From positions 1 through 64,000 of IMG/VR virus record IMGVR_UViG_3300020179_002092: DNA of 64,000 nt. One strand, 5' to 3'. Numbering within the stretch: the stretch's first letter is position 1; every line of letters starts with the position of its first letter. Origin of the DNA: a virus. The position numbers were made by a program, and so were the translations under genes. Under the pieces are notes generated by a model. That model was not told the origin of the DNA, did no database searches, and worked only from the letters and a program-made list of their open reading frames with translations. This document shows positions 1 to 64,000 of this stretch, piece after piece.

Positions 1-2
1 GT

Positions 3-155
3 TTCACATCAGCTAAGTTGCGAGCACACAGCGATTACTACTGGAATAGTAGAGTAAATAGTTGGGCGGCTATTCACAATGAGTGGGCTGACATTATGTG
101 TGAAAGCAAACAAAAAAATCTTGCTAGTAGTCAATTTGTAGAGAACTACCTATAA
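3..155 (+). CDS. C-terminal fragment of unknown protein
   Basis: An open frame runs from the window edge to a TAA at 153-155 and gives 50 residues rich in Trp, Tyr, Asn and Ser. The start lies outside the window. Its stop codon overlaps the ATG of the next small gene by one base, the tight coupling seen throughout this arm. I do not recognise the family. Confidence 0.5.
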   Translation, partial: FTSAKLRAHSDYYWNSRVNSWAAIHNEWADIMCESKQKNLASSQFVENYL

Positions 156-319
156 TGTATAGTATTCTACAAAGTATTTTTTGGTATTTAAAATATGATA
201 TGAATCTAAGTAAAGATCAACTTTATAAACTAGTGTACTACGATACTAACTGTACACCAGAAGAGTTTGATAAAGCATATGTTGAACTTTACAAAGCCTA
301 TACCAATACAGAGAATTAA
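155..319 (+). CDS. Small hypothetical protein (54 aa)
   Basis: The ATG at 155 overlaps the upstream stop in a TAATG junction and the frame ends with TAA at 317-319, one base before the next gene. The protein starts MYSILQSIFWYLKYDMNLSK, and its second half is helix-like and acidic (TPEEFDKAYVELYKAY). It resembles the small accessory proteins common in phage genomes. No function can be assigned. The gene is supported mainly by its exact fit between two other genes. Confidence 0.5.
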   Translation: MYSILQSIFWYLKYDMNLSKDQLYKLVYYDTNCTPEEFDKAYVELYKAYTNTEN

Positions 320-320
320 T

Positions 321-635
321 ATGAATAAATTATATGAATTAGAGTTTTATAATGGCATATTAGAATCTTTTAATAAAGCCAAAGCTGGCACTGTAAAACG
401 TGGTGACAGTGTTAGTTGGAATAGTAGTGGTGGCACTGCACGTGGTAAAGTTACTAGAATAATTACTAGTGGTGAAGCTAACGTACCTGGCAGTAGTTTT
501 AAAATTACTGGTACTAAAGAAGATCCTGGCGCTCTTATTCGTGTGTATAGGCCCGATAGTAATGGTAAGTATAAACCTACTGACACTATTGTAGGACACA
601 AGGTAAGTACTCTAACTAAAATAGAACCACTATAA
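321..635 (+). CDS. Hva1/TUDOR-like small protein
   Basis: The 104-residue product starting at the ATG at 321 contains KRGDSVSWNSSGGTARGKV at about residues 27-44, followed by a beta-rich region with RVYRPDSNGK and a C-terminal VGHKVSTLTKIEP. This matches the pattern of the hypervirulence-associated TUDOR family (DUF2945), in which a GDxVxWxSxxGxxxGxV motif starts a small barrel. Such proteins occur in bacteria and phages and their role is unknown. An in-frame start at 267 would overlap the preceding gene by 53 bases, so the start at 321 is preferred. Function is an inference from the motif only. Confidence 0.7.
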   Translation: MNKLYELEFYNGILESFNKAKAGTVKRGDSVSWNSSGGTARGKVTRIITSGEANVPGSSFKITGTKEDPGALIRVYRPDSNGKYKPTDTIVGHKVSTLTKIEPL

Positions 636-826
636 TGCCTTGTTATAAATGTAGTAATGGTAAGTATAAGTATGGAGAAAAGGGCGATTGCCAATTTGAT
701 ACACTTGGCAGTTGTAAAGCAGCAGAACGAGCAATATACGCTAGAAAAAGGAAACTTACAAATGAGTTACAAACCAATGAAAAAACCAGGCCGGAAAAAA
801 CCAGGAAAAATGTAATAGATGAATAA
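635..826 (+). CDS. Small Cys-containing hypothetical protein
   Basis: A 63-residue protein beginning MPCYKCSNGKYKYGEKGDC, with a CxxC pair at residues 3-6 and further Cys at about 19 and 27, then a basic, Lys/Arg/Thr-rich tail. The N-terminal half could bind a metal or form a small knuckle. Comparable short phage proteins exist but have no known role. The ATG overlaps the upstream stop by one base, and the 3' end overlaps the lipoprotein gene by eight bases. Confidence 0.6.
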   Translation: MPCYKCSNGKYKYGEKGDCQFDTLGSCKAAERAIYARKRKLTNELQTNEKTRPEKTRKNVIDE

Positions 827-1946
827 ACGTACAGTTATACACACAGCACTAGCCGCAGCAGTTGCATTCACACTAGCTGGCTGCGGCACTAAAAAAGAAG
901 AACCAGCTCCAGCTAAAGCGGTAGAAGTTACCAAAGCAGAACCTCTTAAAGTTGGATTTATCTATGTAGGGCCAGTAGGTGATGCTGGCTGGACTTTTGC
1001 ACATGATAATGGACGCAAACATATCGAGCAGAAGTTTGGTGATAGGATCAAAACCACTTTTGTGGAAAAGGTGCCCGAAGGTGCTGATGCAGAACGTGTC
1101 ATTCGTGACTTAGTAACACAAGGCAATAAACTAATCTTTGCTACATCATTTGGTTTTGGTGATGCAATGGAAAAGGTAGCAAAAGACCACCCTGATGTTA
1201 AGTTTGAACATGCCACAGGATATAAAACTAGTAGCAATCTTAGCGTATACGAAGCTAAATTCTATGAAGATGCATATATGGCAGGTGTAGTTGCTGGTAC
1301 CATGACAAAAACTAATACACTAGGATTTGTTGGTAGTTTTCCTATTCCAGAAGTTTTACGTAATATCAATGCTTTTACACTAGGTGCACAAAGTGTTAAC
1401 CCTAAAGTTACTACTAAAGTAGTATGGATAAACACTTGGTTTGATCCGCCTAAGGAGTCAGAGGCAGCACAGGCACTGATTAATCAAAAGGCTGATGTAT
1501 TGCTACAGAATACTGACAGTACCGCAGTGCTACAAACTGCTGAAAAGAATGGTAAGTATGCTTTTGGTTGGGATAGTGACATGAGTGCCTTTGCTACCAA
1601 GGCACACCTAGGCTCAGCCATTGTAAACTGGGGTCCATACTATGAAAAAGCAGTAAATGACGTTCTTAGTGGTACATGGAAGACCAGTGACACAAAATGG
1701 GGCACTAAAGAAGGCGCTAATGACTTGATCAAAGTACCAGACTCAGTACCTGAAGCAGCTCGTAAACGTGTTGACGAAGTCAAGTCTGGACTCAAGGCAG
1801 GAACTTTTGCTGTATTTAAAGGCCCAATCAAAGACAACACCGGTAAAGTAGTTTTATCGAAGGATAAGGTAGCTGATGACGCTTGGAAAAGCAAGATCGA
1901 CTTCTTTGTAGAAGGCGTCGAAGGTAAAGTTCCAAGCGGTAAATAA
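819..1946 (+). CDS. BMP-family substrate-binding lipoprotein
   Basis: 375 residues with a lipoprotein signal peptide: basic N-terminus, hydrophobic core and lipobox LAGC with Cys22 as the lipidation site, followed by a Lys/Glu/Pro linker. The mature part opens with VGFIYVGPVGDAGWTFAHD, typical of the BMP/PnrA family of periplasmic binding proteins. These feed ABC transporters, and characterised members bind purine nucleosides. No permease or ATPase gene is nearby, so it would have to work with a host transporter. The next gene, a Rieske oxygenase, starts directly after its stop. The pairing and the base composition towards the 3' end point to acquisition from a bacterial host. The ligand is not visible from sequence. 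Confidence 0.93.
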   Translation: MNKRTVIHTALAAAVAFTLAGCGTKKEEPAPAKAVEVTKAEPLKVGFIYVGPVGDAGWTFAHDNGRKHIEQKFGDRIKTTFVEKVPEGADAERVIRDLVTQGNKLIFATSFGFGDAMEKVAKDHPDVKFEHATGYKTSSNLSVYEAKFYEDAYMAGVVAGTMTKTNTLGFVGSFPIPEVLRNINAFTLGAQSVNPKVTTKVVWINTWFDPPKESEAAQALINQKADVLLQNTDSTAVLQTAEKNGKYAFGWDSDMSAFATKAHLGSAIVNWGPYYEKAVNDVLSGTWKTSDTKWGTKEGANDLIKVPDSVPEAARKRVDEVKSGLKAGTFAVFKGPIKDNTGKVVLSKDKVADDAWKSKIDFFVEGVEGKVPSGK

Positions 1947-2906
1947 ATGGGCATAGCTGCTGAATGGGGCTATTGGCATCCGGTCTGGCGTGCCGATAGT
2001 CTCTCACCAGGTGAACTGGTAACGACTGTGCTATTAAGCGAACAGGTAGTGCTGTGGCGCGATCTCGATCAAGGGCTCATCCATGCAGCGGTCGATCGCT
2101 GCCCGCACCGAGGGGCAGCACTTTCTCTAGGTCGTATCGAGGGCGGACAGCTTCGATGTGCCTATCACGGTTGGTGCTTTGACCAGCAAGGGCAGTGCAC
2201 CGAGGTGCCGGCATTACCCTATTTTAGCCCGCCCAAGTCATTCCGATTACATCGTTATGATGTTCGGATTGAATTTGGCCTGGTCTGGATTGCTAAGGGC
2301 AATGCTCAAATGCCATTGTTTGAGGCTGAAGCGGATTTGTCGAGGCGACATTTGCTTTGCGGTCCTTATAAGGTAAAAGCTTCCGCACCACGAATTGTCG
2401 AAAATTTTCTAGATATGGGGCACTTTGCCTTTGTACATGAGCACTTGCTAGGCCATCGTGATCATTGTGAGATCCCGGATTACCGTGTGGTGCATGATGC
2501 CTGGGGTCTCGTTGTTGAAAGCGCGCAGGTCTGGCAACCAAAGACTAGCGCGGATGCGAGCGAAGCTGCGCTTATCGACTATCGCTACGAAGTAAGGGCC
2601 CCCTTTCAGGCCGCGCTTTATAAAGGCAAGCAGAGAGATGGCATCGCCTTATTCATCTGCCCTCACGAACCAGAAAGTTCTACGGTGTGGTTCCGTTTAG
2701 CGCTTTTTGATCTCGAAACAAGCGACGATACTTTGCTCGAGTTTCAGGACCAAATATTTGCTCAAGATCTACCGATTGTAGAATCGCAACAACCCAAATG
2801 CCTGCCACTTGAGCAAAGTTTGGAACTACATTGTGCGGCCGACAAGGCTTCAGTAGCCTATCGTCAATACCTCCGTGAACATGCGATTCGCTTTGGCACG
2901 AACTAG
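1947..2906 (+). CDS. Rieske non-haem iron oxygenase, alpha subunit
   Basis: 319 residues. The Rieske [2Fe-2S] site is C52-x-H54 with C71-x2-H74 (RCPHRGAALSLG and RCAYHGW). The mononuclear iron site is at D156, H159 and H164 in the stretch NFLDMGHFAFVHEH. This is the layout of ring-hydroxylating and O/N-demethylating oxygenases of the VanA type, here slightly short. Such enzymes use O2 and electrons from a separate reductase, which is not encoded nearby. The ATG follows the BMP stop with no gap. The gene is clearly richer in G+C than its phage neighbours, indicating recent transfer. The substrate is unknown. Pairing with a possible purine-binding lipoprotein suggests, but does not prove, a methylated purine or a related ring compound. 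Confidence 0.93.
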   Translation: MGIAAEWGYWHPVWRADSLSPGELVTTVLLSEQVVLWRDLDQGLIHAAVDRCPHRGAALSLGRIEGGQLRCAYHGWCFDQQGQCTEVPALPYFSPPKSFRLHRYDVRIEFGLVWIAKGNAQMPLFEAEADLSRRHLLCGPYKVKASAPRIVENFLDMGHFAFVHEHLLGHRDHCEIPDYRVVHDAWGLVVESAQVWQPKTSADASEAALIDYRYEVRAPFQAALYKGKQRDGIALFICPHEPESSTVWFRLALFDLETSDDTLLEFQDQIFAQDLPIVESQQPKCLPLEQSLELHCAADKASVAYRQYLREHAIRFGTN

Positions 2907-2957
2907 TAGCCAGTCTAGTTAAAAAAAACTGGCAACACACACATCACGGAGAATAAT

Positions 2958-3182
2958 ATGAATCCTTTTGAAATTCGGGCTCAATTACTTAAAATGAGCA
3001 AAGATTATCTAGACAAACAGTTTGAAGTCAATACAGAGTTTACAAGGCGAGCATTTGAAGAAATGGCTAAAAGCGGTCAAGATATAATGCAAAAATATCA
3101 GGAGTTTACTCCTAAGATGTATACTTTTGAAGATGTTATTGAACAGGCTAAGAAACTATATAGCTTTGTAAATAGTAAGTAA
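2958..3182 (+). CDS. Phasin-like small protein
   Basis: 74 residues, predicted all-helical (MNPFEIRAQLLKMSKDYLDK at the start, then FTRRAFEEMAKSGQDIMQKY and a helix ending YSFVNSK). Short phage proteins of this pattern resemble the phasin family, amphipathic proteins that coat polyhydroxyalkanoate granules, but the phage versions have no proven function. A ribosome binding site (GGAG) lies before the ATG. A strong terminator follows directly, so the gene closes the first transcription unit. Confidence 0.65.
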   Translation: MNPFEIRAQLLKMSKDYLDKQFEVNTEFTRRAFEEMAKSGQDIMQKYQEFTPKMYTFEDVIEQAKKLYSFVNSK

Positions 3183-3184
3183 TT

Positions 3185-3216
3185 ATTGCGGGCAAAGTGC
3201 CCGCAATAAAATTTTT
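3185..3216 (+). terminator. Intrinsic terminator
   Basis: A perfect 10-bp stem, ATTGCGGGCA (3185-3194) and TGCCCGCAAT (3198-3207), closes a 3-base loop and is followed by AAA and a T run. It lies three bases after the phasin-like stop and just before a sigma70 promoter. Confidence 0.88.
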
Positions 3217-3220
3217 ACAC

Positions 3221-3249
3221 TTGACTTATTCTGCTTTACGGTGTATAAT
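3221..3249 (+). promoter_or_regulatory. Sigma70-type promoter
   Basis: TTGACT at 3221-3226 and TATAAT at 3244-3249 with a 17-bp spacer, immediately downstream of a terminator. It would drive the tRNA/tmRNA region starting with the gene at 3277. Confidence 0.85.
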
Positions 3250-3276
3250 ATTATTTTACTCGGTAAGGGAAAGCAA

Positions 3277-3492
3277 ATGGCTGTTCAACAACTACTTGAC
3301 AACCTATATTTAAAACCAGCCCCCTGGCGAAAATGTTGGCAAACTAGAGAAGAAGTTATTAGCGATTGGCACTCGGGTAAAGACTTTCGTATTGAAAACG
3401 GGCCATATTGCAGTATTCGCGATATTGAATATTTATACAGCAGCTATAATCGTGTATATATTCTATACAGTCATGGCACTATAGAAGTTTAA
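3277..3492 (+). CDS. Hypothetical protein (71 aa)
   Basis: The product starts MAVQQLLDNLYLKPAPW and contains WRKCWQTREEVISDWHSGKD, then a Tyr-rich C-terminal part. An in-frame GTG at 3241 falls inside the promoter, before the expected transcript start. The ATG at 3277 with an upstream GTAAGGG site is therefore the likely start, giving a leader of about 20 bases. The family is not recognised. Confidence 0.65.
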   Translation: MAVQQLLDNLYLKPAPWRKCWQTREEVISDWHSGKDFRIENGPYCSIRDIEYLYSSYNRVYILYSHGTIEV

Positions 3493-3496
3493 CATC

Positions 3497-3580
3497 AGGG
3501 ATGTGGTGGAATGGTATACACAACAGACTTAAAATCTGTCGCTGCAAAGTATGAGGGTTCGACTCCCTTCATCCCTACCA
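3497..3580 (+). tRNA. tRNA-Leu (anticodon TAA)
   Basis: The acceptor stem pairs AGGGATG with CATCCCT, followed by discriminator A and an encoded CCA. The anticodon loop CTTAAAA gives TAA, reading UUA codons. The variable region is longer than in class I tRNAs, as expected for Leu, and the T arm is GAGGG-TTCGACT-CCCTT. It suits the AT-rich codon usage of the phage. Confidence 0.93.
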
Positions 3581-3589
3581 AGGAATAAT

Positions 3590-3772
3590 ATGGACAAAAA
3601 AGTAAACGATATATTAAAAGCACTACTAGGCACTGACGAGCTAGTTCAACGCTGGTGGAATAGCCCTAATCGTGCGTTCGATGGAGAAATACCTGACGAT
3701 TTGTGGAATACTAGTGACGGTCGTAAACAGGTTTATACATATATAGTAAATCAACTAGAAGCCCCATACTAG
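3590..3772 (+). CDS. DUF2384-like (MbcA/ParS antitoxin C-terminal) protein
   Basis: 60 residues: a helical start (LKALLGTDELVQRWWNS), then PNRAFDGEIPDDLWNT and GRKQVYTYIVNQL. The order 'helix, W, sPNrAFdG, P, t..Gr..V..y' resembles the C-terminal toxin-binding domain of MbcA/ParS/Xre antitoxins (DUF2384). There is no helix-turn-helix and no toxin partner beside it. Short stand-alone versions of this kind occur in phages, with unknown role. The start ATG follows the tRNA-Leu by nine bases. Its stop shares a base with tRNA-Asp. Confidence 0.55.
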   Translation: MDKKVNDILKALLGTDELVQRWWNSPNRAFDGEIPDDLWNTSDGRKQVYTYIVNQLEAPY

Positions 3773-3849
3773 ATGCGTTAGCATAGCTGGCCAAATGTAC
3801 TGCCCTGTCACGGCAGAGATCATGGGTTCAAATCCCATACGCATCGCCA
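3772..3849 (+). tRNA. tRNA-Asp (anticodon GTC)
   Basis: The acceptor GATGCGT pairs with ACGCATC, followed by discriminator G and CCA. The anticodon loop CTGTCAC sits on a CTGCC/GGCAG stem. The first base of the tRNA is the last base of the TAG stop of the preceding gene, so RNase P processing must cut exactly at the end of that reading frame. Confidence 0.93.
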
Positions 3850-3883
3850 TATTAAAATATTCTTTATAAGAGTATTTTAATAT
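3849..3883 (+). other. A+T hairpin after tRNA-Asp
   Basis: ATATTAAAATA (3849-3859) and TATTTTAATAT (3873-3883) are inverted repeats with a 13-base loop, followed at once by a second small hairpin GGCTACT/AGTAGCC (3884-3901). There is no T tract, so this is more likely an RNA processing or stabilising structure than a terminator. Confidence 0.45.
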
Positions 3884-3925
3884 GGCTACTTGTTAGTAGC
3901 CATGCTAGAACAGTACGAGAATAAT

Positions 3926-4396
3926 ATGAAACCTTTTGACATTAAGGAAGTAAAAAATTATATTCTGCAAACTAGTCAGGAGAGTAGGATCTACTTAGGC
4001 GCAGATAGCGAGCGAAGTCAGCACGAGAAGATTTGGTGGGCTGACTATACTGTGGCTATCGTAGTACACATAGACGGCAAACACGGTTGTAAAATATTTG
4101 GTTATCATGTTCGTGAACGTGACTATGATCAAAAGAAGAATAGGCCTAGTATTAGATTGATGACTGAAGTCTATAAAGTTAGCGAAATTTACTTAGAACT
4201 AAAAGATGTAATTGAGGATCGTCATGTCGAAATACACCTAGACCTTAATCCACAGGAGTGCTATGCTAGTAATCAAGTAGTGCAACAAGCTATAGGCTAT
4301 ATTCGAGGTACTTGCGATGTTGAAGCTTTAATTAAACCAGATGCTTTTGCTGCAAGCTATGCAGCTGACAGATTAAAATTTATATTAAATCAATGA
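3926..4396 (+). CDS. YkuK-like RNase H-fold protein (DUF458)
   Basis: 156 residues. Features shared with the YkuK/DUF458 family are an early YLGADSERS strand, a central HLDLNPQECYASNQVVQQAIGY segment, and IKPDAFAASYAADRLK near the end. The family is predicted to adopt an RNase H-like fold, with acidic residues in LGADS and HLDLN as likely metal ligands. Its substrate is unknown. An in-frame ATG lies at 3902, but the GAGAATA site before 3926 supports the later start. It overlaps the next gene by four bases (ATGA). Confidence 0.72.
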   Translation: MKPFDIKEVKNYILQTSQESRIYLGADSERSQHEKIWWADYTVAIVVHIDGKHGCKIFGYHVRERDYDQKKNRPSIRLMTEVYKVSEIYLELKDVIEDRHVEIHLDLNPQECYASNQVVQQAIGYIRGTCDVEALIKPDAFAASYAADRLKFILNQ

Positions 4397-4611
4397 AATA
4401 TACTAGATTTGACCTAGAGCAACTAATTCTCAAAAACTGGGAAATTACTACCGAAATTAAATACTTAAACGAATTAATCTTAGAGGGTAAACCAAGCCAA
4501 GATCAGATTACAAATTATTTGCTGGGCTTAGAAACTATTTATGAAGTAAAGTTTAATAAGTTATGGGATTGTTTTGAAGAACTTTGTCAAAATCAAAAGA
4601 TTGCACTTTAA
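4393..4611 (+). CDS. Hypothetical protein (72 aa)
   Basis: Helical, charged small protein (MKYTRFDLEQLILKNWEITT at the start), translationally coupled to the YkuK-like gene by an ATGA overlap. It ends one base before tRNA-Thr. No recognisable domain or membrane segment. Confidence 0.65.
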   Translation: MKYTRFDLEQLILKNWEITTEIKYLNELILEGKPSQDQITNYLLGLETIYEVKFNKLWDCFEELCQNQKIAL

Positions 4612-4612
4612 A

Positions 4613-4686
4613 GCCCTTTTAGTTAAATGGTATAACAGTTGATTTGTAATCATCAATTGGCAGTTCAATTCTGTCAAAGGGCACCA
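4613..4686 (+). tRNA. tRNA-Thr (anticodon TGT)
   Basis: The acceptor GCCCTTT pairs with AAAGGGC, followed by A and CCA. The anticodon loop TTTGTAA gives TGT, on a stem with one T-T mismatch (GTTGA/TCATC). It sits one base after a coding stop and directly upstream of the tmRNA. Confidence 0.88.
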
Positions 4687-4699
4687 AGTTATAGTTGTA

Positions 4700-5040
4700 T
4701 GAAGCTAATAGAAACTTACTGCGGACGCGGGGGGCAGTTCCTCGCCGGGTCCACCAAAAGCGCACTGCCACTTAATACATAAATGCGGACTTATACCGGT
4801 ACAGCTTCCGCGGGTTAGTATAAGGTTGCAAACTTATACGTTAGTGTGCTTCTGATGGGCCCGACTTAGATTCGACGGGGTAAATAGTATTGCAGTGGAC
4901 AACTCGGCAGGCGATCTCCGTAAAAGAAGCAAATTAAAATAAATGCAAATGATGAGCATTTTTATCAGGAATTTAAGCTAGCCGCTTAAAACTTGATCGG
5001 GGTTCTGGGAATTTCCTTGTTACCAAAAATTCCCACTATA
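4700..5040 (+). ncRNA. ssrA: Circularly permuted (two-piece) tmRNA
   Basis: The acceptor piece comes first. A T-arm-like hairpin (GCGGG 4727-4731 / CTCGC 4741-4745) is followed by CGGGTCC, A and CCA ending at 4756. An intervening segment (4757-4856) follows, and then the coding piece starting GGGCCCGACTTAGATTCGAC at 4857. GGGCCCG pairs with CGGGTCC to make the 7-bp acceptor stem. The intervening segment is closed by AAGCGCACT (4758-4766) and AGTGTGCTT (4843-4851), so it forms a hairpin that would be excised. The tag frame runs from the resume codon GCA at 4945 to TAA at 4987-4989 and encodes ANDEHFYQEFKLAA. Together with SmpB it would rescue stalled ribosomes and tag products for proteolysis. 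The outer ends of both pieces are approximate. The 3' side contains a GGGAATTT/AAATTCCC stem (5007-5034). Confidence 0.92.
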
Positions 5041-5072
5041 ATTAAAAGTTTAAACAAATTTAAAGGAATAAC

Positions 5073-5273
5073 ATGGAACTAGAGTTTAAACATGCAGGAA
5101 TGAGTGTTAGTTTTGAGTGTGATGAAAATGATCACTATGATCACGTTGATCTTCTACGAAATATTGCAGCTCTAGTTGATGAACTAGCTAACCATACTGG
5201 TGTTAGTCTTGTAGTCTTAAGTGACAACAAAGAAGAAGAAGCTAATAACACTGATGATAGTTGGGACGAATAA
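5073..5273 (+). CDS. Hypothetical acidic protein (66 aa)
   Basis: The product starts MELEFKHAGMSVSFECDEND and ends in a strongly acidic tail (KEEEANNTDDSWDE). The AAAGGAA site lies seven bases upstream of the ATG. It follows the tmRNA without a separate promoter that I can see. No family recognised. Confidence 0.65.
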   Translation: MELEFKHAGMSVSFECDENDHYDHVDLLRNIAALVDELANHTGVSLVVLSDNKEEEANNTDDSWDE

Positions 5274-5366
5274 AACAGTACAATTTATTGCTCATGAAGT
5301 ACCTAGATTATATATTTGTTGGTATATCGATGAGCATAAATTTTTAAAAGTAAAAATAAAAATATT

Positions 5367-5376
<10 letters not shown>
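5254..5376 (+). CDS. Possible small ORF (40 aa)
   Basis: A frame starting at the ATG at 5254 overlaps the previous gene by 20 bases and runs to a TAA inside the 5' end of tRNA-Gly(GCC). The peptide starts MIVGTNKTVQFIAHEVPRLY and is basic at the end. There is no clear ribosome binding site, and the overlap with a tRNA is unusual. It fills the only gap between the preceding gene and the tRNA cluster. Weakly supported. Confidence 0.3.
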
Positions 5377-5442
<66 letters not shown>

Positions 5443-5443
5443 T

Positions 5444-5519
5444 GCGGCAATAGCTCAAATGGTAGAGTACCTGCCTTCCAAGCAGGATGTTGTCGGTTCG
5501 AAGCCGATTTGCCGCTCCA
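5444..5519 (+). tRNA. tRNA-Gly (anticodon TCC)
   Basis: The acceptor GCGGCAA pairs with TTGCCGC, followed by T and CCA. The anticodon stem CCTGC/GCAGG encloses loop CTTCCAA. Separated by a single base from the preceding tRNA-Gly(GCC). Together they cover all four Gly codons, which may matter for the very glycine-rich fibre proteins at 41919-47843. Confidence 0.94.
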
Positions 5520-5537
5520 TATAAAAAATATTTCAGT

Positions 5538-5612
5538 ACTCAATTAGCTCAGCGGTAGAGCATAGCCTTTACACGGCTAGGGTCAGCAGTTCGAATCTGT
5601 TATTGAGTACCA
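5538..5612 (+). tRNA. tRNA-Val (anticodon TAC)
   Basis: The acceptor ACTCAAT pairs with ATTGAGT, followed by A and CCA. The anticodon stem TAGCC/GGCTA encloses loop TTTACAC, anticodon TAC. Standard D and T arms. Confidence 0.93.
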
Positions 5613-5630
5613 ATTCTAGGTATCATAAAT

Positions 5631-6434
5631 ATGCAGTCTATACCAGTAATAGGTGTACCCATAGTTAATGGTGTTCATTGGTTAGAAAGATTAATTAATA
5701 GTATAGATTATCCAGTAGATAATTTGTTTATAGTTAATAATAGTGCTAATGAAAAAACTACTGCTCAACTAGAGCAGTTAGTACAAACTAAAAAAGAATT
5801 TATTAAAAAAATAAGTTTAACAAATTTTCCTGGTAATATTGGTTGTGCTGGAGCCTGGAACTTAATAATTAAATGTTACTTGATGGCTCCATATTGGATA
5901 ATAACGAATCATGATATAGCATTTACCGCTGGTTGGTTAAAGACTATGGTTGAAAAAGCTAGTGATCCGGAAACTGGTATAGTATTTAGTAAAGCAGAAC
6001 ACTATGTATCCCCCGGAAATGGCGGCATAATTACTCTAGGTTGTTGGGATGTATTTCTAATAAAAGACTGGGCAGTACATAAATTTGGTTTATTTGATGA
6101 AAATTTATATCCTGCATATTCAGAAGATATAGATTACTTAATAAGAACAATTATTGATCCGATAAAAAAGAGTTCTGTTGAATTACCATACTATCATGGT
6201 GAAACAATGGACTATGCCCAAAGTGGTGGTCAAACTTTTCGTGTTGATCCAAAATTAAAAGAAAAAATAGATTATGCTAGACTTTTAAATGAACATGCTT
6301 ATATGAATAAGAAGTGGGGACCTGGTTGGCATTGGTTAGATATTTATAAGCATCCATTTAATAAGCCAGATATTGAATTAAAAATGAGTTTTTTTGATAT
6401 ATTTTTTGCAAGAAGTAAATATTTAGGGTTTTAA
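5631..6434 (+). CDS. GT-A glycosyltransferase (family 2-like)
   Basis: 267 residues with a GT-A fold pattern: IPVIGVPIVNGVHWLERLIN at the N-terminus for nucleotide-sugar binding, FPGNIGCAGAWNLII at about 66-80, and NHDIAF with Asp95 in the position of the metal-binding DxD motif. A typical acceptor-side segment, FGLFDENLYPAYSEDIDYLIR, follows. It would transfer a sugar from an activated donor to an unknown acceptor. It is followed two bases later by a GT17-methyltransferase fusion. The pair may glycosylate phage particles, phage DNA or host surface glycans. Sequence cannot decide which. Confidence 0.85.
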   Translation: MQSIPVIGVPIVNGVHWLERLINSIDYPVDNLFIVNNSANEKTTAQLEQLVQTKKEFIKKISLTNFPGNIGCAGAWNLIIKCYLMAPYWIITNHDIAFTAGWLKTMVEKASDPETGIVFSKAEHYVSPGNGGIITLGCWDVFLIKDWAVHKFGLFDENLYPAYSEDIDYLIRTIIDPIKKSSVELPYYHGETMDYAQSGGQTFRVDPKLKEKIDYARLLNEHAYMNKKWGPGWHWLDIYKHPFNKPDIELKMSFFDIFFARSKYLGF

Positions 6435-6436
6435 TT

Positions 6437-7909
6437 ATGCAAATTATTGACTTTTTTCCTTACTTTGACGGCACAGGAAAAGAATTATTAGAATTAAGAA
6501 TTAATATTTTAAAAGATTATGTAGATAAATTTATAATTTGCGAATCTAATAAAACCCACAGTGGTATATCTATTGAATATAAACTAGAAGAACGAATTAA
6601 AGAACTTAATTTACCAGGTAAAAAAATTCAAGTAATTAGGATTGATATTCCAGAAGAAGATAAACTTCCAGTAGAATTAATAGATATTTTTAATTGTTAT
6701 GAAGATAATAAAAATAAAATATCTATTCGTGCTAGAACAAGAGAACGCATGCAAAAAGATTCACTATTATCTATACTGGATAATTACAGTGATAATACAT
6801 TATTTTTAGTTAGTGACAGTGATGAAATAATTGATCCTAAACATCTACAATGGTTAGGTGCTACAGTATTAGCACATCAAGATGTTATTATTAAAGTACC
6901 TCTTGTACACCTAGAAGGTTGCGCAAATCTTAGAGTCTACAAAACCGCAGGCCATCCTAAATTGTGGGATGGTGCCTTATTTATGGCAACAAAAATTCAA
7001 CTAAAAAAAGCAACTCCTACACAAATTAGATCTAATATTAATAATCCTTTTCCAATTAGATATTTACATCACGACTCTAAACGTGTAGAAGATTTAGGTT
7101 GGCATTTTAGTTGGATGGGCAAAAAATATCATAGAAATTTAAAACGTAAAAATTTTACACACTACAATGATAAATTTCAAAACATACTAGGCAATAGTTA
7201 TAGTAGTTCTTCTATTGAAGATTTTCACGATCAAGAACCAGTTGAGGGTATGATTTCGCCTAGTGGTGAATTAGACACAGTACTAAAACTATATCCAGAA
7301 TCTTTATTACCACAACAGATATTTCTATTGCCAGCCGTAAAAGAATATTTATTACCAAAGTCACCTGTTATTACTGATCTAATAGATCTAGAATATGTTA
7401 GTGCTTGTAATAAATCTACTGATATCAATGAACATTTGCCTATATTAAAAGAATTAGCTGATCAGTGTAATTCTGTTACTGAATTTGGAACCAGAGATGG
7501 CCAGAGTACAAGAGCATTTTTAGCTAGTAAAATAAATACTATAAAAGCCTATCATCTTAGTTTAGATACTAGTGTACAAAAGTTATTTGATTATGCTAGA
7601 GATCGGAATAGAGATGTGTCATATACTCAAGCAGATGTATTAAATTTAGAAATTAATAATACTGATTTACTATTTATAGATACTTGGCACACTTATGATC
7701 AACTTAAGCAAGAGTTAAATATCCACGGCAATAAAGCCAATAAATATTTAGTTTTTCATGATACTCATACTTATGGTACTAAAGGCGAAGATAGAGATAA
7801 ATTAGGATTGCTACCAGCAATTCTAGAATTTTTATCAAAAAATCATCACTGGAAAATAAAATTACATAAAACCAATAATAATGGTCTTACAGTCTTAGAA
7901 AGAATTTAG
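6437..7909 (+). CDS. GT17-like glycosyltransferase fused to methyltransferase
   Basis: 490 residues. The N-terminal half resembles family GT17: MQIIDFFPYFDGTGKELLEL, then FIICESNKTHSG, RERMQKDSLLSIL and the metal-site stretch FLVSDSDEIIDP. The C-terminal part (from about residue 330) looks like a class I SAM methyltransferase of the Methyltransf_24/CmcI type, with motif I TEFGTRDGQSTRAFL (E349 to about 360), LLFIDTWHTYDQLKQEL and FHDTHTYG. The fusion suggests sugar transfer and methylation of one glycan product. It lies two bases after a GT2-type gene. Its stop codon shares a base with tRNA-Met. Confidence 0.82.
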   Translation: MQIIDFFPYFDGTGKELLELRINILKDYVDKFIICESNKTHSGISIEYKLEERIKELNLPGKKIQVIRIDIPEEDKLPVELIDIFNCYEDNKNKISIRARTRERMQKDSLLSILDNYSDNTLFLVSDSDEIIDPKHLQWLGATVLAHQDVIIKVPLVHLEGCANLRVYKTAGHPKLWDGALFMATKIQLKKATPTQIRSNINNPFPIRYLHHDSKRVEDLGWHFSWMGKKYHRNLKRKNFTHYNDKFQNILGNSYSSSSIEDFHDQEPVEGMISPSGELDTVLKLYPESLLPQQIFLLPAVKEYLLPKSPVITDLIDLEYVSACNKSTDINEHLPILKELADQCNSVTEFGTRDGQSTRAFLASKINTIKAYHLSLDTSVQKLFDYARDRNRDVSYTQADVLNLEINNTDLLFIDTWHTYDQLKQELNIHGNKANKYLVFHDTHTYGTKGEDRDKLGLLPAILEFLSKNHHWKIKLHKTNNNGLTVLERI

Positions 7910-7987
7910 CCCCCTTAGCTCATGCTTGGTTAGAGCACCCGACTCATAATCGGTAGGTGCCGTGTTCGACTCACGGAGGGGGCACCA
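7909..7987 (+). tRNA. tRNA-Met (anticodon CAT)
   Basis: The acceptor GCCCCCT pairs with AGGGGGC, followed by A and CCA. The anticodon loop is CTCATAA on a CCCGA/TCGGT stem with one mismatch. The stem lacks the three G-C pairs of initiator tRNA, so elongator Met is likely. A lysidine-modified Ile tRNA cannot be excluded. The first base is the G of the upstream TAG stop. Confidence 0.88.
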
Positions 7988-7990
7988 CCA

Positions 7991-8014
7991 AAACCAGCTT
8001 AAGCTGGTTTTTTT
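7991..8014 (+). terminator. Intrinsic terminator
   Basis: The perfect palindrome AAACCAGCTT/AAGCTGGTTT (7991-8010) continues into a T run to 8014. It ends the tRNA-glycosyltransferase unit. A promoter follows 18 bases later. Confidence 0.88.
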
Positions 8015-8031
8015 GTTATAAAAAAATTATA

Positions 8032-8060
8032 TTGAACTATAAGGTTAAGTTTGCTATAAT
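8032..8060 (+). promoter_or_regulatory. Sigma70-type promoter
   Basis: TTGAAC at 8032-8037 and TATAAT at 8055-8060 with a 17-bp spacer. It gives a leader of about 20 bases before the gene at 8088. Confidence 0.82.
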
Positions 8061-8087
8061 ATTTATTCTATATTTAGGAAATGGACT

Positions 8088-8297
8088 ATGAAAGAAGAAA
8101 GAAAATATGTAGTAGCTTTTCAACACCCTCAGGATGATGGTATCGATTTAGAAATTATTTGGGCTAGTGATCCACTAGATGCAATGTTGCATTTCTTAGA
8201 TTATGATCACGTGCCTGACGGCATTGATAATGCTTATGAGCTACAGCAGTGGTTGTGGGATAGTGAAGAATCACTAATTAATTATATTGAGGTGTAA
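8088..8297 (+). CDS. Hypothetical acidic protein (69 aa)
   Basis: The product starts MKEERKYVVAFQHPQDDGID and is acidic with several Trp residues (WASD, QQWLWDSEE). A strong AGGAAA site lies before the ATG, and it is the first gene after a sigma70 promoter. Its stop abuts the next ATG. Family unknown. Its small, acidic, promoter-proximal character fits early accessory genes. Confidence 0.68.
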   Translation: MKEERKYVVAFQHPQDDGIDLEIIWASDPLDAMLHFLDYDHVPDGIDNAYELQQWLWDSEESLINYIEV

Positions 8298-8705
8298 ATG
8301 GCCAAAGGCAAAACTAGTAGTAAAAGTGATCAAAACTACTGGAACAGATATAGATCAGATAAAATCTGGGAGGTTAACAGGCGTAAAAAATTATATCGTC
8401 ATTTAAAAATTCATCCGCAAGATAAAATAGCTCTAAAAGCTATAGACAATATTAAATATCGTCGTAAAACACCTAAAGAACCTTTTTGGACTCCCGGTAT
8501 GGTTCACATAGCTAAATTGTTTAAACATTTTGCTGGATTTGTTAATAAGGACATGTTTAATAGCAATCATAAAATTCAACAAGATGCGTTAAATACTTAT
8601 AATAAATCTAAGGCAGTTATAAAGGTTAATCAAACAAGTAGAGTAGATTTTAGTATTGGTGCACGTGCCCATTATAAACAAGGCCCGTTACCATGGAGGC
8701 TTTGA
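8298..8705 (+). CDS. Hypothetical basic protein (135 aa)
   Basis: A strongly basic protein starting MAKGKTSSKSDQNYWNRYRS, with RRKKLYRHLKIH and YRRKTPKEPFWTPG. The charge suggests nucleic-acid binding, but no defined domain is recognised. It is directly adjacent to the preceding gene and overlaps the next, so the three are probably co-translated. Confidence 0.65.
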   Translation: MAKGKTSSKSDQNYWNRYRSDKIWEVNRRKKLYRHLKIHPQDKIALKAIDNIKYRRKTPKEPFWTPGMVHIAKLFKHFAGFVNKDMFNSNHKIQQDALNTYNKSKAVIKVNQTSRVDFSIGARAHYKQGPLPWRL

Positions 8706-8953
8706 TAATATACACAGTTTTTGCAATAACAACTGGTATATGTTCTTGGCTATTTTATTACAGGCCTATTCTACAAGAAGCACGCGAATTGCGTATAAAT
8801 AACTCTTTTACTAGAAATCCTATTTTGAGTTCTTCTGTATATATCGTTATAAGTACACTAATTGCTCCTATTGTTTTTATACCACTTTTTAATCCTATAC
8901 AAAGTATAGCGTTTATTGAAGCGCTAAGTCGAGAAATGCTTAAACAAGATTAA
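8693..8953 (+). CDS. Small membrane protein (86 aa)
   Basis: Two hydrophobic segments: about residues 3-24 (ALIIYTVFAITTGICSWLFY) and 46-70 (ILSSSVYIVISTLIAPIVFI), separated by a charged stretch (QEARELRINN). Probably an inner-membrane protein with both ends on the same side. It overlaps the upstream gene by 13 bases. No family recognised. Confidence 0.65.
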   Translation: MEALIIYTVFAITTGICSWLFYYRPILQEARELRINNSFTRNPILSSSVYIVISTLIAPIVFIPLFNPIQSIAFIEALSREMLKQD

Positions 8954-8964
8954 AAAATTTTTTA

Positions 8965-8993
8965 TTGAACTTATACACCGCCTAGTGTATAAT
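8965..8993 (+). promoter_or_regulatory. Sigma70-type promoter
   Basis: TTGAAC at 8965-8970 and TATAAT at 8988-8993 with a 17-bp spacer, in the intergenic region before the gene at 9024. The bases around the -10 (GTGTATAATATTATTT) match those of the promoter at 3221. Confidence 0.84.
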
Positions 8994-9023
8994 ATTATTT
9001 CAATCAGAGAGGATTAACATCAC

Positions 9024-9296
9024 ATGAAACTAGTTGAATTTATATACACTAAAGATGTTGGTGAGGTTAGTAAACGGGCTGTAATAGAAGTTATTACACC
9101 TAGTAAATTTATTGAAGGCTGGGATATTACAAATCTAGACGAAGAAAATGCTGCTGTATTTATGCAGCAAATGAGCGAACTTCGTAGAGTTCAGTATGAA
9201 CAAACTATGAGTCTTATCACAGAATTTGATCTTAAACACAGTTATCGTAGATTTAAACCAGAAAATATGTCTGATGTTAAAGTAGAATATGTCTGA
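9024..9296 (+). CDS. Hypothetical protein (90 aa)
   Basis: The product starts MKLVEFIYTKDVGEVSKRAV and contains SKFIEGWDITNLDEENAA followed by a long helix and HSYRRFKPENM. The pattern recalls conserved unknown proteins of large myophage-like genomes. No catalytic motif is seen. It overlaps the next gene by eight bases. Confidence 0.66.
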   Translation: MKLVEFIYTKDVGEVSKRAVIEVITPSKFIEGWDITNLDEENAAVFMQQMSELRRVQYEQTMSLITEFDLKHSYRRFKPENMSDVKVEYV

Positions 9297-9540
9297 AAGA
9301 TTCAGGATATGGGACAGTATTCAATTACATGAAACTATAAAATACAGTATACAGTTTCGTGCAAAGTTGGAACAATTATGCGTAGATAATAAAACAGAAC
9401 TAAATAATCTCCCAGATAGCTTAGTCCCAAGTGCATTGCTTTATATGCTAGTAATTAGTAATGAAGCTATGTACAATAAACTATTAGAACAAGATTTAAT
9501 TAAAACATTAAACCCTAAACAAAATTTAAATATACACTAA
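9289..9540 (+). CDS. Hypothetical protein (83 aa)
   Basis: An 83-residue, largely helical protein starting MSERFRIWDSIQLHETIKYS. Its start overlaps the preceding gene, and it ends eight bases before the next. No domain recognised. Confidence 0.65.
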   Translation: MSERFRIWDSIQLHETIKYSIQFRAKLEQLCVDNKTELNNLPDSLVPSALLYMLVISNEAMYNKLLEQDLIKTLNPKQNLNIH

Positions 9541-9548
9541 GGAATATT

Positions 9549-9917
9549 ATGGCTACCCAATCAAGCTGGACAGATGAACTTAAAGCAAAAGTTATTTCAA
9601 TGTATGAACAGGCAGAACCTACTCCAGAAAGTTCTACTGAAATTATCAAAGATATCGCAGAAGAAATTGAAATGAGTCCTAATGGTGTTCGCATGGTGCT
9701 TGTACAAGCAGGTGTCTATGTTAAAAAAGATCCAACTAGCAGCTCTACTAAAACTGCAAGCGGTGAAGGTACAAAACGCGTATCTAAAGAAGCAAGTATT
9801 GCTGAACTTAAAACAATGATTATCACTATTGGTGGATCTCTTGATGAGGATATTTTGAGTAAACTTACTGGCAAAGCGGCGGTATATTTTACTTCGGTAC
9901 TTAAAAAAGCAGCTTAA
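9549..9917 (+). CDS. SANT/HTH-like DNA-binding protein
   Basis: 122 residues. The N-terminus WTDELKAKVISMYEQ, followed by IIKDIAEEIEMSPNGVRMVLVQAGVYV, has the form of a Myb/SANT-like or winged-helix DNA-binding unit with a recognition helix around SPNGVRMVL. A Ser/Thr-rich linker separates it from a second helical part. A larger protein with three similar repeats is at 14239. It could regulate phage transcription, but that is inference. A terminator follows. Confidence 0.62.
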   Translation: MATQSSWTDELKAKVISMYEQAEPTPESSTEIIKDIAEEIEMSPNGVRMVLVQAGVYVKKDPTSSSTKTASGEGTKRVSKEASIAELKTMIITIGGSLDEDILSKLTGKAAVYFTSVLKKAA

Positions 9918-9921
9918 TAAT

Positions 9922-9944
9922 GGCGGCCTAGAGCCGCCTTTTAT
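9922..9944 (+). terminator. Intrinsic terminator
   Basis: GGCGGC (9922-9927) and GCCGCC (9933-9938) pair across a 5-base loop, followed by TTTTATT. It lies just after the stop of the SANT-like gene. Confidence 0.85.
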
Positions 9945-9958
9945 TACTGGAGAAATAA

Positions 9959-10585
9959 TTGGCTAGAACTAGAAAAACGGCTCTTGAAGAAGAGCGTATG
10001 ACAGATACTAACATTAATAGGGTTATAAAACTTCTTGAACCTATAGAAATAGGTAAAAAACCTATTTCTAAAAAAGAAGCGTGCCAAATACTTGGTATGG
10101 CATACAATACTACTAGACTAGCTACAATTCTAGAACAGTATAAAGAACGTGAACGTAAAAATGCTGAACATAGAGCAAAATTACGTGGCAAGCCGGTTAC
10201 AAAAGATGAAAAAATATTTATTATTCAAGAATACTTAAGTGGTAGTACTATTGATAGTATCACAAAAACTACGTATCGCGGTGTAACAACTATTAAAAAT
10301 GTTTTAGAAGAGTATAGTGTGCCACTACGTATTCCAGGACAAACTTATTTTACTCCGCAACTTATCCCTGATGGAGCTGTTAGAGATAGATTTCAAGTAG
10401 GAGAAACTGTGTGGAGCACAAGATATTGTTCGTTAGCTAAAATTTATAGCGAAAAACTTGACCCTAAACATGGGTATATTTATCACTTATGGCTAATGGA
10501 TGATAAACAACGACAATATTGCTGGCAGCCTGCATATGAACTAGCAAGTTTAGAACAAATTAAAGAGCTTGGAGTAAAAGTTTAA
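9959..10585 (+). CDS. HTH-containing phage protein
   Basis: 208 residues with a TTG start at 9959 preceded by a good GGAG site. It has two helix-turn-helix-like stretches, ISKKEACQILGMAYNTTRLA (about 38-57) and IIQEYLSGSTIDSITKTTYR (about 88-107). These resemble the small HTH units of resolvases and transposases. The C-terminal part is beta-rich with several aromatic residues (YIYHLWLMDDKQRQYCW). Probably DNA binding, role unknown. It shares one base with the next gene. Confidence 0.65.
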   Translation: MARTRKTALEEERMTDTNINRVIKLLEPIEIGKKPISKKEACQILGMAYNTTRLATILEQYKERERKNAEHRAKLRGKPVTKDEKIFIIQEYLSGSTIDSITKTTYRGVTTIKNVLEEYSVPLRIPGQTYFTPQLIPDGAVRDRFQVGETVWSTRYCSLAKIYSEKLDPKHGYIYHLWLMDDKQRQYCWQPAYELASLEQIKELGVKV

Positions 10586-11571
10586 TGACGGTTTTTGCAA
10601 AACAAGTACTGGAGAGTGGTGGTAGTCTGCATCCAATTACAATAGAATTAAGTAAAACAAATGGTACAGGTATATTTAATCCTAGTCTATACTATGACGA
10701 ACAAGTAGATAAATTGTACTTTAATATTAGACACTGTCAGGTAACATTATATCACGCCGAAAACGGCAAATATGAAAGTTTCTGGGGACCGCTGCACTAC
10801 TGTCATCCAGAAAATGACCTTACTTTAACTACTACAAATTATTTTGGTGAATTAAATAAGCAAACATTAGAACCTATCTATACATCAAAAGTCGATACTA
10901 CTAAATTAGACGTTGCTCCTATTTGGAATTTTGTTGGTCTAGAAGATTGTAGAATTGTTAAGTGGGACAATAAGCTATATTTAAGCGGAGTCAGACGAGA
11001 TACTACAACAAATGGTCAAGGTAGAATAGAACTATCTGGTATCGAAATTGATGGCGAACATATTAAAGAAGTAACTAGAAATAGATTAAAACCACCTCTT
11101 GGTGATAGTTATTGTGAAAAGAATTGGATGCCTATTAATGACAAACCATTTGAATATGCAAAATGGTGCAATCCTACAGAAATTGTATTAGCAAATTTAG
11201 AAAACAATACTACTACACAAGTATTTCATGGTAAAGAAGCCTTTGCATACCCTAGAGATTTTCGTGGTGGCAGCCAAGTTATTAGACTAAATGACAAGTA
11301 CAGATTTTGTTGTGTTCATACAGTTAATTTATTTAAGAGTGAGCAAGACAGAAAAAATGCAGTTTATAGACATTGTTTTATAATTTGGGATGAAGACTGG
11401 AATGTAATTAAACATACATCAGAATTTAGTTTTTTAGATGCAAAAATAGAGTTTTGTGCGGGTATGACTAAATATAAAGAAGATTTTTTAATTAGCTTTG
11501 GTTATCAAGATAATGCTAGTTATGTACTAAGAGTACCAGAAAGTTTAATGGAGAGTATATGTCTCAATTAA
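10585..11571 (+). CDS. GH130-like five-bladed beta-propeller protein
   Basis: 328 residues. Repeated blade-like motifs include GIFNPSLYYDEQ, LYFNIRHCQVTLYH, NFVGLEDCRIVKW, LSGVRRDTTTNGQG, YCEKNWMPI and, near the end, FCAGMTKYKEDFLISFGYQD. The arrangement resembles GH130 phosphorylases and mannosidases and related five-bladed propellers, in which 'GxEDxR' lies near the active site. It may cleave, phosphorolyse or merely bind a glycan. With the glycosyltransferases at 5631-7909 and the TPR protein that follows, it suggests a glycan-modification set. Confidence 0.6.
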   Translation: MTVFAKQVLESGGSLHPITIELSKTNGTGIFNPSLYYDEQVDKLYFNIRHCQVTLYHAENGKYESFWGPLHYCHPENDLTLTTTNYFGELNKQTLEPIYTSKVDTTKLDVAPIWNFVGLEDCRIVKWDNKLYLSGVRRDTTTNGQGRIELSGIEIDGEHIKEVTRNRLKPPLGDSYCEKNWMPINDKPFEYAKWCNPTEIVLANLENNTTTQVFHGKEAFAYPRDFRGGSQVIRLNDKYRFCCVHTVNLFKSEQDRKNAVYRHCFIIWDEDWNVIKHTSEFSFLDAKIEFCAGMTKYKEDFLISFGYQDNASYVLRVPESLMESICLN

Positions 11572-12131
11572 AAAACTTGTTATACTCCTATGTATATAAT
11601 CCTACAGACGAAAATAGACTGTATCTAGCAGATGAATACTATAAACTAGAACAGTATGCTGCTGCATTATCATATTATCTGCAAACAGCAGAAATGTCCT
11701 TTGAAAAAAATATGCAATATTACTGTTTAATACAGTGTGGAAAGTGTTTCCAAGTTCCTGGTAATAGAAAGCACAGTGTTATGACACTGTATAAACATGC
11801 AATAAATTTACTACCAAACAGACCAGAAGCATACTACTATTTAAGTCAAGTTTATGAATGGTCAAATGATTGGTTTGATTGCTATACTATGAGTTGCTTA
11901 GGTCTTGAAAAAGAAGAAATTAATGATAGTTATACTAAAAAACTAAAATATAGCGGACGTAATTACTTAATTTTTCAAAAAGCATTATCTGCATGGTGGA
12001 TTGGTCGAGGTAACGAATCAAGACAATTACATCAATATTTAATAAATAATCATTTTAATCAACTAGAAGATAGTGTTTTAACTTCTATATTAAATAATTT
12101 AAAAATACTATATCCTGAACGTCATGGATAA
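11559..12131 (+). CDS. TPR-like protein
   Basis: 190 residues of paired helices: YLADEYYKLEQYAAALSYYL, MQYYCLIQCGKCFQ, YKHAINLLPNRPEAYYYLSQ and YEWSNDWFDCYTMSCLGLE. This is the tetratricopeptide pattern (A and G at turn positions, P at helix ends), about three to four repeats. TPR proteins scaffold protein complexes and often accompany glycosyltransferases. It overlaps the GH130-like gene by 13 bases, so the two are probably coupled. Confidence 0.7.
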   Translation: MSQLKNLLYSYVYNPTDENRLYLADEYYKLEQYAAALSYYLQTAEMSFEKNMQYYCLIQCGKCFQVPGNRKHSVMTLYKHAINLLPNRPEAYYYLSQVYEWSNDWFDCYTMSCLGLEKEEINDSYTKKLKYSGRNYLIFQKALSAWWIGRGNESRQLHQYLINNHFNQLEDSVLTSILNNLKILYPERHG

Positions 12132-12405
12132 TAATATTCTCTATGAACGTTTAATAGAAGAAAATCTAGAAAAAGGTTTTCAATTTAAGCTAGTAGTGAA
12201 CGATTTTAAAAATGTTACTTATATTCAACTGCGTAAATATTTTTTAAATTATGAAGGTGAATGGATTCCTAGTCGTGAAGGCGTAAGCATACCAGCTAGT
12301 ATTGAAAATATACATAGTTTGTTATATGGACTTCTAGATATTTGCGCTAAAGCCGAAGGAGAGAAAATAATTAAGTTTTTTTACGACCATATTAGTAAAA
12401 AATAA
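12124..12405 (+). CDS. PC4-like single-stranded DNA-binding protein
   Basis: 93 residues. The central part, FQFKLVVNDFKNVTYIQLRKYF then EGEWIPSREGVSIPAS, follows the PC4/p15 coactivator pattern: a beta strand, 'I.lRkYf', then 'geWiPsreGvslp' and a final helix. PC4-fold proteins bind single-stranded DNA as dimers and are known from bacteria and phages. The role here, in transcription or replication, is inference. A strong promoter for the ligase gene follows. Confidence 0.55.
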   Translation: MDNNILYERLIEENLEKGFQFKLVVNDFKNVTYIQLRKYFLNYEGEWIPSREGVSIPASIENIHSLLYGLLDICAKAEGEKIIKFFYDHISKK

Positions 12406-12406
12406 C

Positions 12407-12435
12407 TTGACAAATAAACCTTAAACTGCTATAAT
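12407..12435 (+). promoter_or_regulatory. Consensus sigma70 promoter, leaderless
   Basis: TTGACA at 12407-12412 and TATAAT at 12430-12435, spacer 17 bp: a full consensus. The ligase ATG is at 12443, only seven bases after the -10, so the transcript should begin at or next to the start codon. Confidence 0.9.
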
Positions 12436-12442
12436 ATTATTT

Positions 12443-13399
12443 ATGAATAAATTACATAAACTATTAGATAAAGCCAGTGAAGCCTACTATGCGGGTAAGC
12501 CTACTATTCCCGATCATGTATTTGATCAATTAGCAGATAGCTGTGATTACAATAAAATTGGTACAGCTGTGCATGGGCGTAAAGCCAAGCACTTGTATCC
12601 TATGTATAGTTTACAAAAATATTATGAAGATGAAGGTAAAAGTGATCCATTAGCAGGCTTAGATGTTACTGCAAGTATTAAGCTAGATGGTGCTGCTATC
12701 AGTCTATTATATGTAGACGGTATACTAACACAAGCACTTACTCGTGGTGATGGCCTTGAAGGTCAAATTATTACCGATAAATTATATGAACATGGTGGCT
12801 TAGTGCCACTAACTATTAATCTTTGCAATATAACTGTACAAATTACAGGTGAGATAGTAGCTCCGCTTCATATAGAAAACAGTCGTAATTATGCGGCAGG
12901 ATCACTAAATCTTAAAGATTTAGCAGAGTTCAAAACTCGTGCTATTGAATTCTTTGCCTATCAAGTAACGCCAAACCTAGGTCAAACTTGGTCTGGTGAT
13001 ATGCATCTACTAAAACAATTGGGGTTAAATACTGTACTAGAGCCTGAACTTAGCAATATATATCCTAGTGATGGCACAGTAGTAAGATTAGAAAATAATT
13101 ATCAATTTGACCAACTAGGTTATACTAGCAAACATCCACGAGGTGCTTATGCTAAAAAACAGCGAGCAAGTTTTGTAGAAACCATACTATTAGATGTAGA
13201 GTGGAATGTTGGAAAAACAGGTAGAGTAACACCTACTGCCATATTAGAACCAGTAAAAATTGGTGATGCTTTAGTAAGTAGAGCAACATTAAATAATCCT
13301 GGATTTATAGAAGCTCTTGATCTCCAAATTGGAGATACTGTAGCCGTAGCCAGAGCTGGTTCAATTATACCTTGTATAGTACATAAAGTAAATGTTTAA
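12443..13399 (+). CDS. NAD+-dependent DNA ligase, adenylation/OB subunit
   Basis: 318 residues covering the N-terminal part of a bacterial LigA. It has a shortened Ia-like NAD+ domain (LLDKASEAYYAGKPTIPDHVFDQL), the nucleotidyltransferase core with catalytic Lys80 in IKLDG, and an OB-type end (NPGFIEALDLQIGDTVAVARAGSIIP). It seals nicks using NAD+. The zinc finger, HhH and BRCT parts are in a separate gene at 13485, so the enzyme is split in two, as known for T5-like phages. The start codon is seven bases from the -10 box. Confidence 0.92.
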   Translation: MNKLHKLLDKASEAYYAGKPTIPDHVFDQLADSCDYNKIGTAVHGRKAKHLYPMYSLQKYYEDEGKSDPLAGLDVTASIKLDGAAISLLYVDGILTQALTRGDGLEGQIITDKLYEHGGLVPLTINLCNITVQITGEIVAPLHIENSRNYAAGSLNLKDLAEFKTRAIEFFAYQVTPNLGQTWSGDMHLLKQLGLNTVLEPELSNIYPSDGTVVRLENNYQFDQLGYTSKHPRGAYAKKQRASFVETILLDVEWNVGKTGRVTPTAILEPVKIGDALVSRATLNNPGFIEALDLQIGDTVAVARAGSIIPCIVHKVNV

Positions 13400-13431
13400 A
13401 ATTTTTTAGTAAAAGCAGTAAAAATTTTAGC

Positions 13432-13460
13432 TTGTCAATTACTAGTTATTAGTGTATAAT
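13432..13460 (+). promoter_or_regulatory. Sigma70-type promoter between ligase halves
   Basis: TTGTCA at 13432-13437 and TATAAT at 13455-13460 with a 17-bp spacer, in the 85-base gap between the two ligase genes. It allows independent expression of the second subunit. Confidence 0.82.
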
Positions 13461-13484
13461 AATATCTTAAGTTAATTAATCTAT

Positions 13485-14246
13485 ATGAAAATTAAAATTC
13501 CAACAGAATGTCCGTGTTGTAATTCTAAACTAGAATTAGTAAGAGATCAACTCTTTTGTCGTAATAAAAGTTGTGAAGCACAAACTGCTAAAAGAGTAGA
13601 ACACTTTTGTAAAACTCTTGGAATTAAAGGTATGGGTGCTAAAACTATAGAAAAACTAGAACTAGGAGATATAACTGAAATATTTTATCTTGATAAGCAA
13701 GAAATAGCTGCTCAACTAAATAGTGAAAAAGTTGCTGAAAAATTACTCGATGAAATAGATAAAAGTAAATCAGCACCTCTTGCTATAGTTTTAGCAAGTT
13801 TTAGTATTCCATTAATGGGTTTTACAGCTAGCAATAAATTATGTACAGTTATTTCTACAATAGACGATATTAATTTAGATTCTTGTAAAAAAGCCGGTTT
13901 AGGTGATAAAGTAACATATAATCTACTAAATTGGTTAGAAACAGAATTTACAGAAATGAAAGCGTTTTTGCCTTTTTCATTTCGTAATAAAATACCAGTA
14001 ACTAATAATATTAATAAACAAAATATTTGTATTACTGGCAAACTATCTTCTTTTAGAACAAAAGCCGAAGCTTATAGTATATTAATAGAACATGGATTTA
14101 ATATTAGTGAAACAGTAAATAAATCTCTCAGCTATTTAGTCGATGAAGAAGACAACAACAGTAGTAAGCGTAAAAAAGCCGATCAATTAGGCATAAAAAT
14201 TATTACAAATTTACAAACTTTTTTAAGAGAATATATTAATGACTGA
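13485..14246 (+). CDS. NAD+-dependent DNA ligase, Zn/HhH/BRCT subunit
   Basis: 253 residues. A four-cysteine zinc site (C9-x2-C12-x12-C25-x4-C30) is followed by helix-hairpin-helix segments (GIKGMGAKTIEKLELGD and others) and a C-terminal BRCT-like domain from about residue 175 (ICITGKLSSFRTKAEAY, then a repeat of Lys/Ser and LGIKIITNLQTFL). These are the C-terminal domains of bacterial LigA, here free-standing. It presumably pairs with the adenylation subunit upstream to clamp nicked DNA. Confidence 0.9.
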   Translation: MKIKIPTECPCCNSKLELVRDQLFCRNKSCEAQTAKRVEHFCKTLGIKGMGAKTIEKLELGDITEIFYLDKQEIAAQLNSEKVAEKLLDEIDKSKSAPLAIVLASFSIPLMGFTASNKLCTVISTIDDINLDSCKKAGLGDKVTYNLLNWLETEFTEMKAFLPFSFRNKIPVTNNINKQNICITGKLSSFRTKAEAYSILIEHGFNISETVNKSLSYLVDEEDNNSSKRKKADQLGIKIITNLQTFLREYIND

Positions 14247-14991
14247 AAAAACAAAAAAATGGTCAGAAGAAACAGTAGATCAATTAATGAAACTTGTTGG
14301 TAAACAACGTCCAGTTGCTGCTGAAACAGTTTTGCACGCTGCTAAATCTTTAGGCGAAGATTTTACACCTAGAAGTGTAGCCAGTAAACTACGTCAACTA
14401 GAAGTAGAAGTTGCTAGCATGGCAAAAGAAAAAACTAGTGCTTTTAGTGAAGATGAAAGTGCTGAGCTTGCTGAATTTGTTGTACAAAATGCAGGAAAAC
14501 TTACCTATAAACAAATTGCTGAACAATTTATGAACAGCAAATTTACTGCTAAACAAATTCAAGGTAAACTTTTAGCTCTTGAACTTACTGCCAGTGTTAA
14601 ACCAGCAGAAAAAGTAGAAGTAGCACGTACTTATACTGATAGTGAAGAGCGCCAGTTTATTCAAATGGCCGAACGAGGCGCATTTATTGAAGATATTGCT
14701 ACGGCTTTAAATAAAACTGTAGCAAGTATTCGTGGCAAAGCACTTAGTCTTACTCGCAAAGGTCAAATTGCTAAGATTCCTGCGCAAAAGAATAGCTATG
14801 CCAAAGAAAATGTTGATCCAGTTACAGCACTAGGAGCAGAGATTCATAGGATGACAGTTGCACAAATTGCAGCTGCTGTTGATAAAACTGAGCGAGGTCT
14901 TAAAACCTTACTTACACGTCGGGGAATCAAAGTTGCTGATTATGATGGAGCAGCAAAACGTGCAAAAGCAGAAGCACGTCAAACAGCCTAA
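14239..14991 (+). CDS. Protein with three SANT/HTH-like repeats
   Basis: 250 residues with three similar helical units starting at aromatic or acidic motifs: KKWSEETVDQLMKLVG, SAFSEDESAELAEFVV and RTYTDSEERQFIQMAE. Each is followed by a putative recognition helix (TPRSVASKLRQL, TAKQIQGKLLALE, TVASIRGKALSLTR). A fourth helix-turn unit lies near the end (MTVAQIAAAVDKTERGLKTLL). This is the architecture of multi-repeat DNA-binding proteins. It overlaps the ligase gene by eight bases and is followed by a terminator. The target is unknown. Confidence 0.65.
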   Translation: MTEKTKKWSEETVDQLMKLVGKQRPVAAETVLHAAKSLGEDFTPRSVASKLRQLEVEVASMAKEKTSAFSEDESAELAEFVVQNAGKLTYKQIAEQFMNSKFTAKQIQGKLLALELTASVKPAEKVEVARTYTDSEERQFIQMAERGAFIEDIATALNKTVASIRGKALSLTRKGQIAKIPAQKNSYAKENVDPVTALGAEIHRMTVAQIAAAVDKTERGLKTLLTRRGIKVADYDGAAKRAKAEARQTA

Positions 14992-15011
14992 TTAAAAAAT
15001 AACAAAACCCG

Positions 15012-15052
15012 AAGGCTGGGAGAATTAAAAACCTCCCAGCCTTTTCTTCTTT
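15012..15052 (+). terminator. Intrinsic terminator
   Basis: GGCTGGGAG (15014-15022) and CTCCCAGCC (15033-15041), extended by A-T pairs, enclose a 10-base A-rich loop and are followed by a T-rich run. It ends the ligase/SANT unit. Confidence 0.9.
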
Positions 15053-15064
15053 TAGAGCATATAG

Positions 15065-15364
15065 ATGAAGGTTACAATAACATATCATGATAATGAAAGT
15101 TTTACTGTTGAAGAAATAGTAAAACAAGCTACACATAATTATGGTCGCACAGCCCAAGTCGAAATAATGCCTGAGTCAACGTTAGCTTATGATCATATTT
15201 ATTTTGGATTGCAACAACTTATAACACACGAACAATTAAGCATATTATTTGAAGAAAACAATAAGTATCAACAAGACATTAGAAAATTACGAGAAGAAGT
15301 AATTTACAAAATAACAGAAATTATAGATCAAGTTATTATCGACAATGAATCGAAAGTAGGTTAA
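15065..15364 (+). CDS. Hypothetical protein (99 aa)
   Basis: The product starts MKVTITYHDNESFTVEEIVK and has a predicted coiled-coil-like second half (EENNKYQQDIRKLREEVIYK). It sits two bases upstream of the helicase gene and is probably co-transcribed with the replisome genes. There is no separate promoter in the short gap after the terminator. Confidence 0.65.
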   Translation: MKVTITYHDNESFTVEEIVKQATHNYGRTAQVEIMPESTLAYDHIYFGLQQLITHEQLSILFEENNKYQQDIRKLREEVIYKITEIIDQVIIDNESKVG

Positions 15365-15366
15365 TT

Positions 15367-16746
15367 TTGGACACAAGCGCAGTAGTCTTAAATAAACTAC
15401 TAGCAGAGCAAAACCTAGAATTATGGGCTCGCCTTAAGCTAGTATTCTTAGACCCTGCCTATAGCTCTCTTTATACTGCTATTAATAAGCATTATGAAAA
15501 GTATCATCAAGTACCTAGTTTTGATGATCTTTCTGTAACATTAAGGGAGGGGCCTGCGTCTAAAACGTTAGCAACTCTTCGTCTAACAGAAGTTCCTGAT
15601 GTTTCAGCAGAAATAGCACTTGATGCATTAATAGATCAATATACACAAAATGAAACAGTAAAATTATTAGATAAATTCGTAGACAAACTACCTCTTTATG
15701 ATAGCAATGAAATAAAAGAAAATTTATCTACTATAGTAATGACTATAGAAGAAAAAACACATACTAGTGAAAAAGTATTTAACATGGCTAATATCATGTT
15801 ATTTCGTCATCCTGATGATTTGGAGAAAGAACGTGTTTATTTAGGACTTAATAATACTTTTGATGCTGTTCTTGGTGGTGTAGCTAGACAAGAGCTTATA
15901 CTTATCGGAGGGAAGAGAGGTAGTGGCAAGAGTATTACTAGTAGCAACATTTTTATTAATCAGTATGAGAATGGGAATAGCTCAATATACTTCTCTATAG
16001 AAATGACTGCTTATGAAGTTATGGAAAGAAATTTGTCTATACTAACAGGTGTTAGTTTACAGCGATTAAAACAAAATAAGCTAACAGACGAGGAAGTACT
16101 AAGATTAGTAAAATGTAGAGCTAATATGTTTCAAGATTCAGATCAATTAGTATTAGATTTTATGCGTCATCGCGACAGATATAAGTTTGAAGAAAATTTA
16201 GTGCGAAATCATGAGTTAAATCAAGATAATCAAATGATTATTGTTGACGATAGAGATTTGACTATTAGCAGTATTGACTTACATATAGGAAAAGCTAAAG
16301 CAAAATTTGGTGATCGGCTACAAGTTGTAGTAGTAGATTATTTAAATCAAATAGTGCAAGAAGGCAGCGATATGTATGACTGGAAACCACAAGTTGAAGT
16401 ATCAAAAAAATTAAAGAATCTAGCAAGAAAATATGAAATAGTATTAGTAAGTCCTTATCAAATTGATGCAACTGGAGAAGCACGGTTTGCTAAAGGTATT
16501 TTAGATGCTGCAGATATTGCACTAGTAATGGAAGCTCATGATAAAAGTAGTGAAGCTATTAGTTTTGAGACTACTAAAATTCGTGGTGGAAAAGAGATGA
16601 AATTTACTAGTCCTATTGATTGGGAAACACTAAAAATTAGTCCGCAAAGTATAGATAAACCACAAGAAAAAGAAACTATTAAAAAAACTGGAAAGAAAAA
16701 TTTAAAACAAGATGACAGCACAGCAGATTTACCTTGGAATGCTTAA
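15367..16746 (+). CDS. DnaB-like replicative DNA helicase
   Basis: 459 residues with a TTG start at 15367. The C-terminal RecA-like motor has a Walker A motif GGKRGSGKS at 181-189, the downstream IYFSIEMTAYEVMER stretch typical of DnaB H1a, and Walker B-like VVVVDYLNQI. SPYQIDATGEARFA and FETTKIRGG follow, matching the helicase H3/H4 region. The N-terminal 140 residues are a reduced primase-interaction domain. It would unwind DNA at the fork as a hexamer. The primase gene starts directly after its stop and the polymerase follows, forming a replisome operon. Confidence 0.92.
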   Translation: MDTSAVVLNKLLAEQNLELWARLKLVFLDPAYSSLYTAINKHYEKYHQVPSFDDLSVTLREGPASKTLATLRLTEVPDVSAEIALDALIDQYTQNETVKLLDKFVDKLPLYDSNEIKENLSTIVMTIEEKTHTSEKVFNMANIMLFRHPDDLEKERVYLGLNNTFDAVLGGVARQELILIGGKRGSGKSITSSNIFINQYENGNSSIYFSIEMTAYEVMERNLSILTGVSLQRLKQNKLTDEEVLRLVKCRANMFQDSDQLVLDFMRHRDRYKFEENLVRNHELNQDNQMIIVDDRDLTISSIDLHIGKAKAKFGDRLQVVVVDYLNQIVQEGSDMYDWKPQVEVSKKLKNLARKYEIVLVSPYQIDATGEARFAKGILDAADIALVMEAHDKSSEAISFETTKIRGGKEMKFTSPIDWETLKISPQSIDKPQEKETIKKTGKKNLKQDDSTADLPWNA

Positions 16747-17595
16747 ATGACAGATCCAGTACTACAATTATTACAAAAAAATGGATTAAACTATACAATA
16801 AGTGGCAGAGATTACTTAGTAAAATGTTTAAATCCAGATCATGAAGATACGCACCCTAGTTTTAGAATTGATAGAGTAAATGGTGCAGCACATTGTTTTA
16901 GTTGTGGATTTAAAACTAATATATTTAAATATTTTGGAGTATTTACTAATCCAGTTCCTCTTAGAGTAGCAAATCTTAAACGTAAATTAGAAACACTAAA
17001 AACAGTAGAAAGTTTAAGCTATCCTGCTGGTTATACACCTTGGACAAAACCATTTCGTGGTATTAGCATTCAAACACTTAAATATTTTAATGCGTTCTAT
17101 ACTAATCAAGTAGAAAAACTACAAGATAGAATTGTATTTCCTATTAGTGATGTAACTAATCAAATAAAAGTATTTGTTGGTAGACATACACTAAGTAATG
17201 TAAATCCAAGATATATAAATTATCCTAATGGTGTTCAATTACCCCTATTTCCAAGCTATTTAAAACAATCTAATCGCAGCATAGTTTTAGTAGAAGGAAT
17301 ATTTGACATGTTAAATCTATACGACAAGGGCATGAAAAATGTGATTTGTTGCTTTGGTACTAACACACTACAAAATAACGTAAGTGAAAAGTTGCTGCCA
17401 TTTAAAGCGCAAGGAGTTACAAATGTGTACATATTGTTTGATGGCGATGAAGCAGGCGAAAAAGCTGCTAAACAATTAAAGCCATTACTAGAAAAAGATG
17501 AATTCATTGTAGAGATATTAAAACTGCCAGACGGAGTTGATCCTGGCGAATTAGATCAAATAGATGTACAAAGTATAAAAGAGTATATTCAATGA
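16747..17595 (+). CDS. DNA primase (CHC2 zinc finger + TOPRIM)
   Basis: 282 residues, a compact DnaG-type primase. The zinc site is C27, H32, C50 and C53 within CLNPDHEDTHPSFR and AAHCFSCGF. The TOPRIM part shows IVLVEGIFDMLNL and the acidic motif YILFDGDEAGEKAAK. It makes RNA primers for lagging-strand synthesis. No separate helicase-binding C-terminal domain is visible, so contact with the DnaB-like protein may use another surface. It overlaps the polymerase gene by four bases. Confidence 0.92.
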   Translation: MTDPVLQLLQKNGLNYTISGRDYLVKCLNPDHEDTHPSFRIDRVNGAAHCFSCGFKTNIFKYFGVFTNPVPLRVANLKRKLETLKTVESLSYPAGYTPWTKPFRGISIQTLKYFNAFYTNQVEKLQDRIVFPISDVTNQIKVFVGRHTLSNVNPRYINYPNGVQLPLFPSYLKQSNRSIVLVEGIFDMLNLYDKGMKNVICCFGTNTLQNNVSEKLLPFKAQGVTNVYILFDGDEAGEKAAKQLKPLLEKDEFIVEILKLPDGVDPGELDQIDVQSIKEYIQ

Positions 17596-19871
17596 AAATT
17601 GCCTTAATTGACAAAGCACCTAATCGCACAAAATATAGTGATTATTTTGAGTTTGATTTTGAACACTTTCACATGAGTTCAAAGCCTATTACAAAATTGC
17701 TGAAAAAAGATGTAGACCTAGATATTGATACTAACTTATATGACTTAGTGATACTAGTAGGTGCTGAAGCGGCTAAAGAATATGCTAAAATTACTAGTGT
17801 AACTAACTATGCAGGTCAAGTAATAAATGAAAAGTTTATACCTATCAGCAATCCTGCTATGTTAGCATTTAAGCCAGAAGGTAAACCGGATTTTGAGCGT
17901 GCAGTAGATAAAATACACAAATATGTTCGTGGTGAAGTTACTGGACTTAAAACTGGCGATTTTTGTGGTATTGGTAATGAAGAACAAGCTAGAGCTTTCT
18001 TTCAAGAAGTTTTAGATAACGCACAGGGTGTAGTAGCTATGGATACAGAAACAACTGGCCTATACCCTAGAGATGGTTATGTACTCGGCATTAGTATTAG
18101 TTATAAGCCAAATCATGGCAGATATATTAGCTGTGATTGTATTGGTGAAAATACATTTCAATTATTGCGTGAAATTTGTAGTCGTTTTACAATAGTTTTC
18201 CATAACATGAAATTTGACTATAAAATGCTTAAATATCATCTCGATTTAGAATTTGATCGTAGTAAAGTACATGATACTATGGTCATGCACTATGTATTAG
18301 ATGAAACAGATGGTCATGGCTTAAAAGATTTAGCACTAAAGTACACAGACTATGGTGACTATGACGCTAAACTGGATGAATTTAAGAAAGATTATTGCCG
18401 TCAACATCATATTCTCAACGAAAATTTTACCTACGACTTAATACCATTTGACATTATCAGTGAATATGCATCGATAGACACAGCAGTTACACTAGAATTA
18501 TTTAACAAGTTCTGGCCTATCATACAAAAAAATGGTAATCTATACAAAGTTTACACACAAATCTTAATTCCAGGTACCTTATTCTTAATGGACATGGAAG
18601 AAGTAGGTATTCCTATTAGTCGTGAACGTATGCAATTAGCGGACGAGTATCTAAGTACAAAGATTGAAGAAGCTAAACAGCATATTTACACTTTTGATCA
18701 AGTAAAATTATTTGAAAAGAATGAAAATAAAACGTTTAATCCTAATAGTGTTATGCAGCTACGCTCAATACTATTTGATTATGTAGGATTAACACCAACT
18801 GGTAAAAAAACTGGCACAGGAGCTATTAGTACCGATGCAGAAGTACTAGAACAGCTAAGTGAAGAACACGAGCTTCCTAAGGCTATCTTACAAGTACGTA
18901 AATTATCAAAGATTCAAAACACATATATTCATAAGATACTTCCTGAGCTTGATAAAGACGATAGGATTCGCACTAATTTTAATCTTATTTTTACCACTAG
19001 TGGTCGTCTATCTAGTAGTGGTAAATTTAATGCACAGCAGATACCTAGAGACGACCCAATAATTAAAGGTTGTATCAAAGCTCCAATAGGTTATAAAATT
19101 GTTTCGCAAGATTTGAGAACTGCTGAAATGTACTATGCCGCGGTGCTGTCAAAAGATAAGAATTTGCAAAAGGTATTTACTGACGATGCTGATTTTCACA
19201 GTAGTATTGCTAAAATGGTATTTGACTTACCTTGTGATGTAGAGCAGGTAAAGAAAATTTATCCAGATATGCGTCAAAGTGCTAAAGCAATTTCATTTGG
19301 TATTTTATATGGTAGTGGAGCTGATAAAGTCAGTGTTACTGTTACGAAAGCTACAGGACAGCACTACCCTGTAGATCGTGCTCGTGATGATATTAAGCAG
19401 TACTTTACAACTTTTAAAAAATTAAAGCAGTGGCTAGACACTCGCAAGGAGTTTATTCAACAAAATGGATATACTTACTCGTTTTTTGGCCGAAAAAGAC
19501 GGCTTCCTAACGTATTCAGCAGTGACAAAGGAATCGCAGCCCACGAAGTACGAAGTGGAATTAATTCAGAAATCCAATCGCTGGCAAGTGACGTTAACTT
19601 ACTCGGAGCTATTGGAACTGCTAGAGAAATTATCGAGCGTAGACTTGACGCAAGAATCTTCATGCTTGTACATGACTCAATCGTGGCATTGGTTAAGACC
19701 GAGCACGTAGAACAGTATTGCGAAATATTGCGTAGTAATACTCAATATGACTGGGGCTGTAACATTCCCGGATTTCCTATTGGTGTAGACCAAGACATTG
19801 GCGATGATTATAGCTTTGGGCATTTTGAAGAAATTTATGCAGTTAGACAAAATAACTTGGCCCGTATTTAA
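17592..19871 (+). CDS. Family A DNA polymerase with 3'-5' exonuclease
   Basis: 759 residues. The exonuclease domain has D151 and E153 in AMDTETTGLYPRDG. Polymerase motif A is D507-L-R-T-A-E512. Motif B is R561-x3-K565-x3-F569-x3-Y573-G, with Phe at the position equivalent to E. coli Pol I residue 762. Motif C is H694-D695-S696. The usual Glu after the motif C Asp is replaced by Ser. No 5'-3' exonuclease domain is present. That activity is encoded separately at 29120. This is the phage replicative polymerase, in an operon with helicase and primase. Confidence 0.95.
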   Translation: MKIALIDKAPNRTKYSDYFEFDFEHFHMSSKPITKLLKKDVDLDIDTNLYDLVILVGAEAAKEYAKITSVTNYAGQVINEKFIPISNPAMLAFKPEGKPDFERAVDKIHKYVRGEVTGLKTGDFCGIGNEEQARAFFQEVLDNAQGVVAMDTETTGLYPRDGYVLGISISYKPNHGRYISCDCIGENTFQLLREICSRFTIVFHNMKFDYKMLKYHLDLEFDRSKVHDTMVMHYVLDETDGHGLKDLALKYTDYGDYDAKLDEFKKDYCRQHHILNENFTYDLIPFDIISEYASIDTAVTLELFNKFWPIIQKNGNLYKVYTQILIPGTLFLMDMEEVGIPISRERMQLADEYLSTKIEEAKQHIYTFDQVKLFEKNENKTFNPNSVMQLRSILFDYVGLTPTGKKTGTGAISTDAEVLEQLSEEHELPKAILQVRKLSKIQNTYIHKILPELDKDDRIRTNFNLIFTTSGRLSSSGKFNAQQIPRDDPIIKGCIKAPIGYKIVSQDLRTAEMYYAAVLSKDKNLQKVFTDDADFHSSIAKMVFDLPCDVEQVKKIYPDMRQSAKAISFGILYGSGADKVSVTVTKATGQHYPVDRARDDIKQYFTTFKKLKQWLDTRKEFIQQNGYTYSFFGRKRRLPNVFSSDKGIAAHEVRSGINSEIQSLASDVNLLGAIGTAREIIERRLDARIFMLVHDSIVALVKTEHVEQYCEILRSNTQYDWGCNIPGFPIGVDQDIGDDYSFGHFEEIYAVRQNNLARI

Positions 19872-20361
19872 ATTAGGTAATAAACAACCCCAAGTAGAAA
19901 ATGGGGTTGTTTATTATCACACAGAATTACTCGACAGTGAAAAAAACGAGTTAATAAATACAATAAACATTGTAGACGATAAAACATTGCCACAAAAAAC
20001 ATTAGGTTTACGAAGATTAAGTATTAATAAAGATAATTTATATAAAATATCTACAGCAATATATACTCTGCAAGATTTAGTAAAAATAGCCACACCAAAA
20101 GTTTGGTTTATAGATAGCAGTGGAGCTATTTTTCAGTATAAAAAATCTGTGCGCGCTAAGCTGCAAATTTACAAGATTAAACAGGTTCTACCTGTTAGTG
20201 GAATAGGATGTGTACTAGAGGTTGAAGGTCTAGTAGAAAGATTTAAATCATTAACAGTACCAAATAATGAAAAATATGCGGCAATTTTACACTATAGTAA
20301 CAAAGTGTTATTCTACGGTTTATGTAGTGAAAAAATCAAATCAACTTGGAGATTAGTATGA
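19837..20361 (+). CDS. Hypothetical protein between polymerase and helicase
   Basis: 174 residues from the ATG at 19837, which overlaps the polymerase 3' end by 35 bases. The product is mixed alpha/beta (MQLDKITWPVFKLGNKQ, later TPKVWFIDSSGAIFQYKKS and a basic RAKLQIYKIKQV), with no catalytic motif that I can identify. It overlaps the next gene with ATGA. Its position suggests a replication accessory role, an inference only. Confidence 0.68.
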   Translation: MQLDKITWPVFKLGNKQPQVENGVVYYHTELLDSEKNELINTINIVDDKTLPQKTLGLRRLSINKDNLYKISTAIYTLQDLVKIATPKVWFIDSSGAIFQYKKSVRAKLQIYKIKQVLPVSGIGCVLEVEGLVERFKSLTVPNNEKYAAILHYSNKVLFYGLCSEKIKSTWRLV

Positions 20362-21650
20362 AAGCTATTATAAGTAATAGAATTTATATGGACAATCCAG
20401 GTAATGCTGCTACTAAATTTATAGCAAACACGTTAACTTATAAACTAGTAAAAAATACTGGATCTAAAAAATTTAATACAGTAGAAACCATAAAAAATTA
20501 TAGATTATTTAATGGCGGCATGATAAGTGTTCCACAGGGTCGCATAGACCTAATACCAGAAGAATATGAAATTATCGATAGACGTGTATACAATAATGTT
20601 CCTTTTCCTAAACCAAAATTTAACCTAAGACCAGAACAAGAAGAAATCTATAAACAAGCTAATGATACATGTTTTATTAATGCACTAGTAGGTTGGGGTA
20701 AAACATTTACTGCCTTACATATAGCTAGTAAGTGGCAACAAAAAACATTAATTGTAACTCATACTACGGCACTTCGAGATCAGTGGATAGACGAAATACA
20801 AACCTTATTTGGGGTAGTTCCTGGAATTATTGGTAGTGGAACATTTAATATTGATGATCACTGCATTGTAGTTGGAAATGTGCAAAGTATTGTAAAATAT
20901 TTAGAAAAAATAAATAAAGAATTTGGCACTATTATCTTAGATGAAGCACATCATTGTCCAGCAACCACTTTTAGTAAAACTATAGATAGTTTTCACAGTA
21001 GGTATAGATTGGCACTAAGTGGAACATTGACTAGAAAAGATGGAAAACATGTAGTATTCCAAGATTATTTTGGTAATGTAGTATATAAACCACCACAAAG
21101 TAATACTATTAATCCACAAGTACATTTAATTAAAAGTAATATAGTATTAAATCCCAAAGCTAGTTGGGTTGAAAAAATAAATGAATTAACACAAAATAAT
21201 GATTACAGAAAATTTATTAGCGTTTTAGCTAAATATCACATTAATAATGGGCATAGTGTACTAATAGTAGCAGATAGGGTAGAATTTCTAGAAAAGGTAA
21301 AGGAATATGTTGGCGAAACATGTTTGTTGGTTACTGGCGACACCTCAGCAGAAGAAAGACAGCTTGCAAAAGAACAAATCCTTAACAAAACAAAAATGTG
21401 CATTGCTGGCAGCAGACAGATATTTAGTGAAGGAATCTCCATTAATATCTTAAGTTGTGTAATACTAGCAGTGCCAATGAGTAATGATAGCTTACTGGAA
21501 CAAATTGTAGGCAGAATTATGCGAGAATATCCAGATAAATTAAATCCTATAGTAGTAGATGTGCAATTTAGCGGTTGGTTAGATAAAAAACAAAATAATG
21601 ACAGATTAGGGCTATACCTTAAGAAAGGCTGGGAAATCATAACGGTATAG
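20358..21650 (+). CDS. SF2 DNA helicase (UvsW-like)
   Basis: 430 residues from the ATG at 20358. Walker A is ALVGWGKTFTALHIA (GKT at 114-116), the DEAH box is IILDEAHHCPA (195-198), motif III is LSGTLTRKDGK, and motif VI is EQIVGRIMREYPDK. The domain order matches UvsW/RadD-type superfamily 2 helicases. In T4, UvsW remodels branched DNA and regresses forks. A start upstream at 20346 would lack a ribosome binding site. It is coupled by an ATGA overlap to the preceding gene. Confidence 0.9.
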   Translation: MKAIISNRIYMDNPGNAATKFIANTLTYKLVKNTGSKKFNTVETIKNYRLFNGGMISVPQGRIDLIPEEYEIIDRRVYNNVPFPKPKFNLRPEQEEIYKQANDTCFINALVGWGKTFTALHIASKWQQKTLIVTHTTALRDQWIDEIQTLFGVVPGIIGSGTFNIDDHCIVVGNVQSIVKYLEKINKEFGTIILDEAHHCPATTFSKTIDSFHSRYRLALSGTLTRKDGKHVVFQDYFGNVVYKPPQSNTINPQVHLIKSNIVLNPKASWVEKINELTQNNDYRKFISVLAKYHINNGHSVLIVADRVEFLEKVKEYVGETCLLVTGDTSAEERQLAKEQILNKTKMCIAGSRQIFSEGISINILSCVILAVPMSNDSLLEQIVGRIMREYPDKLNPIVVDVQFSGWLDKKQNNDRLGLYLKKGWEIITV

Positions 21651-21660
21651 AATTTTTAAC

Positions 21661-21689
21661 TTGTAGTATTTAATTTGCTGTGTTATAAT
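21661..21689 (+). promoter_or_regulatory. Sigma70-type promoter, leaderless
   Basis: TTGTAG at 21661-21666 and TATAAT at 21684-21689 with a 17-bp spacer. The next gene's ATG is at 21695, about where transcription should start. Confidence 0.75.
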
Positions 21690-21694
21690 ATATA

Positions 21695-22051
21695 ATGGTC
21701 GAAAGAAAAGTATATAGATTTGATTTACAAAAAGCTAAAATTTTAAGTAAACATAATCCAATAAAAATGTTAAATATATTATATAAACACTACAAAAGAA
21801 ATGACATTAAATTAAATGGATTAAGTTTTTTAAAAAATGCTAAAGATTTTTTCCTAGACAAAAATGTAGATATATTATATAGAGCGCAATATATAGACTT
21901 AGCAGGACGTAGAAGTTATCAACAATACAAAGACTTAAATTACACATATTTAGACTTAACTTACTATCCTGATATAAATATAAATGCAATAACCTACAAT
22001 ACATTATTAATAATCAAAAACAACAAAATTTATTTTAAATACGAGGAATAA
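21695..22051 (+). CDS. Hypothetical Tyr/Lys-rich protein (118 aa)
   Basis: A basic, Tyr- and Asn-rich protein starting MVERKVYRFDLQKAKILSKH and ending in a beta-rich stretch. The ATG lies five bases after a -10 box, suggesting a leaderless transcript. The next in-frame Met is residue 25, so a later start would remove much of the N-terminal helix. It is followed immediately by the SSB-like gene. Family not recognised. Confidence 0.62.
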   Translation: MVERKVYRFDLQKAKILSKHNPIKMLNILYKHYKRNDIKLNGLSFLKNAKDFFLDKNVDILYRAQYIDLAGRRSYQQYKDLNYTYLDLTYYPDININAITYNTLLIIKNNKIYFKYEE

Positions 22052-22690
22052 ATGGCACTAACTTTTAAACAAACAAAAGGTAAAGCAGTAACAAATAAAG
22101 TAGAAACTTATGAATATAAAGATGGTGAAAATACAGTACGATTAGTTGGTGGTATTCTTCCTCGATATATTTATTGGATTAAAGGTACAAACAACAAAGA
22201 TATTCCTATTGAATGTCTAGCCTTTAGCCGTGATAAAGAAAAATTTGACAATTTAGAAAAAGATCCTGTACCTGAGTATTATCCTGATCTAAAATGCAGT
22301 TGGAGTTATTCTATTAATTGTATAGATCCGAAAGACGGAAAAGTTAAAGCACTTAACCTTAAAAAGAAATTGTTTGAGCAGATTCTTACTGCTGCAGAAG
22401 ATTTAGGTGATCCTACTGACTATGATACAGGCTGGGATGTAGTATTTAAACGTGTTAAAACTGGTCCACTTACTTTTAATGTCGAATATACACTACAAGT
22501 ATTACGTTGCAAGCCTCGCGCTCTTACACCGGCAGAAAGAGCTGCTGCAGATAGTGCACAGAGTATTGATGAAAAATTTCCAAGACCTACACCAGAAGAA
22601 ATAAAAGCTTTGCTAGAAAAATTAAGTAATCAACAAGACGAAGAAGAAACTACAGATAACGAACAAGAAGCAATTAAAGAATTAGGTTAA
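22052..22690 (+). CDS. Single-stranded DNA-binding protein
   Basis: 212 residues. The N-terminal part contains GENTVRLVGGILPRYIYWIKG, typical of OB-fold SSB-like proteins of phages, and the middle is rich in aromatic and basic residues (CSWSYSINC, NLKKKLFEQI). The C-terminal tail is acidic (QQDEEETTDNEQEAIKELG), as in gp32-type proteins, where it contacts replication partners. No zinc motif is seen. It would protect single-stranded DNA at forks. A terminator follows. Confidence 0.78.
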   Translation: MALTFKQTKGKAVTNKVETYEYKDGENTVRLVGGILPRYIYWIKGTNNKDIPIECLAFSRDKEKFDNLEKDPVPEYYPDLKCSWSYSINCIDPKDGKVKALNLKKKLFEQILTAAEDLGDPTDYDTGWDVVFKRVKTGPLTFNVEYTLQVLRCKPRALTPAERAAADSAQSIDEKFPRPTPEEIKALLEKLSNQQDEEETTDNEQEAIKELG

Positions 22691-22694
22691 TAAT

Positions 22695-22731
22695 AAGCCC
22701 AGTAACCTAAATTACTGGGCTATTTATTTTT
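22695..22731 (+). terminator. Intrinsic terminator
   Basis: AGCCCAGTAA (22696-22705) and TTACTGGGCT (22712-22721) pair across a 6-base loop, followed by ATTTATTTTT. It lies directly after the SSB-like gene. Confidence 0.88.
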
Positions 22732-22745
22732 AGGAAATGTTAAGT

Positions 22746-23705
22746 ATGCAAGTATTATTTACAGCAGATATTCATATAAAATTAGGTCAAAAAAATGTTC
22801 CTGTAGAGTGGGCTAAAAATAGATATGAATTACTGTGGCAACAATTAACACTACAACAAAAAAAAGCAGATGTATTTATTATAGGCGGAGATATTTTTGA
22901 TAAACTGCCTAGCATGGAAGAATTAGAAATTTATTTTGATATGATTAGTAATTGCAAGATAAATACATTAATTTATAGTGGTAATCATGAGGCAGTTAAA
23001 AAGTCTACAACTTTTCTAACCAATTTAGCTCGTGTAACCAACTTAATGAATAGAAAAGTAATAATTATAGACGATTACTATAGCGACTATGGAATAGAAT
23101 TTGTTCCTTACAATAAATTAAAAGATTTTGAACAAGCTAATCCATGGCCAGAAGGTGGTAATATATTATGTACTCACGTACGTGGTAGTATACCTCCACA
23201 TGTAACACCAGAAGTAAATTTAAATATATTTAAGCTTTGGAAGATTGTGCTAGCCGGTGATCTACATAGCTATGAAAATTCTCAGGCAAATATTTTATAT
23301 CCAGGTAGTCCAATTACTACTAGTTTTCACAGACAACCTGTAGACACAGGAGTTATTTTGCTAGATACTGAAACACTAGAGCACAAGTGGATAAAACTAG
23401 AACTACCGCAATTGATAAGAAAAACTGTTGGAGCAAATGACCCTAAACCGCCAACTGAGTATCATCATACAATTTATCAAGTTGAAGGTGATATGCAAGA
23501 ATTAGGACAGCTAGAAGATAGTGATTTAATTGATCGCAAGATAATCAAACGTACAACTGATGTGCAATTAATGCTAGAAAACGATATGAGTTTGATTGAA
23601 GAAGTAAGAGAATATTTAAGATATATACTTGAATTACCTGAAGAAACTATTGAACGCGCAGCACTAGAAGTTCAAAGTCAACTTGATAAGATTGAAAATG
23701 AGTGA
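22746..23705 (+). CDS. SbcD/gp47-like nuclease subunit
   Basis: 319 residues from the ATG at 22746. The metallophosphoesterase motifs are DIHIK (D8, H10), GGDIFD (48-53), SGNHEA (79-84) and, later, LAGDLHSYEN. These match the Mre11/SbcD/gp47 nuclease, which works with a Rad50-like partner encoded directly downstream in double-strand break processing and recombination-dependent replication. A start three codons earlier (22737) is possible, but it touches the AGGAA site, so the later ATG is better spaced. Confidence 0.9.
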   Translation: MQVLFTADIHIKLGQKNVPVEWAKNRYELLWQQLTLQQKKADVFIIGGDIFDKLPSMEELEIYFDMISNCKINTLIYSGNHEAVKKSTTFLTNLARVTNLMNRKVIIIDDYYSDYGIEFVPYNKLKDFEQANPWPEGGNILCTHVRGSIPPHVTPEVNLNIFKLWKIVLAGDLHSYENSQANILYPGSPITTSFHRQPVDTGVILLDTETLEHKWIKLELPQLIRKTVGANDPKPPTEYHHTIYQVEGDMQELGQLEDSDLIDRKIIKRTTDVQLMLENDMSLIEEVREYLRYILELPEETIERAALEVQSQLDKIENE

Positions 23706-23713
23706 GTTAAAAG

Positions 23714-25516
23714 ATGATAACAATTAAGGAATTACGTTGGAGTAATTGTTTTAGCTATAGTTCAAATAATGTTATCAACTTTGTAAAAGCACCGTTAACA
23801 CAACTAGTTGGTAAAAACGGACACGGTAAAAGTAGTATTGCATTAATATTAGAAGAAGTATTATTTAATAAAAACAGTAAGTCTATTAAAAAGTCTGATA
23901 TTTTAAACAGATATATAAAAGACAAAAATTATATTATTGAATTAGATCTTGAACGTGATGGTAATGATTATACTATAAAATGTACTCGTGGCACGCAACA
24001 AACTGTTAAATTGCTAAAAAATGGCCAAGATATTAGTGCACACACTGCTACACAAACTTATAAAATTATAGAGGATATTATAGGTATTGATCATAAAAGT
24101 TTTTCGCAAATTGTTTATCAGTCAAATGCTAGTAGCCTTGAGTTCTTAACTAGTGCAGATACAGCACGAAAAAAGTTTTTAATAGAAATTTTAAATTTAA
24201 CTAAGTACACTCGTGCAAGTGAAATATTTAAAGAAATTAGTTTAGAGTTAGGTAAAGAAATAGCACAATGTCAAGCCAAAATTACTACTATTAATAATTG
24301 GCTAAACAAGTATGAAAAAAGTGATCTAATTGTTAAAAATTTTTATATAGTAGAAACTTTGGATAATAATTTATCTAAGCAGGTAACAGAATTAGAATTA
24401 GACTTAGCGAATTTAGAAAAGATTAATCGTAAAATAATTAATAATAATGTTTATAAACAACAGTTAAATAATATAGATTTAAATTTATCTAACTCTACTA
24501 GTGTAGATATTGACGATATTAAAAAATTTCAGCAAAAACAAGCTGAGTATATGAAAACTGTTCGAGATGGTGAAACATTTATAAAAAAATTAAATAACTT
24601 ACATGGTGTCTGCCCAACTTGTTTTAGTAAAATTGACAGTGTAAAAACTACTGATTTAATTAATGAACGAAATGAGGAGATAAAAAGTGCTAAATCGGCA
24701 CTAACATCAACTACGACAATTATTAGTAGTTTAGAAGAGCAATATAAATTATATCAACATAATTTACAGCAACAACAAGAATGGGAAAAACTTCATCTAT
24801 TAATTGATAATTCGCTGCCAGAAAAAACATTAATAAAAAATGAACTACAAATTAAATATGATAGCTTAGCTAAAAATTTAAGAGACACTCAGCAACGAAT
24901 AAAATTGGCAGAAGAAAATAATTTAAAGATACAACAGCATAATAGTCGTGTAGAAACTATTAAGCAACAATTGCAAGAGATGAGTGAAGAGTTAGAAGAG
25001 CATAGTTTTCAACTAAGTTTAATGAACGAGCGCATGAGTATACTACAAGTACTTACAAAAACTTTTAGTACTACAGGCCTTGTAGCTTATAAGATAGAAT
25101 GTTTAGTAAAAGACTTAGAAGATATTACTAATAAGTACTTAGTCGACTTAAGTGATGGTAGATTTCAAATTACTTTTAAAGTAAATAGCAGTGATAAACT
25201 AAATGTTATTATTACTGATAATGGCAAAGATATTGATATTAACGCATTAAGTGGCGGAGAACGCGCTCGTGTAAATGTTGCAACACTACTTGCAATTAGA
25301 AAGTTAATGCAAACACTTAGCAGCAGTCGTATTAATTTGCTAATATTAGATGAAACAGTAGAAGCTCTAGATACAGATGGTAAAGAAAAATTAATAGAAG
25401 TGCTATTGAGTGAAGAACATTTAAACACTTTTTTAGTAAGTCACGGTTTTAGCCATCCACTATTAGAAAAAATTAGCATTATAAAGCGTAATAATATATC
25501 TCGTATTGAGGGGTAG
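23714..25516 (+). CDS. SbcC/gp46-like recombination ATPase
   Basis: 600 residues. Walker A is GKNGHGKSS at 33-41. Long coiled-coil arms flank a zinc hook with C300-P-T-C303. The ABC signature LSGGE is at 512-516, followed by Walker B/D-loop LLILDETVEALD and an H-loop in FLVSHGF. The length is short for SbcC but close to T4 gp46. It forms the ATP-driven clamp for the SbcD-like nuclease encoded nine bases upstream. Confidence 0.93.
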   Translation: MITIKELRWSNCFSYSSNNVINFVKAPLTQLVGKNGHGKSSIALILEEVLFNKNSKSIKKSDILNRYIKDKNYIIELDLERDGNDYTIKCTRGTQQTVKLLKNGQDISAHTATQTYKIIEDIIGIDHKSFSQIVYQSNASSLEFLTSADTARKKFLIEILNLTKYTRASEIFKEISLELGKEIAQCQAKITTINNWLNKYEKSDLIVKNFYIVETLDNNLSKQVTELELDLANLEKINRKIINNNVYKQQLNNIDLNLSNSTSVDIDDIKKFQQKQAEYMKTVRDGETFIKKLNNLHGVCPTCFSKIDSVKTTDLINERNEEIKSAKSALTSTTTIISSLEEQYKLYQHNLQQQQEWEKLHLLIDNSLPEKTLIKNELQIKYDSLAKNLRDTQQRIKLAEENNLKIQQHNSRVETIKQQLQEMSEELEEHSFQLSLMNERMSILQVLTKTFSTTGLVAYKIECLVKDLEDITNKYLVDLSDGRFQITFKVNSSDKLNVIITDNGKDIDINALSGGERARVNVATLLAIRKLMQTLSSSRINLLILDETVEALDTDGKEKLIEVLLSEEHLNTFLVSHGFSHPLLEKISIIKRNNISRIEG

Positions 25517-25517
25517 T

Positions 25518-25700
25518 ATGAGTAAAAAGCATCTTGAAAAGATTATGAGTAGACGTCCAAAACGAATAGAAAAAGCCACTAAATTAATAGAAGAAATGGC
25601 ACTATTAGATCAAAAATTACCTCTATATATGGACGCTAGGGGTAATATTGACTGGGATAAGCTAGCTAAACATGTACATGAGGCTATTAGTGGTACATAG
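25518..25700 (+). CDS. Small hypothetical protein (60 aa)
   Basis: A basic small protein starting MSKKHLEKIMSRRPKRIEKA and ending KHVHEAISGT. The ATG at 25518 follows the SbcC stop by one base, with the GAGG site inside the end of that gene. No domain recognised. It marks the end of the phage-like part before the G+C-richer PsiE gene. Confidence 0.62.
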   Translation: MSKKHLEKIMSRRPKRIEKATKLIEEMALLDQKLPLYMDARGNIDWDKLAKHVHEAISGT

Positions 25701-25721
25701 TCGCCAAAAAAGAGCAGACTC

Positions 25722-26147
25722 ATGTTTAAGATCTTAAACAGTCAAGCAGATCAAATTGGTAATATTTTAGTCACGGTGTTTCACAAACTGGCTCTGTTTG
25801 GCATTGGTGCTGCAACAATATGGGCTGCTGGTTATACTTTCTGGGAACTATTTGCCAAGCCTCATGCTACCATCAGCGATCTCTTGTTGCTGTTTATCTA
25901 TCTGGAAATTGGCGCTATGGTGGGTATTTATTTCAACACAAATCACATGCCGGTGCGTTTTCTGTTGTATATTGCAATCACTGCATTGACCAGACACTTG
26001 GTAGAGATGATGAGTCACTCACCGGTTAATGTGTGGCACATGGTGGCCACAGCAGGCTGTGTGTTTGTTGTGGCTATAAGCGTAGTTGTAATTAGATTCG
26101 GCAGTTGGCGATTTACGTCTAGAAACGATAGTGATGATACAGTATAA
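25722..26147 (+). CDS. psiE: PsiE family membrane protein
   Basis: 141 residues with four hydrophobic segments. The diagnostic stretch LLLLFIYLEIGAMVGIYF, then MPVRFLLYIAITALTRHLVE, is the PsiE signature (phosphate-starvation-inducible protein E). It is an inner-membrane protein whose biochemical role is unknown; in E. coli it is induced by phosphate starvation. The gene is visibly richer in G+C than the neighbouring phage genes and has a bacterial look, indicating transfer from the host. It heads a group of host-like genes up to 28260. Confidence 0.88.
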   Translation: MFKILNSQADQIGNILVTVFHKLALFGIGAATIWAAGYTFWELFAKPHATISDLLLLFIYLEIGAMVGIYFNTNHMPVRFLLYIAITALTRHLVEMMSHSPVNVWHMVATAGCVFVVAISVVVIRFGSWRFTSRNDSDDTV

Positions 26148-26285
26148 ACTTTTTTAATTGTGAATATCACATTATTAACATATTAGAATTAAGAAATGAA
26201 GATTAAAAACTATCTATAACTAAATATTAGATAGAATCCTTATCAACAAACTTAAAAAATATATAGGTGTAAATAGGCATATCTC

Positions 26286-27473
26286 ATGAAAATTGCTATT
26301 ATTGGAGCAGGTATAGTAGGAATTACTTCTGCTTACTATCTGGCAAAAGCTGGTTATAAAGTTACTCTTTTTGACAGCGAATCAGGTCCTGCTCAACAGA
26401 GTAGCTATGCAAATGGGGCACAAATCAGTGTTAGCAATAGTGAAGTCTGGAATACTTGGCATAATATATACAAGGGTATAAAATGGTTAGCTAAAAAAGA
26501 TGCACCTCTCTTGATCCGACCCAGTTTGGATTGGGATAAGACACTTTGGCTTCTTAAATTCTTATACTATACAGCTACTAATATCTATGAAAAAAATACT
26601 ATTGCTACTATAAAACTGGGATTGCAGGCCCGTAAACTTTATGAAAAAATTATTGTAGAAGAACAGTTAAAATTTGATCAACGATATGAAGGCATACTGC
26701 ACATTTATAGAAACAAAAATTGGTTTAAACAAGCTAAACAAAGACAAGAGTTATATGTCTGGAACGATTGTGACCATGCGATCTTGACAAATAAAGACGA
26801 TATACTTAAAATAGAACCTAATCTGTTTAAAATTCAAGATATAGTTGGTGCTACTTATACAAAATCTGATTGGACCGGAGATATCTATCAATTCTGTAAT
26901 CATTTATTTAATGTATTAACAACAAAATATTCTATTGAATATGAATTCAATAGGAAAATAAGATTTATGTATGAGTTAAGTACCTATGATAAAATAGTTG
27001 TGGCCAACGGATCTCAAGCTAGACATTTGAGTAGACAAATTGGTGATTGTCATCCCGTATATCCTGTAAAAGGATACAGTATCACTGTTCCTGCACAAGA
27101 CATAAAAAACTATGATGCTATGCCCACAGTAAGTATTTTAGATGATGAAAATAAAATAGTATGCAGTAAACTTGGTGCTAGATTAAGAGTTGCAGGAACT
27201 GCAGAAATTACTGGTGATGATACAACGATAAGATCAGAAAGAATAGAACCTCTTGTAAGATGGGTAAATAAAAATTTTCCTGATATTAATACTGAACGAT
27301 ATGATAGTTGGGCTTGTTTAAGACCTATGACTCCAAATATGTTGCCAATAGTTAAACAAAGTAAATACAATGCTAAAGTATTTTATAATATTGGTCATGG
27401 GCATTTAGGCTGGACATTGAGTACAGCAACAGCAAAAAATTTAACTGAGTTAATGAATAATATTAAAAATTAA
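26286..27473 (+). CDS. DadA-like D-amino acid dehydrogenase
   Basis: 395 residues. The FAD-binding Rossmann motif GAGIVG is at 7-12 (MKIAIIGAGIVGITSAYYLA), followed by SSYANGAQISVS, typical of D-amino acid dehydrogenase small subunits. The C-terminal FAD contacts include WACLRPMTPNMLPIV and GHGHLGWTLSTATAK. The enzyme oxidises D-amino acids such as D-Ala to keto acids and passes electrons to the respiratory chain. It is slightly shorter than bacterial DadA. Codon use here is AT-rich and phage-like, implying an older acquisition than PsiE. A 138-base gap precedes it, with no convincing promoter. Confidence 0.9.
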   Translation: MKIAIIGAGIVGITSAYYLAKAGYKVTLFDSESGPAQQSSYANGAQISVSNSEVWNTWHNIYKGIKWLAKKDAPLLIRPSLDWDKTLWLLKFLYYTATNIYEKNTIATIKLGLQARKLYEKIIVEEQLKFDQRYEGILHIYRNKNWFKQAKQRQELYVWNDCDHAILTNKDDILKIEPNLFKIQDIVGATYTKSDWTGDIYQFCNHLFNVLTTKYSIEYEFNRKIRFMYELSTYDKIVVANGSQARHLSRQIGDCHPVYPVKGYSITVPAQDIKNYDAMPTVSILDDENKIVCSKLGARLRVAGTAEITGDDTTIRSERIEPLVRWVNKNFPDINTERYDSWACLRPMTPNMLPIVKQSKYNAKVFYNIGHGHLGWTLSTATAKNLTELMNNIKN

Positions 27474-27487
27474 GGAAAGAAATTTTA

Positions 27488-27568
27488 ATGAACATCAAAG
27501 ATGTAATCATGTTAGTTGTAATTTGTTCTATTATGTCTGTGACCTTGCTTTATGGAGGCATGCCATAA
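27488..27568 (+). CDS. Tiny membrane peptide (26 aa)
   Basis: MNIKDVIMLVVICSIMSVTL and a short tail form a single hydrophobic helix. The frame is preceded by GGAAAGAAA at a suitable distance, and its stop overlaps the next ATG in a TAATG junction. Single-helix peptides of this size often associate with membrane complexes. No family recognised. Confidence 0.5.
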   Translation: MNIKDVIMLVVICSIMSVTLLYGGMP

Positions 27569-27642
27569 TGGCTAAAAATATCTGTATTTTATTTTACGTT
27601 TCAACAATGATAACAATCTTTTTAATCTTGGTGGGTATTTAA
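27568..27642 (+). CDS. Tiny membrane peptide (24 aa)
   Basis: MAKNICILFYVSTMITIFLI and four further residues: a single transmembrane segment after a short basic start. It is coupled by one-base overlap to the 26-residue peptide gene before it. The next gene starts one base after its stop. Supported by the tight packing; function unknown. Confidence 0.48.
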   Translation: MAKNICILFYVSTMITIFLILVGI

Positions 27643-27643
27643 T

Positions 27644-28009
27644 ATGTTTGGCTTTATAAAATTTTTAATGCTTTTGATAAAAACTTTTTATCATCTATTG
27701 GATCCTAACAAGAATGGTATGAAAGCTGCTCCGGTCAGTGTAAAATACATTGCCAGTATTTTATTGGCCTGTTTTTGGGCACTGGCATTTACTCTATATG
27801 TGGGAGAAATTTGGCTGCTGGGTTATAACCTATTTGGGCACATGGCTATTGTGACCATGGCGTTTGTGACCTGGATTGTGATCAAGACCATTCAAAAACA
27901 ATATCCAGATCGTCCACTAATAGAACACTTGAGACAACCGGATCGTAGTCAGCGTGATTATGAAATGACAGATCAAGAGCGTGTTAAGAAAGCAGGTGGT
28001 GTAGTATGA
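27644..28009 (+). CDS. Host-like membrane protein (121 aa)
   Basis: A basic N-terminal region (FIKFLMLLIKTFYHLLDPN) precedes two membrane segments at about 37-56 (ASILLACFWALAFTLYVGEI) and 63-85 (GHMAIVTMAFVTWIVIKTI), and a charged, hydrophilic C-terminus (DRSQRDYEMTDQERVKK). Base composition is higher in G+C than in flanking phage genes, so it is probably host-derived with PsiE and the DUF3460-like gene. It overlaps the latter by ATGA. Role unknown. Confidence 0.62.
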   Translation: MFGFIKFLMLLIKTFYHLLDPNKNGMKAAPVSVKYIASILLACFWALAFTLYVGEIWLLGYNLFGHMAIVTMAFVTWIVIKTIQKQYPDRPLIEHLRQPDRSQRDYEMTDQERVKKAGGVV

Positions 28010-28260
28010 AATTGTTCAGACCCAAACATCAAACAGGATATGTTTCTGAAATCACAGAATTTATTAACGAATTGAAACAAAAAGATCCTGAACTTGAAGC
28101 CAAACAATTGTATGGACGAAATTTGCTCTGGAACCGTCCTCAGGATTTAAATACCAATGAAGAATTAAATGCAGGGCGTGAAGCACAGAGTTCATATGTA
28201 TATTATTCAATACCGGATGTTAAAAAACCACTCTACAATGTTGACGTAGATAAAAGATAA
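28006..28260 (+). CDS. DUF3460-like protein
   Basis: 84 residues. YVSEITEFINELKQKDPELE, then AKQLYGRNLLWNRPQDLNT and AQSSYVYYSIP follow the DUF3460 pattern (YvSefTqFi.eLk...PelE..Q..GR.llW). To my knowledge this small family is largely confined to Burkholderiales and relatives, and its role is unknown. Here it carries an extra C-terminal tail. It is coupled to the preceding membrane protein. It is one of the better clues to the host group. Confidence 0.72.
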   Translation: MKLFRPKHQTGYVSEITEFINELKQKDPELEAKQLYGRNLLWNRPQDLNTNEELNAGREAQSSYVYYSIPDVKKPLYNVDVDKR

Positions 28261-28267
28261 TTCAAAT

Positions 28268-28558
28268 ATGATATATTTTTGTTGCTCTCTACAAAACCCT
28301 TGGCATAAGAGGTGGGTAGGACACATCCGAACTTGGTCTGGTGCAGTGAGAGGAACCAAGCATAAATTTTGGGAAATACAATTTGGACGTTTTAATTATT
28401 TTTTAAGAACGGAACTCAACATGACCACAAAAGAAGATCATGCTGGTGTAGAATTTGAAGTTGGGTTTTTGAGCTATTTTCTAAATTTTCATGTCTATGA
28501 TCACAGACACTGGAATGACTTTGACAACTGTTTTCATGATGTAAATCATCGTGTCTAA
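28268..28558 (+). CDS. Conserved phage-type hypothetical protein (96 aa)
   Basis: A Trp-, His- and Phe-rich protein starting MIYFCCSLQNPWHKRWVGHI and ending FHVYDHRHWNDFD. A KEDHAGVEFEVGFLSYF segment resembles unknown proteins of large myophage-like genomes. No catalytic residues can be assigned. It marks the return to AT-rich phage sequence after the host-like island. Confidence 0.65.
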   Translation: MIYFCCSLQNPWHKRWVGHIRTWSGAVRGTKHKFWEIQFGRFNYFLRTELNMTTKEDHAGVEFEVGFLSYFLNFHVYDHRHWNDFDNCFHDVNHRV

Positions 28559-28598
28559 AATTATAGTAGGGTAATTTTATGAAAAAAAATTGTGATTA

Positions 28599-29069
28599 AT
28601 GAATGTTATGATAGATAGTCGTCAAAAAGGCGCGCGTACAGAAACACTAGCACGCGATGTTTTACGTAAACATACTGGTTTAAATTGGGAACGAGTGCCT
28701 GGAAGTGGAGCACTTGATCCTAAACATCAACTCAAAGGTGATCTTTACGTGCCTGGTAGTAATAACAAGTTTTGTATAGAGGTAAAAGGTTATGCAGAGG
28801 ATCATATTAACAGTGGACTACTAACGCATAAAACTCCGCAGCTAATAGAATGGTGGCAACAGACTGATCGACAAGCACGTCAAGTAGGTAAACTACCACT
28901 ACTTATATTCAAATATGATCGAAGTAAACTATTTGTAGCTACAGTAGAATACAACCTTGACATGTTAGATAATCGTTGGATCTTATACAGCAATGGTGAA
29001 GATTACGAGTTTTATATTCTATTATTAGAAGATTGGCTTAGTGGATCCACAGTTAAATTTATATCTTGA
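28599..29069 (+). CDS. PD-(D/E)XK nuclease, resolvase-like
   Basis: 156 residues. The order of acidic motifs is RTETLARDVLRKH (Glu on helix 1), PGSGALDPKHQLKGDLYVP (Asp) and FCIEVKGYAE (ExK). This is the PD-(D/E)XK nuclease core as in Hjc/RecU-type Holliday junction resolvases. It could resolve branched DNA made by the SbcCD-like and UvsW-like proteins. A second in-frame ATG at 28608 is also possible. Its stop overlaps the -35 of the next promoter. Confidence 0.75.
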   Translation: MNVMIDSRQKGARTETLARDVLRKHTGLNWERVPGSGALDPKHQLKGDLYVPGSNNKFCIEVKGYAEDHINSGLLTHKTPQLIEWWQQTDRQARQVGKLPLLIFKYDRSKLFVATVEYNLDMLDNRWILYSNGEDYEFYILLLEDWLSGSTVKFIS

Positions 29070-29094
29070 TTTTATGTTTCAACTGTGTTATAAT
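29066..29094 (+). promoter_or_regulatory. Sigma70-type promoter
   Basis: TTGATT at 29066-29071 and TATAAT at 29089-29094 with a 17-bp spacer. The -35 overlaps the stop of the upstream nuclease gene. It drives the exonuclease, dUTPase and ribonucleotide reductase genes. Confidence 0.78.
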
Positions 29095-29119
29095 AATAGA
29101 TTAAACCTTAAAAAACGAT

Positions 29120-29956
29120 ATGAAACCTTTTACACAATTTGAAACAACTGAAAAAGTATTAATGATAGTTGATGCACTTAATCTTGCTTTTCGCTATAAA
29201 CATAGTGGGACTAGAAATTTTGCAGAAGATTATATACGAACAATTGAAAGTCTAAAAAAGAGCTATAAAGCTCAGTGGGTTATCATTGCTGCAGATCAAG
29301 GATCTAGCAGTTATAGAAAAAATATTTATCCATTTTACAAACAAAATCGCAAGGATAAGTATGATCAGCAAACTGATGAAGAGCGTCTAGAATTTGAATT
29401 ATTTTTTGAAGATTTTACTCAAACCTTAGAACTACTTGCTGAACGTTATCCAGTACTACGTTTTCAAGGCGTTGAGGCTGATGATATTGCAGCATACGTT
29501 GTTAGCAAAAAACGACAGTTAAAAGTCAATGAAATATGGTTGATAAGCAGTGATAAAGACTGGGATCTACTAGTTAAACCAGAAGTAAGCAGATTTAGTT
29601 ATGTTACTAGAAAAGAAGTTACTTGGGAAAATTGGAATGATTATTACTCCTTTGAACCTGAACAATATATTTCGATTAAGTGTCTTATGGGTGATAGTGG
29701 TGATAATATTCCTGGTGTTCCTGGTGTAGGACCTAAACGCGCTCAACAACTTGTTGAAGAGTATGGTACTGCCTGGGATATTATTAACAGTATTCCCATA
29801 CAAGGTCGTTATAAATATATTCAAGCAATTAATGACTGTAAAGAACAATTAGAACTTAATTATCAATTAATGGATCTTGTTACTTATTGTAGGGATGCTA
29901 TTAACCCAGAAAATTGTAGTGAAATTAATCAAATATTAGAGTTAACCATTAAATGA
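29120..29956 (+). CDS. 5'-3' exonuclease / flap endonuclease
   Basis: 278 residues. Acidic metal-site motifs are IVDALNLAFRY (D18), FQGVEADDIAAY, and ISSDKDWDLL. The helix-hairpin-helix DNA-binding segment is KCLMGDSGDNIPGVPGVGPK. This is the FEN family represented by T5 D15 and T4 RNase H. It removes RNA primers and flaps, the activity missing from the family A polymerase at 17592. It overlaps the dUTPase gene by four bases. Confidence 0.92.
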   Translation: MKPFTQFETTEKVLMIVDALNLAFRYKHSGTRNFAEDYIRTIESLKKSYKAQWVIIAADQGSSSYRKNIYPFYKQNRKDKYDQQTDEERLEFELFFEDFTQTLELLAERYPVLRFQGVEADDIAAYVVSKKRQLKVNEIWLISSDKDWDLLVKPEVSRFSYVTRKEVTWENWNDYYSFEPEQYISIKCLMGDSGDNIPGVPGVGPKRAQQLVEEYGTAWDIINSIPIQGRYKYIQAINDCKEQLELNYQLMDLVTYCRDAINPENCSEINQILELTIK

Positions 29957-30438
29957 AAAAAAATATAGAATTTTTTAATATTAACAAAACTTATGACCAC
30001 AATTGTGATGTACAGATTAAGCAAATAGTAGAGTGTCGTGTAAATAATGCTGCCTACTTACCAAAACGTGCTAATCCTACAGACGCAGGAGCAGATTTAC
30101 GCAGCACTGAAAAGTGTGATCTCTATCCTGGCGAAACAAAACTCTTAGATAGTGGTGTAGCCATTAAAATTCCACAGGGTTATGGCGGGTTCGTCTTTAA
30201 CAGATCGGGACAAGGCTCAAAGGGAATTATTGTGCTTAACGGCGTAGGCGTTATTGACAGTGATTACCGTGGAAATATAAAAATTGCATTAAAAAATATT
30301 AGTGAAAATAGATATACCATAGAAGTTGGTGATAGAATTGCGCAGCTGGTTATACTACCAGTTATACTTTGCGATTTTGTAGACAGCTGGAATGACACAG
30401 AACGTGGTACCGGAGGGTTTGGTAGCACAGGAAAATAG
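29953..30438 (+). CDS. dut: dUTPase
   Basis: 161 residues with the five conserved motifs of trimeric dUTPases: DAGADLRS (44-51), RSGQGSKG (84-91), GVGVIDSDYRGN (97-108), GDRIAQLV (126-133) and RGTGGFGSTG (151-160). It hydrolyses dUTP to dUMP and pyrophosphate, keeping uracil out of phage DNA and feeding dTMP synthesis. An N-terminal extension of about 25 residues precedes the core. It lies between the exonuclease and the reductase genes in one unit. Confidence 0.96.
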   Translation: MKKNIEFFNINKTYDHNCDVQIKQIVECRVNNAAYLPKRANPTDAGADLRSTEKCDLYPGETKLLDSGVAIKIPQGYGGFVFNRSGQGSKGIIVLNGVGVIDSDYRGNIKIALKNISENRYTIEVGDRIAQLVILPVILCDFVDSWNDTERGTGGFGSTGK

Positions 30439-30446
30439 GAGAAATT

Positions 30447-32411
30447 ATGCAAGTAAGCACACGCGCTCAAGTTATCACTAGAAGAACGTATAACAGACCT
30501 ACTAGTGATGACGGTAAACAATTTGAAACATGGACACAAACAATTCGTCGAGTACGTGAACATCAACACTGGTTGTGGAAACGCAGTGTAGATCGTCAAC
30601 TATATTCTAATGAAATAGAAGAATTAGAAGAACTAGAACAATTGATGCTAGCTAGAAAAGTATTAATGAGTGGGCGTACACTTTGGCTAGGTGGTACAAC
30701 AGTAGCACAAACACGCGAAGCATCACAGTTTAATTGTAGTTTTACACAAGTAGAAACAGTATATGATGTAGTTGATGTTTTATGGTTATTATTGCAAGGT
30801 GCAGGAGTAGGATTTAAACCTATTGTAGGTACTCTAAATGGATTCTCAAAACCTATCAAAGACATTAAGATTGTTAAAAGTCAGCGTACTAGTAAGGGTG
30901 GACTTGAACATAATGTTGAAACTTGGGATGCAGATACAAAAACTTGGACAATACAAGTTGGAGACAGTGCAGAAGCTTGGGCTAAATCTATAGGTAAGCT
31001 ACTTGCTGGCAAGTATCCTGCTAACACTCTTGTGCTCGATTTTAGTCAATTAAGACCTGCTGGAGAAAGGTTAAAAGGTTATGGATGGATTAGCAGTGGT
31101 GACAGTGCTATATCAAAAGCTTATGTTGCAATTGCCAACATACTTAATGGTAGGGCTGATAGTCTTCTTTCTAGGATGGATATTCTTGATATTGTCAATC
31201 ATCTCGGAACAATATTATCCAGTCGTAGAAGTGCTGAAATCGCGCTTTTTGACTATGGTCAGCCGGAGTGGGAAGAATTTGCAGTAGCTAAAAAAGACTT
31301 TTGGTTGTATGCGCGTGAACATCGTCAGCAATCAAATAACAGCTTAGTATTTAAGGAAAAACCTAGTCGTCAAGAACTAAAACATATATTCAGTCTTATG
31401 CAAGAAGCTGGTGGTAGCGAGCCAGGGTTTATTAATGAACAAGAAGCTCTTAGACGTGCTCCGTGGTTTAAAGGAGCAAATCCTTGTGTGGAAATACTTT
31501 TAGGCAACAAAAGTTTTTGTAATCTTACAGAAACAGACATTTCTAAATTTAGAGGAAATAACGCAGAATTACATGATGCAATTAGATTAGCTGCTAGAGC
31601 AAACTATCGTCAGACTTGTGTTAATCTTAAAGACGGTATTTTACAAGAAGCGTGGCATCTTAATAACTATTTTTTACGTCTTTGCGGAGTTGGTTTAACA
31701 GGTATTGCAATGCGTCCTGATATGCATAGTTATGATTATGAATATTTAAAACGAACTGCAACAGCAGCAGCTATTAGTATGGCAGATGAACTAGGATTAC
31801 CACGTCCTAAGAATATTACTACAATTAAGCCATCGGGTACATTAAGCAAAATTATGGACTGTACAGAAGGTGTACACAAACCACTAGGCAAGTACATTTT
31901 TAATAACGTACAATTTGGAATTCATGACCCATTAATTCCAATATTACGAGCTGCTAATTATAAAGTTATCAATCATCCTACAGATCCTAGCGGAGTATTA
32001 GTAACATTTCCTGTAGAGTGGAAAGATGTGCAGTTTGATAAAGATAGTGGTAAAGAAGTTAATCTTGAAACAGCAATTCAACAACTAGAACGATACAAAA
32101 TGTTACAAACTAGTTGGACGCAACAAAACACATCGGTAACTATTAGCTATGATGTTAATGAAGTGTCAGAAATTATAGATTGGTTATTAAATAACTGGGA
32201 TTGCTATGTAGGAGTTAGTTTTATCTATAGAACTGATCCCACAAAAACAGCTAAAGATTTAGGGTATCTTTACTTACCACAAGAAGTAGTAGATGAATAT
32301 ACATTTAGAAGTTATATGCAAGACTTAAAACCAATTAATGTAGATAGTGCTAATAGTTTTGACGAATTATTAGATGATGAATGTATAACTGGAGTATGTC
32401 CTGTAAAATAA
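30447..32411 (+). CDS. nrdJ: Class II (B12-dependent) ribonucleotide reductase
   Basis: 654 residues, the size of monomeric adenosylcobalamin-dependent reductases. N-terminal cysteine-containing FNCSFTQVETVYDV and GAGVGFKPIVG precede the active-site strand GANPCVEILLGNKSFCNLTE, with catalytic Cys347 and Glu349. KPSGTLSKI lies later, and the redox pair is at the end (ECITGVCPVK). It makes deoxyribonucleotides from ribonucleoside triphosphates without oxygen dependence, but needs host cobalamin. No NrdAB genes are present. A terminator follows. Confidence 0.92.
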   Translation: MQVSTRAQVITRRTYNRPTSDDGKQFETWTQTIRRVREHQHWLWKRSVDRQLYSNEIEELEELEQLMLARKVLMSGRTLWLGGTTVAQTREASQFNCSFTQVETVYDVVDVLWLLLQGAGVGFKPIVGTLNGFSKPIKDIKIVKSQRTSKGGLEHNVETWDADTKTWTIQVGDSAEAWAKSIGKLLAGKYPANTLVLDFSQLRPAGERLKGYGWISSGDSAISKAYVAIANILNGRADSLLSRMDILDIVNHLGTILSSRRSAEIALFDYGQPEWEEFAVAKKDFWLYAREHRQQSNNSLVFKEKPSRQELKHIFSLMQEAGGSEPGFINEQEALRRAPWFKGANPCVEILLGNKSFCNLTETDISKFRGNNAELHDAIRLAARANYRQTCVNLKDGILQEAWHLNNYFLRLCGVGLTGIAMRPDMHSYDYEYLKRTATAAAISMADELGLPRPKNITTIKPSGTLSKIMDCTEGVHKPLGKYIFNNVQFGIHDPLIPILRAANYKVINHPTDPSGVLVTFPVEWKDVQFDKDSGKEVNLETAIQQLERYKMLQTSWTQQNTSVTISYDVNEVSEIIDWLLNNWDCYVGVSFIYRTDPTKTAKDLGYLYLPQEVVDEYTFRSYMQDLKPINVDSANSFDELLDDECITGVCPVK

Positions 32412-32433
32412 AACAAAAAGTTTATAGGTAATA

Positions 32434-32467
32434 AAAAAGCCCACTAGAATGTTCTACTGGGCTTTTT
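32434..32467. terminator. Bidirectional terminator between converging arms
   Basis: AAAAAGCCCA (32434-32443) and TGGGCTTTTT (32458-32467) form a stem with an inner TAGAA/TTCTA extension separated by one C-C mismatch. The A run and T run make it functional in both directions, between the plus-strand RNR gene and the end of the minus-strand gene at 32472. Confidence 0.9.
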
Positions 32468-32471
32468 GTAT

Positions 32472-33116
32472 TTATAAACTTAGTGGCGTGTCATAATTAT
32501 TATCTTCATCATCTATACTATTATCATCATCATACATACTATCTAGTTGACTAAATACTTCTACTAGTATATCACGATAAGGTTGATCTACTTTGCATAG
32601 GTCTAATAAATAAATATCTAAGTGATCATTACGTAATAATTCTGCATGATACATAAATTGACCAAATGCTTCTAAGTCTTCACTAATATTAGTATTAGCA
32701 TAATTTTCTAATATTTGTGCTGCCATCATACGTAGTGGTTTACTAATCATGCCTTTTTGAGCAATATGTACTAATTGAAGTGCTTTTCCTTCACGCTCGC
32801 GCATAATTTGATTTCGTTTTGCTGTACTCCAACTATAACCACCGTCGCCGCCCCACAAATCCCAAGCTACCCTACCTTTACTAGGAAAGCCTTCTTGTCC
32901 ACTATAAAATCCTGTTGCCTGTTTGTCTACTTCATGACGGCTAAAAAAACTGTACATACGTAGTACTACACTCGCTGATAGTGGATCGCGATCTTTTAAT
33001 TGATTAGCTCTGGCTAAGCCAACAAGTGTACCACCGGCTTTTCCTTCACTTTTCCACTTTAGTGCTCTCTTGGCCGCACTAGCCATACCACTTGTTGGTT
33101 TATATGTTTTAGCCAT
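32472..33116 (-). CDS. Conserved phage hypothetical protein (214 aa)
   Basis: The N-terminal half is basic and glycine-containing (MASAAKRALKWKSEGKAGGT), then VVLRMYSFFSRHEVDKQATG and GRVAWDLWGGDGGYSWSTAK. The end is very acidic (YDDDNSIDDEDNNYD). Proteins with this 'SAAkrAL.Wk.EGk.GGT..GlaRA' start are widespread in large phages and have no established role. It is the last gene of the minus arm, overlapping PhoH by one base. Confidence 0.72.
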   Translation of the reverse strand: MAKTYKPTSGMASAAKRALKWKSEGKAGGTLVGLARANQLKDRDPLSASVVLRMYSFFSRHEVDKQATGFYSGQEGFPSKGRVAWDLWGGDGGYSWSTAKRNQIMREREGKALQLVHIAQKGMISKPLRMMAAQILENYANTNISEDLEAFGQFMYHAELLRNDHLDIYLLDLCKVDQPYRDILVEVFSQLDSMYDDDNSIDDEDNNYDTPLSL

Positions 33117-33808
33117 TACAGCTCCTGTTTATATGCTAAAATTATTTGTTTACATAGTTTACTACGTACAATATCTTCATCACGAAATCTAACGACTTCA
33201 ATACCTTCAATATGTTCTAGTCTAGTACTGGCGTCTAAGAGCCCACTGTTGTGAATATCGCTTTGCTCGTAATCTCCGTTAATTATTATTTTACAGTTTC
33301 TCCCAATGCGTGATAAGATCATTTTCATCTCATCCTTACTAGCGTTTTGTGCTTCGTCGAGTAAGACTATGCAATCATCAAATGTTAGTCCACGCATAAA
33401 TCCCAGCGGTTTAGGTACTATTTGATTTTTATTTACTGCATACTCATAGAACCCCTGTCCTAGACTATTGCTAAAGATTTGATCAAATGGTTCTAAGTAG
33501 GGAGCATATTTTTCTTCTAATGTACCAGGTAAAAATCCAAGTCCACGTCCAGTTTCTATATTAGGTCTTGTTAATATAATTTTTTGTATGCGGCGATGAA
33601 ATAATTCACCGGCTGCATAAGTTGCTGCAATATAAGTTTTACCAGTGCCTGCACTACCTATACCAAAAATTATGTTATTTTCATGTATAGCTCGTAAATA
33701 TTCTTCTTGAATGTAGTTTAATGGTTTTACATTTTCAAAGCCTATTTCTAGAGAAACAACATTATTACATTGTACGCTGCGTAATTTTTTAGCACTGCTT
33801 TTAGCCAT
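33116..33808 (-). CDS. phoH: PhoH-like ATPase
   Basis: 230 residues. Walker A is GSAGTGKT at 51-58, then ILTRPNIETGRGLGFLPG, Walker B-like CIVLLDEAQNAS and INGDYEQSDI. This is the PhoH core ATPase domain, very common in marine and freshwater phages. Its phage role is unresolved despite the link to phosphate regulation in some bacteria. No Pho box is visible. It is coupled to the downstream gene. Confidence 0.93.
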   Translation of the reverse strand: MAKSSAKKLRSVQCNNVVSLEIGFENVKPLNYIQEEYLRAIHENNIIFGIGSAGTGKTYIAATYAAGELFHRRIQKIILTRPNIETGRGLGFLPGTLEEKYAPYLEPFDQIFSNSLGQGFYEYAVNKNQIVPKPLGFMRGLTFDDCIVLLDEAQNASKDEMKMILSRIGRNCKIIINGDYEQSDIHNSGLLDASTRLEHIEGIEVVRFRDEDIVRSKLCKQIILAYKQEL

Positions 33809-33836
33809 ACTTATATCCTATAAGTTTAGAGACTGT

Positions 33837-34142
33837 TTATAGCTCTCTATTATCTTGTTGAGGTATTTTATTTCCTAATATTTTACTTCTAGTAGTATAT
33901 GTACTTTCTCCTTGTTGATAGTTTGTAGTTTTGCTAGTAAATTTTTCAGCAACAGTTACTCCTAAACCAGCCATAGTAATATACACCATTCCCTCAAACA
34001 TATATGTTTCTACAGTTTTGTTAAAAAATAAGTTTGAAATAAAAGCTATACTACATAGTATAAATGCTAAAAAAGTTATTAGTCGCTTGCTGCTTAAACT
34101 GCCATTTTCACCATCTTCAAATAGTGTAGCTAGCCGACGCAT
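33837..34142 (-). CDS. Holin-like membrane protein
   Basis: 101 residues. A short charged start (MRRLATLFEDGENGSLSSKR) is followed by two hydrophobic segments at about 21-40 (LITFLAFILCSIAFISNLFF) and 47-65 (YMFEGMVYITMAGLGVTVAE), and a polar C-terminus. Size, topology and its position two bases after the endolysin gene fit a class II-type holin. Other small phage membrane proteins could look the same. Confidence 0.6.
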   Translation of the reverse strand: MRRLATLFEDGENGSLSSKRLITFLAFILCSIAFISNLFFNKTVETYMFEGMVYITMAGLGVTVAEKFTSKTTNYQQGESTYTTRSKILGNKIPQQDNREL

Positions 34143-34144
34143 AA

Positions 34145-34756
34145 TTAACTTAATATATTTATAATATGATTGTAGTGATTTAATCTGTCTTCTAATCCGT
34201 TTGTACCACCATTAATTCGTTTAGTTAAAGTAACTATGTCAGCTACATCTGCAAATCTATTAAGATTGTTAGTTTTCCAAAACCAACAACTACATTCTAC
34301 AGCACCTTCAAAAGTTTCCATGTACTCTGACGCTTCTTCGGCACTAATATCTAAACTACTAGCAAATTCTGTATAGTTATTACGTCCAGTTAACTGTATT
34401 AATCCACGACCACAAAAAAGCCAACCGTCTCCACTTTCTTCAGAACCATTGCCCATGCGGTTGGCATACACACGATTAGCAATTTTTTCCGGCTGACGTT
34501 CATACTGTTGTGCTAATGCATCTGTAGGAAAATATTTGGGAAAAGTTTTGCGCAGGCTTTGCCAGCGATAGTTTAAGTTTTCCTTAAAAAATTTAAAATT
34601 ACCACTTTCGTGTGCACACTGTGCTAAAAAAGCAGCTACTCTTAATTTGGTATCAATTTTATAGCACGGAAATAATTTTTCAAAACATTCATACCAATTT
34701 TTAACGTGCAAATTATTGGGTATAATGTCTTGCAATTGTTGTTGTGTAAAAATCAT
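34145..34756 (-). CDS. GH19 endolysin
   Basis: 203 residues. FLAQCAHESGNFKFFKENLN carries the probable catalytic Glu50 and a second Glu59. NRMGNGSEESGDGWLFCGRG, then LIQLTGRNNY and TKRINGGTNGLEDRLNHY are typical of glycoside hydrolase family 19 lysozyme-like endolysins. It cuts peptidoglycan at lysis. No signal peptide is seen, so it depends on a holin. It shares its first base with the spanin gene upstream. Confidence 0.93.
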   Translation of the reverse strand: MIFTQQQLQDIIPNNLHVKNWYECFEKLFPCYKIDTKLRVAAFLAQCAHESGNFKFFKENLNYRWQSLRKTFPKYFPTDALAQQYERQPEKIANRVYANRMGNGSEESGDGWLFCGRGLIQLTGRNNYTEFASSLDISAEEASEYMETFEGAVECSCWFWKTNNLNRFADVADIVTLTKRINGGTNGLEDRLNHYNHIINILS

Positions 34757-35025
34757 TACTGCTCCTTATTTTTCCAGTGATTATTGTACCAGGTAATCCA
34801 ACTGTCTACTTTAGCTTTACAAAGATGCCACTTTAAATAATTTTGTTCTACATTACTTACTAATTCAGGCATACCATCGCCTACTTTTAATAATTCTAAT
34901 GGCTCACATGGTGCTAAATAAACTTGTCTTTCCTTTTCTGGTAATACTGGCCAAGGTTTTCCTATAGAAAAAGTTTGACATCCGGTTAATACAAATACTG
35001 TAGTTAAAAGTAATATAAATTTCAT
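34756..35025 (-). CDS. Outer spanin-like lipoprotein (Rz1-type)
   Basis: 89 residues with a lipoprotein signal (KFILLLTTVFVLTGC) and lipobox LTGC at 13-16. The mature part begins with a Pro-containing stretch (GKPWPVLPEKERQVYLAPC). Placed between a coiled-coil membrane protein and the endolysin, it fits an o-spanin that joins the outer membrane to the inner spanin. Overlap with the upstream gene is four bases. Assignment rests on topology and context. Confidence 0.72.
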   Translation of the reverse strand: MKFILLLTTVFVLTGCQTFSIGKPWPVLPEKERQVYLAPCEPLELLKVGDGMPELVSNVEQNYLKWHLCKAKVDSWITWYNNHWKNKEQ

Positions 35026-35609
35026 TTTTTAACACCAGTTTCAGTAGGATTTTGCGCGATATTATTTAGCCTATTTATATATAATTCAGGTACTACAGGA
35101 CAATTTTTTTGAAAGTTTATTGCATCCTGCATATCTCTATTTATTTTTTCACGATCTATTGCACTTAACGCTTCATACTTAGCTTTTGCAGCTTGATCAA
35201 AACTATTAATAATATTTTGTACCGTAGCATCCTTAGCTTTGATAGCTAGAGCAAAATTATCGCTTTGACGTTTTAATTGCGTGGCACTATCTTTTATAAC
35301 AGCCATCTTTGCTGCAGTTTCTTCACCTAATTTAGCATTTAATAGTTCTTGTTCTTTTATAGCTAAATTATACCGCTCTTGCTCTACGCGTAATTTTTCT
35401 TGCCAACTATTTTCGTTAAAAACTACGCCAGTAATAAATATACTTATTACGAATATAGCTAAACTACCTATTTGAATAGGTAGTTTATATAATTTTAACA
35501 GAGGTATAGGAATAAATCGTAAAAAATTACTAGCTATATATACAGTAGCGCTTAATACTGCTAATCCTATCCACGTATAAACAGGAATAAAATTTAATAT
35601 AAACATCAT
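35022..35609 (-). CDS. Inner spanin-like membrane protein (Rz-type)
   Basis: 195 residues from the ATG at 35609 (a TTG at 35624 is also in frame). The N-terminal 70 residues hold two or three hydrophobic segments, including IGLAVLSATVYIASNFL and IGSLAIFVISIFITGVVF. A long predicted coiled coil follows (KLRVEQERYNLAIKEQELLN onwards). Classical i-spanins have a single membrane helix, so the extra segments are unusual. Context, with an overlapping lipoprotein and an endolysin, supports a spanin role. Confidence 0.62.
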   Translation of the reverse strand: MMFILNFIPVYTWIGLAVLSATVYIASNFLRFIPIPLLKLYKLPIQIGSLAIFVISIFITGVVFNENSWQEKLRVEQERYNLAIKEQELLNAKLGEETAAKMAVIKDSATQLKRQSDNFALAIKAKDATVQNIINSFDQAAKAKYEALSAIDREKINRDMQDAINFQKNCPVVPELYINRLNNIAQNPTETGVKK

Positions 35610-35611
35610 AA

Positions 35612-38209
35612 TTAGTATGCCCAAGCTTCATTAATACTTAATTCAAATGGAGTTACTTTTTCGCTGCGCACATTTAATAAAATACTAGTTTTTAAACCAC
35701 TACTTGAATTAATAAAAAATAATTCTCTTTGATTTTCTATTTCACCAGGACCTGTATTAGTTTTAAGTTTTTCGTTTCCTATAATATGTCTAGTAATAGT
35801 TAATATATTTTTATTTCCAAGAGGATCACTAGAATTATTAAATGCTAAAGATTGTGCATATTTTTCTTCACTTAAATGTGGATTTATTAAATAACTTGCT
35901 TTGTCTATATTTGGATCTTTTAAAGATTTCAATCTTAAATGTAATTCGTAAACTTCTAGTTCATTTAAAATTTTATCCATAATACCTGCTTGAGCTAAAA
36001 ATCCTGGTGCAGCATGCTTAGTAGTAGTATTCTTAACTTTACTATTCATAGCACCAATTTTATCAATTAACCAACTTTGATATGCTAAATTTAAAGTAGC
36101 TACTAAAATACCTTCTACATAGTACTTAGTAATTCCTCTAGATTGTTTGGTTAAATTTTTAAATATTTTAAAAGGTCCCATAGGCACAGTAGTACTTTCA
36201 GAGTCTACAGGGTTCCATCTACCTTCTACTTCTGCAGAAGTATCACTTAGTACTTTCGTAATTACTTTTACTTGAGCAGGACCAGTACCTGGCGCTCCAT
36301 TATCTGGTTGATTAGTTGGTAAAAATCTTTGATTAAACCCAAAGCCAACAAAATCTTTGTTAATTATTTTGTCACCAACTTTTAAATCTCGTAAAAATTT
36401 AGTTCCTACTCCATTTAATAAGGATTTTGCTGCTACAGCAGGTTGACTAGTAGTGGCAGTTATAGCAGGAAGATTTTGAGTCCAGCAAGTTCCTTCAATG
36501 TCCGGACCTTCTGATTCTGAAGTAACTATAAGAGTTTGCCAATCAGATAAAAATCCTATAACAGGAGGGTTAGAGCGTTCTTCAATAACACTATCATAAT
36601 TTACTATATTAAACTTACCTGAAACAGCAGTAGTTGAATATACAGAACTAGCAGGATCAGGCCATTTAGTAGTTTTTCCAATAATAATTTCTAATATATT
36701 ACTATTATTAGTTGTGTCTAAGTGTACAACATTTTCACTTGTTAAATAACCTTTGTTAGGTGGCGGAGCCGGAGGCGGTGGATTAATACCTCTAGTGCCT
36801 ACATCATTATCAGTAGCAACAAATAATGATTTATTAGCTAATACAGTGCTTACACCTTGAGTTCTAGGTTTCCATAAATAAAATCTAGTATTATGTTTTT
36901 TTATTTCTACTGCGGGTGATAGACCACCAGCAATACTTTTAGCTTGTAATGCTGTTGGTTGTTGATATACTTGTGTATTTACATTTTTAATTTTAATGAC
37001 TTCATACGTTCCACCACTAAGATCTAAATATCTAAAATTTGGCGAATCTATTTGTACCTTTAAAGGTCCCCAAGATACGTTTGTTTGTAGATCAAAAAGA
37101 GCAGTCCAACGTCTATTATTATCATAATAATCTCGAACATCAAATGCCCCATTTGCAGTACTGTCTATTTTTAATAAACTAACTCCATTGTTTGCATCTA
37201 AATAAGTTTTAAATGCAGTAGCACTAAAGTTTTTTATACTATTTATATAATATTTACTAGATATGTTAATAACATTGGGACTAAATCTAGGATTATCTAA
37301 ATCATCTACATCATAAATTTTTTCTGATCGAATATCTAGTCTAAATCCATCAACTATAATTTTCTTTATAGCATTTATAAAAATTATTTCCTGGTTAGTG
37401 CCTTCTTTTTTAGAATTCTCTGTTCTTTTTATTTCGCTTTCAATAACAGTTCTATCTACAACAATATTGATAGTTTTAGTTATACCGCTACTAATTATTA
37501 ATTTATCATTAACGGCAATAGTTTCTATTTCTTTATTAAAATTACCACTAGTACCTATAAAATTATCAGTAATTATAACTGGTGTAGAACTAGCAACTGT
37601 AGGACCTACTATACTATCACTCTTTAATAATATAATTACAGTTTCAGAACCTTCTAATACTAAATCCCCAATTAAAGTTAGTGTTAAACTAGCTGTACCA
37701 GAACTATTTACATAAATTACTCCAGAATTAGTAAATTCAACAAAATCAACAGCACTTGTGTTTCCTGTATTTATCCAAAATAGTGGAGTACCAGTAGCAA
37801 CATTTGTAGTAGTAATATTCCATGTTATACTACTTCCTTCGACTACAGTTGTAGTCGAAGGAAATATTGTATAAGTTTTTTCAGTAGAAGTATCAGCAAC
37901 ATTAACAGTAGATGCAGTAGCAACCAAAGTTCCCAGTAAACTATTTGTATATAGCCTAATAATTATTGTTTCTACCCCTGCCTCTGAAGTAAAATCTTCA
38001 GCTATAGTAATAGGTAAAATTGCAAAATTATTATTTATTACTACAGAACCACTATTAGATCCGCTAGTAAAATCAGCTCCTGTTGTTGTTCCTACATTTT
38101 CCCAAAATAACTGAGTTCCATTTGCAACACCAGTTGTAATAATAGTCCATGTAATTGAACCACCCTCATTAACTGAACTAGAATTAGGATTAATACTATA
38201 TGTTGCCAT
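35612..38209 (-). CDS. Calx-beta-containing structural or adhesin protein
   Basis: 865 residues. The N-terminal region has two Calx-beta-like repeats: NPNSSSVNEGGSITWTI to about residue 105, and FPSTTTVVEGSSITWNITT to about 210, each with 'VxEGxxitwtI' and acidic loops that may bind calcium. A long beta-rich middle part lies behind (AFDVRDYYDNNRRWTALFDL; LATDND region with a Pro run), then an alpha-containing end (KILNELEVYELHLRLKSL). No signal peptide. Probably part of the tail or fibre system next to the lysis genes. Confidence 0.7.
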   Translation of the reverse strand: MATYSINPNSSSVNEGGSITWTIITTGVANGTQLFWENVGTTTGADFTSGSNSGSVVINNNFAILPITIAEDFTSEAGVETIIIRLYTNSLLGTLVATASTVNVADTSTEKTYTIFPSTTTVVEGSSITWNITTTNVATGTPLFWINTGNTSAVDFVEFTNSGVIYVNSSGTASLTLTLIGDLVLEGSETVIILLKSDSIVGPTVASSTPVIITDNFIGTSGNFNKEIETIAVNDKLIISSGITKTINIVVDRTVIESEIKRTENSKKEGTNQEIIFINAIKKIIVDGFRLDIRSEKIYDVDDLDNPRFSPNVINISSKYYINSIKNFSATAFKTYLDANNGVSLLKIDSTANGAFDVRDYYDNNRRWTALFDLQTNVSWGPLKVQIDSPNFRYLDLSGGTYEVIKIKNVNTQVYQQPTALQAKSIAGGLSPAVEIKKHNTRFYLWKPRTQGVSTVLANKSLFVATDNDVGTRGINPPPPAPPPNKGYLTSENVVHLDTTNNSNILEIIIGKTTKWPDPASSVYSTTAVSGKFNIVNYDSVIEERSNPPVIGFLSDWQTLIVTSESEGPDIEGTCWTQNLPAITATTSQPAVAAKSLLNGVGTKFLRDLKVGDKIINKDFVGFGFNQRFLPTNQPDNGAPGTGPAQVKVITKVLSDTSAEVEGRWNPVDSESTTVPMGPFKIFKNLTKQSRGITKYYVEGILVATLNLAYQSWLIDKIGAMNSKVKNTTTKHAAPGFLAQAGIMDKILNELEVYELHLRLKSLKDPNIDKASYLINPHLSEEKYAQSLAFNNSSDPLGNKNILTITRHIIGNEKLKTNTGPGEIENQRELFFINSSSGLKTSILLNVRSEKVTPFELSINEAWAY

Positions 38210-38221
38210 TATTTATCCCTG

Positions 38222-40642
38222 TTAAATACTAATTGTTGCAACTACTTCACTAATACCAGCGTTTAATATTCTAATATCTACAATTACATCACCGGTATTA
38301 CTTGTTGTTATTGTAGTTTGTTGTAATTCGGTACCAGCAACAACAAATTTCATACTAGTACCAGTAATTGTTAGTGAAACAGGTAAATTATTTATTCTTT
38401 GATTTAAGAAATTGTATGCAGATACAAGTATTTGACTATTAATAGGTGAATTGTCATAATCATAATTAGTTTGTAGAGTTCTTAATACAATTCTAACAGG
38501 AATTGATATGCTTAAACTATGAATATTTACATATCCATTATCTGCTGGTGCTTCAGTGGCCCAAATTCTGTCTGTTGCATCCCTGCCTAGACTTGTAAAT
38601 ATACCAGGTATTTCTGTAGTTGACATCCAACCTTCTGCATCGTTCCACTGATAAATAACTATGCGATCTTGTAGTATCATACCTACAAGTTTTCTGTCGT
38701 CTTTTAAAAATACAATACTTTTAATAGTTGTAGGTACTGTAAACGATGAGTGATAAGTTAATCTTTTTGGCAGTGGAGGAGTAGTTGTAGGATCCATATT
38801 TACTTTATACGTAAACACAACTCTACCACCACTTGCACTTGATCCACTACTAGTACTACCATATTTATTAAATACACCACTCATAGTGTACATAGTTAAA
38901 TATCTGTTTAATTTTTCTATTGGTAAAGCTATACTACTTGGTGTAGTAAACGCTTCTATTACACTTAATGCAGTAGATGAACTTGGTGTAACACTTACAG
39001 TTCTTACTTGATTTCCTATTTTTATTACATCACCTGCTACAAGATCTATATTAAAATTAGTACTTACACCTGTTACTAAAAAACCATCCATAACAGCATT
39101 ACCAATATTTTGATAGCTAGTGTGATGCTCATTATACATCAAATCTGCTAAACCATTATCAGCACCTTCAGTATTTCTAATAAGTGTTGCACTTGGTGTG
39201 GGTACATTATTAATAAGAGTTCTTCTATTTCTATATCTGCCGCTAATACCGCCAGCAAAATTAGGACCTGCAGGTTTACCAGTAAGCGTACTAGGACCAA
39301 AACTTTTGCTTAATCCTTCAGTATTATTAGTATTATTAGCAACTGTGTTACCATTATTAAGTGTTATTTCTACAGGAAATCTAGTAAAACTTTCTGCTCC
39401 ACTAGTTGTCCAAGTGTACAAATAAGGATAATAATTTCCTACTTTATCAAAATAGGGAGTAAACCAGTGTCTAATGTTAATATTACTAGAGTTATAAAAA
39501 ACTTTTGAAGAAAATTTAGCAAATTCACCTAGTGCTGTGCTATTTGTATTTCGTTTTCCAGGGGAAAATCTTACAGTTTCTGGCACCGTCGGCGCGTCGT
39601 CTAACTTTGTTACAACTGTAGTATTAAGCGGAGCAGAGGTTTCGCCTGCTTTATGTGAAACTAAATAGCCTACATGATCACTTCTACAATCGTTAAAGAA
39701 ATAAGTAGGAACGTTAGATGCATTTTTACCAACATATTGACCAATCATTTCATCAAATAATGTAACAGGTGCTGATGGTGAACCAGTGGTGCCAAATAAT
39801 TGTAATGGTCCGCTACGCTCTCCAGTTCGTATATTTATACGTCTAAGTGCAAAAGTTGGTCTAATTACTTTGCCAAATTCACTAATAGGATAGAAACTGT
39901 CGGCACCGCGTCCGGTAGCCCCTCCTGCTATAGAAATTTTACCGCTGCTAGTTATACATAATTCAGAAACCCAACCAGTATTACCATCTTCTTCAGTGGG
40001 AAGTGCAAAATATACTCCCTGCGAAGCCTCTGTATAGGATTGAGTTTGTATTTGTGTACCGGCACTAATTATAGTAGGCGGTACTGCATACATTTCTTGA
40101 GGACTTCCGCCACCGGGCCAAAGTATAACAGTTAGAGGGCCACCATAGCTGCCATCAATATACCACATAACTGTTACTGTAGTTAAATCGTTTGATATAA
40201 CTCTATTTATTACACCGCGTTGTAAACCTTCAACCATGTTTAAATAGTTAGTTACTATTAAGTTAGTTTGACTGTTCATGTTTAATACATCAACAGCGGC
40301 AGTAGCAGCACTCATGTCATTGCCAAGAATAGTATGACCAGCATAAGCAACATCTTTAGTTAAAGCCATAGTACTGCCAGGAAATAATCCGCTTCTTGCA
40401 ATAGCACCTAGGACGTTAGGTGCTACTGTTTCTAGAATATTTCTATTTTTTAGATGAATATTACTACCACGATAATCAACGCGATTTCCACCTGGAGTCA
40501 TAAACATATGACTATTATGTTTATAGGCTAAAGTATCTTTTGAATAACCTTCACCTTCTAAATAAATTGTGTTCTTTCCTGGATTGGGATCCTCAAAAAC
40601 ACTAATTACACCTTTTTTTGTAGCATATTTAATTATAGCCAT
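38222..40642 (-). CDS. Propeller-like fibre protein with Ig-like end (paralogue 1)
   Basis: 806 residues. It begins with a motif shared by three other genes in the window, FEDPNPGKNTIYLEGEGY. A long beta-rich middle with Trp- and Gly-containing strands follows, suggesting a propeller, and then a C-terminal Big-1-like domain (VLRTLQTNYDYDNSPINSQI, QQTTITTSNTGDVIVDIRI). It has no signal peptide and no catalytic motif. The paralogues are at 52657, 56572 and 58356. Likely a receptor-binding or decoration protein. It ends with the ATG of the next-upstream gene in a one-base overlap. Confidence 0.7.
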   Translation of the reverse strand: MAIIKYATKKGVISVFEDPNPGKNTIYLEGEGYSKDTLAYKHNSHMFMTPGGNRVDYRGSNIHLKNRNILETVAPNVLGAIARSGLFPGSTMALTKDVAYAGHTILGNDMSAATAAVDVLNMNSQTNLIVTNYLNMVEGLQRGVINRVISNDLTTVTVMWYIDGSYGGPLTVILWPGGGSPQEMYAVPPTIISAGTQIQTQSYTEASQGVYFALPTEEDGNTGWVSELCITSSGKISIAGGATGRGADSFYPISEFGKVIRPTFALRRINIRTGERSGPLQLFGTTGSPSAPVTLFDEMIGQYVGKNASNVPTYFFNDCRSDHVGYLVSHKAGETSAPLNTTVVTKLDDAPTVPETVRFSPGKRNTNSTALGEFAKFSSKVFYNSSNINIRHWFTPYFDKVGNYYPYLYTWTTSGAESFTRFPVEITLNNGNTVANNTNNTEGLSKSFGPSTLTGKPAGPNFAGGISGRYRNRRTLINNVPTPSATLIRNTEGADNGLADLMYNEHHTSYQNIGNAVMDGFLVTGVSTNFNIDLVAGDVIKIGNQVRTVSVTPSSSTALSVIEAFTTPSSIALPIEKLNRYLTMYTMSGVFNKYGSTSSGSSASGGRVVFTYKVNMDPTTTPPLPKRLTYHSSFTVPTTIKSIVFLKDDRKLVGMILQDRIVIYQWNDAEGWMSTTEIPGIFTSLGRDATDRIWATEAPADNGYVNIHSLSISIPVRIVLRTLQTNYDYDNSPINSQILVSAYNFLNQRINNLPVSLTITGTSMKFVVAGTELQQTTITTSNTGDVIVDIRILNAGISEVVATISI

Positions 40643-40917
40643 TATTCAGATTCCTTTTCAGAATAACCTTCTCCCAACATCCAGTTTACAACTTCTTGTG
40701 CATCTATCCACTTATACCGTTGACCATTTTTATCAAATCTTAGTGGATGTTTATAAAAAATTCCAGAATATGTTTCAACAGTTTTTTCCATTTCTTCTAC
40801 TATTTGCTTTTCTATTTTAAATAATTTAGCAACAGTATTATTTTCTTCTAATACTACTTTATAGGTTTCAATTATAGTAATATGTTCACTAATAGCTATT
40901 GGTATTTCAAAAATCAT
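40642..40917 (-). CDS. Small fibre-associated protein (91 aa)
   Basis: 91 residues with a helix in the middle (AKLFKIEKQIVEEMEKTVET) and a C-terminal WIDAQEVVNWMLGEGYSEKE. Such small helical proteins between fibre genes may be fibre chaperones or attachment proteins, but the family is not recognised. It overlaps the next gene by one base. Confidence 0.6.
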   Translation of the reverse strand: MIFEIPIAISEHITIIETYKVVLEENNTVAKLFKIEKQIVEEMEKTVETYSGIFYKHPLRFDKNGQRYKWIDAQEVVNWMLGEGYSEKESE

Positions 40918-40929
40918 TTTGTATATTCC

Positions 40930-41385
40930 TTAATTACTGTATATAAATTGCGTATATAAATCCTCGGCTCCAATACCAGGTTGTATTATATCAACTGTTA
41001 AATAGTCTCCTTGAATCATAGCAATTTCACTAATGCTACTGCTATTTGCATATGTAGCATTTGCTAAAATATTTAACTCTTTAGTTAATAAACCATTTTT
41101 TCTAACACCTATTTTTATAAGATTGTTAGTAGGTTTTACTAAATACGCTCTAATTTCAATTATAGTCAGTGTAGAAGGAGCATACCAACGTTTTTTACCA
41201 ATGTTCTTGGTTAATTTACCAAATATAGTATGATTAAAATGACTAAGAGGTACTGTTATAGTATTACCATGTGTAGCTGTTAAAACTTGACCTTCGGCAT
41301 TTACCGTTATATTAGCCGCAGTATAATAGCCTGGCAATACACCTGTAGGCGTAATATTAGTTTCTGTGATTTTTGTTGATGACAT
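40930..41385 (-). CDS. Short tail-fibre-like protein (151 aa)
   Basis: The N-terminus (TGVLPGYYTAANITVNAEGQ) matches the 'GVTPGSYTHANITVNEAGQI' start of the 44814 gene, a motif common at fibre junctions. The C-terminal part (KKRWYAPSTLTIIEIRAYLV to the end) matches the C-terminus of the 60806 gene (SRWWIQSNILVSQLRAQV). It thus looks like a minimal fibre made only of an attachment motif and a jelly-roll-like tip. A 123-base gap with a hairpin lies upstream. Confidence 0.65.
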   Translation of the reverse strand: MSSTKITETNITPTGVLPGYYTAANITVNAEGQVLTATHGNTITVPLSHFNHTIFGKLTKNIGKKRWYAPSTLTIIEIRAYLVKPTNNLIKIGVRKNGLLTKELNILANATYANSSSISEIAMIQGDYLTVDIIQPGIGAEDLYTQFIYSN

Positions 41386-41413
41386 GGTAATGCCCTATAT
41401 AAGTTAAAATTTT

Positions 41414-41446
41414 TACTACTACTATTATACTATAAAAGTAGTAGTA
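41414..41446 (-). other. Hairpin in intergenic gap
   Basis: TACTACTACT (41414-41423) and AGTAGTAGTA (41437-41446) are inverted repeats with a 13-base loop, in the gap 41386-41508. A short A/T stretch follows on the minus strand, but the T run is not directly adjacent, so termination is uncertain. This 123-base gap holds nothing else that I recognise. Confidence 0.4.
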
Positions 41447-41508
41447 GATGCTAGATTAAATTTATATTAACTAGCACTTATCTTTATCGTAGGGTAATAT
41501 TTTTTTAA

Positions 41509-41880
41509 CTATTGAGGTATAACAACCTCAATCCAACTTGTGGTACTTTCATCCCAACGATACATCTTACCATCTGTGGGCATTGCGGTAGGTGCTTGCC
41601 ATAAGCCAGCGGCATCATCTAGTTGCCAGCTCGCAAAAGGCTTAGGAGGAATAAAAGCATCACGTTCAGGATCATAGCTGTAGCCAATGCCAGCATAATT
41701 TTTGCGAAATGGTGTGCCACCACCGTTATGTACTCCACCATGTGTGTTATAACTGGTGCGCTTGCACAATTGACCACGAAACTGACCGTAGTGTGCTTCC
41801 CAATCATAGTTTGATTCATCTTTACCTACGATAACTTCAGTAACGATGTAGTTTTCATCTAAAAATGCATAATGTGCCAT
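41509..41880 (-). CDS. Conserved tail-region protein (123 aa)
   Basis: 123 residues. MAHYAFLDENYIVTEVIVGK, then TPFRKNYAGIGYSYDPERDA and FIPPKPFASWQLDDAAGLWQ, and a Trp-rich end (KMYRWDESTTSWIEV), match a family widespread among T4-like cyanophages and marine phages, annotated as structural or unknown. Its sequence is more bacterial in base composition than neighbouring small genes. Probably a virion component or fibre-associated protein. Confidence 0.72.
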   Translation of the reverse strand: MAHYAFLDENYIVTEVIVGKDESNYDWEAHYGQFRGQLCKRTSYNTHGGVHNGGGTPFRKNYAGIGYSYDPERDAFIPPKPFASWQLDDAAGLWQAPTAMPTDGKMYRWDESTTSWIEVVIPQ

Positions 41881-41918
41881 TTGTTGTTTTCCTTATAGAA
41901 AATAATAATATACTGTAT

Positions 41919-44804
41919 TTATGTTAGACTGAATGTGACGGTGCCTGTACCGGCTGTGAATGACAGTATTCTAGATCCCACTACAGCGGTTGTGTTGTTA
42001 GTGAATGTCAGGCCAGCTGATACTGTGGCTGTATATACGCTAGGTATACGCAGTACAACTATGCCGGAACCACCTGCGCCTCCTGCGTAAAAAGTATTAG
42101 GCCCAGTAGCAAAACCACCGCCACCTCCTCCTCCCCCGGTATTAGCTGTACCAGATGATCCTGTAGCCGAAGTAACACCATTGCCACCGCCCCCTGAACC
42201 ACCTGTTCCAGCGGTGCTTGTTTGTCTAAAGTCTGGAGCACCTCCACCCCCACCTGCATAAGTTACAGTTGAGCCAGTTATTACGGAATTTGCCCCAGCA
42301 CCGCCATTTCCTCCCGCAGATGTTGTTGCATTTACTCCAATAGCATTTGCACCGCCCCCACCTGCTCCAACAGGATAACCTCCAAAAACTCCAGTTCCTC
42401 CAGTATTTCCTTGGCTAGGTGAAGTTGATGGCGTATTTCCTGAACCTCCTACTCCATTAGTAGGGTTAGAACCACCCCCGCCACCGCCCGAACCACCGCT
42501 TAATCCGTTTTGATTTGGCGCTATAGTACAACCCCCGCCACCGCCTTTTGTAGAAGTAATTGTGCTGAAAACAGAATCTGACCCAGACACTCCTACATTT
42601 TGAGTTCCAGATGCGCCGCCTGCGCCACCACCACCAACTGTAATCTCATAGCTAGTTCCTGTGTTAACACTTAATACTGTTCCGGCCCTGAAACCTCCTG
42701 CGCCACCTCCACCACCACCATTACCACTAGAGCCGCCGCCGCCTCCGGCCACTACCAAGTATTCTACTGTGAGTGGGGGTGGTGTAGTTTGTAGCGCAAA
42801 AGTACCAGTACCGGCGGTAAATCTAGTATGACGATATCCCCCACCTTGGCTGATGGTTTCCGCAGTTAAGCCGGTGCCGATGCTAGCGTAGTAAGTGTCA
42901 GGATAGCGTACAATAACTACGCCGGAACCGCCGGCACCACCATTACCGGCTCTACCAGCTCCACCACCTCCACCTGTGTTGGCATTACCTGATGTGCCGT
43001 TTCCAGTACCAAACACACCAGTACCTCCTCCTCCTGCGCCACCTGCACCAGCTGTGCCTGTAGAAGTTGATCCACCTCCACCTCCAGCATAAGTTACTGA
43101 CGATCCTGTGATAGAAGATGATAAGCCGGCACCGCCGCTACCTCCACCTCCAGTAGTGCCGGTAGTACCTACTGCTCCGGCACCTCCACCTCCACCCCCT
43201 GCTCCGTAGGAACCCGATGAGTGATTTGCAGTACCACCGTTATTTCCCTGACTAGGTGTTGTAGCAGGTGTATTTCCTAAGCCGCCGGCATAGGACCCCG
43301 AAGATAAGGCTATTGATCCTCCACCACCTGAGCCACCATTTCCAGCATTTGCGCCTCCATAGGCTTGTCCACCTTTGCCTCCACCAGTAGAAGTAATAGT
43401 ATGAAAAGAAGAATCAGAACCATTAGTAGGATTTGTAGAACTGCTTTGTATTGCGCCCGCTCCGGCAGCTCCAACAGTTACAGTATATGATGTTCCTGCA
43501 ACTATCGAAAAATCAGCTGCTGTTCTAAATCCACCTGCACCTCCACCTCCAGAAACATCAGTGTAACCTCCACCCCCACCACCACCGGCTACCACTAGGT
43601 AATCTACCGAAATAGGCGGATTATTACTAAAAAATACATTACCAGTGCCCGCGGTAAAGGTTGATACTTTGTTGGCGCCGATGGTGACAGTTGATGTGGT
43701 CAAGCCCGAGCCTGGGATCATGTAATACACTGCGGGATAGCGTAGGATCACAATACCAGAACCACCTGTCCTTCCGCCTACAGAGTCGCCCGGAGTTATC
43801 CAACCACCGCCCCCACCGCCCCCACCAGTGTTTGTAGTTCCCGCAGTTGATGATGCTACTAAAGAATTAGGTGTTTCTGAACTTAGGCTACCGTTTCCAC
43901 CACCACCTTGTCCACCTAAACCTTGCTTTGACGCAGGTTGTGATCCGGGGTAAAGAGCTCCACCACCACCTCCACCACTGTAATAAGTAAGAGTACCCGT
44001 AATTAAACTTGTTCCGCCAACACCACCATTTGCCGCAGTAGTTAGTAATCCACTTGCACCAATGCCACCAGCACCGCCACCAGCACCACCTGCATAATTT
44101 GGAGGACTTCTATATCCGGCACCACCTGCATTACCTTGACTAGGCGTGGTAGAAGGGGTATTACCCGGCCCACCTGCATTTCCTGTAGATCCACCGGCTT
44201 GCCCACCGCCACCTGATCCACCTGATCCACCGGTATTGCTATAGCCGTTAGCAGAACTACCGCCACCGCCGCCGCCACCTGTTGAGGTAATACTACCAAA
44301 TATACTATTACTACCCGCACTACCATTATCAAAAACCGCTCCTGGTCCTGTTCCACCGGCCCCCACTGTAACTGTATAAGTTGTAGTAAAATTTACTGTA
44401 CTAGTTCCTGTTCTAAATCCACCTCCACCTCCACCTCCTGCAAGATATCCACCCCCACCTCCGCCACCGGCAACTACCAAATAATCTACACTCATTGTAG
44501 TCAGCGAGCTAGTAACACCAGATACCGTGATCCAAGCTGCCAAGGTGGCATCATAGTATTCAACACGATCTAAGTCGGTGTTGAATCGAACATAACCATC
44601 ATTTACCGAAGTCGGGCGTTGGGCTGTGGTGCCGCGAGGTAGGCTGAAGAATCCTGTGCTGGTATTGTCTCGATCCGACACATCAGCAGGCCCGGTTATG
44701 CTAGACCCAACTTTATTCCAGCTATTACCGTCATAACGCCACACAATATTATTATAAGTATAAGTTTGGTTAGTGCTAGGGCTTAAGGGAAATGATATTG
44801 GCAT
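41919..44804 (-). CDS. Glycine-rich fibre protein (three modules)
   Basis: 961 residues. After an N-terminal tip (PSTNQTYTYNNIVWRYDGNS, then GYVRFNTDLDRVEYYDA) come three repeats. Each starts with DYLVVAGGGGGGG or EYLVVAGGGGG, runs through 150-200 residues of Gly clusters mixed with Ser, Thr and Ala, and ends with 'SGIVILRYP..YY' and a beta strand. This matches Gly-rich domains of phage adhesins and may form polyglycine-II sandwich tips like those of the phage S16 type. The plus strand is correspondingly C-rich. No signal peptide. The paralogue at 44814 follows the same layout. Confidence 0.85.
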   Translation of the reverse strand: MPISFPLSPSTNQTYTYNNIVWRYDGNSWNKVGSSITGPADVSDRDNTSTGFFSLPRGTTAQRPTSVNDGYVRFNTDLDRVEYYDATLAAWITVSGVTSSLTTMSVDYLVVAGGGGGGGYLAGGGGGGGFRTGTSTVNFTTTYTVTVGAGGTGPGAVFDNGSAGSNSIFGSITSTGGGGGGGSSANGYSNTGGSGGSGGGGQAGGSTGNAGGPGNTPSTTPSQGNAGGAGYRSPPNYAGGAGGGAGGIGASGLLTTAANGGVGGTSLITGTLTYYSGGGGGGALYPGSQPASKQGLGGQGGGGNGSLSSETPNSLVASSTAGTTNTGGGGGGGGWITPGDSVGGRTGGSGIVILRYPAVYYMIPGSGLTTSTVTIGANKVSTFTAGTGNVFFSNNPPISVDYLVVAGGGGGGGYTDVSGGGGAGGFRTAADFSIVAGTSYTVTVGAAGAGAIQSSSTNPTNGSDSSFHTITSTGGGKGGQAYGGANAGNGGSGGGGSIALSSGSYAGGLGNTPATTPSQGNNGGTANHSSGSYGAGGGGGGAGAVGTTGTTGGGGSGGAGLSSSITGSSVTYAGGGGGSTSTGTAGAGGAGGGGTGVFGTGNGTSGNANTGGGGGAGRAGNGGAGGSGVVIVRYPDTYYASIGTGLTAETISQGGGYRHTRFTAGTGTFALQTTPPPLTVEYLVVAGGGGGSSGNGGGGGGAGGFRAGTVLSVNTGTSYEITVGGGGAGGASGTQNVGVSGSDSVFSTITSTKGGGGGCTIAPNQNGLSGGSGGGGGGSNPTNGVGGSGNTPSTSPSQGNTGGTGVFGGYPVGAGGGGANAIGVNATTSAGGNGGAGANSVITGSTVTYAGGGGGAPDFRQTSTAGTGGSGGGGNGVTSATGSSGTANTGGGGGGGGFATGPNTFYAGGAGGSGIVVLRIPSVYTATVSAGLTFTNNTTAVVGSRILSFTAGTGTVTFSLT

Positions 44805-44813
44805 GATTTAATC

Positions 44814-47800
44814 CTAGTTAAATGTTACAGTACCGGTTCCGGCTGTGACTGAATATACTCGATAACCTGTTACCGCGGTGTTTGATTGAGTCACAGTCAG
44901 GCCAGCTGAAAATGTGGCTGTGTATAGATTGGGTATGCGTAGGATGACTACGCCAGAACCACCTGTACCGGCCAATCCGGTACTAACATACGAACTGCCA
45001 CCGCCACCGCCACCGGTGTTTACTAATCCTGATCCGGCTGCTCTTGTATATACAGAAGAAGCATTTAATAAAGCACCATCGCCTCCTCCCCCAAATCCAC
45101 CTGCTCCGCCACCGCCCGACGCTCCACTGTTTCTTAAACTACTAGATCCACCACCGCCACCAGCATAACTCACAGATGAGCCTGTTATAGACAAGTTAGC
45201 ACCTATACCACCAGCGCCACCCGAACTACTACCGGTTCCATTTCCTCCTATACCACCAGCACCGCCGCCTCCGCCGCCGTCGTAGGTGGTATTCATTGTA
45301 CCATTACCACCTGTATTACCTTGACCTGAGGTTCCAGCTGCTCCTGTATTATTTGTAGAGCCACCTAATCCACCTCCACCGCTTCCACCAGACACAGCCG
45401 GGCCAGGTATATTACCTGCGCCATATCCGCCACCAATAGCAGTAAAGGAAGAAAAAATACTATTACTACCAGAAGTTTGATTTACAGAAGGACTATATTG
45501 TCCTGCTGTGCCGCCACCCCCTACACTAACATTATAAGGAACACCGGATTGAATGTTTGTTCCTGTCCCTGTTAAGAGTCCACCAGCTCCCCCACCACCA
45601 CCAGTACTAGAACCACCGCCACCTCCGCCAGCCACTACCAAATAATCTACTGTAAGTGGTGGTGTGGTGGTGAATGAGATTGATCCTGTGCCCGCAGTAA
45701 ATCTTGTGTATTTCTCTGCTGCATTTATTGTGACTGTTTCTGCGGTGAGTCCGGTTCCGAGATTGATATAGTAGTTGGTAGAATAGCGTAGAATGACTAC
45801 ACCACTGCCACCTGTGCCACCGTTGCCGTATGTTGTATCATTATTTCTATGAGAAGCGCCACCGCCACCACCTGTATTAGCAGTACCATCACCACCTGCA
45901 TTAGGTGCTCCCGTCGCCCCAGAATTTCCGCCTCCACCCAATCCGCCAGAACCTGGTGTGCCTCCAGTATATGTTCCGCCGCCGCCTCCACCAGCATAAT
46001 AAGTAGACGATCCTGTAATAGAACTTAGTGCTCCTATCCCGCCATTACCACCGGTGGTAGAGGTTCCGTTAGCACCAACAGAACCAGCACCTCCACCACC
46101 ACCAGAACCATAATTTCCTGTACTAACACTACCGCCACCATTGTTGCCCTGACTAGGTGTTGTGCTAGGGGTATTTCCTGCACCAATGGCTCCGCTGTAC
46201 CCTGCCCCACCACCAGAACCGCCGCTGCCACCTGCACCCGACCCTGTGCCCCCGCCCTGTCCCGAAGTACCACCGAATCCACCGCCTGTTGTGGATATAC
46301 CCGAAAATGCACTACCGCTTCCAGGAGAACCTTGTGTTTGAAGTGAACCAGATCCAGTGCCCCCACTACCACCAGCACCAACTGTTACAGTATAGGTTGT
46401 ATTAAGTTGTATAGTACTTTGTGTACTAGTTAATAGTCCTCCTGCTCCACCTCCACCCCCCAAGCCTCTTACACCTCCACCGCCACCAGCAACTACTAGA
46501 TACTGTACAGCAATGGGCGGTGTTGTTGAAAAACTGACAGTGCCAGTGCCAGCTGTGAATGTGATGATTTTGAATCCACCTACTATAACAGAGCTTGATG
46601 TTAGCCCAGCTGATACTGTTTCATAATATAGTATAGGATATTTGATAATAACAATACCAGAGCCGCCCGAATAACCGCCCTGACTTCCGCTGCCACCACC
46701 GCCACCACCACCGGAATTTGTTGTACCTGCTGCTCCAGCAACAGTGCCGGCGCCTTTTCCGCCCCCACCTAAACCACCAGTACCGCCATTGGTTCCATTG
46801 AAAGTTCCGCCACCGCCACCGCCAGCGTAATATCCAGTAGAAGGTGATCCACCATGGCCAGCTGCACCGAAAGATGAAGCAAATGATGGACCTATTAGAC
46901 CACTTCCGCCATTGCCACCAGTTCCTCCAGATGGTCTGGCTGATCCTGCACTACCAGCACCACCACCACCAGATGCATCTGTTGTATCGCTACCCAGAGT
47001 CGCGCCATTTTGACCTTGTGTAGTTGAAATTTCGCCTGAAATAGGAGTTATTGCAATTGCAGCCCCACCAGGGCCATTATAACCAGCGCCACCACCAGAA
47101 CCCCCAGTAAGACCTGGACTACCTGGCGCAACACCGCCACCGCCACCGCCACCTTTTGATGTAATAGAGTGTAAGATTGAATCGCTGCCTGTTGATCCAC
47201 CACTGGCGCTACCTGTGTTTGTACTTCCTGCGCCACCCCCACCTATAGTAATTGTATAATTTGTGTCTGACAGAAGAAATAAATTAGTACCATATCTCAT
47301 TCCTCCAGCACCGCCACCGCCACCATGACGAGAGCCACCTCCACCTCCACCAGCGACTACTAGATACTCAATATCAAAGCTAGTGGAAACAGCAGCACCA
47401 GCTGTCTGTTGTAGGGCCATCCATGATTGATAAGTTGAATTATAGTATTCTACTTGTAGGGTAGTAGTATTATATCTAACATATCCTGATTGTGGTGTTA
47501 CAGGACGCTGTGCTGTGGTACCAGCTGGTAAACTTATAAAATCTGTAGCTGAATTTGGTTGTCCGCTGACAGCCGCAATATTGGCTGAGCCCCCTCCACC
47601 ACTGACCACTGCCCAAGCATTACCAAAGTAAGCATTGAGGTCACCAGTTTCTGAATTCAACCATAAGTTGCCTTCCCCTGATCCAGCTGGTCGAGTACCA
47701 CTTACTGTAACCGATGCTCCGCCTCCACCACTACTAGCACTGGTAATTTGTCCAGCTTCATTAACCGTAATATTGGCATGAGTATAGCTGCCTGGGGTAA

Positions 47801-47843
47801 CACCTGTGGTGGCTAGCATTGTTGTTGGAACTTTTGTAGGCAT
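44814..47843 (-). CDS. Glycine-rich fibre protein (three modules), paralogue
   Basis: 1009 residues. The N-terminal LATTGVTPGSYTHANITVNE motif, then GYVRYNTTTLQVEYYNST, are shared with other fibre genes. Three Gly-rich repeats follow, starting EYLVVAGGGGGGS, QYLVVAGGGGG and DYLVVAGGGGGGS, each ending in 'GSGIVIIKYP' or similar. Repeat units are close to those of the 41919 gene but not identical, as expected for recombining adhesins. Probably a long fibre or tip protein. Confidence 0.85.
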   Translation of the reverse strand: MPTKVPTTMLATTGVTPGSYTHANITVNEAGQITSASSGGGGASVTVSGTRPAGSGEGNLWLNSETGDLNAYFGNAWAVVSGGGGSANIAAVSGQPNSATDFISLPAGTTAQRPVTPQSGYVRYNTTTLQVEYYNSTYQSWMALQQTAGAAVSTSFDIEYLVVAGGGGGGSRHGGGGGAGGMRYGTNLFLLSDTNYTITIGGGGAGSTNTGSASGGSTGSDSILHSITSKGGGGGGGVAPGSPGLTGGSGGGAGYNGPGGAAIAITPISGEISTTQGQNGATLGSDTTDASGGGGAGSAGSARPSGGTGGNGGSGLIGPSFASSFGAAGHGGSPSTGYYAGGGGGGTFNGTNGGTGGLGGGGKGAGTVAGAAGTTNSGGGGGGGSGSQGGYSGGSGIVIIKYPILYYETVSAGLTSSSVIVGGFKIITFTAGTGTVSFSTTPPIAVQYLVVAGGGGGVRGLGGGGGAGGLLTSTQSTIQLNTTYTVTVGAGGSGGTGSGSLQTQGSPGSGSAFSGISTTGGGFGGTSGQGGGTGSGAGGSGGSGGGAGYSGAIGAGNTPSTTPSQGNNGGGSVSTGNYGSGGGGGAGSVGANGTSTTGGNGGIGALSSITGSSTYYAGGGGGGTYTGGTPGSGGLGGGGNSGATGAPNAGGDGTANTGGGGGASHRNNDTTYGNGGTGGSGVVILRYSTNYYINLGTGLTAETVTINAAEKYTRFTAGTGSISFTTTPPLTVDYLVVAGGGGGGSSTGGGGGAGGLLTGTGTNIQSGVPYNVSVGGGGTAGQYSPSVNQTSGSNSIFSSFTAIGGGYGAGNIPGPAVSGGSGGGGLGGSTNNTGAAGTSGQGNTGGNGTMNTTYDGGGGGGAGGIGGNGTGSSSGGAGGIGANLSITGSSVSYAGGGGGSSSLRNSGASGGGGAGGFGGGGDGALLNASSVYTRAAGSGLVNTGGGGGGSSYVSTGLAGTGGSGVVILRIPNLYTATFSAGLTVTQSNTAVTGYRVYSVTAGTGTVTFN

Positions 47844-47852
47844 GCTGTTTCC

Positions 47853-50800
47853 TTATTTTAACCTGTGTGGGCCGGTGGGCGGTGTAAAGTTGGCAGTGTA
47901 ACGGGCTACACCCTTGGTAATTCGCAGATCGTCGATGTAACCATTGAAAAATGAACCTACTACTGCAGGTGGTCCAAGAGTACTTGAAGCACCGACACCG
48001 AATTTCGTGGAGGCTGTTAAGGTCATTAAATCACCAACTGTTATAGTACCAGTACCATCTAATACACCATTTATAAATAACCTCACTGTATTCGTAGACC
48101 TTGTAACTGCAACATGTGTCCAAGTATTTAGGCTAACATTACCGGTCGATACAAAATCTTGCCACGATGATTCACTGGCAGCTACAAAAAAAGTAAGTTT
48201 ATTTGTAGTGAAATACAACAGATACTGAATTACAGAAGTATCACCTATTCTATAGATACCGCAAATAACGCCATTAGTAGTAGAATAATTAATCCATGCT
48301 TCTATTGTAAAATCACCACTTTTAAGATCTAAAAAGCTGCCCGGTGGCGCTGGTATAGTTAAGTAGTCACCGGTGCCATCAAACGACATAGCACCTGTAC
48401 CATACTTAACTTGCACTGAACTAGTCTTGGCATCTGCCACAGTCTCAACGACCGTACGCCCGGTACGATCTACAATGGCAGCGTCGGTGAAGTTTAGTAG
48501 TAGACTGGTGTTAGCTGTAGGACTGGCTGGTGCGGTTGGTGGTGTAAATGCACTTGTATACAGTGCTGTACCTTTAATAATATTAAGATTAGTTATATAT
48601 CCGTTAAAATGCCAAGTATTTGTGTCTTCATTTCTTCCAATAGACCATTGCTGAGTTGTATCATTCATAGTTACTGAGCTTGTTCCAGTAGCTGCTGATA
48701 CTCCATTAAGCCAAATAGTAAAATTACTACCGCTGCGAGTAATAGCAATATGGTACCATGTATTAATATTTATTGTAGCAGTTGTTGTAAGGGTAAGACT
48801 GTTATTTATGCTAAAAGAAATAATATTAGCACTAGTTATATATAACATAAATGGATAGCTTGGTCCACTCCATTTACTCAATATTCCATGATTGCTACCA
48901 GCTGATAATCTGTAGACCCAGCACTCAATTGTAAAATTACTATTTCCAAGTTCCATATTTGGATTATCGGTTACAGTAAGAAAATCTCCAGTACCATCAA
49001 AATAGGCCGATCCACCGTGTAGTGCGGGTGTGTATGCTGCGGTGGGGGCGAAGGGTGAGAAGGCAACTACTCTGGCGTCACCGTTGCGAGTGACGGCGAA
49101 GTTATTGGTACTAGCATCTCTAAAGCGGTTGTCGTGGCAGGTTAATAAACTGGTGTTTGCTACAGCAGTTAGTGGTGTGGTACTTGGTGTAAAGTTTGTG
49201 GTATATAAGGCAGTGCCTTTAACAATACGCAGGTTACTGATATAGCCTGCGTAATCATTCCAAACTTGAGTATCCCATCTACCTATTACTAAACTGCTAG
49301 CGTTGTTAAAATTATTTGAACAAGTTATAGTATTTGTTAAAACTCCATTCGAGAAGGATGTCAACACAGTACCACTACGCACATATGCAATGTGTGTCCA
49401 TTGACCAGGAAGTACTTGATTGTTTTCACTATGTAAATTTCCACCACCAAAATAAAAAATAGCCGATTTAGTCCCTATGTTATAGGCTATTTTCCAACTG
49501 TCCGCTGTAGAACCTGTTCCTTTAGTTATCATATCTGGCCACGCATCAGTTGGGGTGGATGAAGGGTTCATCCAAAATTCAATAGTAAAATTACCAGTTT
49601 CCAAGTCTAGAGCGGCATTGTCTGCTATACTTAGGTAATCGTCGACACCATCAAAATAAACACTCCACCCAGTCTGACTAAATGGGCTGAATGTACCTTG
49701 ACTAGCATTACCGTTACGAGTGATTAAGAATTGATTCGAGCTGGCGTCCTGAAATCCATGATTGTTGTGTGGTTGACGATATTGTAGGGTTAATAATTGT
49801 GTATTGGCTATAGCGGTCAGTGGCTGGGTAGGTGGCGTAAATACCGAAGTACCACTTGTTATCGCACTGGTTTGATAGCTTGTCGGTACAGAACCTTTTG
49901 TAATTCGTACATCCGACATATAACCAGTAAACATAAAATTACCCAACGAATCTCCGGCAGTTGCAAGTGTCAACGCTCCGTTTGTATAATTACTGTTATT
50001 GGTAATTGAATTAGCGTCTAAAACACCATTAAGGAAAATCCTTGTTCCTGCGTTACTTGTAACCTGTCTTGTTACAGCAACGTGCGCCCAAGTATTAAGC
50101 TGTATATTTGTTGTCCCCGTAACAACATCAACACCAACAGTTCCATCTCTTAAAGTTAACTTATACCCTGATGATACATTTAACCAAGGAGAGTTGAAAT
50201 TAGGCGAACCTCTTCGTAAATCAATCAGACCAGAAGGGCTAGCAGGAGCAGCCGTCATGTATATCCAACCCTCCATGCAATATTCGCCAGTACCAAAAGC
50301 AAAAGCTGAGTTTACTGGCCCCTGCAAATAATCCCCACTACCATCAAAATATGCACTGCCGTTGGCTATTTGAGTATAAAATGGATTGTTATGAGATATA
50401 ACAGGACTATTTACTAAATTAATAGTAGCATTGGATATATTTTCTATAAACCTATTGTCTTGCCATAACAATAATTTAACATCACCTGCAACGGCTCCTT
50501 GACTACTATTAGTTAATTTAGTAGTAGGAGGTGTAAAAATTTGAGCATCTACAGTAGTTGAACTAGTTTGATAACTTGTAGGAACCGATCCTATAACCAT
50601 ACGGAAATTGCTAATAAAAATTTCTGTTAGATCTCCACCTAATTGACTATTTGTACCAAAACTAGTAGTAGATGTTCCATTTATATTAGTGGTCGCACCG
50701 GCTACTGACTCTTTTAATATGCCATTCAAAAAAAGCCTTAGTGTACCATTTTGTCTTGTTACCAGTACATGACACCAACGATTCTTATATAGTGCAACAT

Positions 50801-52298
50801 TGCTGGCTCCAGAAGCTGTAGCACTAAAATAAGTAGTAGAGTTTCCATCTATTAGAGTTTGTATTAATGAATCAACAGTCCCAAACGCTAGCTCTATTCC
50901 CACGCTACCTGCTAAACCCCAATTGCTTTGATGACTCCAAATTCTACTATAATTTGCTGGCTGTCTAACAACATTAATCCAACATTCTATACTAAGATCG
51001 TTGGTGCCTATACTGCGTGAGGCATTATAGGCAAGGTAAGCATAACTGCTAGAGCCGTTAGTATACAGACTATAACCAGTTCCGTATGGAGTAAAACTAC
51101 TAGCACGAGCATCGCCCAAGACAGTTAAGTTAAAATTATTCGCTGAACTATCCCGTACTATAGTATTGCCCTGCCCCCCACCTAATAGCAGTGTAGTCAA
51201 CCTAAAGTAAGGATCACTCACAGTGATAGTTACTGTAAATGTACGTGGGCTATCTTGATTTTGTGCATCGGTAGCACGCACTGTAAAAGTATAAGTGGTA
51301 TCTACTGTGACCCCAGTTACAGTGCCTGTGATAACACCAGTGCTGGTGTTCAAGGATAGGCCAGGCGGCAATGATCCCGATATTAGTGTATAACTGGTGG
51401 CTTCTGTGGCTACTAGACTTAATGATATTGAAACACCATCATACTGATCGGGCAAACCACTAGCAGTTTGCCAACTAGGTAAACTACTAAAAGTAACACC
51501 TGGTACGCTAATGGCCACACCACCATCACTGTTAATCACATAAACCACATATGTACCAGCTGCCAGTGCACCTGTGCCTACTTGTAGCTCTGTGCTTGAT
51601 ATAAAACTTATGCTAGCTGCTGGAGTTTGATTAAAGTATACTAAACAACCACTGGCAAAACCTGTTCCGGTTAACTTGATATATCCGCCACTGGTATCCA
51701 CAGCAGTGTCGTCAATGGCGGCATAACTGCTATCAGTTATAGTTATTGCGCTAATTTTAGGTGCAACGCCACTGCTAACTACATCGCCAAGTACACGTAA
51801 TTGTATTTGACTATTAGCAGGAGGAGCGCTAGTAAATATGACGTTACTGCCGCTGACAGTATAGTCTGTGGTGGGTGTTTGAGTTACGCCACCTATGATT
51901 GCCAGCACAGTATGTACTGTTATACCACCGGTGGCTGCAAAAGTTGTTGTACTACCATTGCCCGTATAAGTGTAAGTGGTGTGCTGTAGTCCAGCTCCAC
52001 TGCCACTACCGCCACTACCGCCACTACCTGCTAAACCTTGTATGCCTTGCGCACCGGTACCTGTAATACCCTGTAAACCCTGTAAACCCTGTAAACCCTG
52101 CAAACCCTGCAAACCCTGCAAACCCTGCAAACCCTGCAAACCCTGCAAACCCTGTAAACCCTGTAAACCCTGCGTACCACTACCTGTAGTACCTTGTGTA
52201 CCCTGATTTTGAGCAAAACCAAAGCCTTGTACGCCTTGTACGCCTTGTACGCCTTGTGGCAAGCTACTTGCTATTAGAGTTCTAACTGATATAGGCAT
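47853..52298 (-). CDS. Collagen/IPT/He_PIG/LamG tail-fibre protein
   Basis: 1481 residues, the largest complete gene. In order: a short N-terminus, a collagen-like region of G-L/V-Q triplets (about residues 16-90), a Gly/Ser linker, a T7-fibre-like domain with TTDYTVSGSNVIFTSAPPAN, an IPT/TIG-like domain (SAITITDSSYAAIDDTAVDT), a He_PIG domain (GSLPPGLSLNTSTGVITGT), and five LamG-type jelly rolls. Each jelly roll contains an 'FDG.GDYL' or similar strand and a 'WTHVAVTR' or similar turn. LamG domains bind carbohydrates. This is most likely a host-receptor-binding fibre. Confidence 0.88.
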   Translation of the reverse strand: MPISVRTLIASSLPQGVQGVQGVQGFGFAQNQGTQGTTGSGTQGLQGLQGLQGLQGLQGLQGLQGLQGLQGLQGLQGITGTGAQGIQGLAGSGGSGGSGSGAGLQHTTYTYTGNGSTTTFAATGGITVHTVLAIIGGVTQTPTTDYTVSGSNVIFTSAPPANSQIQLRVLGDVVSSGVAPKISAITITDSSYAAIDDTAVDTSGGYIKLTGTGFASGCLVYFNQTPAASISFISSTELQVGTGALAAGTYVVYVINSDGGVAISVPGVTFSSLPSWQTASGLPDQYDGVSISLSLVATEATSYTLISGSLPPGLSLNTSTGVITGTVTGVTVDTTYTFTVRATDAQNQDSPRTFTVTITVSDPYFRLTTLLLGGGQGNTIVRDSSANNFNLTVLGDARASSFTPYGTGYSLYTNGSSSYAYLAYNASRSIGTNDLSIECWINVVRQPANYSRIWSHQSNWGLAGSVGIELAFGTVDSLIQTLIDGNSTTYFSATASGASNVALYKNRWCHVLVTRQNGTLRLFLNGILKESVAGATTNINGTSTTSFGTNSQLGGDLTEIFISNFRMVIGSVPTSYQTSSTTVDAQIFTPPTTKLTNSSQGAVAGDVKLLLWQDNRFIENISNATINLVNSPVISHNNPFYTQIANGSAYFDGSGDYLQGPVNSAFAFGTGEYCMEGWIYMTAAPASPSGLIDLRRGSPNFNSPWLNVSSGYKLTLRDGTVGVDVVTGTTNIQLNTWAHVAVTRQVTSNAGTRIFLNGVLDANSITNNSNYTNGALTLATAGDSLGNFMFTGYMSDVRITKGSVPTSYQTSAITSGTSVFTPPTQPLTAIANTQLLTLQYRQPHNNHGFQDASSNQFLITRNGNASQGTFSPFSQTGWSVYFDGVDDYLSIADNAALDLETGNFTIEFWMNPSSTPTDAWPDMITKGTGSTADSWKIAYNIGTKSAIFYFGGGNLHSENNQVLPGQWTHIAYVRSGTVLTSFSNGVLTNTITCSNNFNNASSLVIGRWDTQVWNDYAGYISNLRIVKGTALYTTNFTPSTTPLTAVANTSLLTCHDNRFRDASTNNFAVTRNGDARVVAFSPFAPTAAYTPALHGGSAYFDGTGDFLTVTDNPNMELGNSNFTIECWVYRLSAGSNHGILSKWSGPSYPFMLYITSANIISFSINNSLTLTTTATININTWYHIAITRSGSNFTIWLNGVSAATGTSSVTMNDTTQQWSIGRNEDTNTWHFNGYITNLNIIKGTALYTSAFTPPTAPASPTANTSLLLNFTDAAIVDRTGRTVVETVADAKTSSVQVKYGTGAMSFDGTGDYLTIPAPPGSFLDLKSGDFTIEAWINYSTTNGVICGIYRIGDTSVIQYLLYFTTNKLTFFVAASESSWQDFVSTGNVSLNTWTHVAVTRSTNTVRLFINGVLDGTGTITVGDLMTLTASTKFGVGASSTLGPPAVVGSFFNGYIDDLRITKGVARYTANFTPPTGPHRLK
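52065..52172 (-). repeat. 9-bp tandem repeat encoding collagen-like G-L-Q
   Basis: On the plus strand the unit AAACCCTGC/T repeats with almost no change from about 52074 to 52168. It encodes consecutive GLQ triplets of the 47853-52298 fibre. Units are nine bases, so gain or loss of copies would keep the frame. Confidence 0.9.
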
Positions 52299-52356
52299 AA
52301 TTTTAAACCTTGATTAAATGTAACCAACAATTTTACACACAATTGCATGGTCCAGC

Positions 52357-52623
52357 TTATAACACAGGAAAGGCTCCGGTTGGTGCAGTGAAGTTAGCTG
52401 TGTATCGTGCATATCCCGTGGTCAATCTTAAATCTTGCAAGTAACCGTTAAAGTATGCAGCCCCTGCACCGCCTCCACCACCTGTGGCAACTTCTTGTGT
52501 AGTGGCTACCTGCGTGCCGCCAACACCGGTACCTGTGGGCAGTACAATAGTATTACCTGTGGCTGTTATAGTAGCTGTGCCAATCTGTAAGCTGTCACCA
52601 ACAACAAAAGAAAAATTAGGCAT
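52357..52623 (-). CDS. Truncated LamG-ending fibre protein (88 aa)
   Basis: 88 residues. The C-terminal third, YFNGYLQDLRLTTGYARYTA then NFTAPTGAFPVL, closely resembles the final LamG strand of the 47853 gene (FFNGYIDDLRITKGVARYTA). The N-terminal part is different (MPNFSFVVGDSLQIGTATIT), with a TGGGGGAGAAY junction. It looks like a relic or cassette in which an N-terminal unit was joined to the last piece of a LamG domain. It may still be expressed, but it cannot hold a full jelly roll. Confidence 0.6.
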   Translation of the reverse strand: MPNFSFVVGDSLQIGTATITATGNTIVLPTGTGVGGTQVATTQEVATGGGGGAGAAYFNGYLQDLRLTTGYARYTANFTAPTGAFPVL

Positions 52624-52656
52624 AATTCATATCTCTTATTAGATATTTACCTTATA

Positions 52657-55600
52657 TTACGTATAGAAAACTTCGGTGGCAGTTAATCTATGCACTGTGT
52701 AACCGCTTATCGTACTAATTTCACCACCCACTGCTTTAGGAGAGCCTAAATATTTTATAATAATAACACCTGACCCACCTGATGCTCCGCCAGCAGTGAC
52801 ACCGTATACTCCACCATAAGCGCCGTAACCGCCGCCACCACCGCCGGTATTAGGACTACCAGTTTGTGGAGAAGTACCACCACAAGCACTGGCGCCTGAC
52901 CCACCACCTCCTAAACCTCCAGCTGACCCTGAGCCACCTTCCGACCCTCCTCCTCCACCGCCACCATAATAAGTGTTAATTCCGGTGATATCAAACTGCC
53001 TGCCTATTCCTCCTACTGTACTAGCGCCGCCACAGTGGCCTCGGTTTGAAGCCGAATATCCTGACCCAGGTGTAGCACCAGGACCAGCACCACCTCCACC
53101 TCCTGCGTATCCTGCACCGTTAGAGCCGTAGGCTGCAAAAGGAGGTTGCGGTGTTTGAATACTGATGTAATTATTTTGCCCGCCGCCACTGCCTCCGTCG
53201 CTGCCTAATCCACCAGATGCAGATCCGCCACCGCCTCCACCGTAAGCAGTATAAGTATTACTACCTATAACTATGCTGGTGTTGCCGCCTGCTGAAGAAT
53301 TCAACGTTCCATTTACACACCCTGCACCTCCAGCACCTACTGTACAGGCCAAAGATGTTCCTTGTGTAAGAGTAACTGATGTAGCATGTAGTATACCACC
53401 AGCACCTCCGCCGCCACCAGCCCCGCCATAGTAAGTTCCGCCGCCTCCGCCACCACCTGCTACTAATAAAATTTCTGCAGAGAAGGGGGTAATTACGCCC
53501 GTACTTATAGTAATGTTAAAACTTCGATCTTGATAAGCAGCATTTAAATCAGACACTCTGACTACAAAAGAAAAATTAGCAGTGGCTCCTGCATCCTCAC
53601 CAACCCCTGATATAAGTCCCGAACTACTATTTAGAGTAATTCCAGCTGGTAAGTTCCCTGAATACACCGTATAATTTAATGCGCCATCCCCTCCAGCCAA
53701 AAGCTGAAAGCTGTATGCCACATTGACTTGCGCTGGTGGCAAATCGCCAGCGGGAGTTATCCAATAAGGTGCAATAATACTAACCGCTGTAATATAAGAA
53801 ACACCGTTACCGGTTATGAATACGTTACTGGTATAAGAGCCATTTACTGTGGCTATAACCTGGGATTTAGCACCGTTATCAAAGGTCATAGTATCGCCTA
53901 TGATTTGCATATTCATTCTAGTTAAATGAGCACCCGACGTATCTACAATTGTGTTACTTTGAAATGTCAACAATTTTACTTGATCACTGGTAAAGGCTAC
54001 TAAATTGCCACTGGCAGCTTGACTGCTGGTTAAATTACTAGTGGCAGGAGTAAAATTACCTGAATAAGCAGCAACACCTTTTAAGATACGCAAATTACTA
54101 ATCATACCATTAAATGATACACTCCAAGTCTGACTAAATCCTACATTTAGCTGACTAGTATAATCATAGATATTAAATCCCGCTGTTACATTCAATCCGG
54201 CCTCTACGCCATTTTTGAACCATCTTAAGTTTGTACCTGATCTAACCAACGCCCAGTGTTCCCAAACTGCTGTGCCTACATCCGCTGTAGAATAAAAATC
54301 TTGTGTGCCTGCATACCTGACTACTAGCTTATTGGTTTGTGTGCTGTTTCTATAAATCTGCCAACCTTGCGTAGCGTCTCCAGTTTTATGTCCTACAACA
54401 CCGCACAAGTTGGTTTGACTAGACCAAGCTACTCTACTATAAAGCCAGAATTCTACAGTAAAATCATCTAAGTAGAAATTAAAATCGTCTGATGTAGCGG
54501 CTACTATCTTATCTCCGGTTCCATCAAAGGTTACTGACCAGGACGTACCTGCATTTCCAAAAGGATTTAGACTAGTTACAGCAGCATTACCATACTCCGC
54601 TAATTCTTTCCTATTAGTAGCATTTACAGTTAGCGTAGAATTAATAGTAGTCCCAGTAAAATTATAGCTAGATTGATCCATTGATAATGTAACTTGATTA
54701 GCACTAGATGGATCATATATATAAATACTATTGTATCCGGTACCTGTTAAATTATCTGCGGTAGTGCCTGTTTGAATTGCTGATGCCATACCTCTATTAA
54801 CTAGCCATATTCTGCCTGTACTATCTATTCCATATGCTCGAACATCTAAACTAGTTGTATTAAGATTTGTCCATCCTGATATCGGACTAAATTCTAATTT
54901 AGCTACTCTGCCTATCTGAAAAACTAATAGCGTGTCTCCAGAGTCACTAACAGGAACCCATGATCTTGGCATGTCATAACTTGTAGGCCAATTATACACA
55001 CTGTGAAACGTTAATTCGTGATCATTGCCTCCTACAGAATAAGTTATCCAAGCTCTTTGTTTAATATTACTAAATCTTTCGTTTATATAGTTATGTATGC
55101 TTTTTTCTGTAATAAGGAAGCTTATATATGTAATATTATTTTTTACAAAAACATGTGGCTTTATCCACCAGGTATTACTGCTGTTAGCATTGTAATTATT
55201 ATTACTAGCTACTTGACCATATGTAGAAAAAGTATCAGGTCCTGGATATGCAACACTACATGTAGTAGATGTAACTTGGCCTGTTAGTTTATTCCAAGTA
55301 AATTTTCTAGGTTCTAATATGCCTGAAACATTATAATGGCTGCTATAAAATGTACAGTAATAACTGTTTGTATTTACGAAGTTGCTTGGAAATTGGTATA
55401 TGACGCCAGTATATCCGCCCGTTATTCCAGTTAATATTGTACTTGTACTAGTACTAACGGCTGATCCTGTAAAGCTAGGGTTACCTATTCTAATTACTGA
55501 ATATTCATGTGTATTGCAATTAACTTCTAAAAAATAATCTGTACCAAAATAATCTGATCCCATGTAGAAATGAATAATATTAGTTGTAGTTCTAATATTA

Positions 55601-56178
55601 TAAGTTGTGAGACCGGCCGGATCCATGAGCATTAATACTACTGCGGTAGTATTATTATCTTGATTTAGTCCTATCCAATTACCATCCTCACGCAATCTTA
55701 TAGGAGTAGTCCAATCATTTTGAGTAGTAGTACGTGTTTGGGCAAACGTATCTAAGTTTTCACCTACCCACACGTCTTGTCTCATATTATCGGTAGTAAT
55801 GTCTCTAGGATAAAACATGTACCATCTGTCAGCAGTGCTGGCATAAATTATTTTTTGCGGTGTAAAATTATAGTCTAGAAATAATAGCCACGGATCCCAG
55901 CGTCCTATACCAGCAGGCCATGCTTGTCTACTATCTGCCCAACTATTACCAAATTTACCAACAGTCATGACCACTGGCCAGTCTTTCCAGTCTGCGGCTG
56001 CTGTAGTAGTAGTATTCCAAGTATTATCACTATGCCAGAAAGATTCTCCAGGTCTTGGGGTTAAATCATTGACATTTAGTGCTTGATTTTCAACAAAAAT
56101 TCTACCATATCTATTATCCGGATCTTCTATTACCCAATTATAGCTTTGATTTCGTTTAACATGTACTAACAATGGCAT
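52657..56178 (-). CDS. Propeller/LamG/He_PIG/Gly-rich adhesin (paralogue 4)
   Basis: 1173 residues. It starts with the shared motif YNWVIEDPDNRYGRIFVENQ. Beta-propeller-like blades run to about 480, then Ig-like strands (YNFTGTTINSTLTVNATNR). A LamG domain follows (WSVTFDGTGDKIVAATSDDF), then a He_PIG domain (GNLPAGITLNSSSGLISG), and finally one Gly-rich module beginning EILLVAGGGGGGG. It combines in one chain modules seen separately in neighbouring genes, a clear sign of module shuffling. Confidence 0.82.
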   Translation of the reverse strand: MPLLVHVKRNQSYNWVIEDPDNRYGRIFVENQALNVNDLTPRPGESFWHSDNTWNTTTTAAADWKDWPVVMTVGKFGNSWADSRQAWPAGIGRWDPWLLFLDYNFTPQKIIYASTADRWYMFYPRDITTDNMRQDVWVGENLDTFAQTRTTTQNDWTTPIRLREDGNWIGLNQDNNTTAVVLMLMDPAGLTTYNIRTTTNIIHFYMGSDYFGTDYFLEVNCNTHEYSVIRIGNPSFTGSAVSTSTSTILTGITGGYTGVIYQFPSNFVNTNSYYCTFYSSHYNVSGILEPRKFTWNKLTGQVTSTTCSVAYPGPDTFSTYGQVASNNNYNANSSNTWWIKPHVFVKNNITYISFLITEKSIHNYINERFSNIKQRAWITYSVGGNDHELTFHSVYNWPTSYDMPRSWVPVSDSGDTLLVFQIGRVAKLEFSPISGWTNLNTTSLDVRAYGIDSTGRIWLVNRGMASAIQTGTTADNLTGTGYNSIYIYDPSSANQVTLSMDQSSYNFTGTTINSTLTVNATNRKELAEYGNAAVTSLNPFGNAGTSWSVTFDGTGDKIVAATSDDFNFYLDDFTVEFWLYSRVAWSSQTNLCGVVGHKTGDATQGWQIYRNSTQTNKLVVRYAGTQDFYSTADVGTAVWEHWALVRSGTNLRWFKNGVEAGLNVTAGFNIYDYTSQLNVGFSQTWSVSFNGMISNLRILKGVAAYSGNFTPATSNLTSSQAASGNLVAFTSDQVKLLTFQSNTIVDTSGAHLTRMNMQIIGDTMTFDNGAKSQVIATVNGSYTSNVFITGNGVSYITAVSIIAPYWITPAGDLPPAQVNVAYSFQLLAGGDGALNYTVYSGNLPAGITLNSSSGLISGVGEDAGATANFSFVVRVSDLNAAYQDRSFNITISTGVITPFSAEILLVAGGGGGGGTYYGGAGGGGGAGGILHATSVTLTQGTSLACTVGAGGAGCVNGTLNSSAGGNTSIVIGSNTYTAYGGGGGGSASGGLGSDGGSGGGQNNYISIQTPQPPFAAYGSNGAGYAGGGGGAGPGATPGSGYSASNRGHCGGASTVGGIGRQFDITGINTYYGGGGGGGSEGGSGSAGGLGGGGSGASACGGTSPQTGSPNTGGGGGGYGAYGGVYGVTAGGASGGSGVIIIKYLGSPKAVGGEISTISGYTVHRLTATEVFYT

Positions 56179-56179
56179 A

Positions 56180-56572
56180 TCAGCTCCAGAAAGGTTGATT
56201 TTCCGCTGTACCGGGGGTAGTTATTACTGAAACAGGTATTGTTGGCGCATAATCATTACTATCTAACACAATTAACTCTACTATACCATTTACATTACTA
56301 GTCGAACTAATAGGTAGAGATATATCACTTTGTACGCATACTGGTATACTTATAGGATGACTCCATGTAGTATTGGTTGTAGATACAACTTCTAATACAC
56401 CTAATATCGTAGACTTTGTGCTGGTTACTGAAATAGTACAAGTATTAATTTCATACTTATAAGTTGTATCTGCTATTTCCAACATTAAATGATTTTCATT
56501 ATACGTAGAAATTAATCCTGGTTCTGTTTTTACACCACCTTGAAAAACTATTTGATTAATAAGCTCTGACAT
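56180..56572 (-). CDS. Ig-like small fibre-associated protein (130 aa)
   Basis: 130 residues of predicted beta strands (YEINTCTISVTSTKSTILGV, NVNGIVELIVLDSNDYAP, TIPVSVIT). The composition resembles the C-terminal Ig-like domains of the propeller paralogues. It lies between two of them and overlaps the upstream one by one base. No catalytic site. Perhaps a fibre accessory or a split-off domain. Confidence 0.6.
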   Translation of the reverse strand: MSELINQIVFQGGVKTEPGLISTYNENHLMLEIADTTYKYEINTCTISVTSTKSTILGVLEVVSTTNTTWSHPISIPVCVQSDISLPISSTSNVNGIVELIVLDSNDYAPTIPVSVITTPGTAENQPFWS

Positions 56573-58347
56573 TATATTACCACATGAGAAGTGATTAAAG
56601 GTCTACCGCCCCCAGTTATAGTTATAGGCACTACTACGTTACTATTAGCACTGGTTTCTACAGTAATTATTTGACTGTTATTGCTAAATTTAGCATTGCT
56701 ACCGTTAATAACTAATTTTACATTTGCTGATACTTGTGTATTAGATACTACGTTTTTTGTATTTATGGTTAAATTAGCTGTACTATTTATTCCAGAATAC
56801 ACATAGTTAATTTGATCTAAACTTAATCTAACAGATATTGGCTGGCTAGGTAAATATTCGTAAACCATACCGTGTCCTCGTGCATTAGAATAGTCGTAAC
56901 GCTGTGTACCAGAATCATAATAATTGTTAATTCCAGAAGTACTTATATATATTCTATTTGTAGTATCTTGTGCTACAGATCTAGCAGATATAAATTCTAC
57001 ATCATGTTCAAACCAACCACGATCTGGATCAAAACTTATAGTACACACTGTATCCATTCTAATTATTAATAATTGATTACCAATTTCATTAATAGGTAAA
57101 TAGTATCGTGGATAATGCCTATTACTGCTATCCCAAATTATAGTACTATGATAAGTTAATATATGATCATTTGTTCCAGAACCTACTGTAAAGGTAATCC
57201 AAATATTTTGTTTATCTCGGCGATAGTACCAGGCTCTTTCATACGGATAATTAGGCGCCGAACGATCTATAAACATATAAGTAATATAGGTTTGCCCACC
57301 TATAGTAAATTGGTGTGGTTTATACCACCAGGCATTTCTGGTTTGACTATGATAAGTTGGCTCAAATCTAACTAATCGTTGATAGTCCAAGTGGTTTGTG
57401 CCTGTAGGATATACTAATGTACATCTAGTAGAAGTAATTTCTCCAGATACAGGGTTCCAAACGAATCTATGAAAAATAGCTTCTTTATTATCTTCTAATG
57501 CGTTCTGATCCCATCCACCTTGATAAAATACTTTGCGACTAGCGGAATCATGCCGTATATTACTTGGAAATTGGTAATGGTGAGTACTAGGTCCGGGATG
57601 AACAAATGTACTAACTAAAGATGATGTGGCTAATGAGCCTATTTTATAAAACTCTATACTCTGTGTGTTGCCGTGTACATCTGCAAAAAGAGCGCTACCA
57701 TCTGCAAATGTACCAACAAAAAATAAATTATTTGCAGTACTTCTAGCTGAGGTAAACGCAACCCCACCAGCCCCAGTAAACCTTAGTTTGCCTAGGTAAT
57801 ACGTTCCATTGTCGTAGCTTATAGCATAAAAATCATCGATACCGTAAGGATCTTCGTAAAATACAGTACAAAATGCTCCGTTACTAGCACTGTAAAAAAC
57901 TGGTGCCTTATTAAAATCATAGCCTGCCCAATAACTCATTAGGCCATCGTTACCACTGTAGCTGCTATGACTCATTATTACACTTAACCCAGTGCTGGTT
58001 TTGAGACTTTGCTGTCCTGGCAGATTATAATAATCTAAACTGGCCATCCAAGGATCCGAATGACCTGGATAAATATGTGCTTCTTGTCTAGCTGTAGAAT
58101 ACTGAAGACACCAACGTCCCATTGTTTGTAGAACGGTATAGCCCCAATCTACTGGGTGCGCTGTATCAGGGGCTGCCACCATGTCTGTACCCTGACCATA
58201 GAAATAATCTCCAGGTATTACATTTAGATTGTCAATATTATGTGCTTGATTATTTATGTATATTCTTCTATTATTAGGGTCAGGATCTTCAAACATGTAG
58301 TTCCATGCACGAGTCCTTTTTTCATTAACTAGCTCTCTTATTGGCAT
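56572..58347 (-). CDS. Propeller-like fibre protein (paralogue 2)
   Basis: 591 residues. The N-terminal motif is WNYMFEDPDPNNRRIYINNQ, then a propeller-like beta-rich region with Trp and Tyr at strand starts (FDPDRGWFEHDVEFISARSV and others). A C-terminal Ig-like domain follows (RLSLDQINYVYSGINSTANL, KFSNNSQIITVETSANSNVV). It is the most compact of the four paralogues. Likely a virion adhesin. Confidence 0.75.
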   Translation of the reverse strand: MPIRELVNEKRTRAWNYMFEDPDPNNRRIYINNQAHNIDNLNVIPGDYFYGQGTDMVAAPDTAHPVDWGYTVLQTMGRWCLQYSTARQEAHIYPGHSDPWMASLDYYNLPGQQSLKTSTGLSVIMSHSSYSGNDGLMSYWAGYDFNKAPVFYSASNGAFCTVFYEDPYGIDDFYAISYDNGTYYLGKLRFTGAGGVAFTSARSTANNLFFVGTFADGSALFADVHGNTQSIEFYKIGSLATSSLVSTFVHPGPSTHHYQFPSNIRHDSASRKVFYQGGWDQNALEDNKEAIFHRFVWNPVSGEITSTRCTLVYPTGTNHLDYQRLVRFEPTYHSQTRNAWWYKPHQFTIGGQTYITYMFIDRSAPNYPYERAWYYRRDKQNIWITFTVGSGTNDHILTYHSTIIWDSSNRHYPRYYLPINEIGNQLLIIRMDTVCTISFDPDRGWFEHDVEFISARSVAQDTTNRIYISTSGINNYYDSGTQRYDYSNARGHGMVYEYLPSQPISVRLSLDQINYVYSGINSTANLTINTKNVVSNTQVSANVKLVINGSNAKFSNNSQIITVETSANSNVVVPITITGGGRPLITSHVVI

Positions 58348-58355
58348 AAAAATTC

Positions 58356-60596
58356 CTATAAATTAATACTAGCAGAAATTTGTGTTTGTCCTGGCCCTAC
58401 AATCGTGACTGGTACTGAAACTGAATTTGAATTACTAGTGGTTACTTGTACAATATTGGTATTATTTGCAAATAATATATTTCTACTATTTGCTGTTAAT
58501 GTTATTGTGCTGGCCACCCTATTATTATAGAAATCATATGCGTTAACTATAATATTGGTACTAATTGCCGTGCCTTGATACGTGTATCTAGTAGTTGTTC
58601 CTGGTACTGGATTGCTTAAAGCTATATCAACTCTTGTTGGCATATTTTCTTTAAACATATGAATATCTACTCTACCTAAGTTAGGATTTCTAGTAGTTAC
58701 CCAGATTCTATTTTGGCTATCTACTCCTATACCTCTGGCTCTAATACTAGCTATATATCCTGGCTGCCAGCCTGTTGAAACATGCATAGTTCCACTGGCT
58801 GTACCACTAATCAGAGTACCACTATCATTAACCGTTACTACAAAAGTAAAACTATTTTCGTTCAATACATTATTAACTCTATAACAACCATTAGGTGCAT
58901 TACTATCTGCCACGGCCCCACTAGTTGTTATAATTTCTCCTGCTATTAAACCATGAGCAGTTTTATTTACTGTAACGGTAGTTAGTCCACCAACTACTGA
59001 ATAAGACCAAGAGGTTGCGTCAAATTCTGTTGTATCAAATGTATATATACCTGTACCTGCTGTACTAGCTATAACAATTTTATCGCCATTTGTATTGTAC
59101 GGCACCCATGTTAGTGGAAAGTCATTAGGAGTTAAAAAACTAATAGCGCTATGAAAAGTTAGTTGACTATCGTTTGCTTCAATTTTAAAAGTTAGCCATG
59201 TTCTGGCTTTTACAGTTGGTAATCTTGCACTATTGCTATAAATAAATTTATCAATAACAGTAAAAGTTATGTAGTTTACATTATTTTTTGTAAACTGATG
59301 TCCTCGTTGCCAATAGTTATTTATACCAAACGTGTTATAGTTATTAGCAGTAGGTATAGCAGCATACGTTGCAAAACTTGTTCCTGCCGGAAAATTTTCT
59401 ATACAATTAGTAGTTGCAATTGTACCAGTAGATTTTGTCCATTCTATCCTTAATACAGCTAAATCTGTTGTACTAAAAGGGGCGTAATAAAATACCTTTC
59501 GATTTTCTGTAGCATGTCTTATGTTACTAGGTAATGATGGAAAAACATTATTTGTAAGTGTTCCAGAAGGCAATTGACTGCTAGTTACTGTTGTTTCTGT
59601 AAATGGAGCACTAAGAGTATATTTATATATACTTAAATTCGCTGGATTAATTTGCTCTACTCTGCAAAACCATATATGACTAGGGTCTGTACCCATAAAA
59701 AATTTATAACCACCTAGATTCAATTGAGTGTAAGTAGGTCTGCTAACTCCGGCTGTTGTGCTATTATCTTCGTAAGTATAATTGTGTCCGTATAGAACAA
59801 CTGCTCTACACCCATTACTGGCAATTGCTGCAGCTTGTGCTTCATTTTCAATACCCCAACCTCTATACGCAGTACCTGTTACTGTAACCGTACCTCCAGC
59901 AGTTCCGCTAGGAGCTGTACCAAGTGTAATAGTAAAACTATTAGCATTAGGTACTGACGATATAGAAAATAGTCCATTAGGGGGGTTAGTCGAAGAAATA
60001 GCTCCAGATACTGTTACATAGTCTCCGGTAAAAAATCCGTGATTACCTTTATTAATAGTAATAGTTACACCAGAGTAAGACCACGAATCTGCAGTAAATG
60101 TTATATTTTCTACATGTTCTAATAAATGTACATAGTAAAAAGTATCTGTATGTCTCCAGCTATTGCTACGACGAGTCATCTCTTTACCCAGCCACCAGTC
60201 TCCTTGAGTATCTCCAGCTGAGGAGGTTCTAGGGTAGGTGGCCACAGTAGTACCTAAAGCACTTCTCCATACTCTAGTAGGTTTTGCAGACTCTAGGTCC
60301 AAGCTAAGCAGCCAATTATCAAATAAGCCCATCATAGCCCATAAATCATTATTACTTGCTGCCCATGCGTTACTATCTATATTATTTAATTGAATAGGAC
60401 CGTAATTATCCCATTCTCCGCTATTTGTGTAAGTATTATACCTAGTTTGCCACTGCCATATTTCTAGTGAGCGAGGAGAAAGATTTGTAAAATTAAAAGC
60501 GAAATTATCTAAAAATATTCTATTTTTGGTGGGATCTGGATCCATCCAGATTGATGGCCATTTATTGTAAGACTTGCAGGTAACTAATTTTGCCAT
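58356..60596 (-). CDS. Propeller-like fibre protein (paralogue 3)
   Basis: 746 residues. The N-terminal motif is WMDPDPTKNRIFLDNFAFNF. The propeller-like body contains two inserted copies of a short repeat (VTINKGNHGFFTGDYVTVSG and VTVNKTAHGLIAGEIITTSG), each a small beta domain ending NSFTI/NSFTF. The C-terminal Ig-like domain has NIIVNAYDFYNNRVASTITL. The internal duplication is not obvious in the other paralogues. Likely receptor-binding or decorating. Confidence 0.75.
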   Translation of the reverse strand: MAKLVTCKSYNKWPSIWMDPDPTKNRIFLDNFAFNFTNLSPRSLEIWQWQTRYNTYTNSGEWDNYGPIQLNNIDSNAWAASNNDLWAMMGLFDNWLLSLDLESAKPTRVWRSALGTTVATYPRTSSAGDTQGDWWLGKEMTRRSNSWRHTDTFYYVHLLEHVENITFTADSWSYSGVTITINKGNHGFFTGDYVTVSGAISSTNPPNGLFSISSVPNANSFTITLGTAPSGTAGGTVTVTGTAYRGWGIENEAQAAAIASNGCRAVVLYGHNYTYEDNSTTAGVSRPTYTQLNLGGYKFFMGTDPSHIWFCRVEQINPANLSIYKYTLSAPFTETTVTSSQLPSGTLTNNVFPSLPSNIRHATENRKVFYYAPFSTTDLAVLRIEWTKSTGTIATTNCIENFPAGTSFATYAAIPTANNYNTFGINNYWQRGHQFTKNNVNYITFTVIDKFIYSNSARLPTVKARTWLTFKIEANDSQLTFHSAISFLTPNDFPLTWVPYNTNGDKIVIASTAGTGIYTFDTTEFDATSWSYSVVGGLTTVTVNKTAHGLIAGEIITTSGAVADSNAPNGCYRVNNVLNENSFTFVVTVNDSGTLISGTASGTMHVSTGWQPGYIASIRARGIGVDSQNRIWVTTRNPNLGRVDIHMFKENMPTRVDIALSNPVPGTTTRYTYQGTAISTNIIVNAYDFYNNRVASTITLTANSRNILFANNTNIVQVTTSNSNSVSVPVTIVGPGQTQISASINL

Positions 60597-60609
60597 GTTG
60601 TATCCTAAA

Positions 60610-60804
60610 TTATTCTTCTGATATTTCGGCTATAATAGGGGGGCCATAGGCTAATTTAACTGATTCCCACCAGATTAAAGATTCTGCTTCTGATTGCCAC
60701 GGTAACCCGTTGGTAGGGTTATGAGGCTGTTTTATTATAAGCCTATCATTCTCATAGACTTTTAACGTGTATTCAATAAATGTAGTTGAAAATATAGTAG
60801 TCAT
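60610..60804 (-). CDS. Small fibre-associated protein (64 aa)
   Basis: 64 residues. IEYTLKVYENDRLIIKQPHN and PTNGLPWQSEAESLIWWESV are typical of very small phage proteins beside tail fibres, in which a 'P.NG.pW.S..eA..Ww' stretch recurs. Possibly a tail-fibre assembly protein or attachment protein. It lies directly after the fibre gene at 60806, mirroring the small gene at 40642. Confidence 0.6.
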   Translation of the reverse strand: MTTIFSTTFIEYTLKVYENDRLIIKQPHNPTNGLPWQSEAESLIWWESVKLAYGPPIIAEISEE

Positions 60805-60805
60805 A

Positions 60806-63800
60806 TTATTCTCTGTTATATAAAAAACTAATTACAAGATCAGTTCCCGCAATAGAACTACCTTTTTGCAGCACATCAACTGTAAAATAATCGCCTTTTA
60901 TTGAATTAATATTAACGTTAGATTCAATAGAATTAGTAGTAGCAGCTATAGTTAACTGTGCCACTTCGCTAGCATTTTTCTTTATACTTAAAATTATACT
61001 TGTACCGGTAGGGGCTGTTGAAACCTGTGCTCTTAGTTGGCTGACTAAAATATTACTTTGTATCCACCATCTACTGGTGCCTGTAGAAATATTTACTGTA
61101 CCAGGTAAATTATAGTGCCTTTCTAATATTGTAGGCTGTCCTTGTATACCTTGTATACCTTGTATACCTTGTATACCTTGTTGTCCTATTGTACTAGTAA
61201 TTTGCCAAGTAGTTCCATCGTATATAAATTCATATGTAGTACCGCTTATATCTAGTAATACATCATCTGCGTAACCTTCTATAGTACTACTATTTCTAGC
61301 AACTGTTAAGTTAATATTAGCTAAATTAGCTCCATCTGTAATAACTACGTAGTTACCTACTGCAGGACTACTAGGTAGTGTAATAGTAAATGTACCACCA
61401 CTAGTATCAACTATTAATTTATCACCACTTATAGCAGTATAATTTGCTGTTTTTCTTGACCACAGTGAGCTTCCACCAGTAGCTGTAAAAGTAATAGATT
61501 TTGGAACACTACTAGGGTTGGTTGTTATTTGTACACCACTGCCAGCTATAAATTTAACAGTATCTAAGCCACTAGCTACTAAATCTGCCTGACCGTCTAC
61601 TTGCCAAGTTTTAAAAGTAGAATTCATACCTACTTTTACAGCACCACTACCTAGGTTAGTTACATCAAAACCACTGTCGCTATCAAATCTTAGTGCAGTA
61701 ACACTAGACACTGCTTGACTAGTTACATTAGAACTATTTATAAGGCTAACTTCCATTAAAGTACCACTAGTACCTTGTATACCCTGACCAGCAAACTCTC
61801 CGTGTAATCCTTGTATACCTTGTACGCCTTGTACGCCTTGATTTTGATTAAAACCACCACCTTGTATACCTTGCGTACCCTGTATACCTTGTGGACCAAG
61901 ATTAGTAATATTAATAATACCTGCCATTGACCCATGATGTTGGCAATTATAATATAATGTATTTGGTGCATCATAAGGTACAACAAATGTAATGGTACCA
62001 TTATCAATACCATTATTGGTTACTCCAGTGTTGTATTGATCACCTGTACCAGTTGTTTGAGTCGTTTTTATCCAAAAAGTATGACCACTAGCAGAAATAG
62101 AAAAGTAATAAGTAAATCCTCTTATAAAGTTAAGAGTAGGATTATTAGATCCATTTATTACATAGGCACCACTTCCAGAATTAGTAACAGTATAGGTAGC
62201 TCCTCCTACTAATCCTTGTATACCTTGGTTGCCTTGTGGCCCTTGACATCCTTGTGTACCTTGAGTACCTTGTGGTCCCTGTATACCTTGAATACCTACA
62301 GCTCCGCTAAGATCACTTTGATAGCTCCAGCTAGTACCAGTCCATAAATATAGTTTACTATTATCAGGATCTTCTGAATTAATTGTATTTACTAAAGCAA
62401 ACTGACCTCCTACAATATTTGTAGGATTAGTATCTGCTAATAATGCAGATACTGTTGAATATACTTTTGCAATAACAAAACCTAAACCAGTATCGCCTCG
62501 TAATCCTTGTAGTCCCTGTATACCTTGTATACCTTGTATACCTTGATTTTGATCAAAGCCACGTCCCTGCAATCCTTGCAGCCCTTGCAGCCCTTGCAAC
62601 CCTTGCAACCCTTGCAGCCCTTGCAACCCTTGATTCTGATCAAAACCACCACCTTGTAATCCTTGTACACCTTGTGGTCCAATTACTCCTTGTTCACCTT
62701 GTGGTCCTGTATAACCTTCTGGTCCTTCTGGCCCAATTTGCCCATGTTCACCTCGTGTACCCTGTAATCCTTGAGACACTAGTAATGTCCAATTGTTTCC
62801 TTCAATAGGTATAATACCAGAAGTAAGTGTAAATATCATTGATCCACTTATAGTTCCTTCAGTAAACCCTATAGGTGTTCCACCAATAGCTGTACTTAAT
62901 TTAAATTGAAAACTAGCGTCCGGTACAGAAATAATATAGTAGTATGTTCCTAACGGATTATAACCGATAATTGTTGCTGTGCCACCATCATTAGTTCCAG
63001 ATACATATACTCTATCTCCTACCCTTAATCCCTGATCTAAATTAACTGGATTACAACTAATTATACCTGTAGAATTTATACTTATATTAGTTAGTGTTTC
63101 AGTTATAAAATTTTCTTTTACTAGCCAGTTACTACCAATATAGTGAACGATATCAAAATATTCATAATTTGCTGTTGAATTCCAGATACCTTTAGGAGTA
63201 AATCTTCTACCTTGTGTACCTTGCGTACCTTGACTTTGATCAAATCCACCACCCTGTATACCTTGTGGTCCTTGTGGTCCTTGTGGCCCATATGGTCCTT
63301 GTATACCTTGATTTTGGTCAAAACCACCACCCTGTAGTCCTTGTCTACCTTGTGTACCTTGTCTACCTTGTGTACCTTGTCTACCTTGTAGTCCTTGTAT
63401 ACCTTGATTTTGATCAAAGCCACCACCCTGTAGCCCTTGTTGACCTTGTGGCCCTTGTGGCCCTTGTATACCTTGTGATCCTTGTATACCTTGATTTTGA
63501 TCAAAGCCACCACCCTGTAGTCCTTGTGTACCTTGTGTACCTTGTGTACCTTGTGTACCTTGTCTACCTTGTGTACCTTGTGTACCTTGATTTTGATCAA
63601 AGCCACCACCCTGTAGTCCTTGTGTACCTTGTACACCTTGTGGTCCTTGTCTACCTTGAGTACCTTGAGTACCTTGATTTTGATCAAAACCACCACCCTG
63701 TAGTCCTTGTCTACCTTGTGTACCTTGTCTACCTTGTGTACCTTGTCTACCTTGTGTACCTTGTGTACCTTGATTTTGGTCAAAGCCACCACCTTGTAGT

Positions 63801-64000
63801 CCTTGCGTACCTTGAGTGCCTTGTCTACCTTGAGTGCCTTGTCTACCTTGAGTGCCTTGTGTGCCTTGATTTTGATCAAAACCACCACCCTGTAGTCCTT
63901 GTGTACCTTGTGTACCTTGAGTACCTTGAGTACCTTGTCTACCTTGTAGTCCTTGTATACCTTGATTTTGATCAAAGCCACCACCCTGTAGTCCTTGTAG
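60806..64000 (-). CDS. Collagen-like tail fibre with cupredoxin-like domain, 5' truncated
   Basis: The frame is open without a stop from the window edge to the TAA at 60806, giving 1064 visible residues. From the edge: collagen-like G-x-Q triplets with recurring GGGFDQNQG linkers (to about 63200), a 120-residue beta domain (IWNSTANYEYFDIVHYIGSN to GTISGS), more G-x-Q and G-P-E-G-type triplets (62770-62480), and a short ordered domain. A cupredoxin-like domain (GHTFWIKTTQ, YYNCQHHGSMAG) follows, with further collagen-like runs. The C-terminal tip (SRWWIQSNILVSQLRAQVS) is shared with the gene at 40930. The Met at 62839 is internal and not the start. The true start lies beyond 64000. Confidence 0.85.
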   Translation of the reverse strand, partial: LQGLQGGGFDQNQGIQGLQGRQGTQGTQGTQGTQGLQGGGFDQNQGTQGTQGRQGTQGRQGTQGTQGLQGGGFDQNQGTQGTQGRQGTQGRQGTQGRQGLQGGGFDQNQGTQGTQGRQGPQGVQGTQGLQGGGFDQNQGTQGTQGRQGTQGTQGTQGTQGLQGGGFDQNQGIQGSQGIQGPQGPQGQQGLQGGGFDQNQGIQGLQGRQGTQGRQGTQGRQGLQGGGFDQNQGIQGPYGPQGPQGPQGIQGGGFDQSQGTQGTQGRRFTPKGIWNSTANYEYFDIVHYIGSNWLVKENFITETLTNISINSTGIISCNPVNLDQGLRVGDRVYVSGTNDGGTATIIGYNPLGTYYYIISVPDASFQFKLSTAIGGTPIGFTEGTISGSMIFTLTSGIIPIEGNNWTLLVSQGLQGTRGEHGQIGPEGPEGYTGPQGEQGVIGPQGVQGLQGGGFDQNQGLQGLQGLQGLQGLQGLQGLQGRGFDQNQGIQGIQGIQGLQGLRGDTGLGFVIAKVYSTVSALLADTNPTNIVGGQFALVNTINSEDPDNSKLYLWTGTSWSYQSDLSGAVGIQGIQGPQGTQGTQGCQGPQGNQGIQGLVGGATYTVTNSGSGAYVINGSNNPTLNFIRGFTYYFSISASGHTFWIKTTQTTGTGDQYNTGVTNNGIDNGTITFVVPYDAPNTLYYNCQHHGSMAGIINITNLGPQGIQGTQGIQGGGFNQNQGVQGVQGIQGLHGEFAGQGIQGTSGTLMEVSLINSSNVTSQAVSSVTALRFDSDSGFDVTNLGSGAVKVGMNSTFKTWQVDGQADLVASGLDTVKFIAGSGVQITTNPSSVPKSITFTATGGSSLWSRKTANYTAISGDKLIVDTSGGTFTITLPSSPAVGNYVVITDGANLANINLTVARNSSTIEGYADDVLLDISGTTYEFIYDGTTWQITSTIGQQGIQGIQGIQGIQGQPTILERHYNLPGTVNISTGTSRWWIQSNILVSQLRAQVSTAPTGTSIILSIKKNASEVAQLTIAATTNSIESNVNINSIKGDYFTVDVLQKGSSIAGTDLVISFLYNRE
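63190..64000 (-). repeat. Collagen-like repeat array with FDQNQG linkers
   Basis: On the plus strand CCTTGTGTA-type 9-bp units are interrupted nine times by a TTGATTTTGATCAAA-type linker followed by CCACCACCCTG, about every 80-100 bases. In protein this is (G-x-Q)n-GGGFDQNQ repeated. The array continues past the window edge, so total copy number is not visible. Confidence 0.9.

Follow-up and report, generated by a model that had tools for sequence, protein, structure and literature searches.

Does a tRNA-rich stretch of a freshwater phage genome encode a working circularly permuted (two-piece) tmRNA, and is such a gene a copy of the host's own? The window analyzed here comprises 64,000 nt (positions 1 to 64,000) of the IMG/VR virus record IMGVR_UViG_3300020179_002092 (G000; 74,495 bases). 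The first-pass annotation of this window had proposed a phage-encoded permuted tmRNA inside a tRNA cluster, described it as unusual, and suggested that it may have come from the host lineage. The record is that of a phage, with replication and structural genes flanking the tmRNA. Its replication-type genes encode a DnaB-type helicase, primase, DNA polymerase A, helicase, and SSB, a set that we take to resemble that of T5-like phages, and the DNA polymerase has its nearest relatives (48–49%) in phages with 103–129-kb genomes. The NAD-dependent DNA ligase is split across two frames. Further phage genes encode an SbcC-like protein, exonuclease, ribonucleotide reductase, PhoH, endolysin, and tail-fibre-like proteins. 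Collagen-like GLQGLQG repeats occur on the minus strand at 47853–52298, 60806–62839, and 63121–63984 in tail-fibre-like proteins; the open frame at 63121–63984 probably reads these repeats in the wrong frame.

Covariance-model searches, which the first-pass annotation had proposed as a check, returned significant matches to two Rfam models. RF04321 (tmRNA_permuted) matched positions 4693–4989 over its full length with 110.5 bits (E = 1.1e-20; Rfam cut-off, 47 bits), and alpha_tmRNA (RF01849) matched positions 4640–5037 with 81.3 bits (E = 1.8e-20). These matches and the presence of every element named in the first-pass annotation bear out the identification of a permuted tmRNA, and the seven tRNA genes around it bear out its tRNA-rich setting. 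Alpha_tmRNA is the best clan member for this gene, ahead of the beta and cyano models, but the subtype assignment is weak because phage tmRNAs with the same acceptor and T-stem are matched best by either the beta (L032 and L044) or the alpha model (L038). The gene was not called by ARAGORN, either by default or with the tmRNA option. ARAGORN also misses relatives that Rfam finds (L002, L007, L030, and L044), and surveys based on it undercount phage tmRNAs. The single-strand fold of the precursor (z = -2.5) is weak alone and was not relied on, and promoter and terminator scans gave results at chance level. Taken together, it is highly probable that positions 4683–5037 constitute a complete phage gene for a circularly permuted tmRNA that performs trans-translation with host SmpB and its own tag.

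Table 1. Features of the permuted tmRNA gene and its neighbours, in window coordinates.
Feature	Position	Strand	Details
RNaseH-like protein gene (PF04308, phrog_11311)	3890–4396	+	Syntenic marker for finding relatives
tRNA-Thr(TGT)	4613–4686	+	Directly upstream; overlaps the tmRNA leader by a few bases
5' leader of acceptor piece	4683–4726	+	Holds P2 5' strand AGTTG (4693–4697)
T-arm	4727–4745	+	6-bp stem GCGGGG/CCTCGC (4727–4732/4740–4745); 7-nt loop GGCAGTT (4733–4739)
Acceptor 3' strand and end	4746–4756	+	CGGGTCC (4746–4752), discriminator A4753, encoded CCA (4754–4756)
Intervening spacer, 100 nt, predicted to be removed	4757–4856	+	Closing helix 4758–4767/4842–4851
Coding-piece 5' end	4857–4878	+	GGGCCCGACTTAGATTCGAC begins at 4857; acceptor 5' strand GGGCCCG (4857–4863); D-loop
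P2 3' strand and pre-tag region to resume codon	4879–4944	+	CAACT (4902–4906)
Tag frame GCA...TAA	4945–4989	+	Encodes ANDEHFYQEFKLAA, 14 aa, LAA end
Coding-piece 3' part, pseudoknot-like	4990–5037	+	By homology; alpha_tmRNA match reaches 5037
tRNA-Gly(GCC), tRNA-Gly(TCC), tRNA-Val(TAC)	5367–5612	+	Downstream of the tmRNA

The structure of the gene is demonstrated by its parts (Table 1). On re-reading the sequence, the coordinates first given for the acceptor, CCA, spacer, and spacer helix were all correct. The segments run in the order acceptor piece, spacer, coding piece, with the encoded CCA lying before the 5' G of the coding piece. The proposed acceptor stem forms in seven of seven pairs, including G4859–T4750 as a G3–U70 wobble, and the proposed spacer helix in 10 pairs. 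Alanyl-tRNA synthetase recognises G3–U70. The RF04321 alignment pairs model positions 1–5 with 4902–4906, forming the P2 that joins the two pieces, and A4868 and G4869 occupy the G18 and G19 positions of the D-loop. The leader (4683–4724) shares 93–98% identity among eight syntenic phages. Two features were missing from the first-pass annotation, namely the T-stem of 6 bp instead of the normal 5 bp, and the tag frame, with its resume GCA at 4945 and a TAA stop ending at 4989. The gene resembles RF01849 and RF04321 in its full-length match, segment order, and GGC-type T-loop with AG in the D-loop, and differs from them in the T-stem (one inserted pair), the GGGCCCG/CGGGTCC acceptor, the 100-nt spacer, and the tag ANDEHFYQEFKLAA.

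A total of 95 distinct permuted phage tmRNAs were recovered from IMG/VR by degenerate pattern scans and by a search with the neighbouring RNaseH-like protein. The search pattern fixed acceptor pairs 1–3 and the 5' base of pair 7, which are hence uninformative; pairs 4–6 were free. Across the set, CG or GC is found at pair 4, CG, GC, AT, or TA (with one mismatch) at pair 5, and CG, AT, or TA at pair 6. The T-loop class agrees with D-loop base 18 in 95 of 95 sequences with zero exceptions, although these sequences are related and the counts do not equal independent events. TTC T-loops occur with G18 (57 sequences, plus three whose T-arm was unparsed by the script yet also reads TTC), and GGC or TGC T-loops with A18 (35 sequences). 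This demonstrated covariation of acceptor pairs 4–6 and of the T-loop/D-loop contact indicates that these RNAs fold. The spacer helix averages 11.0 pairs over the 95 relatives, compared with 3.3 in shuffled sequences (99th percentile, 8). Judged from the sequence comparison, the 6-bp T-stem is a real variant and not an error, since it is found in 12 of the 95, the window included, with compensated differences (GCGGGG/CCTCGC, GGGGAG/CTCCCC, and GGGAGG/CCTCCC). Together with the 7-bp acceptor it makes a 13-bp stack. This exceeds the usual length by one pair and could make EF-Tu bind less well.

From established tmRNA biology, we infer transcription, processing, charging, tagging, and degradation. 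RNase P would cut at 4857 and 3' processing would occur at 4756, removing the spacer, and the acceptor and coding pieces would stay associated through the acceptor stem and P2. The RNA, charged by alanyl-tRNA synthetase via G3–U70, would be delivered to stalled ribosomes by EF-Tu and SmpB of the host, and the stalled chain would receive ANDEHFYQEFKLAA as a Clp-type degron (LAA). The phage would thereby provide its own rescue RNA and its own tag, traded between phages in blocks. Neither G000 nor any of 22 related records yielded an SmpB (PF01668) match (0/23; the records may be incomplete), and the activity would therefore depend on host SmpB. The missing SmpB and the unusual 13-bp stack would also suit an RNA that is made but acts against host trans-translation, as an inhibitor or decoy that occupies host SmpB or EF-Tu instead of tagging. 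We consider this unlikely: a tag would be needless in a decoy, whereas the tag frame is intact, with resume GCA, stop, and LAA end, and related tags keep their amino-acid sequence, the window peptide persisting through synonymous changes relative to its relative L051 and 31-aa tags of other phages likewise. A putative retuning of degradation tagging by the phage tmRNA is plausible.

The RNaseH-like protein of the window shares 92–93% identity with its nearest relatives, which carry a permuted tmRNA just downstream, and at least a dozen related phages retain the tmRNA at the same locus. Comparison at this locus demonstrates block exchange. Relative to the window, most of these relatives have a similar RNaseH gene (84–88% identity) and tmRNA leader (95%), but identity falls to 59–69% in the T-arm and acceptor and to 40–47% in the spacer. 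Their tRNA-like block has a TTCGACT T-loop, a five-pair T-stem, a GGGCCAG/CTGGTCC acceptor, and a spacer of mostly 74 nt; in L053 and L059 it is matched by the beta_tmRNA model (RF01850), as are the tmRNAs of Menderavirus Marzo, phage DLP_6, and Synechococcus phage BUCT-ZZ01. This beta group shares the permuted order with the window gene, and L053 and L059 also share its locus and leader. The group differs in a canonical TTCGA-type T-loop and in tags such as ANDEVFALAA, ANDDSYTVRIAA, and ANDDSFAPMAIAA, and L053 and L059 differ further in the 5-bp T-stem, GGGCCAG acceptor, and 74-nt spacer. The relative L051 (RNaseH gene 87%, leader 95%, T-arm/acceptor 69%, spacer 40%) combines a beta-type block with the tag ANDEHFYQEFKLVA, which shares 89% nucleotide identity with the window tag. 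L059 carries ANDDYFYQDLKLAA, and most of the syntenic relatives carry ANDEVFALAA. In L056, identity to the window is 93% over the pre-tag region but 53% over the tag. The close relative L003 carries a window-type block (T-arm 100%, spacer 95%) on a contig that stops inside the coding piece. L003 lacks the tRNA-Asp and RNaseH-like gene (window 3772–4374) between matching flanks, yet has the window tmRNA block.

The same pattern extends over the whole set. ANDEVFALAA occurs with three acceptor types and body identity down to 0.67, and ANDDYFYQDLKLAA with four acceptor types and body identity down to 0.74, and identical bodies bear tags as different as ANDSEYALAA and ANDDAFFGETRLAA. Because the T-arm, CCA, spacer, acceptor, and D-loop are contiguous in the permuted gene, the block could be replaced in one step. 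Exchange of tags or bodies in phage tmRNA was not found in the open-licence papers searched, and this mosaicism looks new. Every locus except those of isolates is a metagenome assembly. Assembly can mis-join sequences such as the conserved leader and pre-tag stretches, so that short conserved stretches could have linked different phages and produced the mosaicism as an artefact. We consider this explanation unlikely, since particular pairings of body and tag are found repeatedly, in contigs of separate samples (for example, L255, L256, L271, and L296; L285, L289, L299, and L305; L002 with L013; L007 with L026; L245 with L249), which counts against error, though not for every case, and the T-loop/D-loop agreement is maintained across swaps. 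The tmRNA itself is independent of this point.

To call a permuted phage tmRNA unusual is too strong, given their publication in 2022, the 95 distinct sequences from IMG/VR, and four cultured phages, whose hosts are Stenotrophomonas, Xanthomonas, and Synechococcus elongatus. The Stenotrophomonas and Xanthomonas hosts have one-piece tmRNA, and the Synechococcus elongatus control genome gave no permuted tmRNA match at E 1e-6. Phages with permuted tmRNA on such hosts indicate that the current host need not be the source of the phage gene. The closest isolates by DNA are Stenotrophomonas phages, in which the match covers query positions 3–88 (the tRNA-Thr end and the tmRNA leader) and stops before the coding piece, and the Synechococcus phage DNA match covers the pre-tag region only. 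In Stenotrophomonas phage Moby (L318, 637–750), the annotated hypothetical protein CPT_Moby_106 occupies the place of the tmRNA in the related phage Marzo. This annotation is probably a spurious gene call within an unannotated permuted tmRNA.

According to PMC9004378, phage Melnitz has a permuted tmRNA and ARAGORN assigned two pieces to 53 of 133 distinct phage tmRNA structures. A 2025 tmRNA database holds 79 bacteriophage sequences and introduced RF04321 (PMC11915505). The permuted tmRNAs of Melnitz and of marine or aquatic phages are, like the window gene, two-piece, alpha-type, and accompanied by tRNA genes in the genome. Melnitz ssrA is reported to lie under a glutamine riboswitch, whereas no riboswitch was found in the window at gathering cut-offs. 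The 6-bp T-stem and the body/tag mosaicism are features of the window group, and neither appears in the passages of PMC9004378 consulted.

Descent of the gene from the host lineage, as first suggested, is not supported: no exact counterpart was found in the genomes searched, and the best host clue points to another tmRNA type. A scan of 84,980 bacterial and archaeal species genomes gave no instance of the exact acceptor/D-loop combination with a 75–105-nt spacer, and a host-derived exact copy was rejected, although the pattern is strict and more distant bacterial relatives may exist. The host clue lies at 819–2906, where a gene for a Bmp-type (PnrA-like) ABC lipoprotein and one for a VanA-like Rieske oxygenase, with a G+C content of 42–50% compared with about 32%, are inserted between phage genes; both are missing from the corresponding stretch of L003. 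Freshwater Burkholderiaceae and related MAGs encode the nearest bacterial Bmp proteins (76–83% identity). Of 23 genomes taken from the Bmp match list, none gave a permuted tmRNA and 18 have a one-piece tmRNA over the cut-off, with tags mostly like ANDERFALAA. The alpha-type tRNA-like block thus stands against a betaproteobacterial host clue, and wherever a tmRNA was detected in the bacteria closest in Bmp, it was one-piece. This one-piece Burkholderiales tmRNA (RF00023) shares with the window gene the pathway and tags starting with ANDE; it differs in being unpermuted and in having mostly 10-aa tags. Among 399 Burkholderiales genomes, the permuted model matches 19, of which three are weak and are read as one-piece by ARAGORN. 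The window tag ANDEHFYQEFKLAA occurs in none of these 399 genomes, Burkholderiales being the order searched for tags.

Two bacterial records deserve a separate remark. A MAG labelled Candidatus Fonsibacter lacus (L157) contains, besides a Bmp gene resembling those of Burkholderiales, a one-piece tmRNA with the tag ANDERFALAA (L211), and looks mis-binned. The one-piece tmRNA of a betaproteobacterial MAG (L212) has the tag ANDSFYGESRLAA, similar to the phage tags ANDDYFGEVRLAA and ANDAYFGEERLAA.

That the gene is a passive remnant, a host ssrA carried as an attachment site or by chance transduction with no phage role, is very improbable: tmRNA genes are common integration sites and imprecise prophage excision is suggested as a source of phage ssrA in PMC9004378, but no tyrosine integrase (PF00589) was found in G000 (a linear record that may be incomplete), the gene has been retained at one locus across those dozen or more phages with compensated pairs and intact tags, and its acceptor/D-loop arrangement is absent from the bacterial genomes searched.

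A 31-residue tag, ANASKGEVTVSAGK(G/E)IRFSAR(G/S)SVKAETFAV, occurs in 16 viral stretches on at least six bodies. Its carriers are freshwater viral contigs (L002, L007, L013, L026, and L239–L250), and their tag DNA is nearly identical. One serine is encoded by both TCT and AGT at the same place, and there are further synonymous differences, which suggests, from codon comparison, that the peptide is the conserved entity. The tag ends in FAV, not the usual LAA, and may rescue ribosomes without a Clp degron. It was found in none of the 399 genomes of Burkholderiales, the order searched. An origin from an HU-like protein, suggested by eye, was rejected, with no Pfam match and insignificant PDB matches (E 1.3 and up). 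Five carriers (L240, L242, and L246–L248) have the 5' end GGGGGTGTACTCAGTATTCGAC and a D-loop unlike that of the other bodies.

Since the tags vary and the fold is kept, the tag may be the part under selection. We tentatively propose, as a possibility and short of an even chance, that the permuted tmRNA of phages is a modular platform, in which the tRNA-like block would be swapped in one recombination step and tag cassettes separately. Phages would thus decide, irrespective of the host, what becomes of rescued proteins, and some cassettes (31 aa, FAV end) would rescue without Clp marking. If the gene is expressed, infected cells would rescue their ribosomes with a tag chosen by the phage, and the comparison presented here renders testable the question of why phages carry tmRNA.
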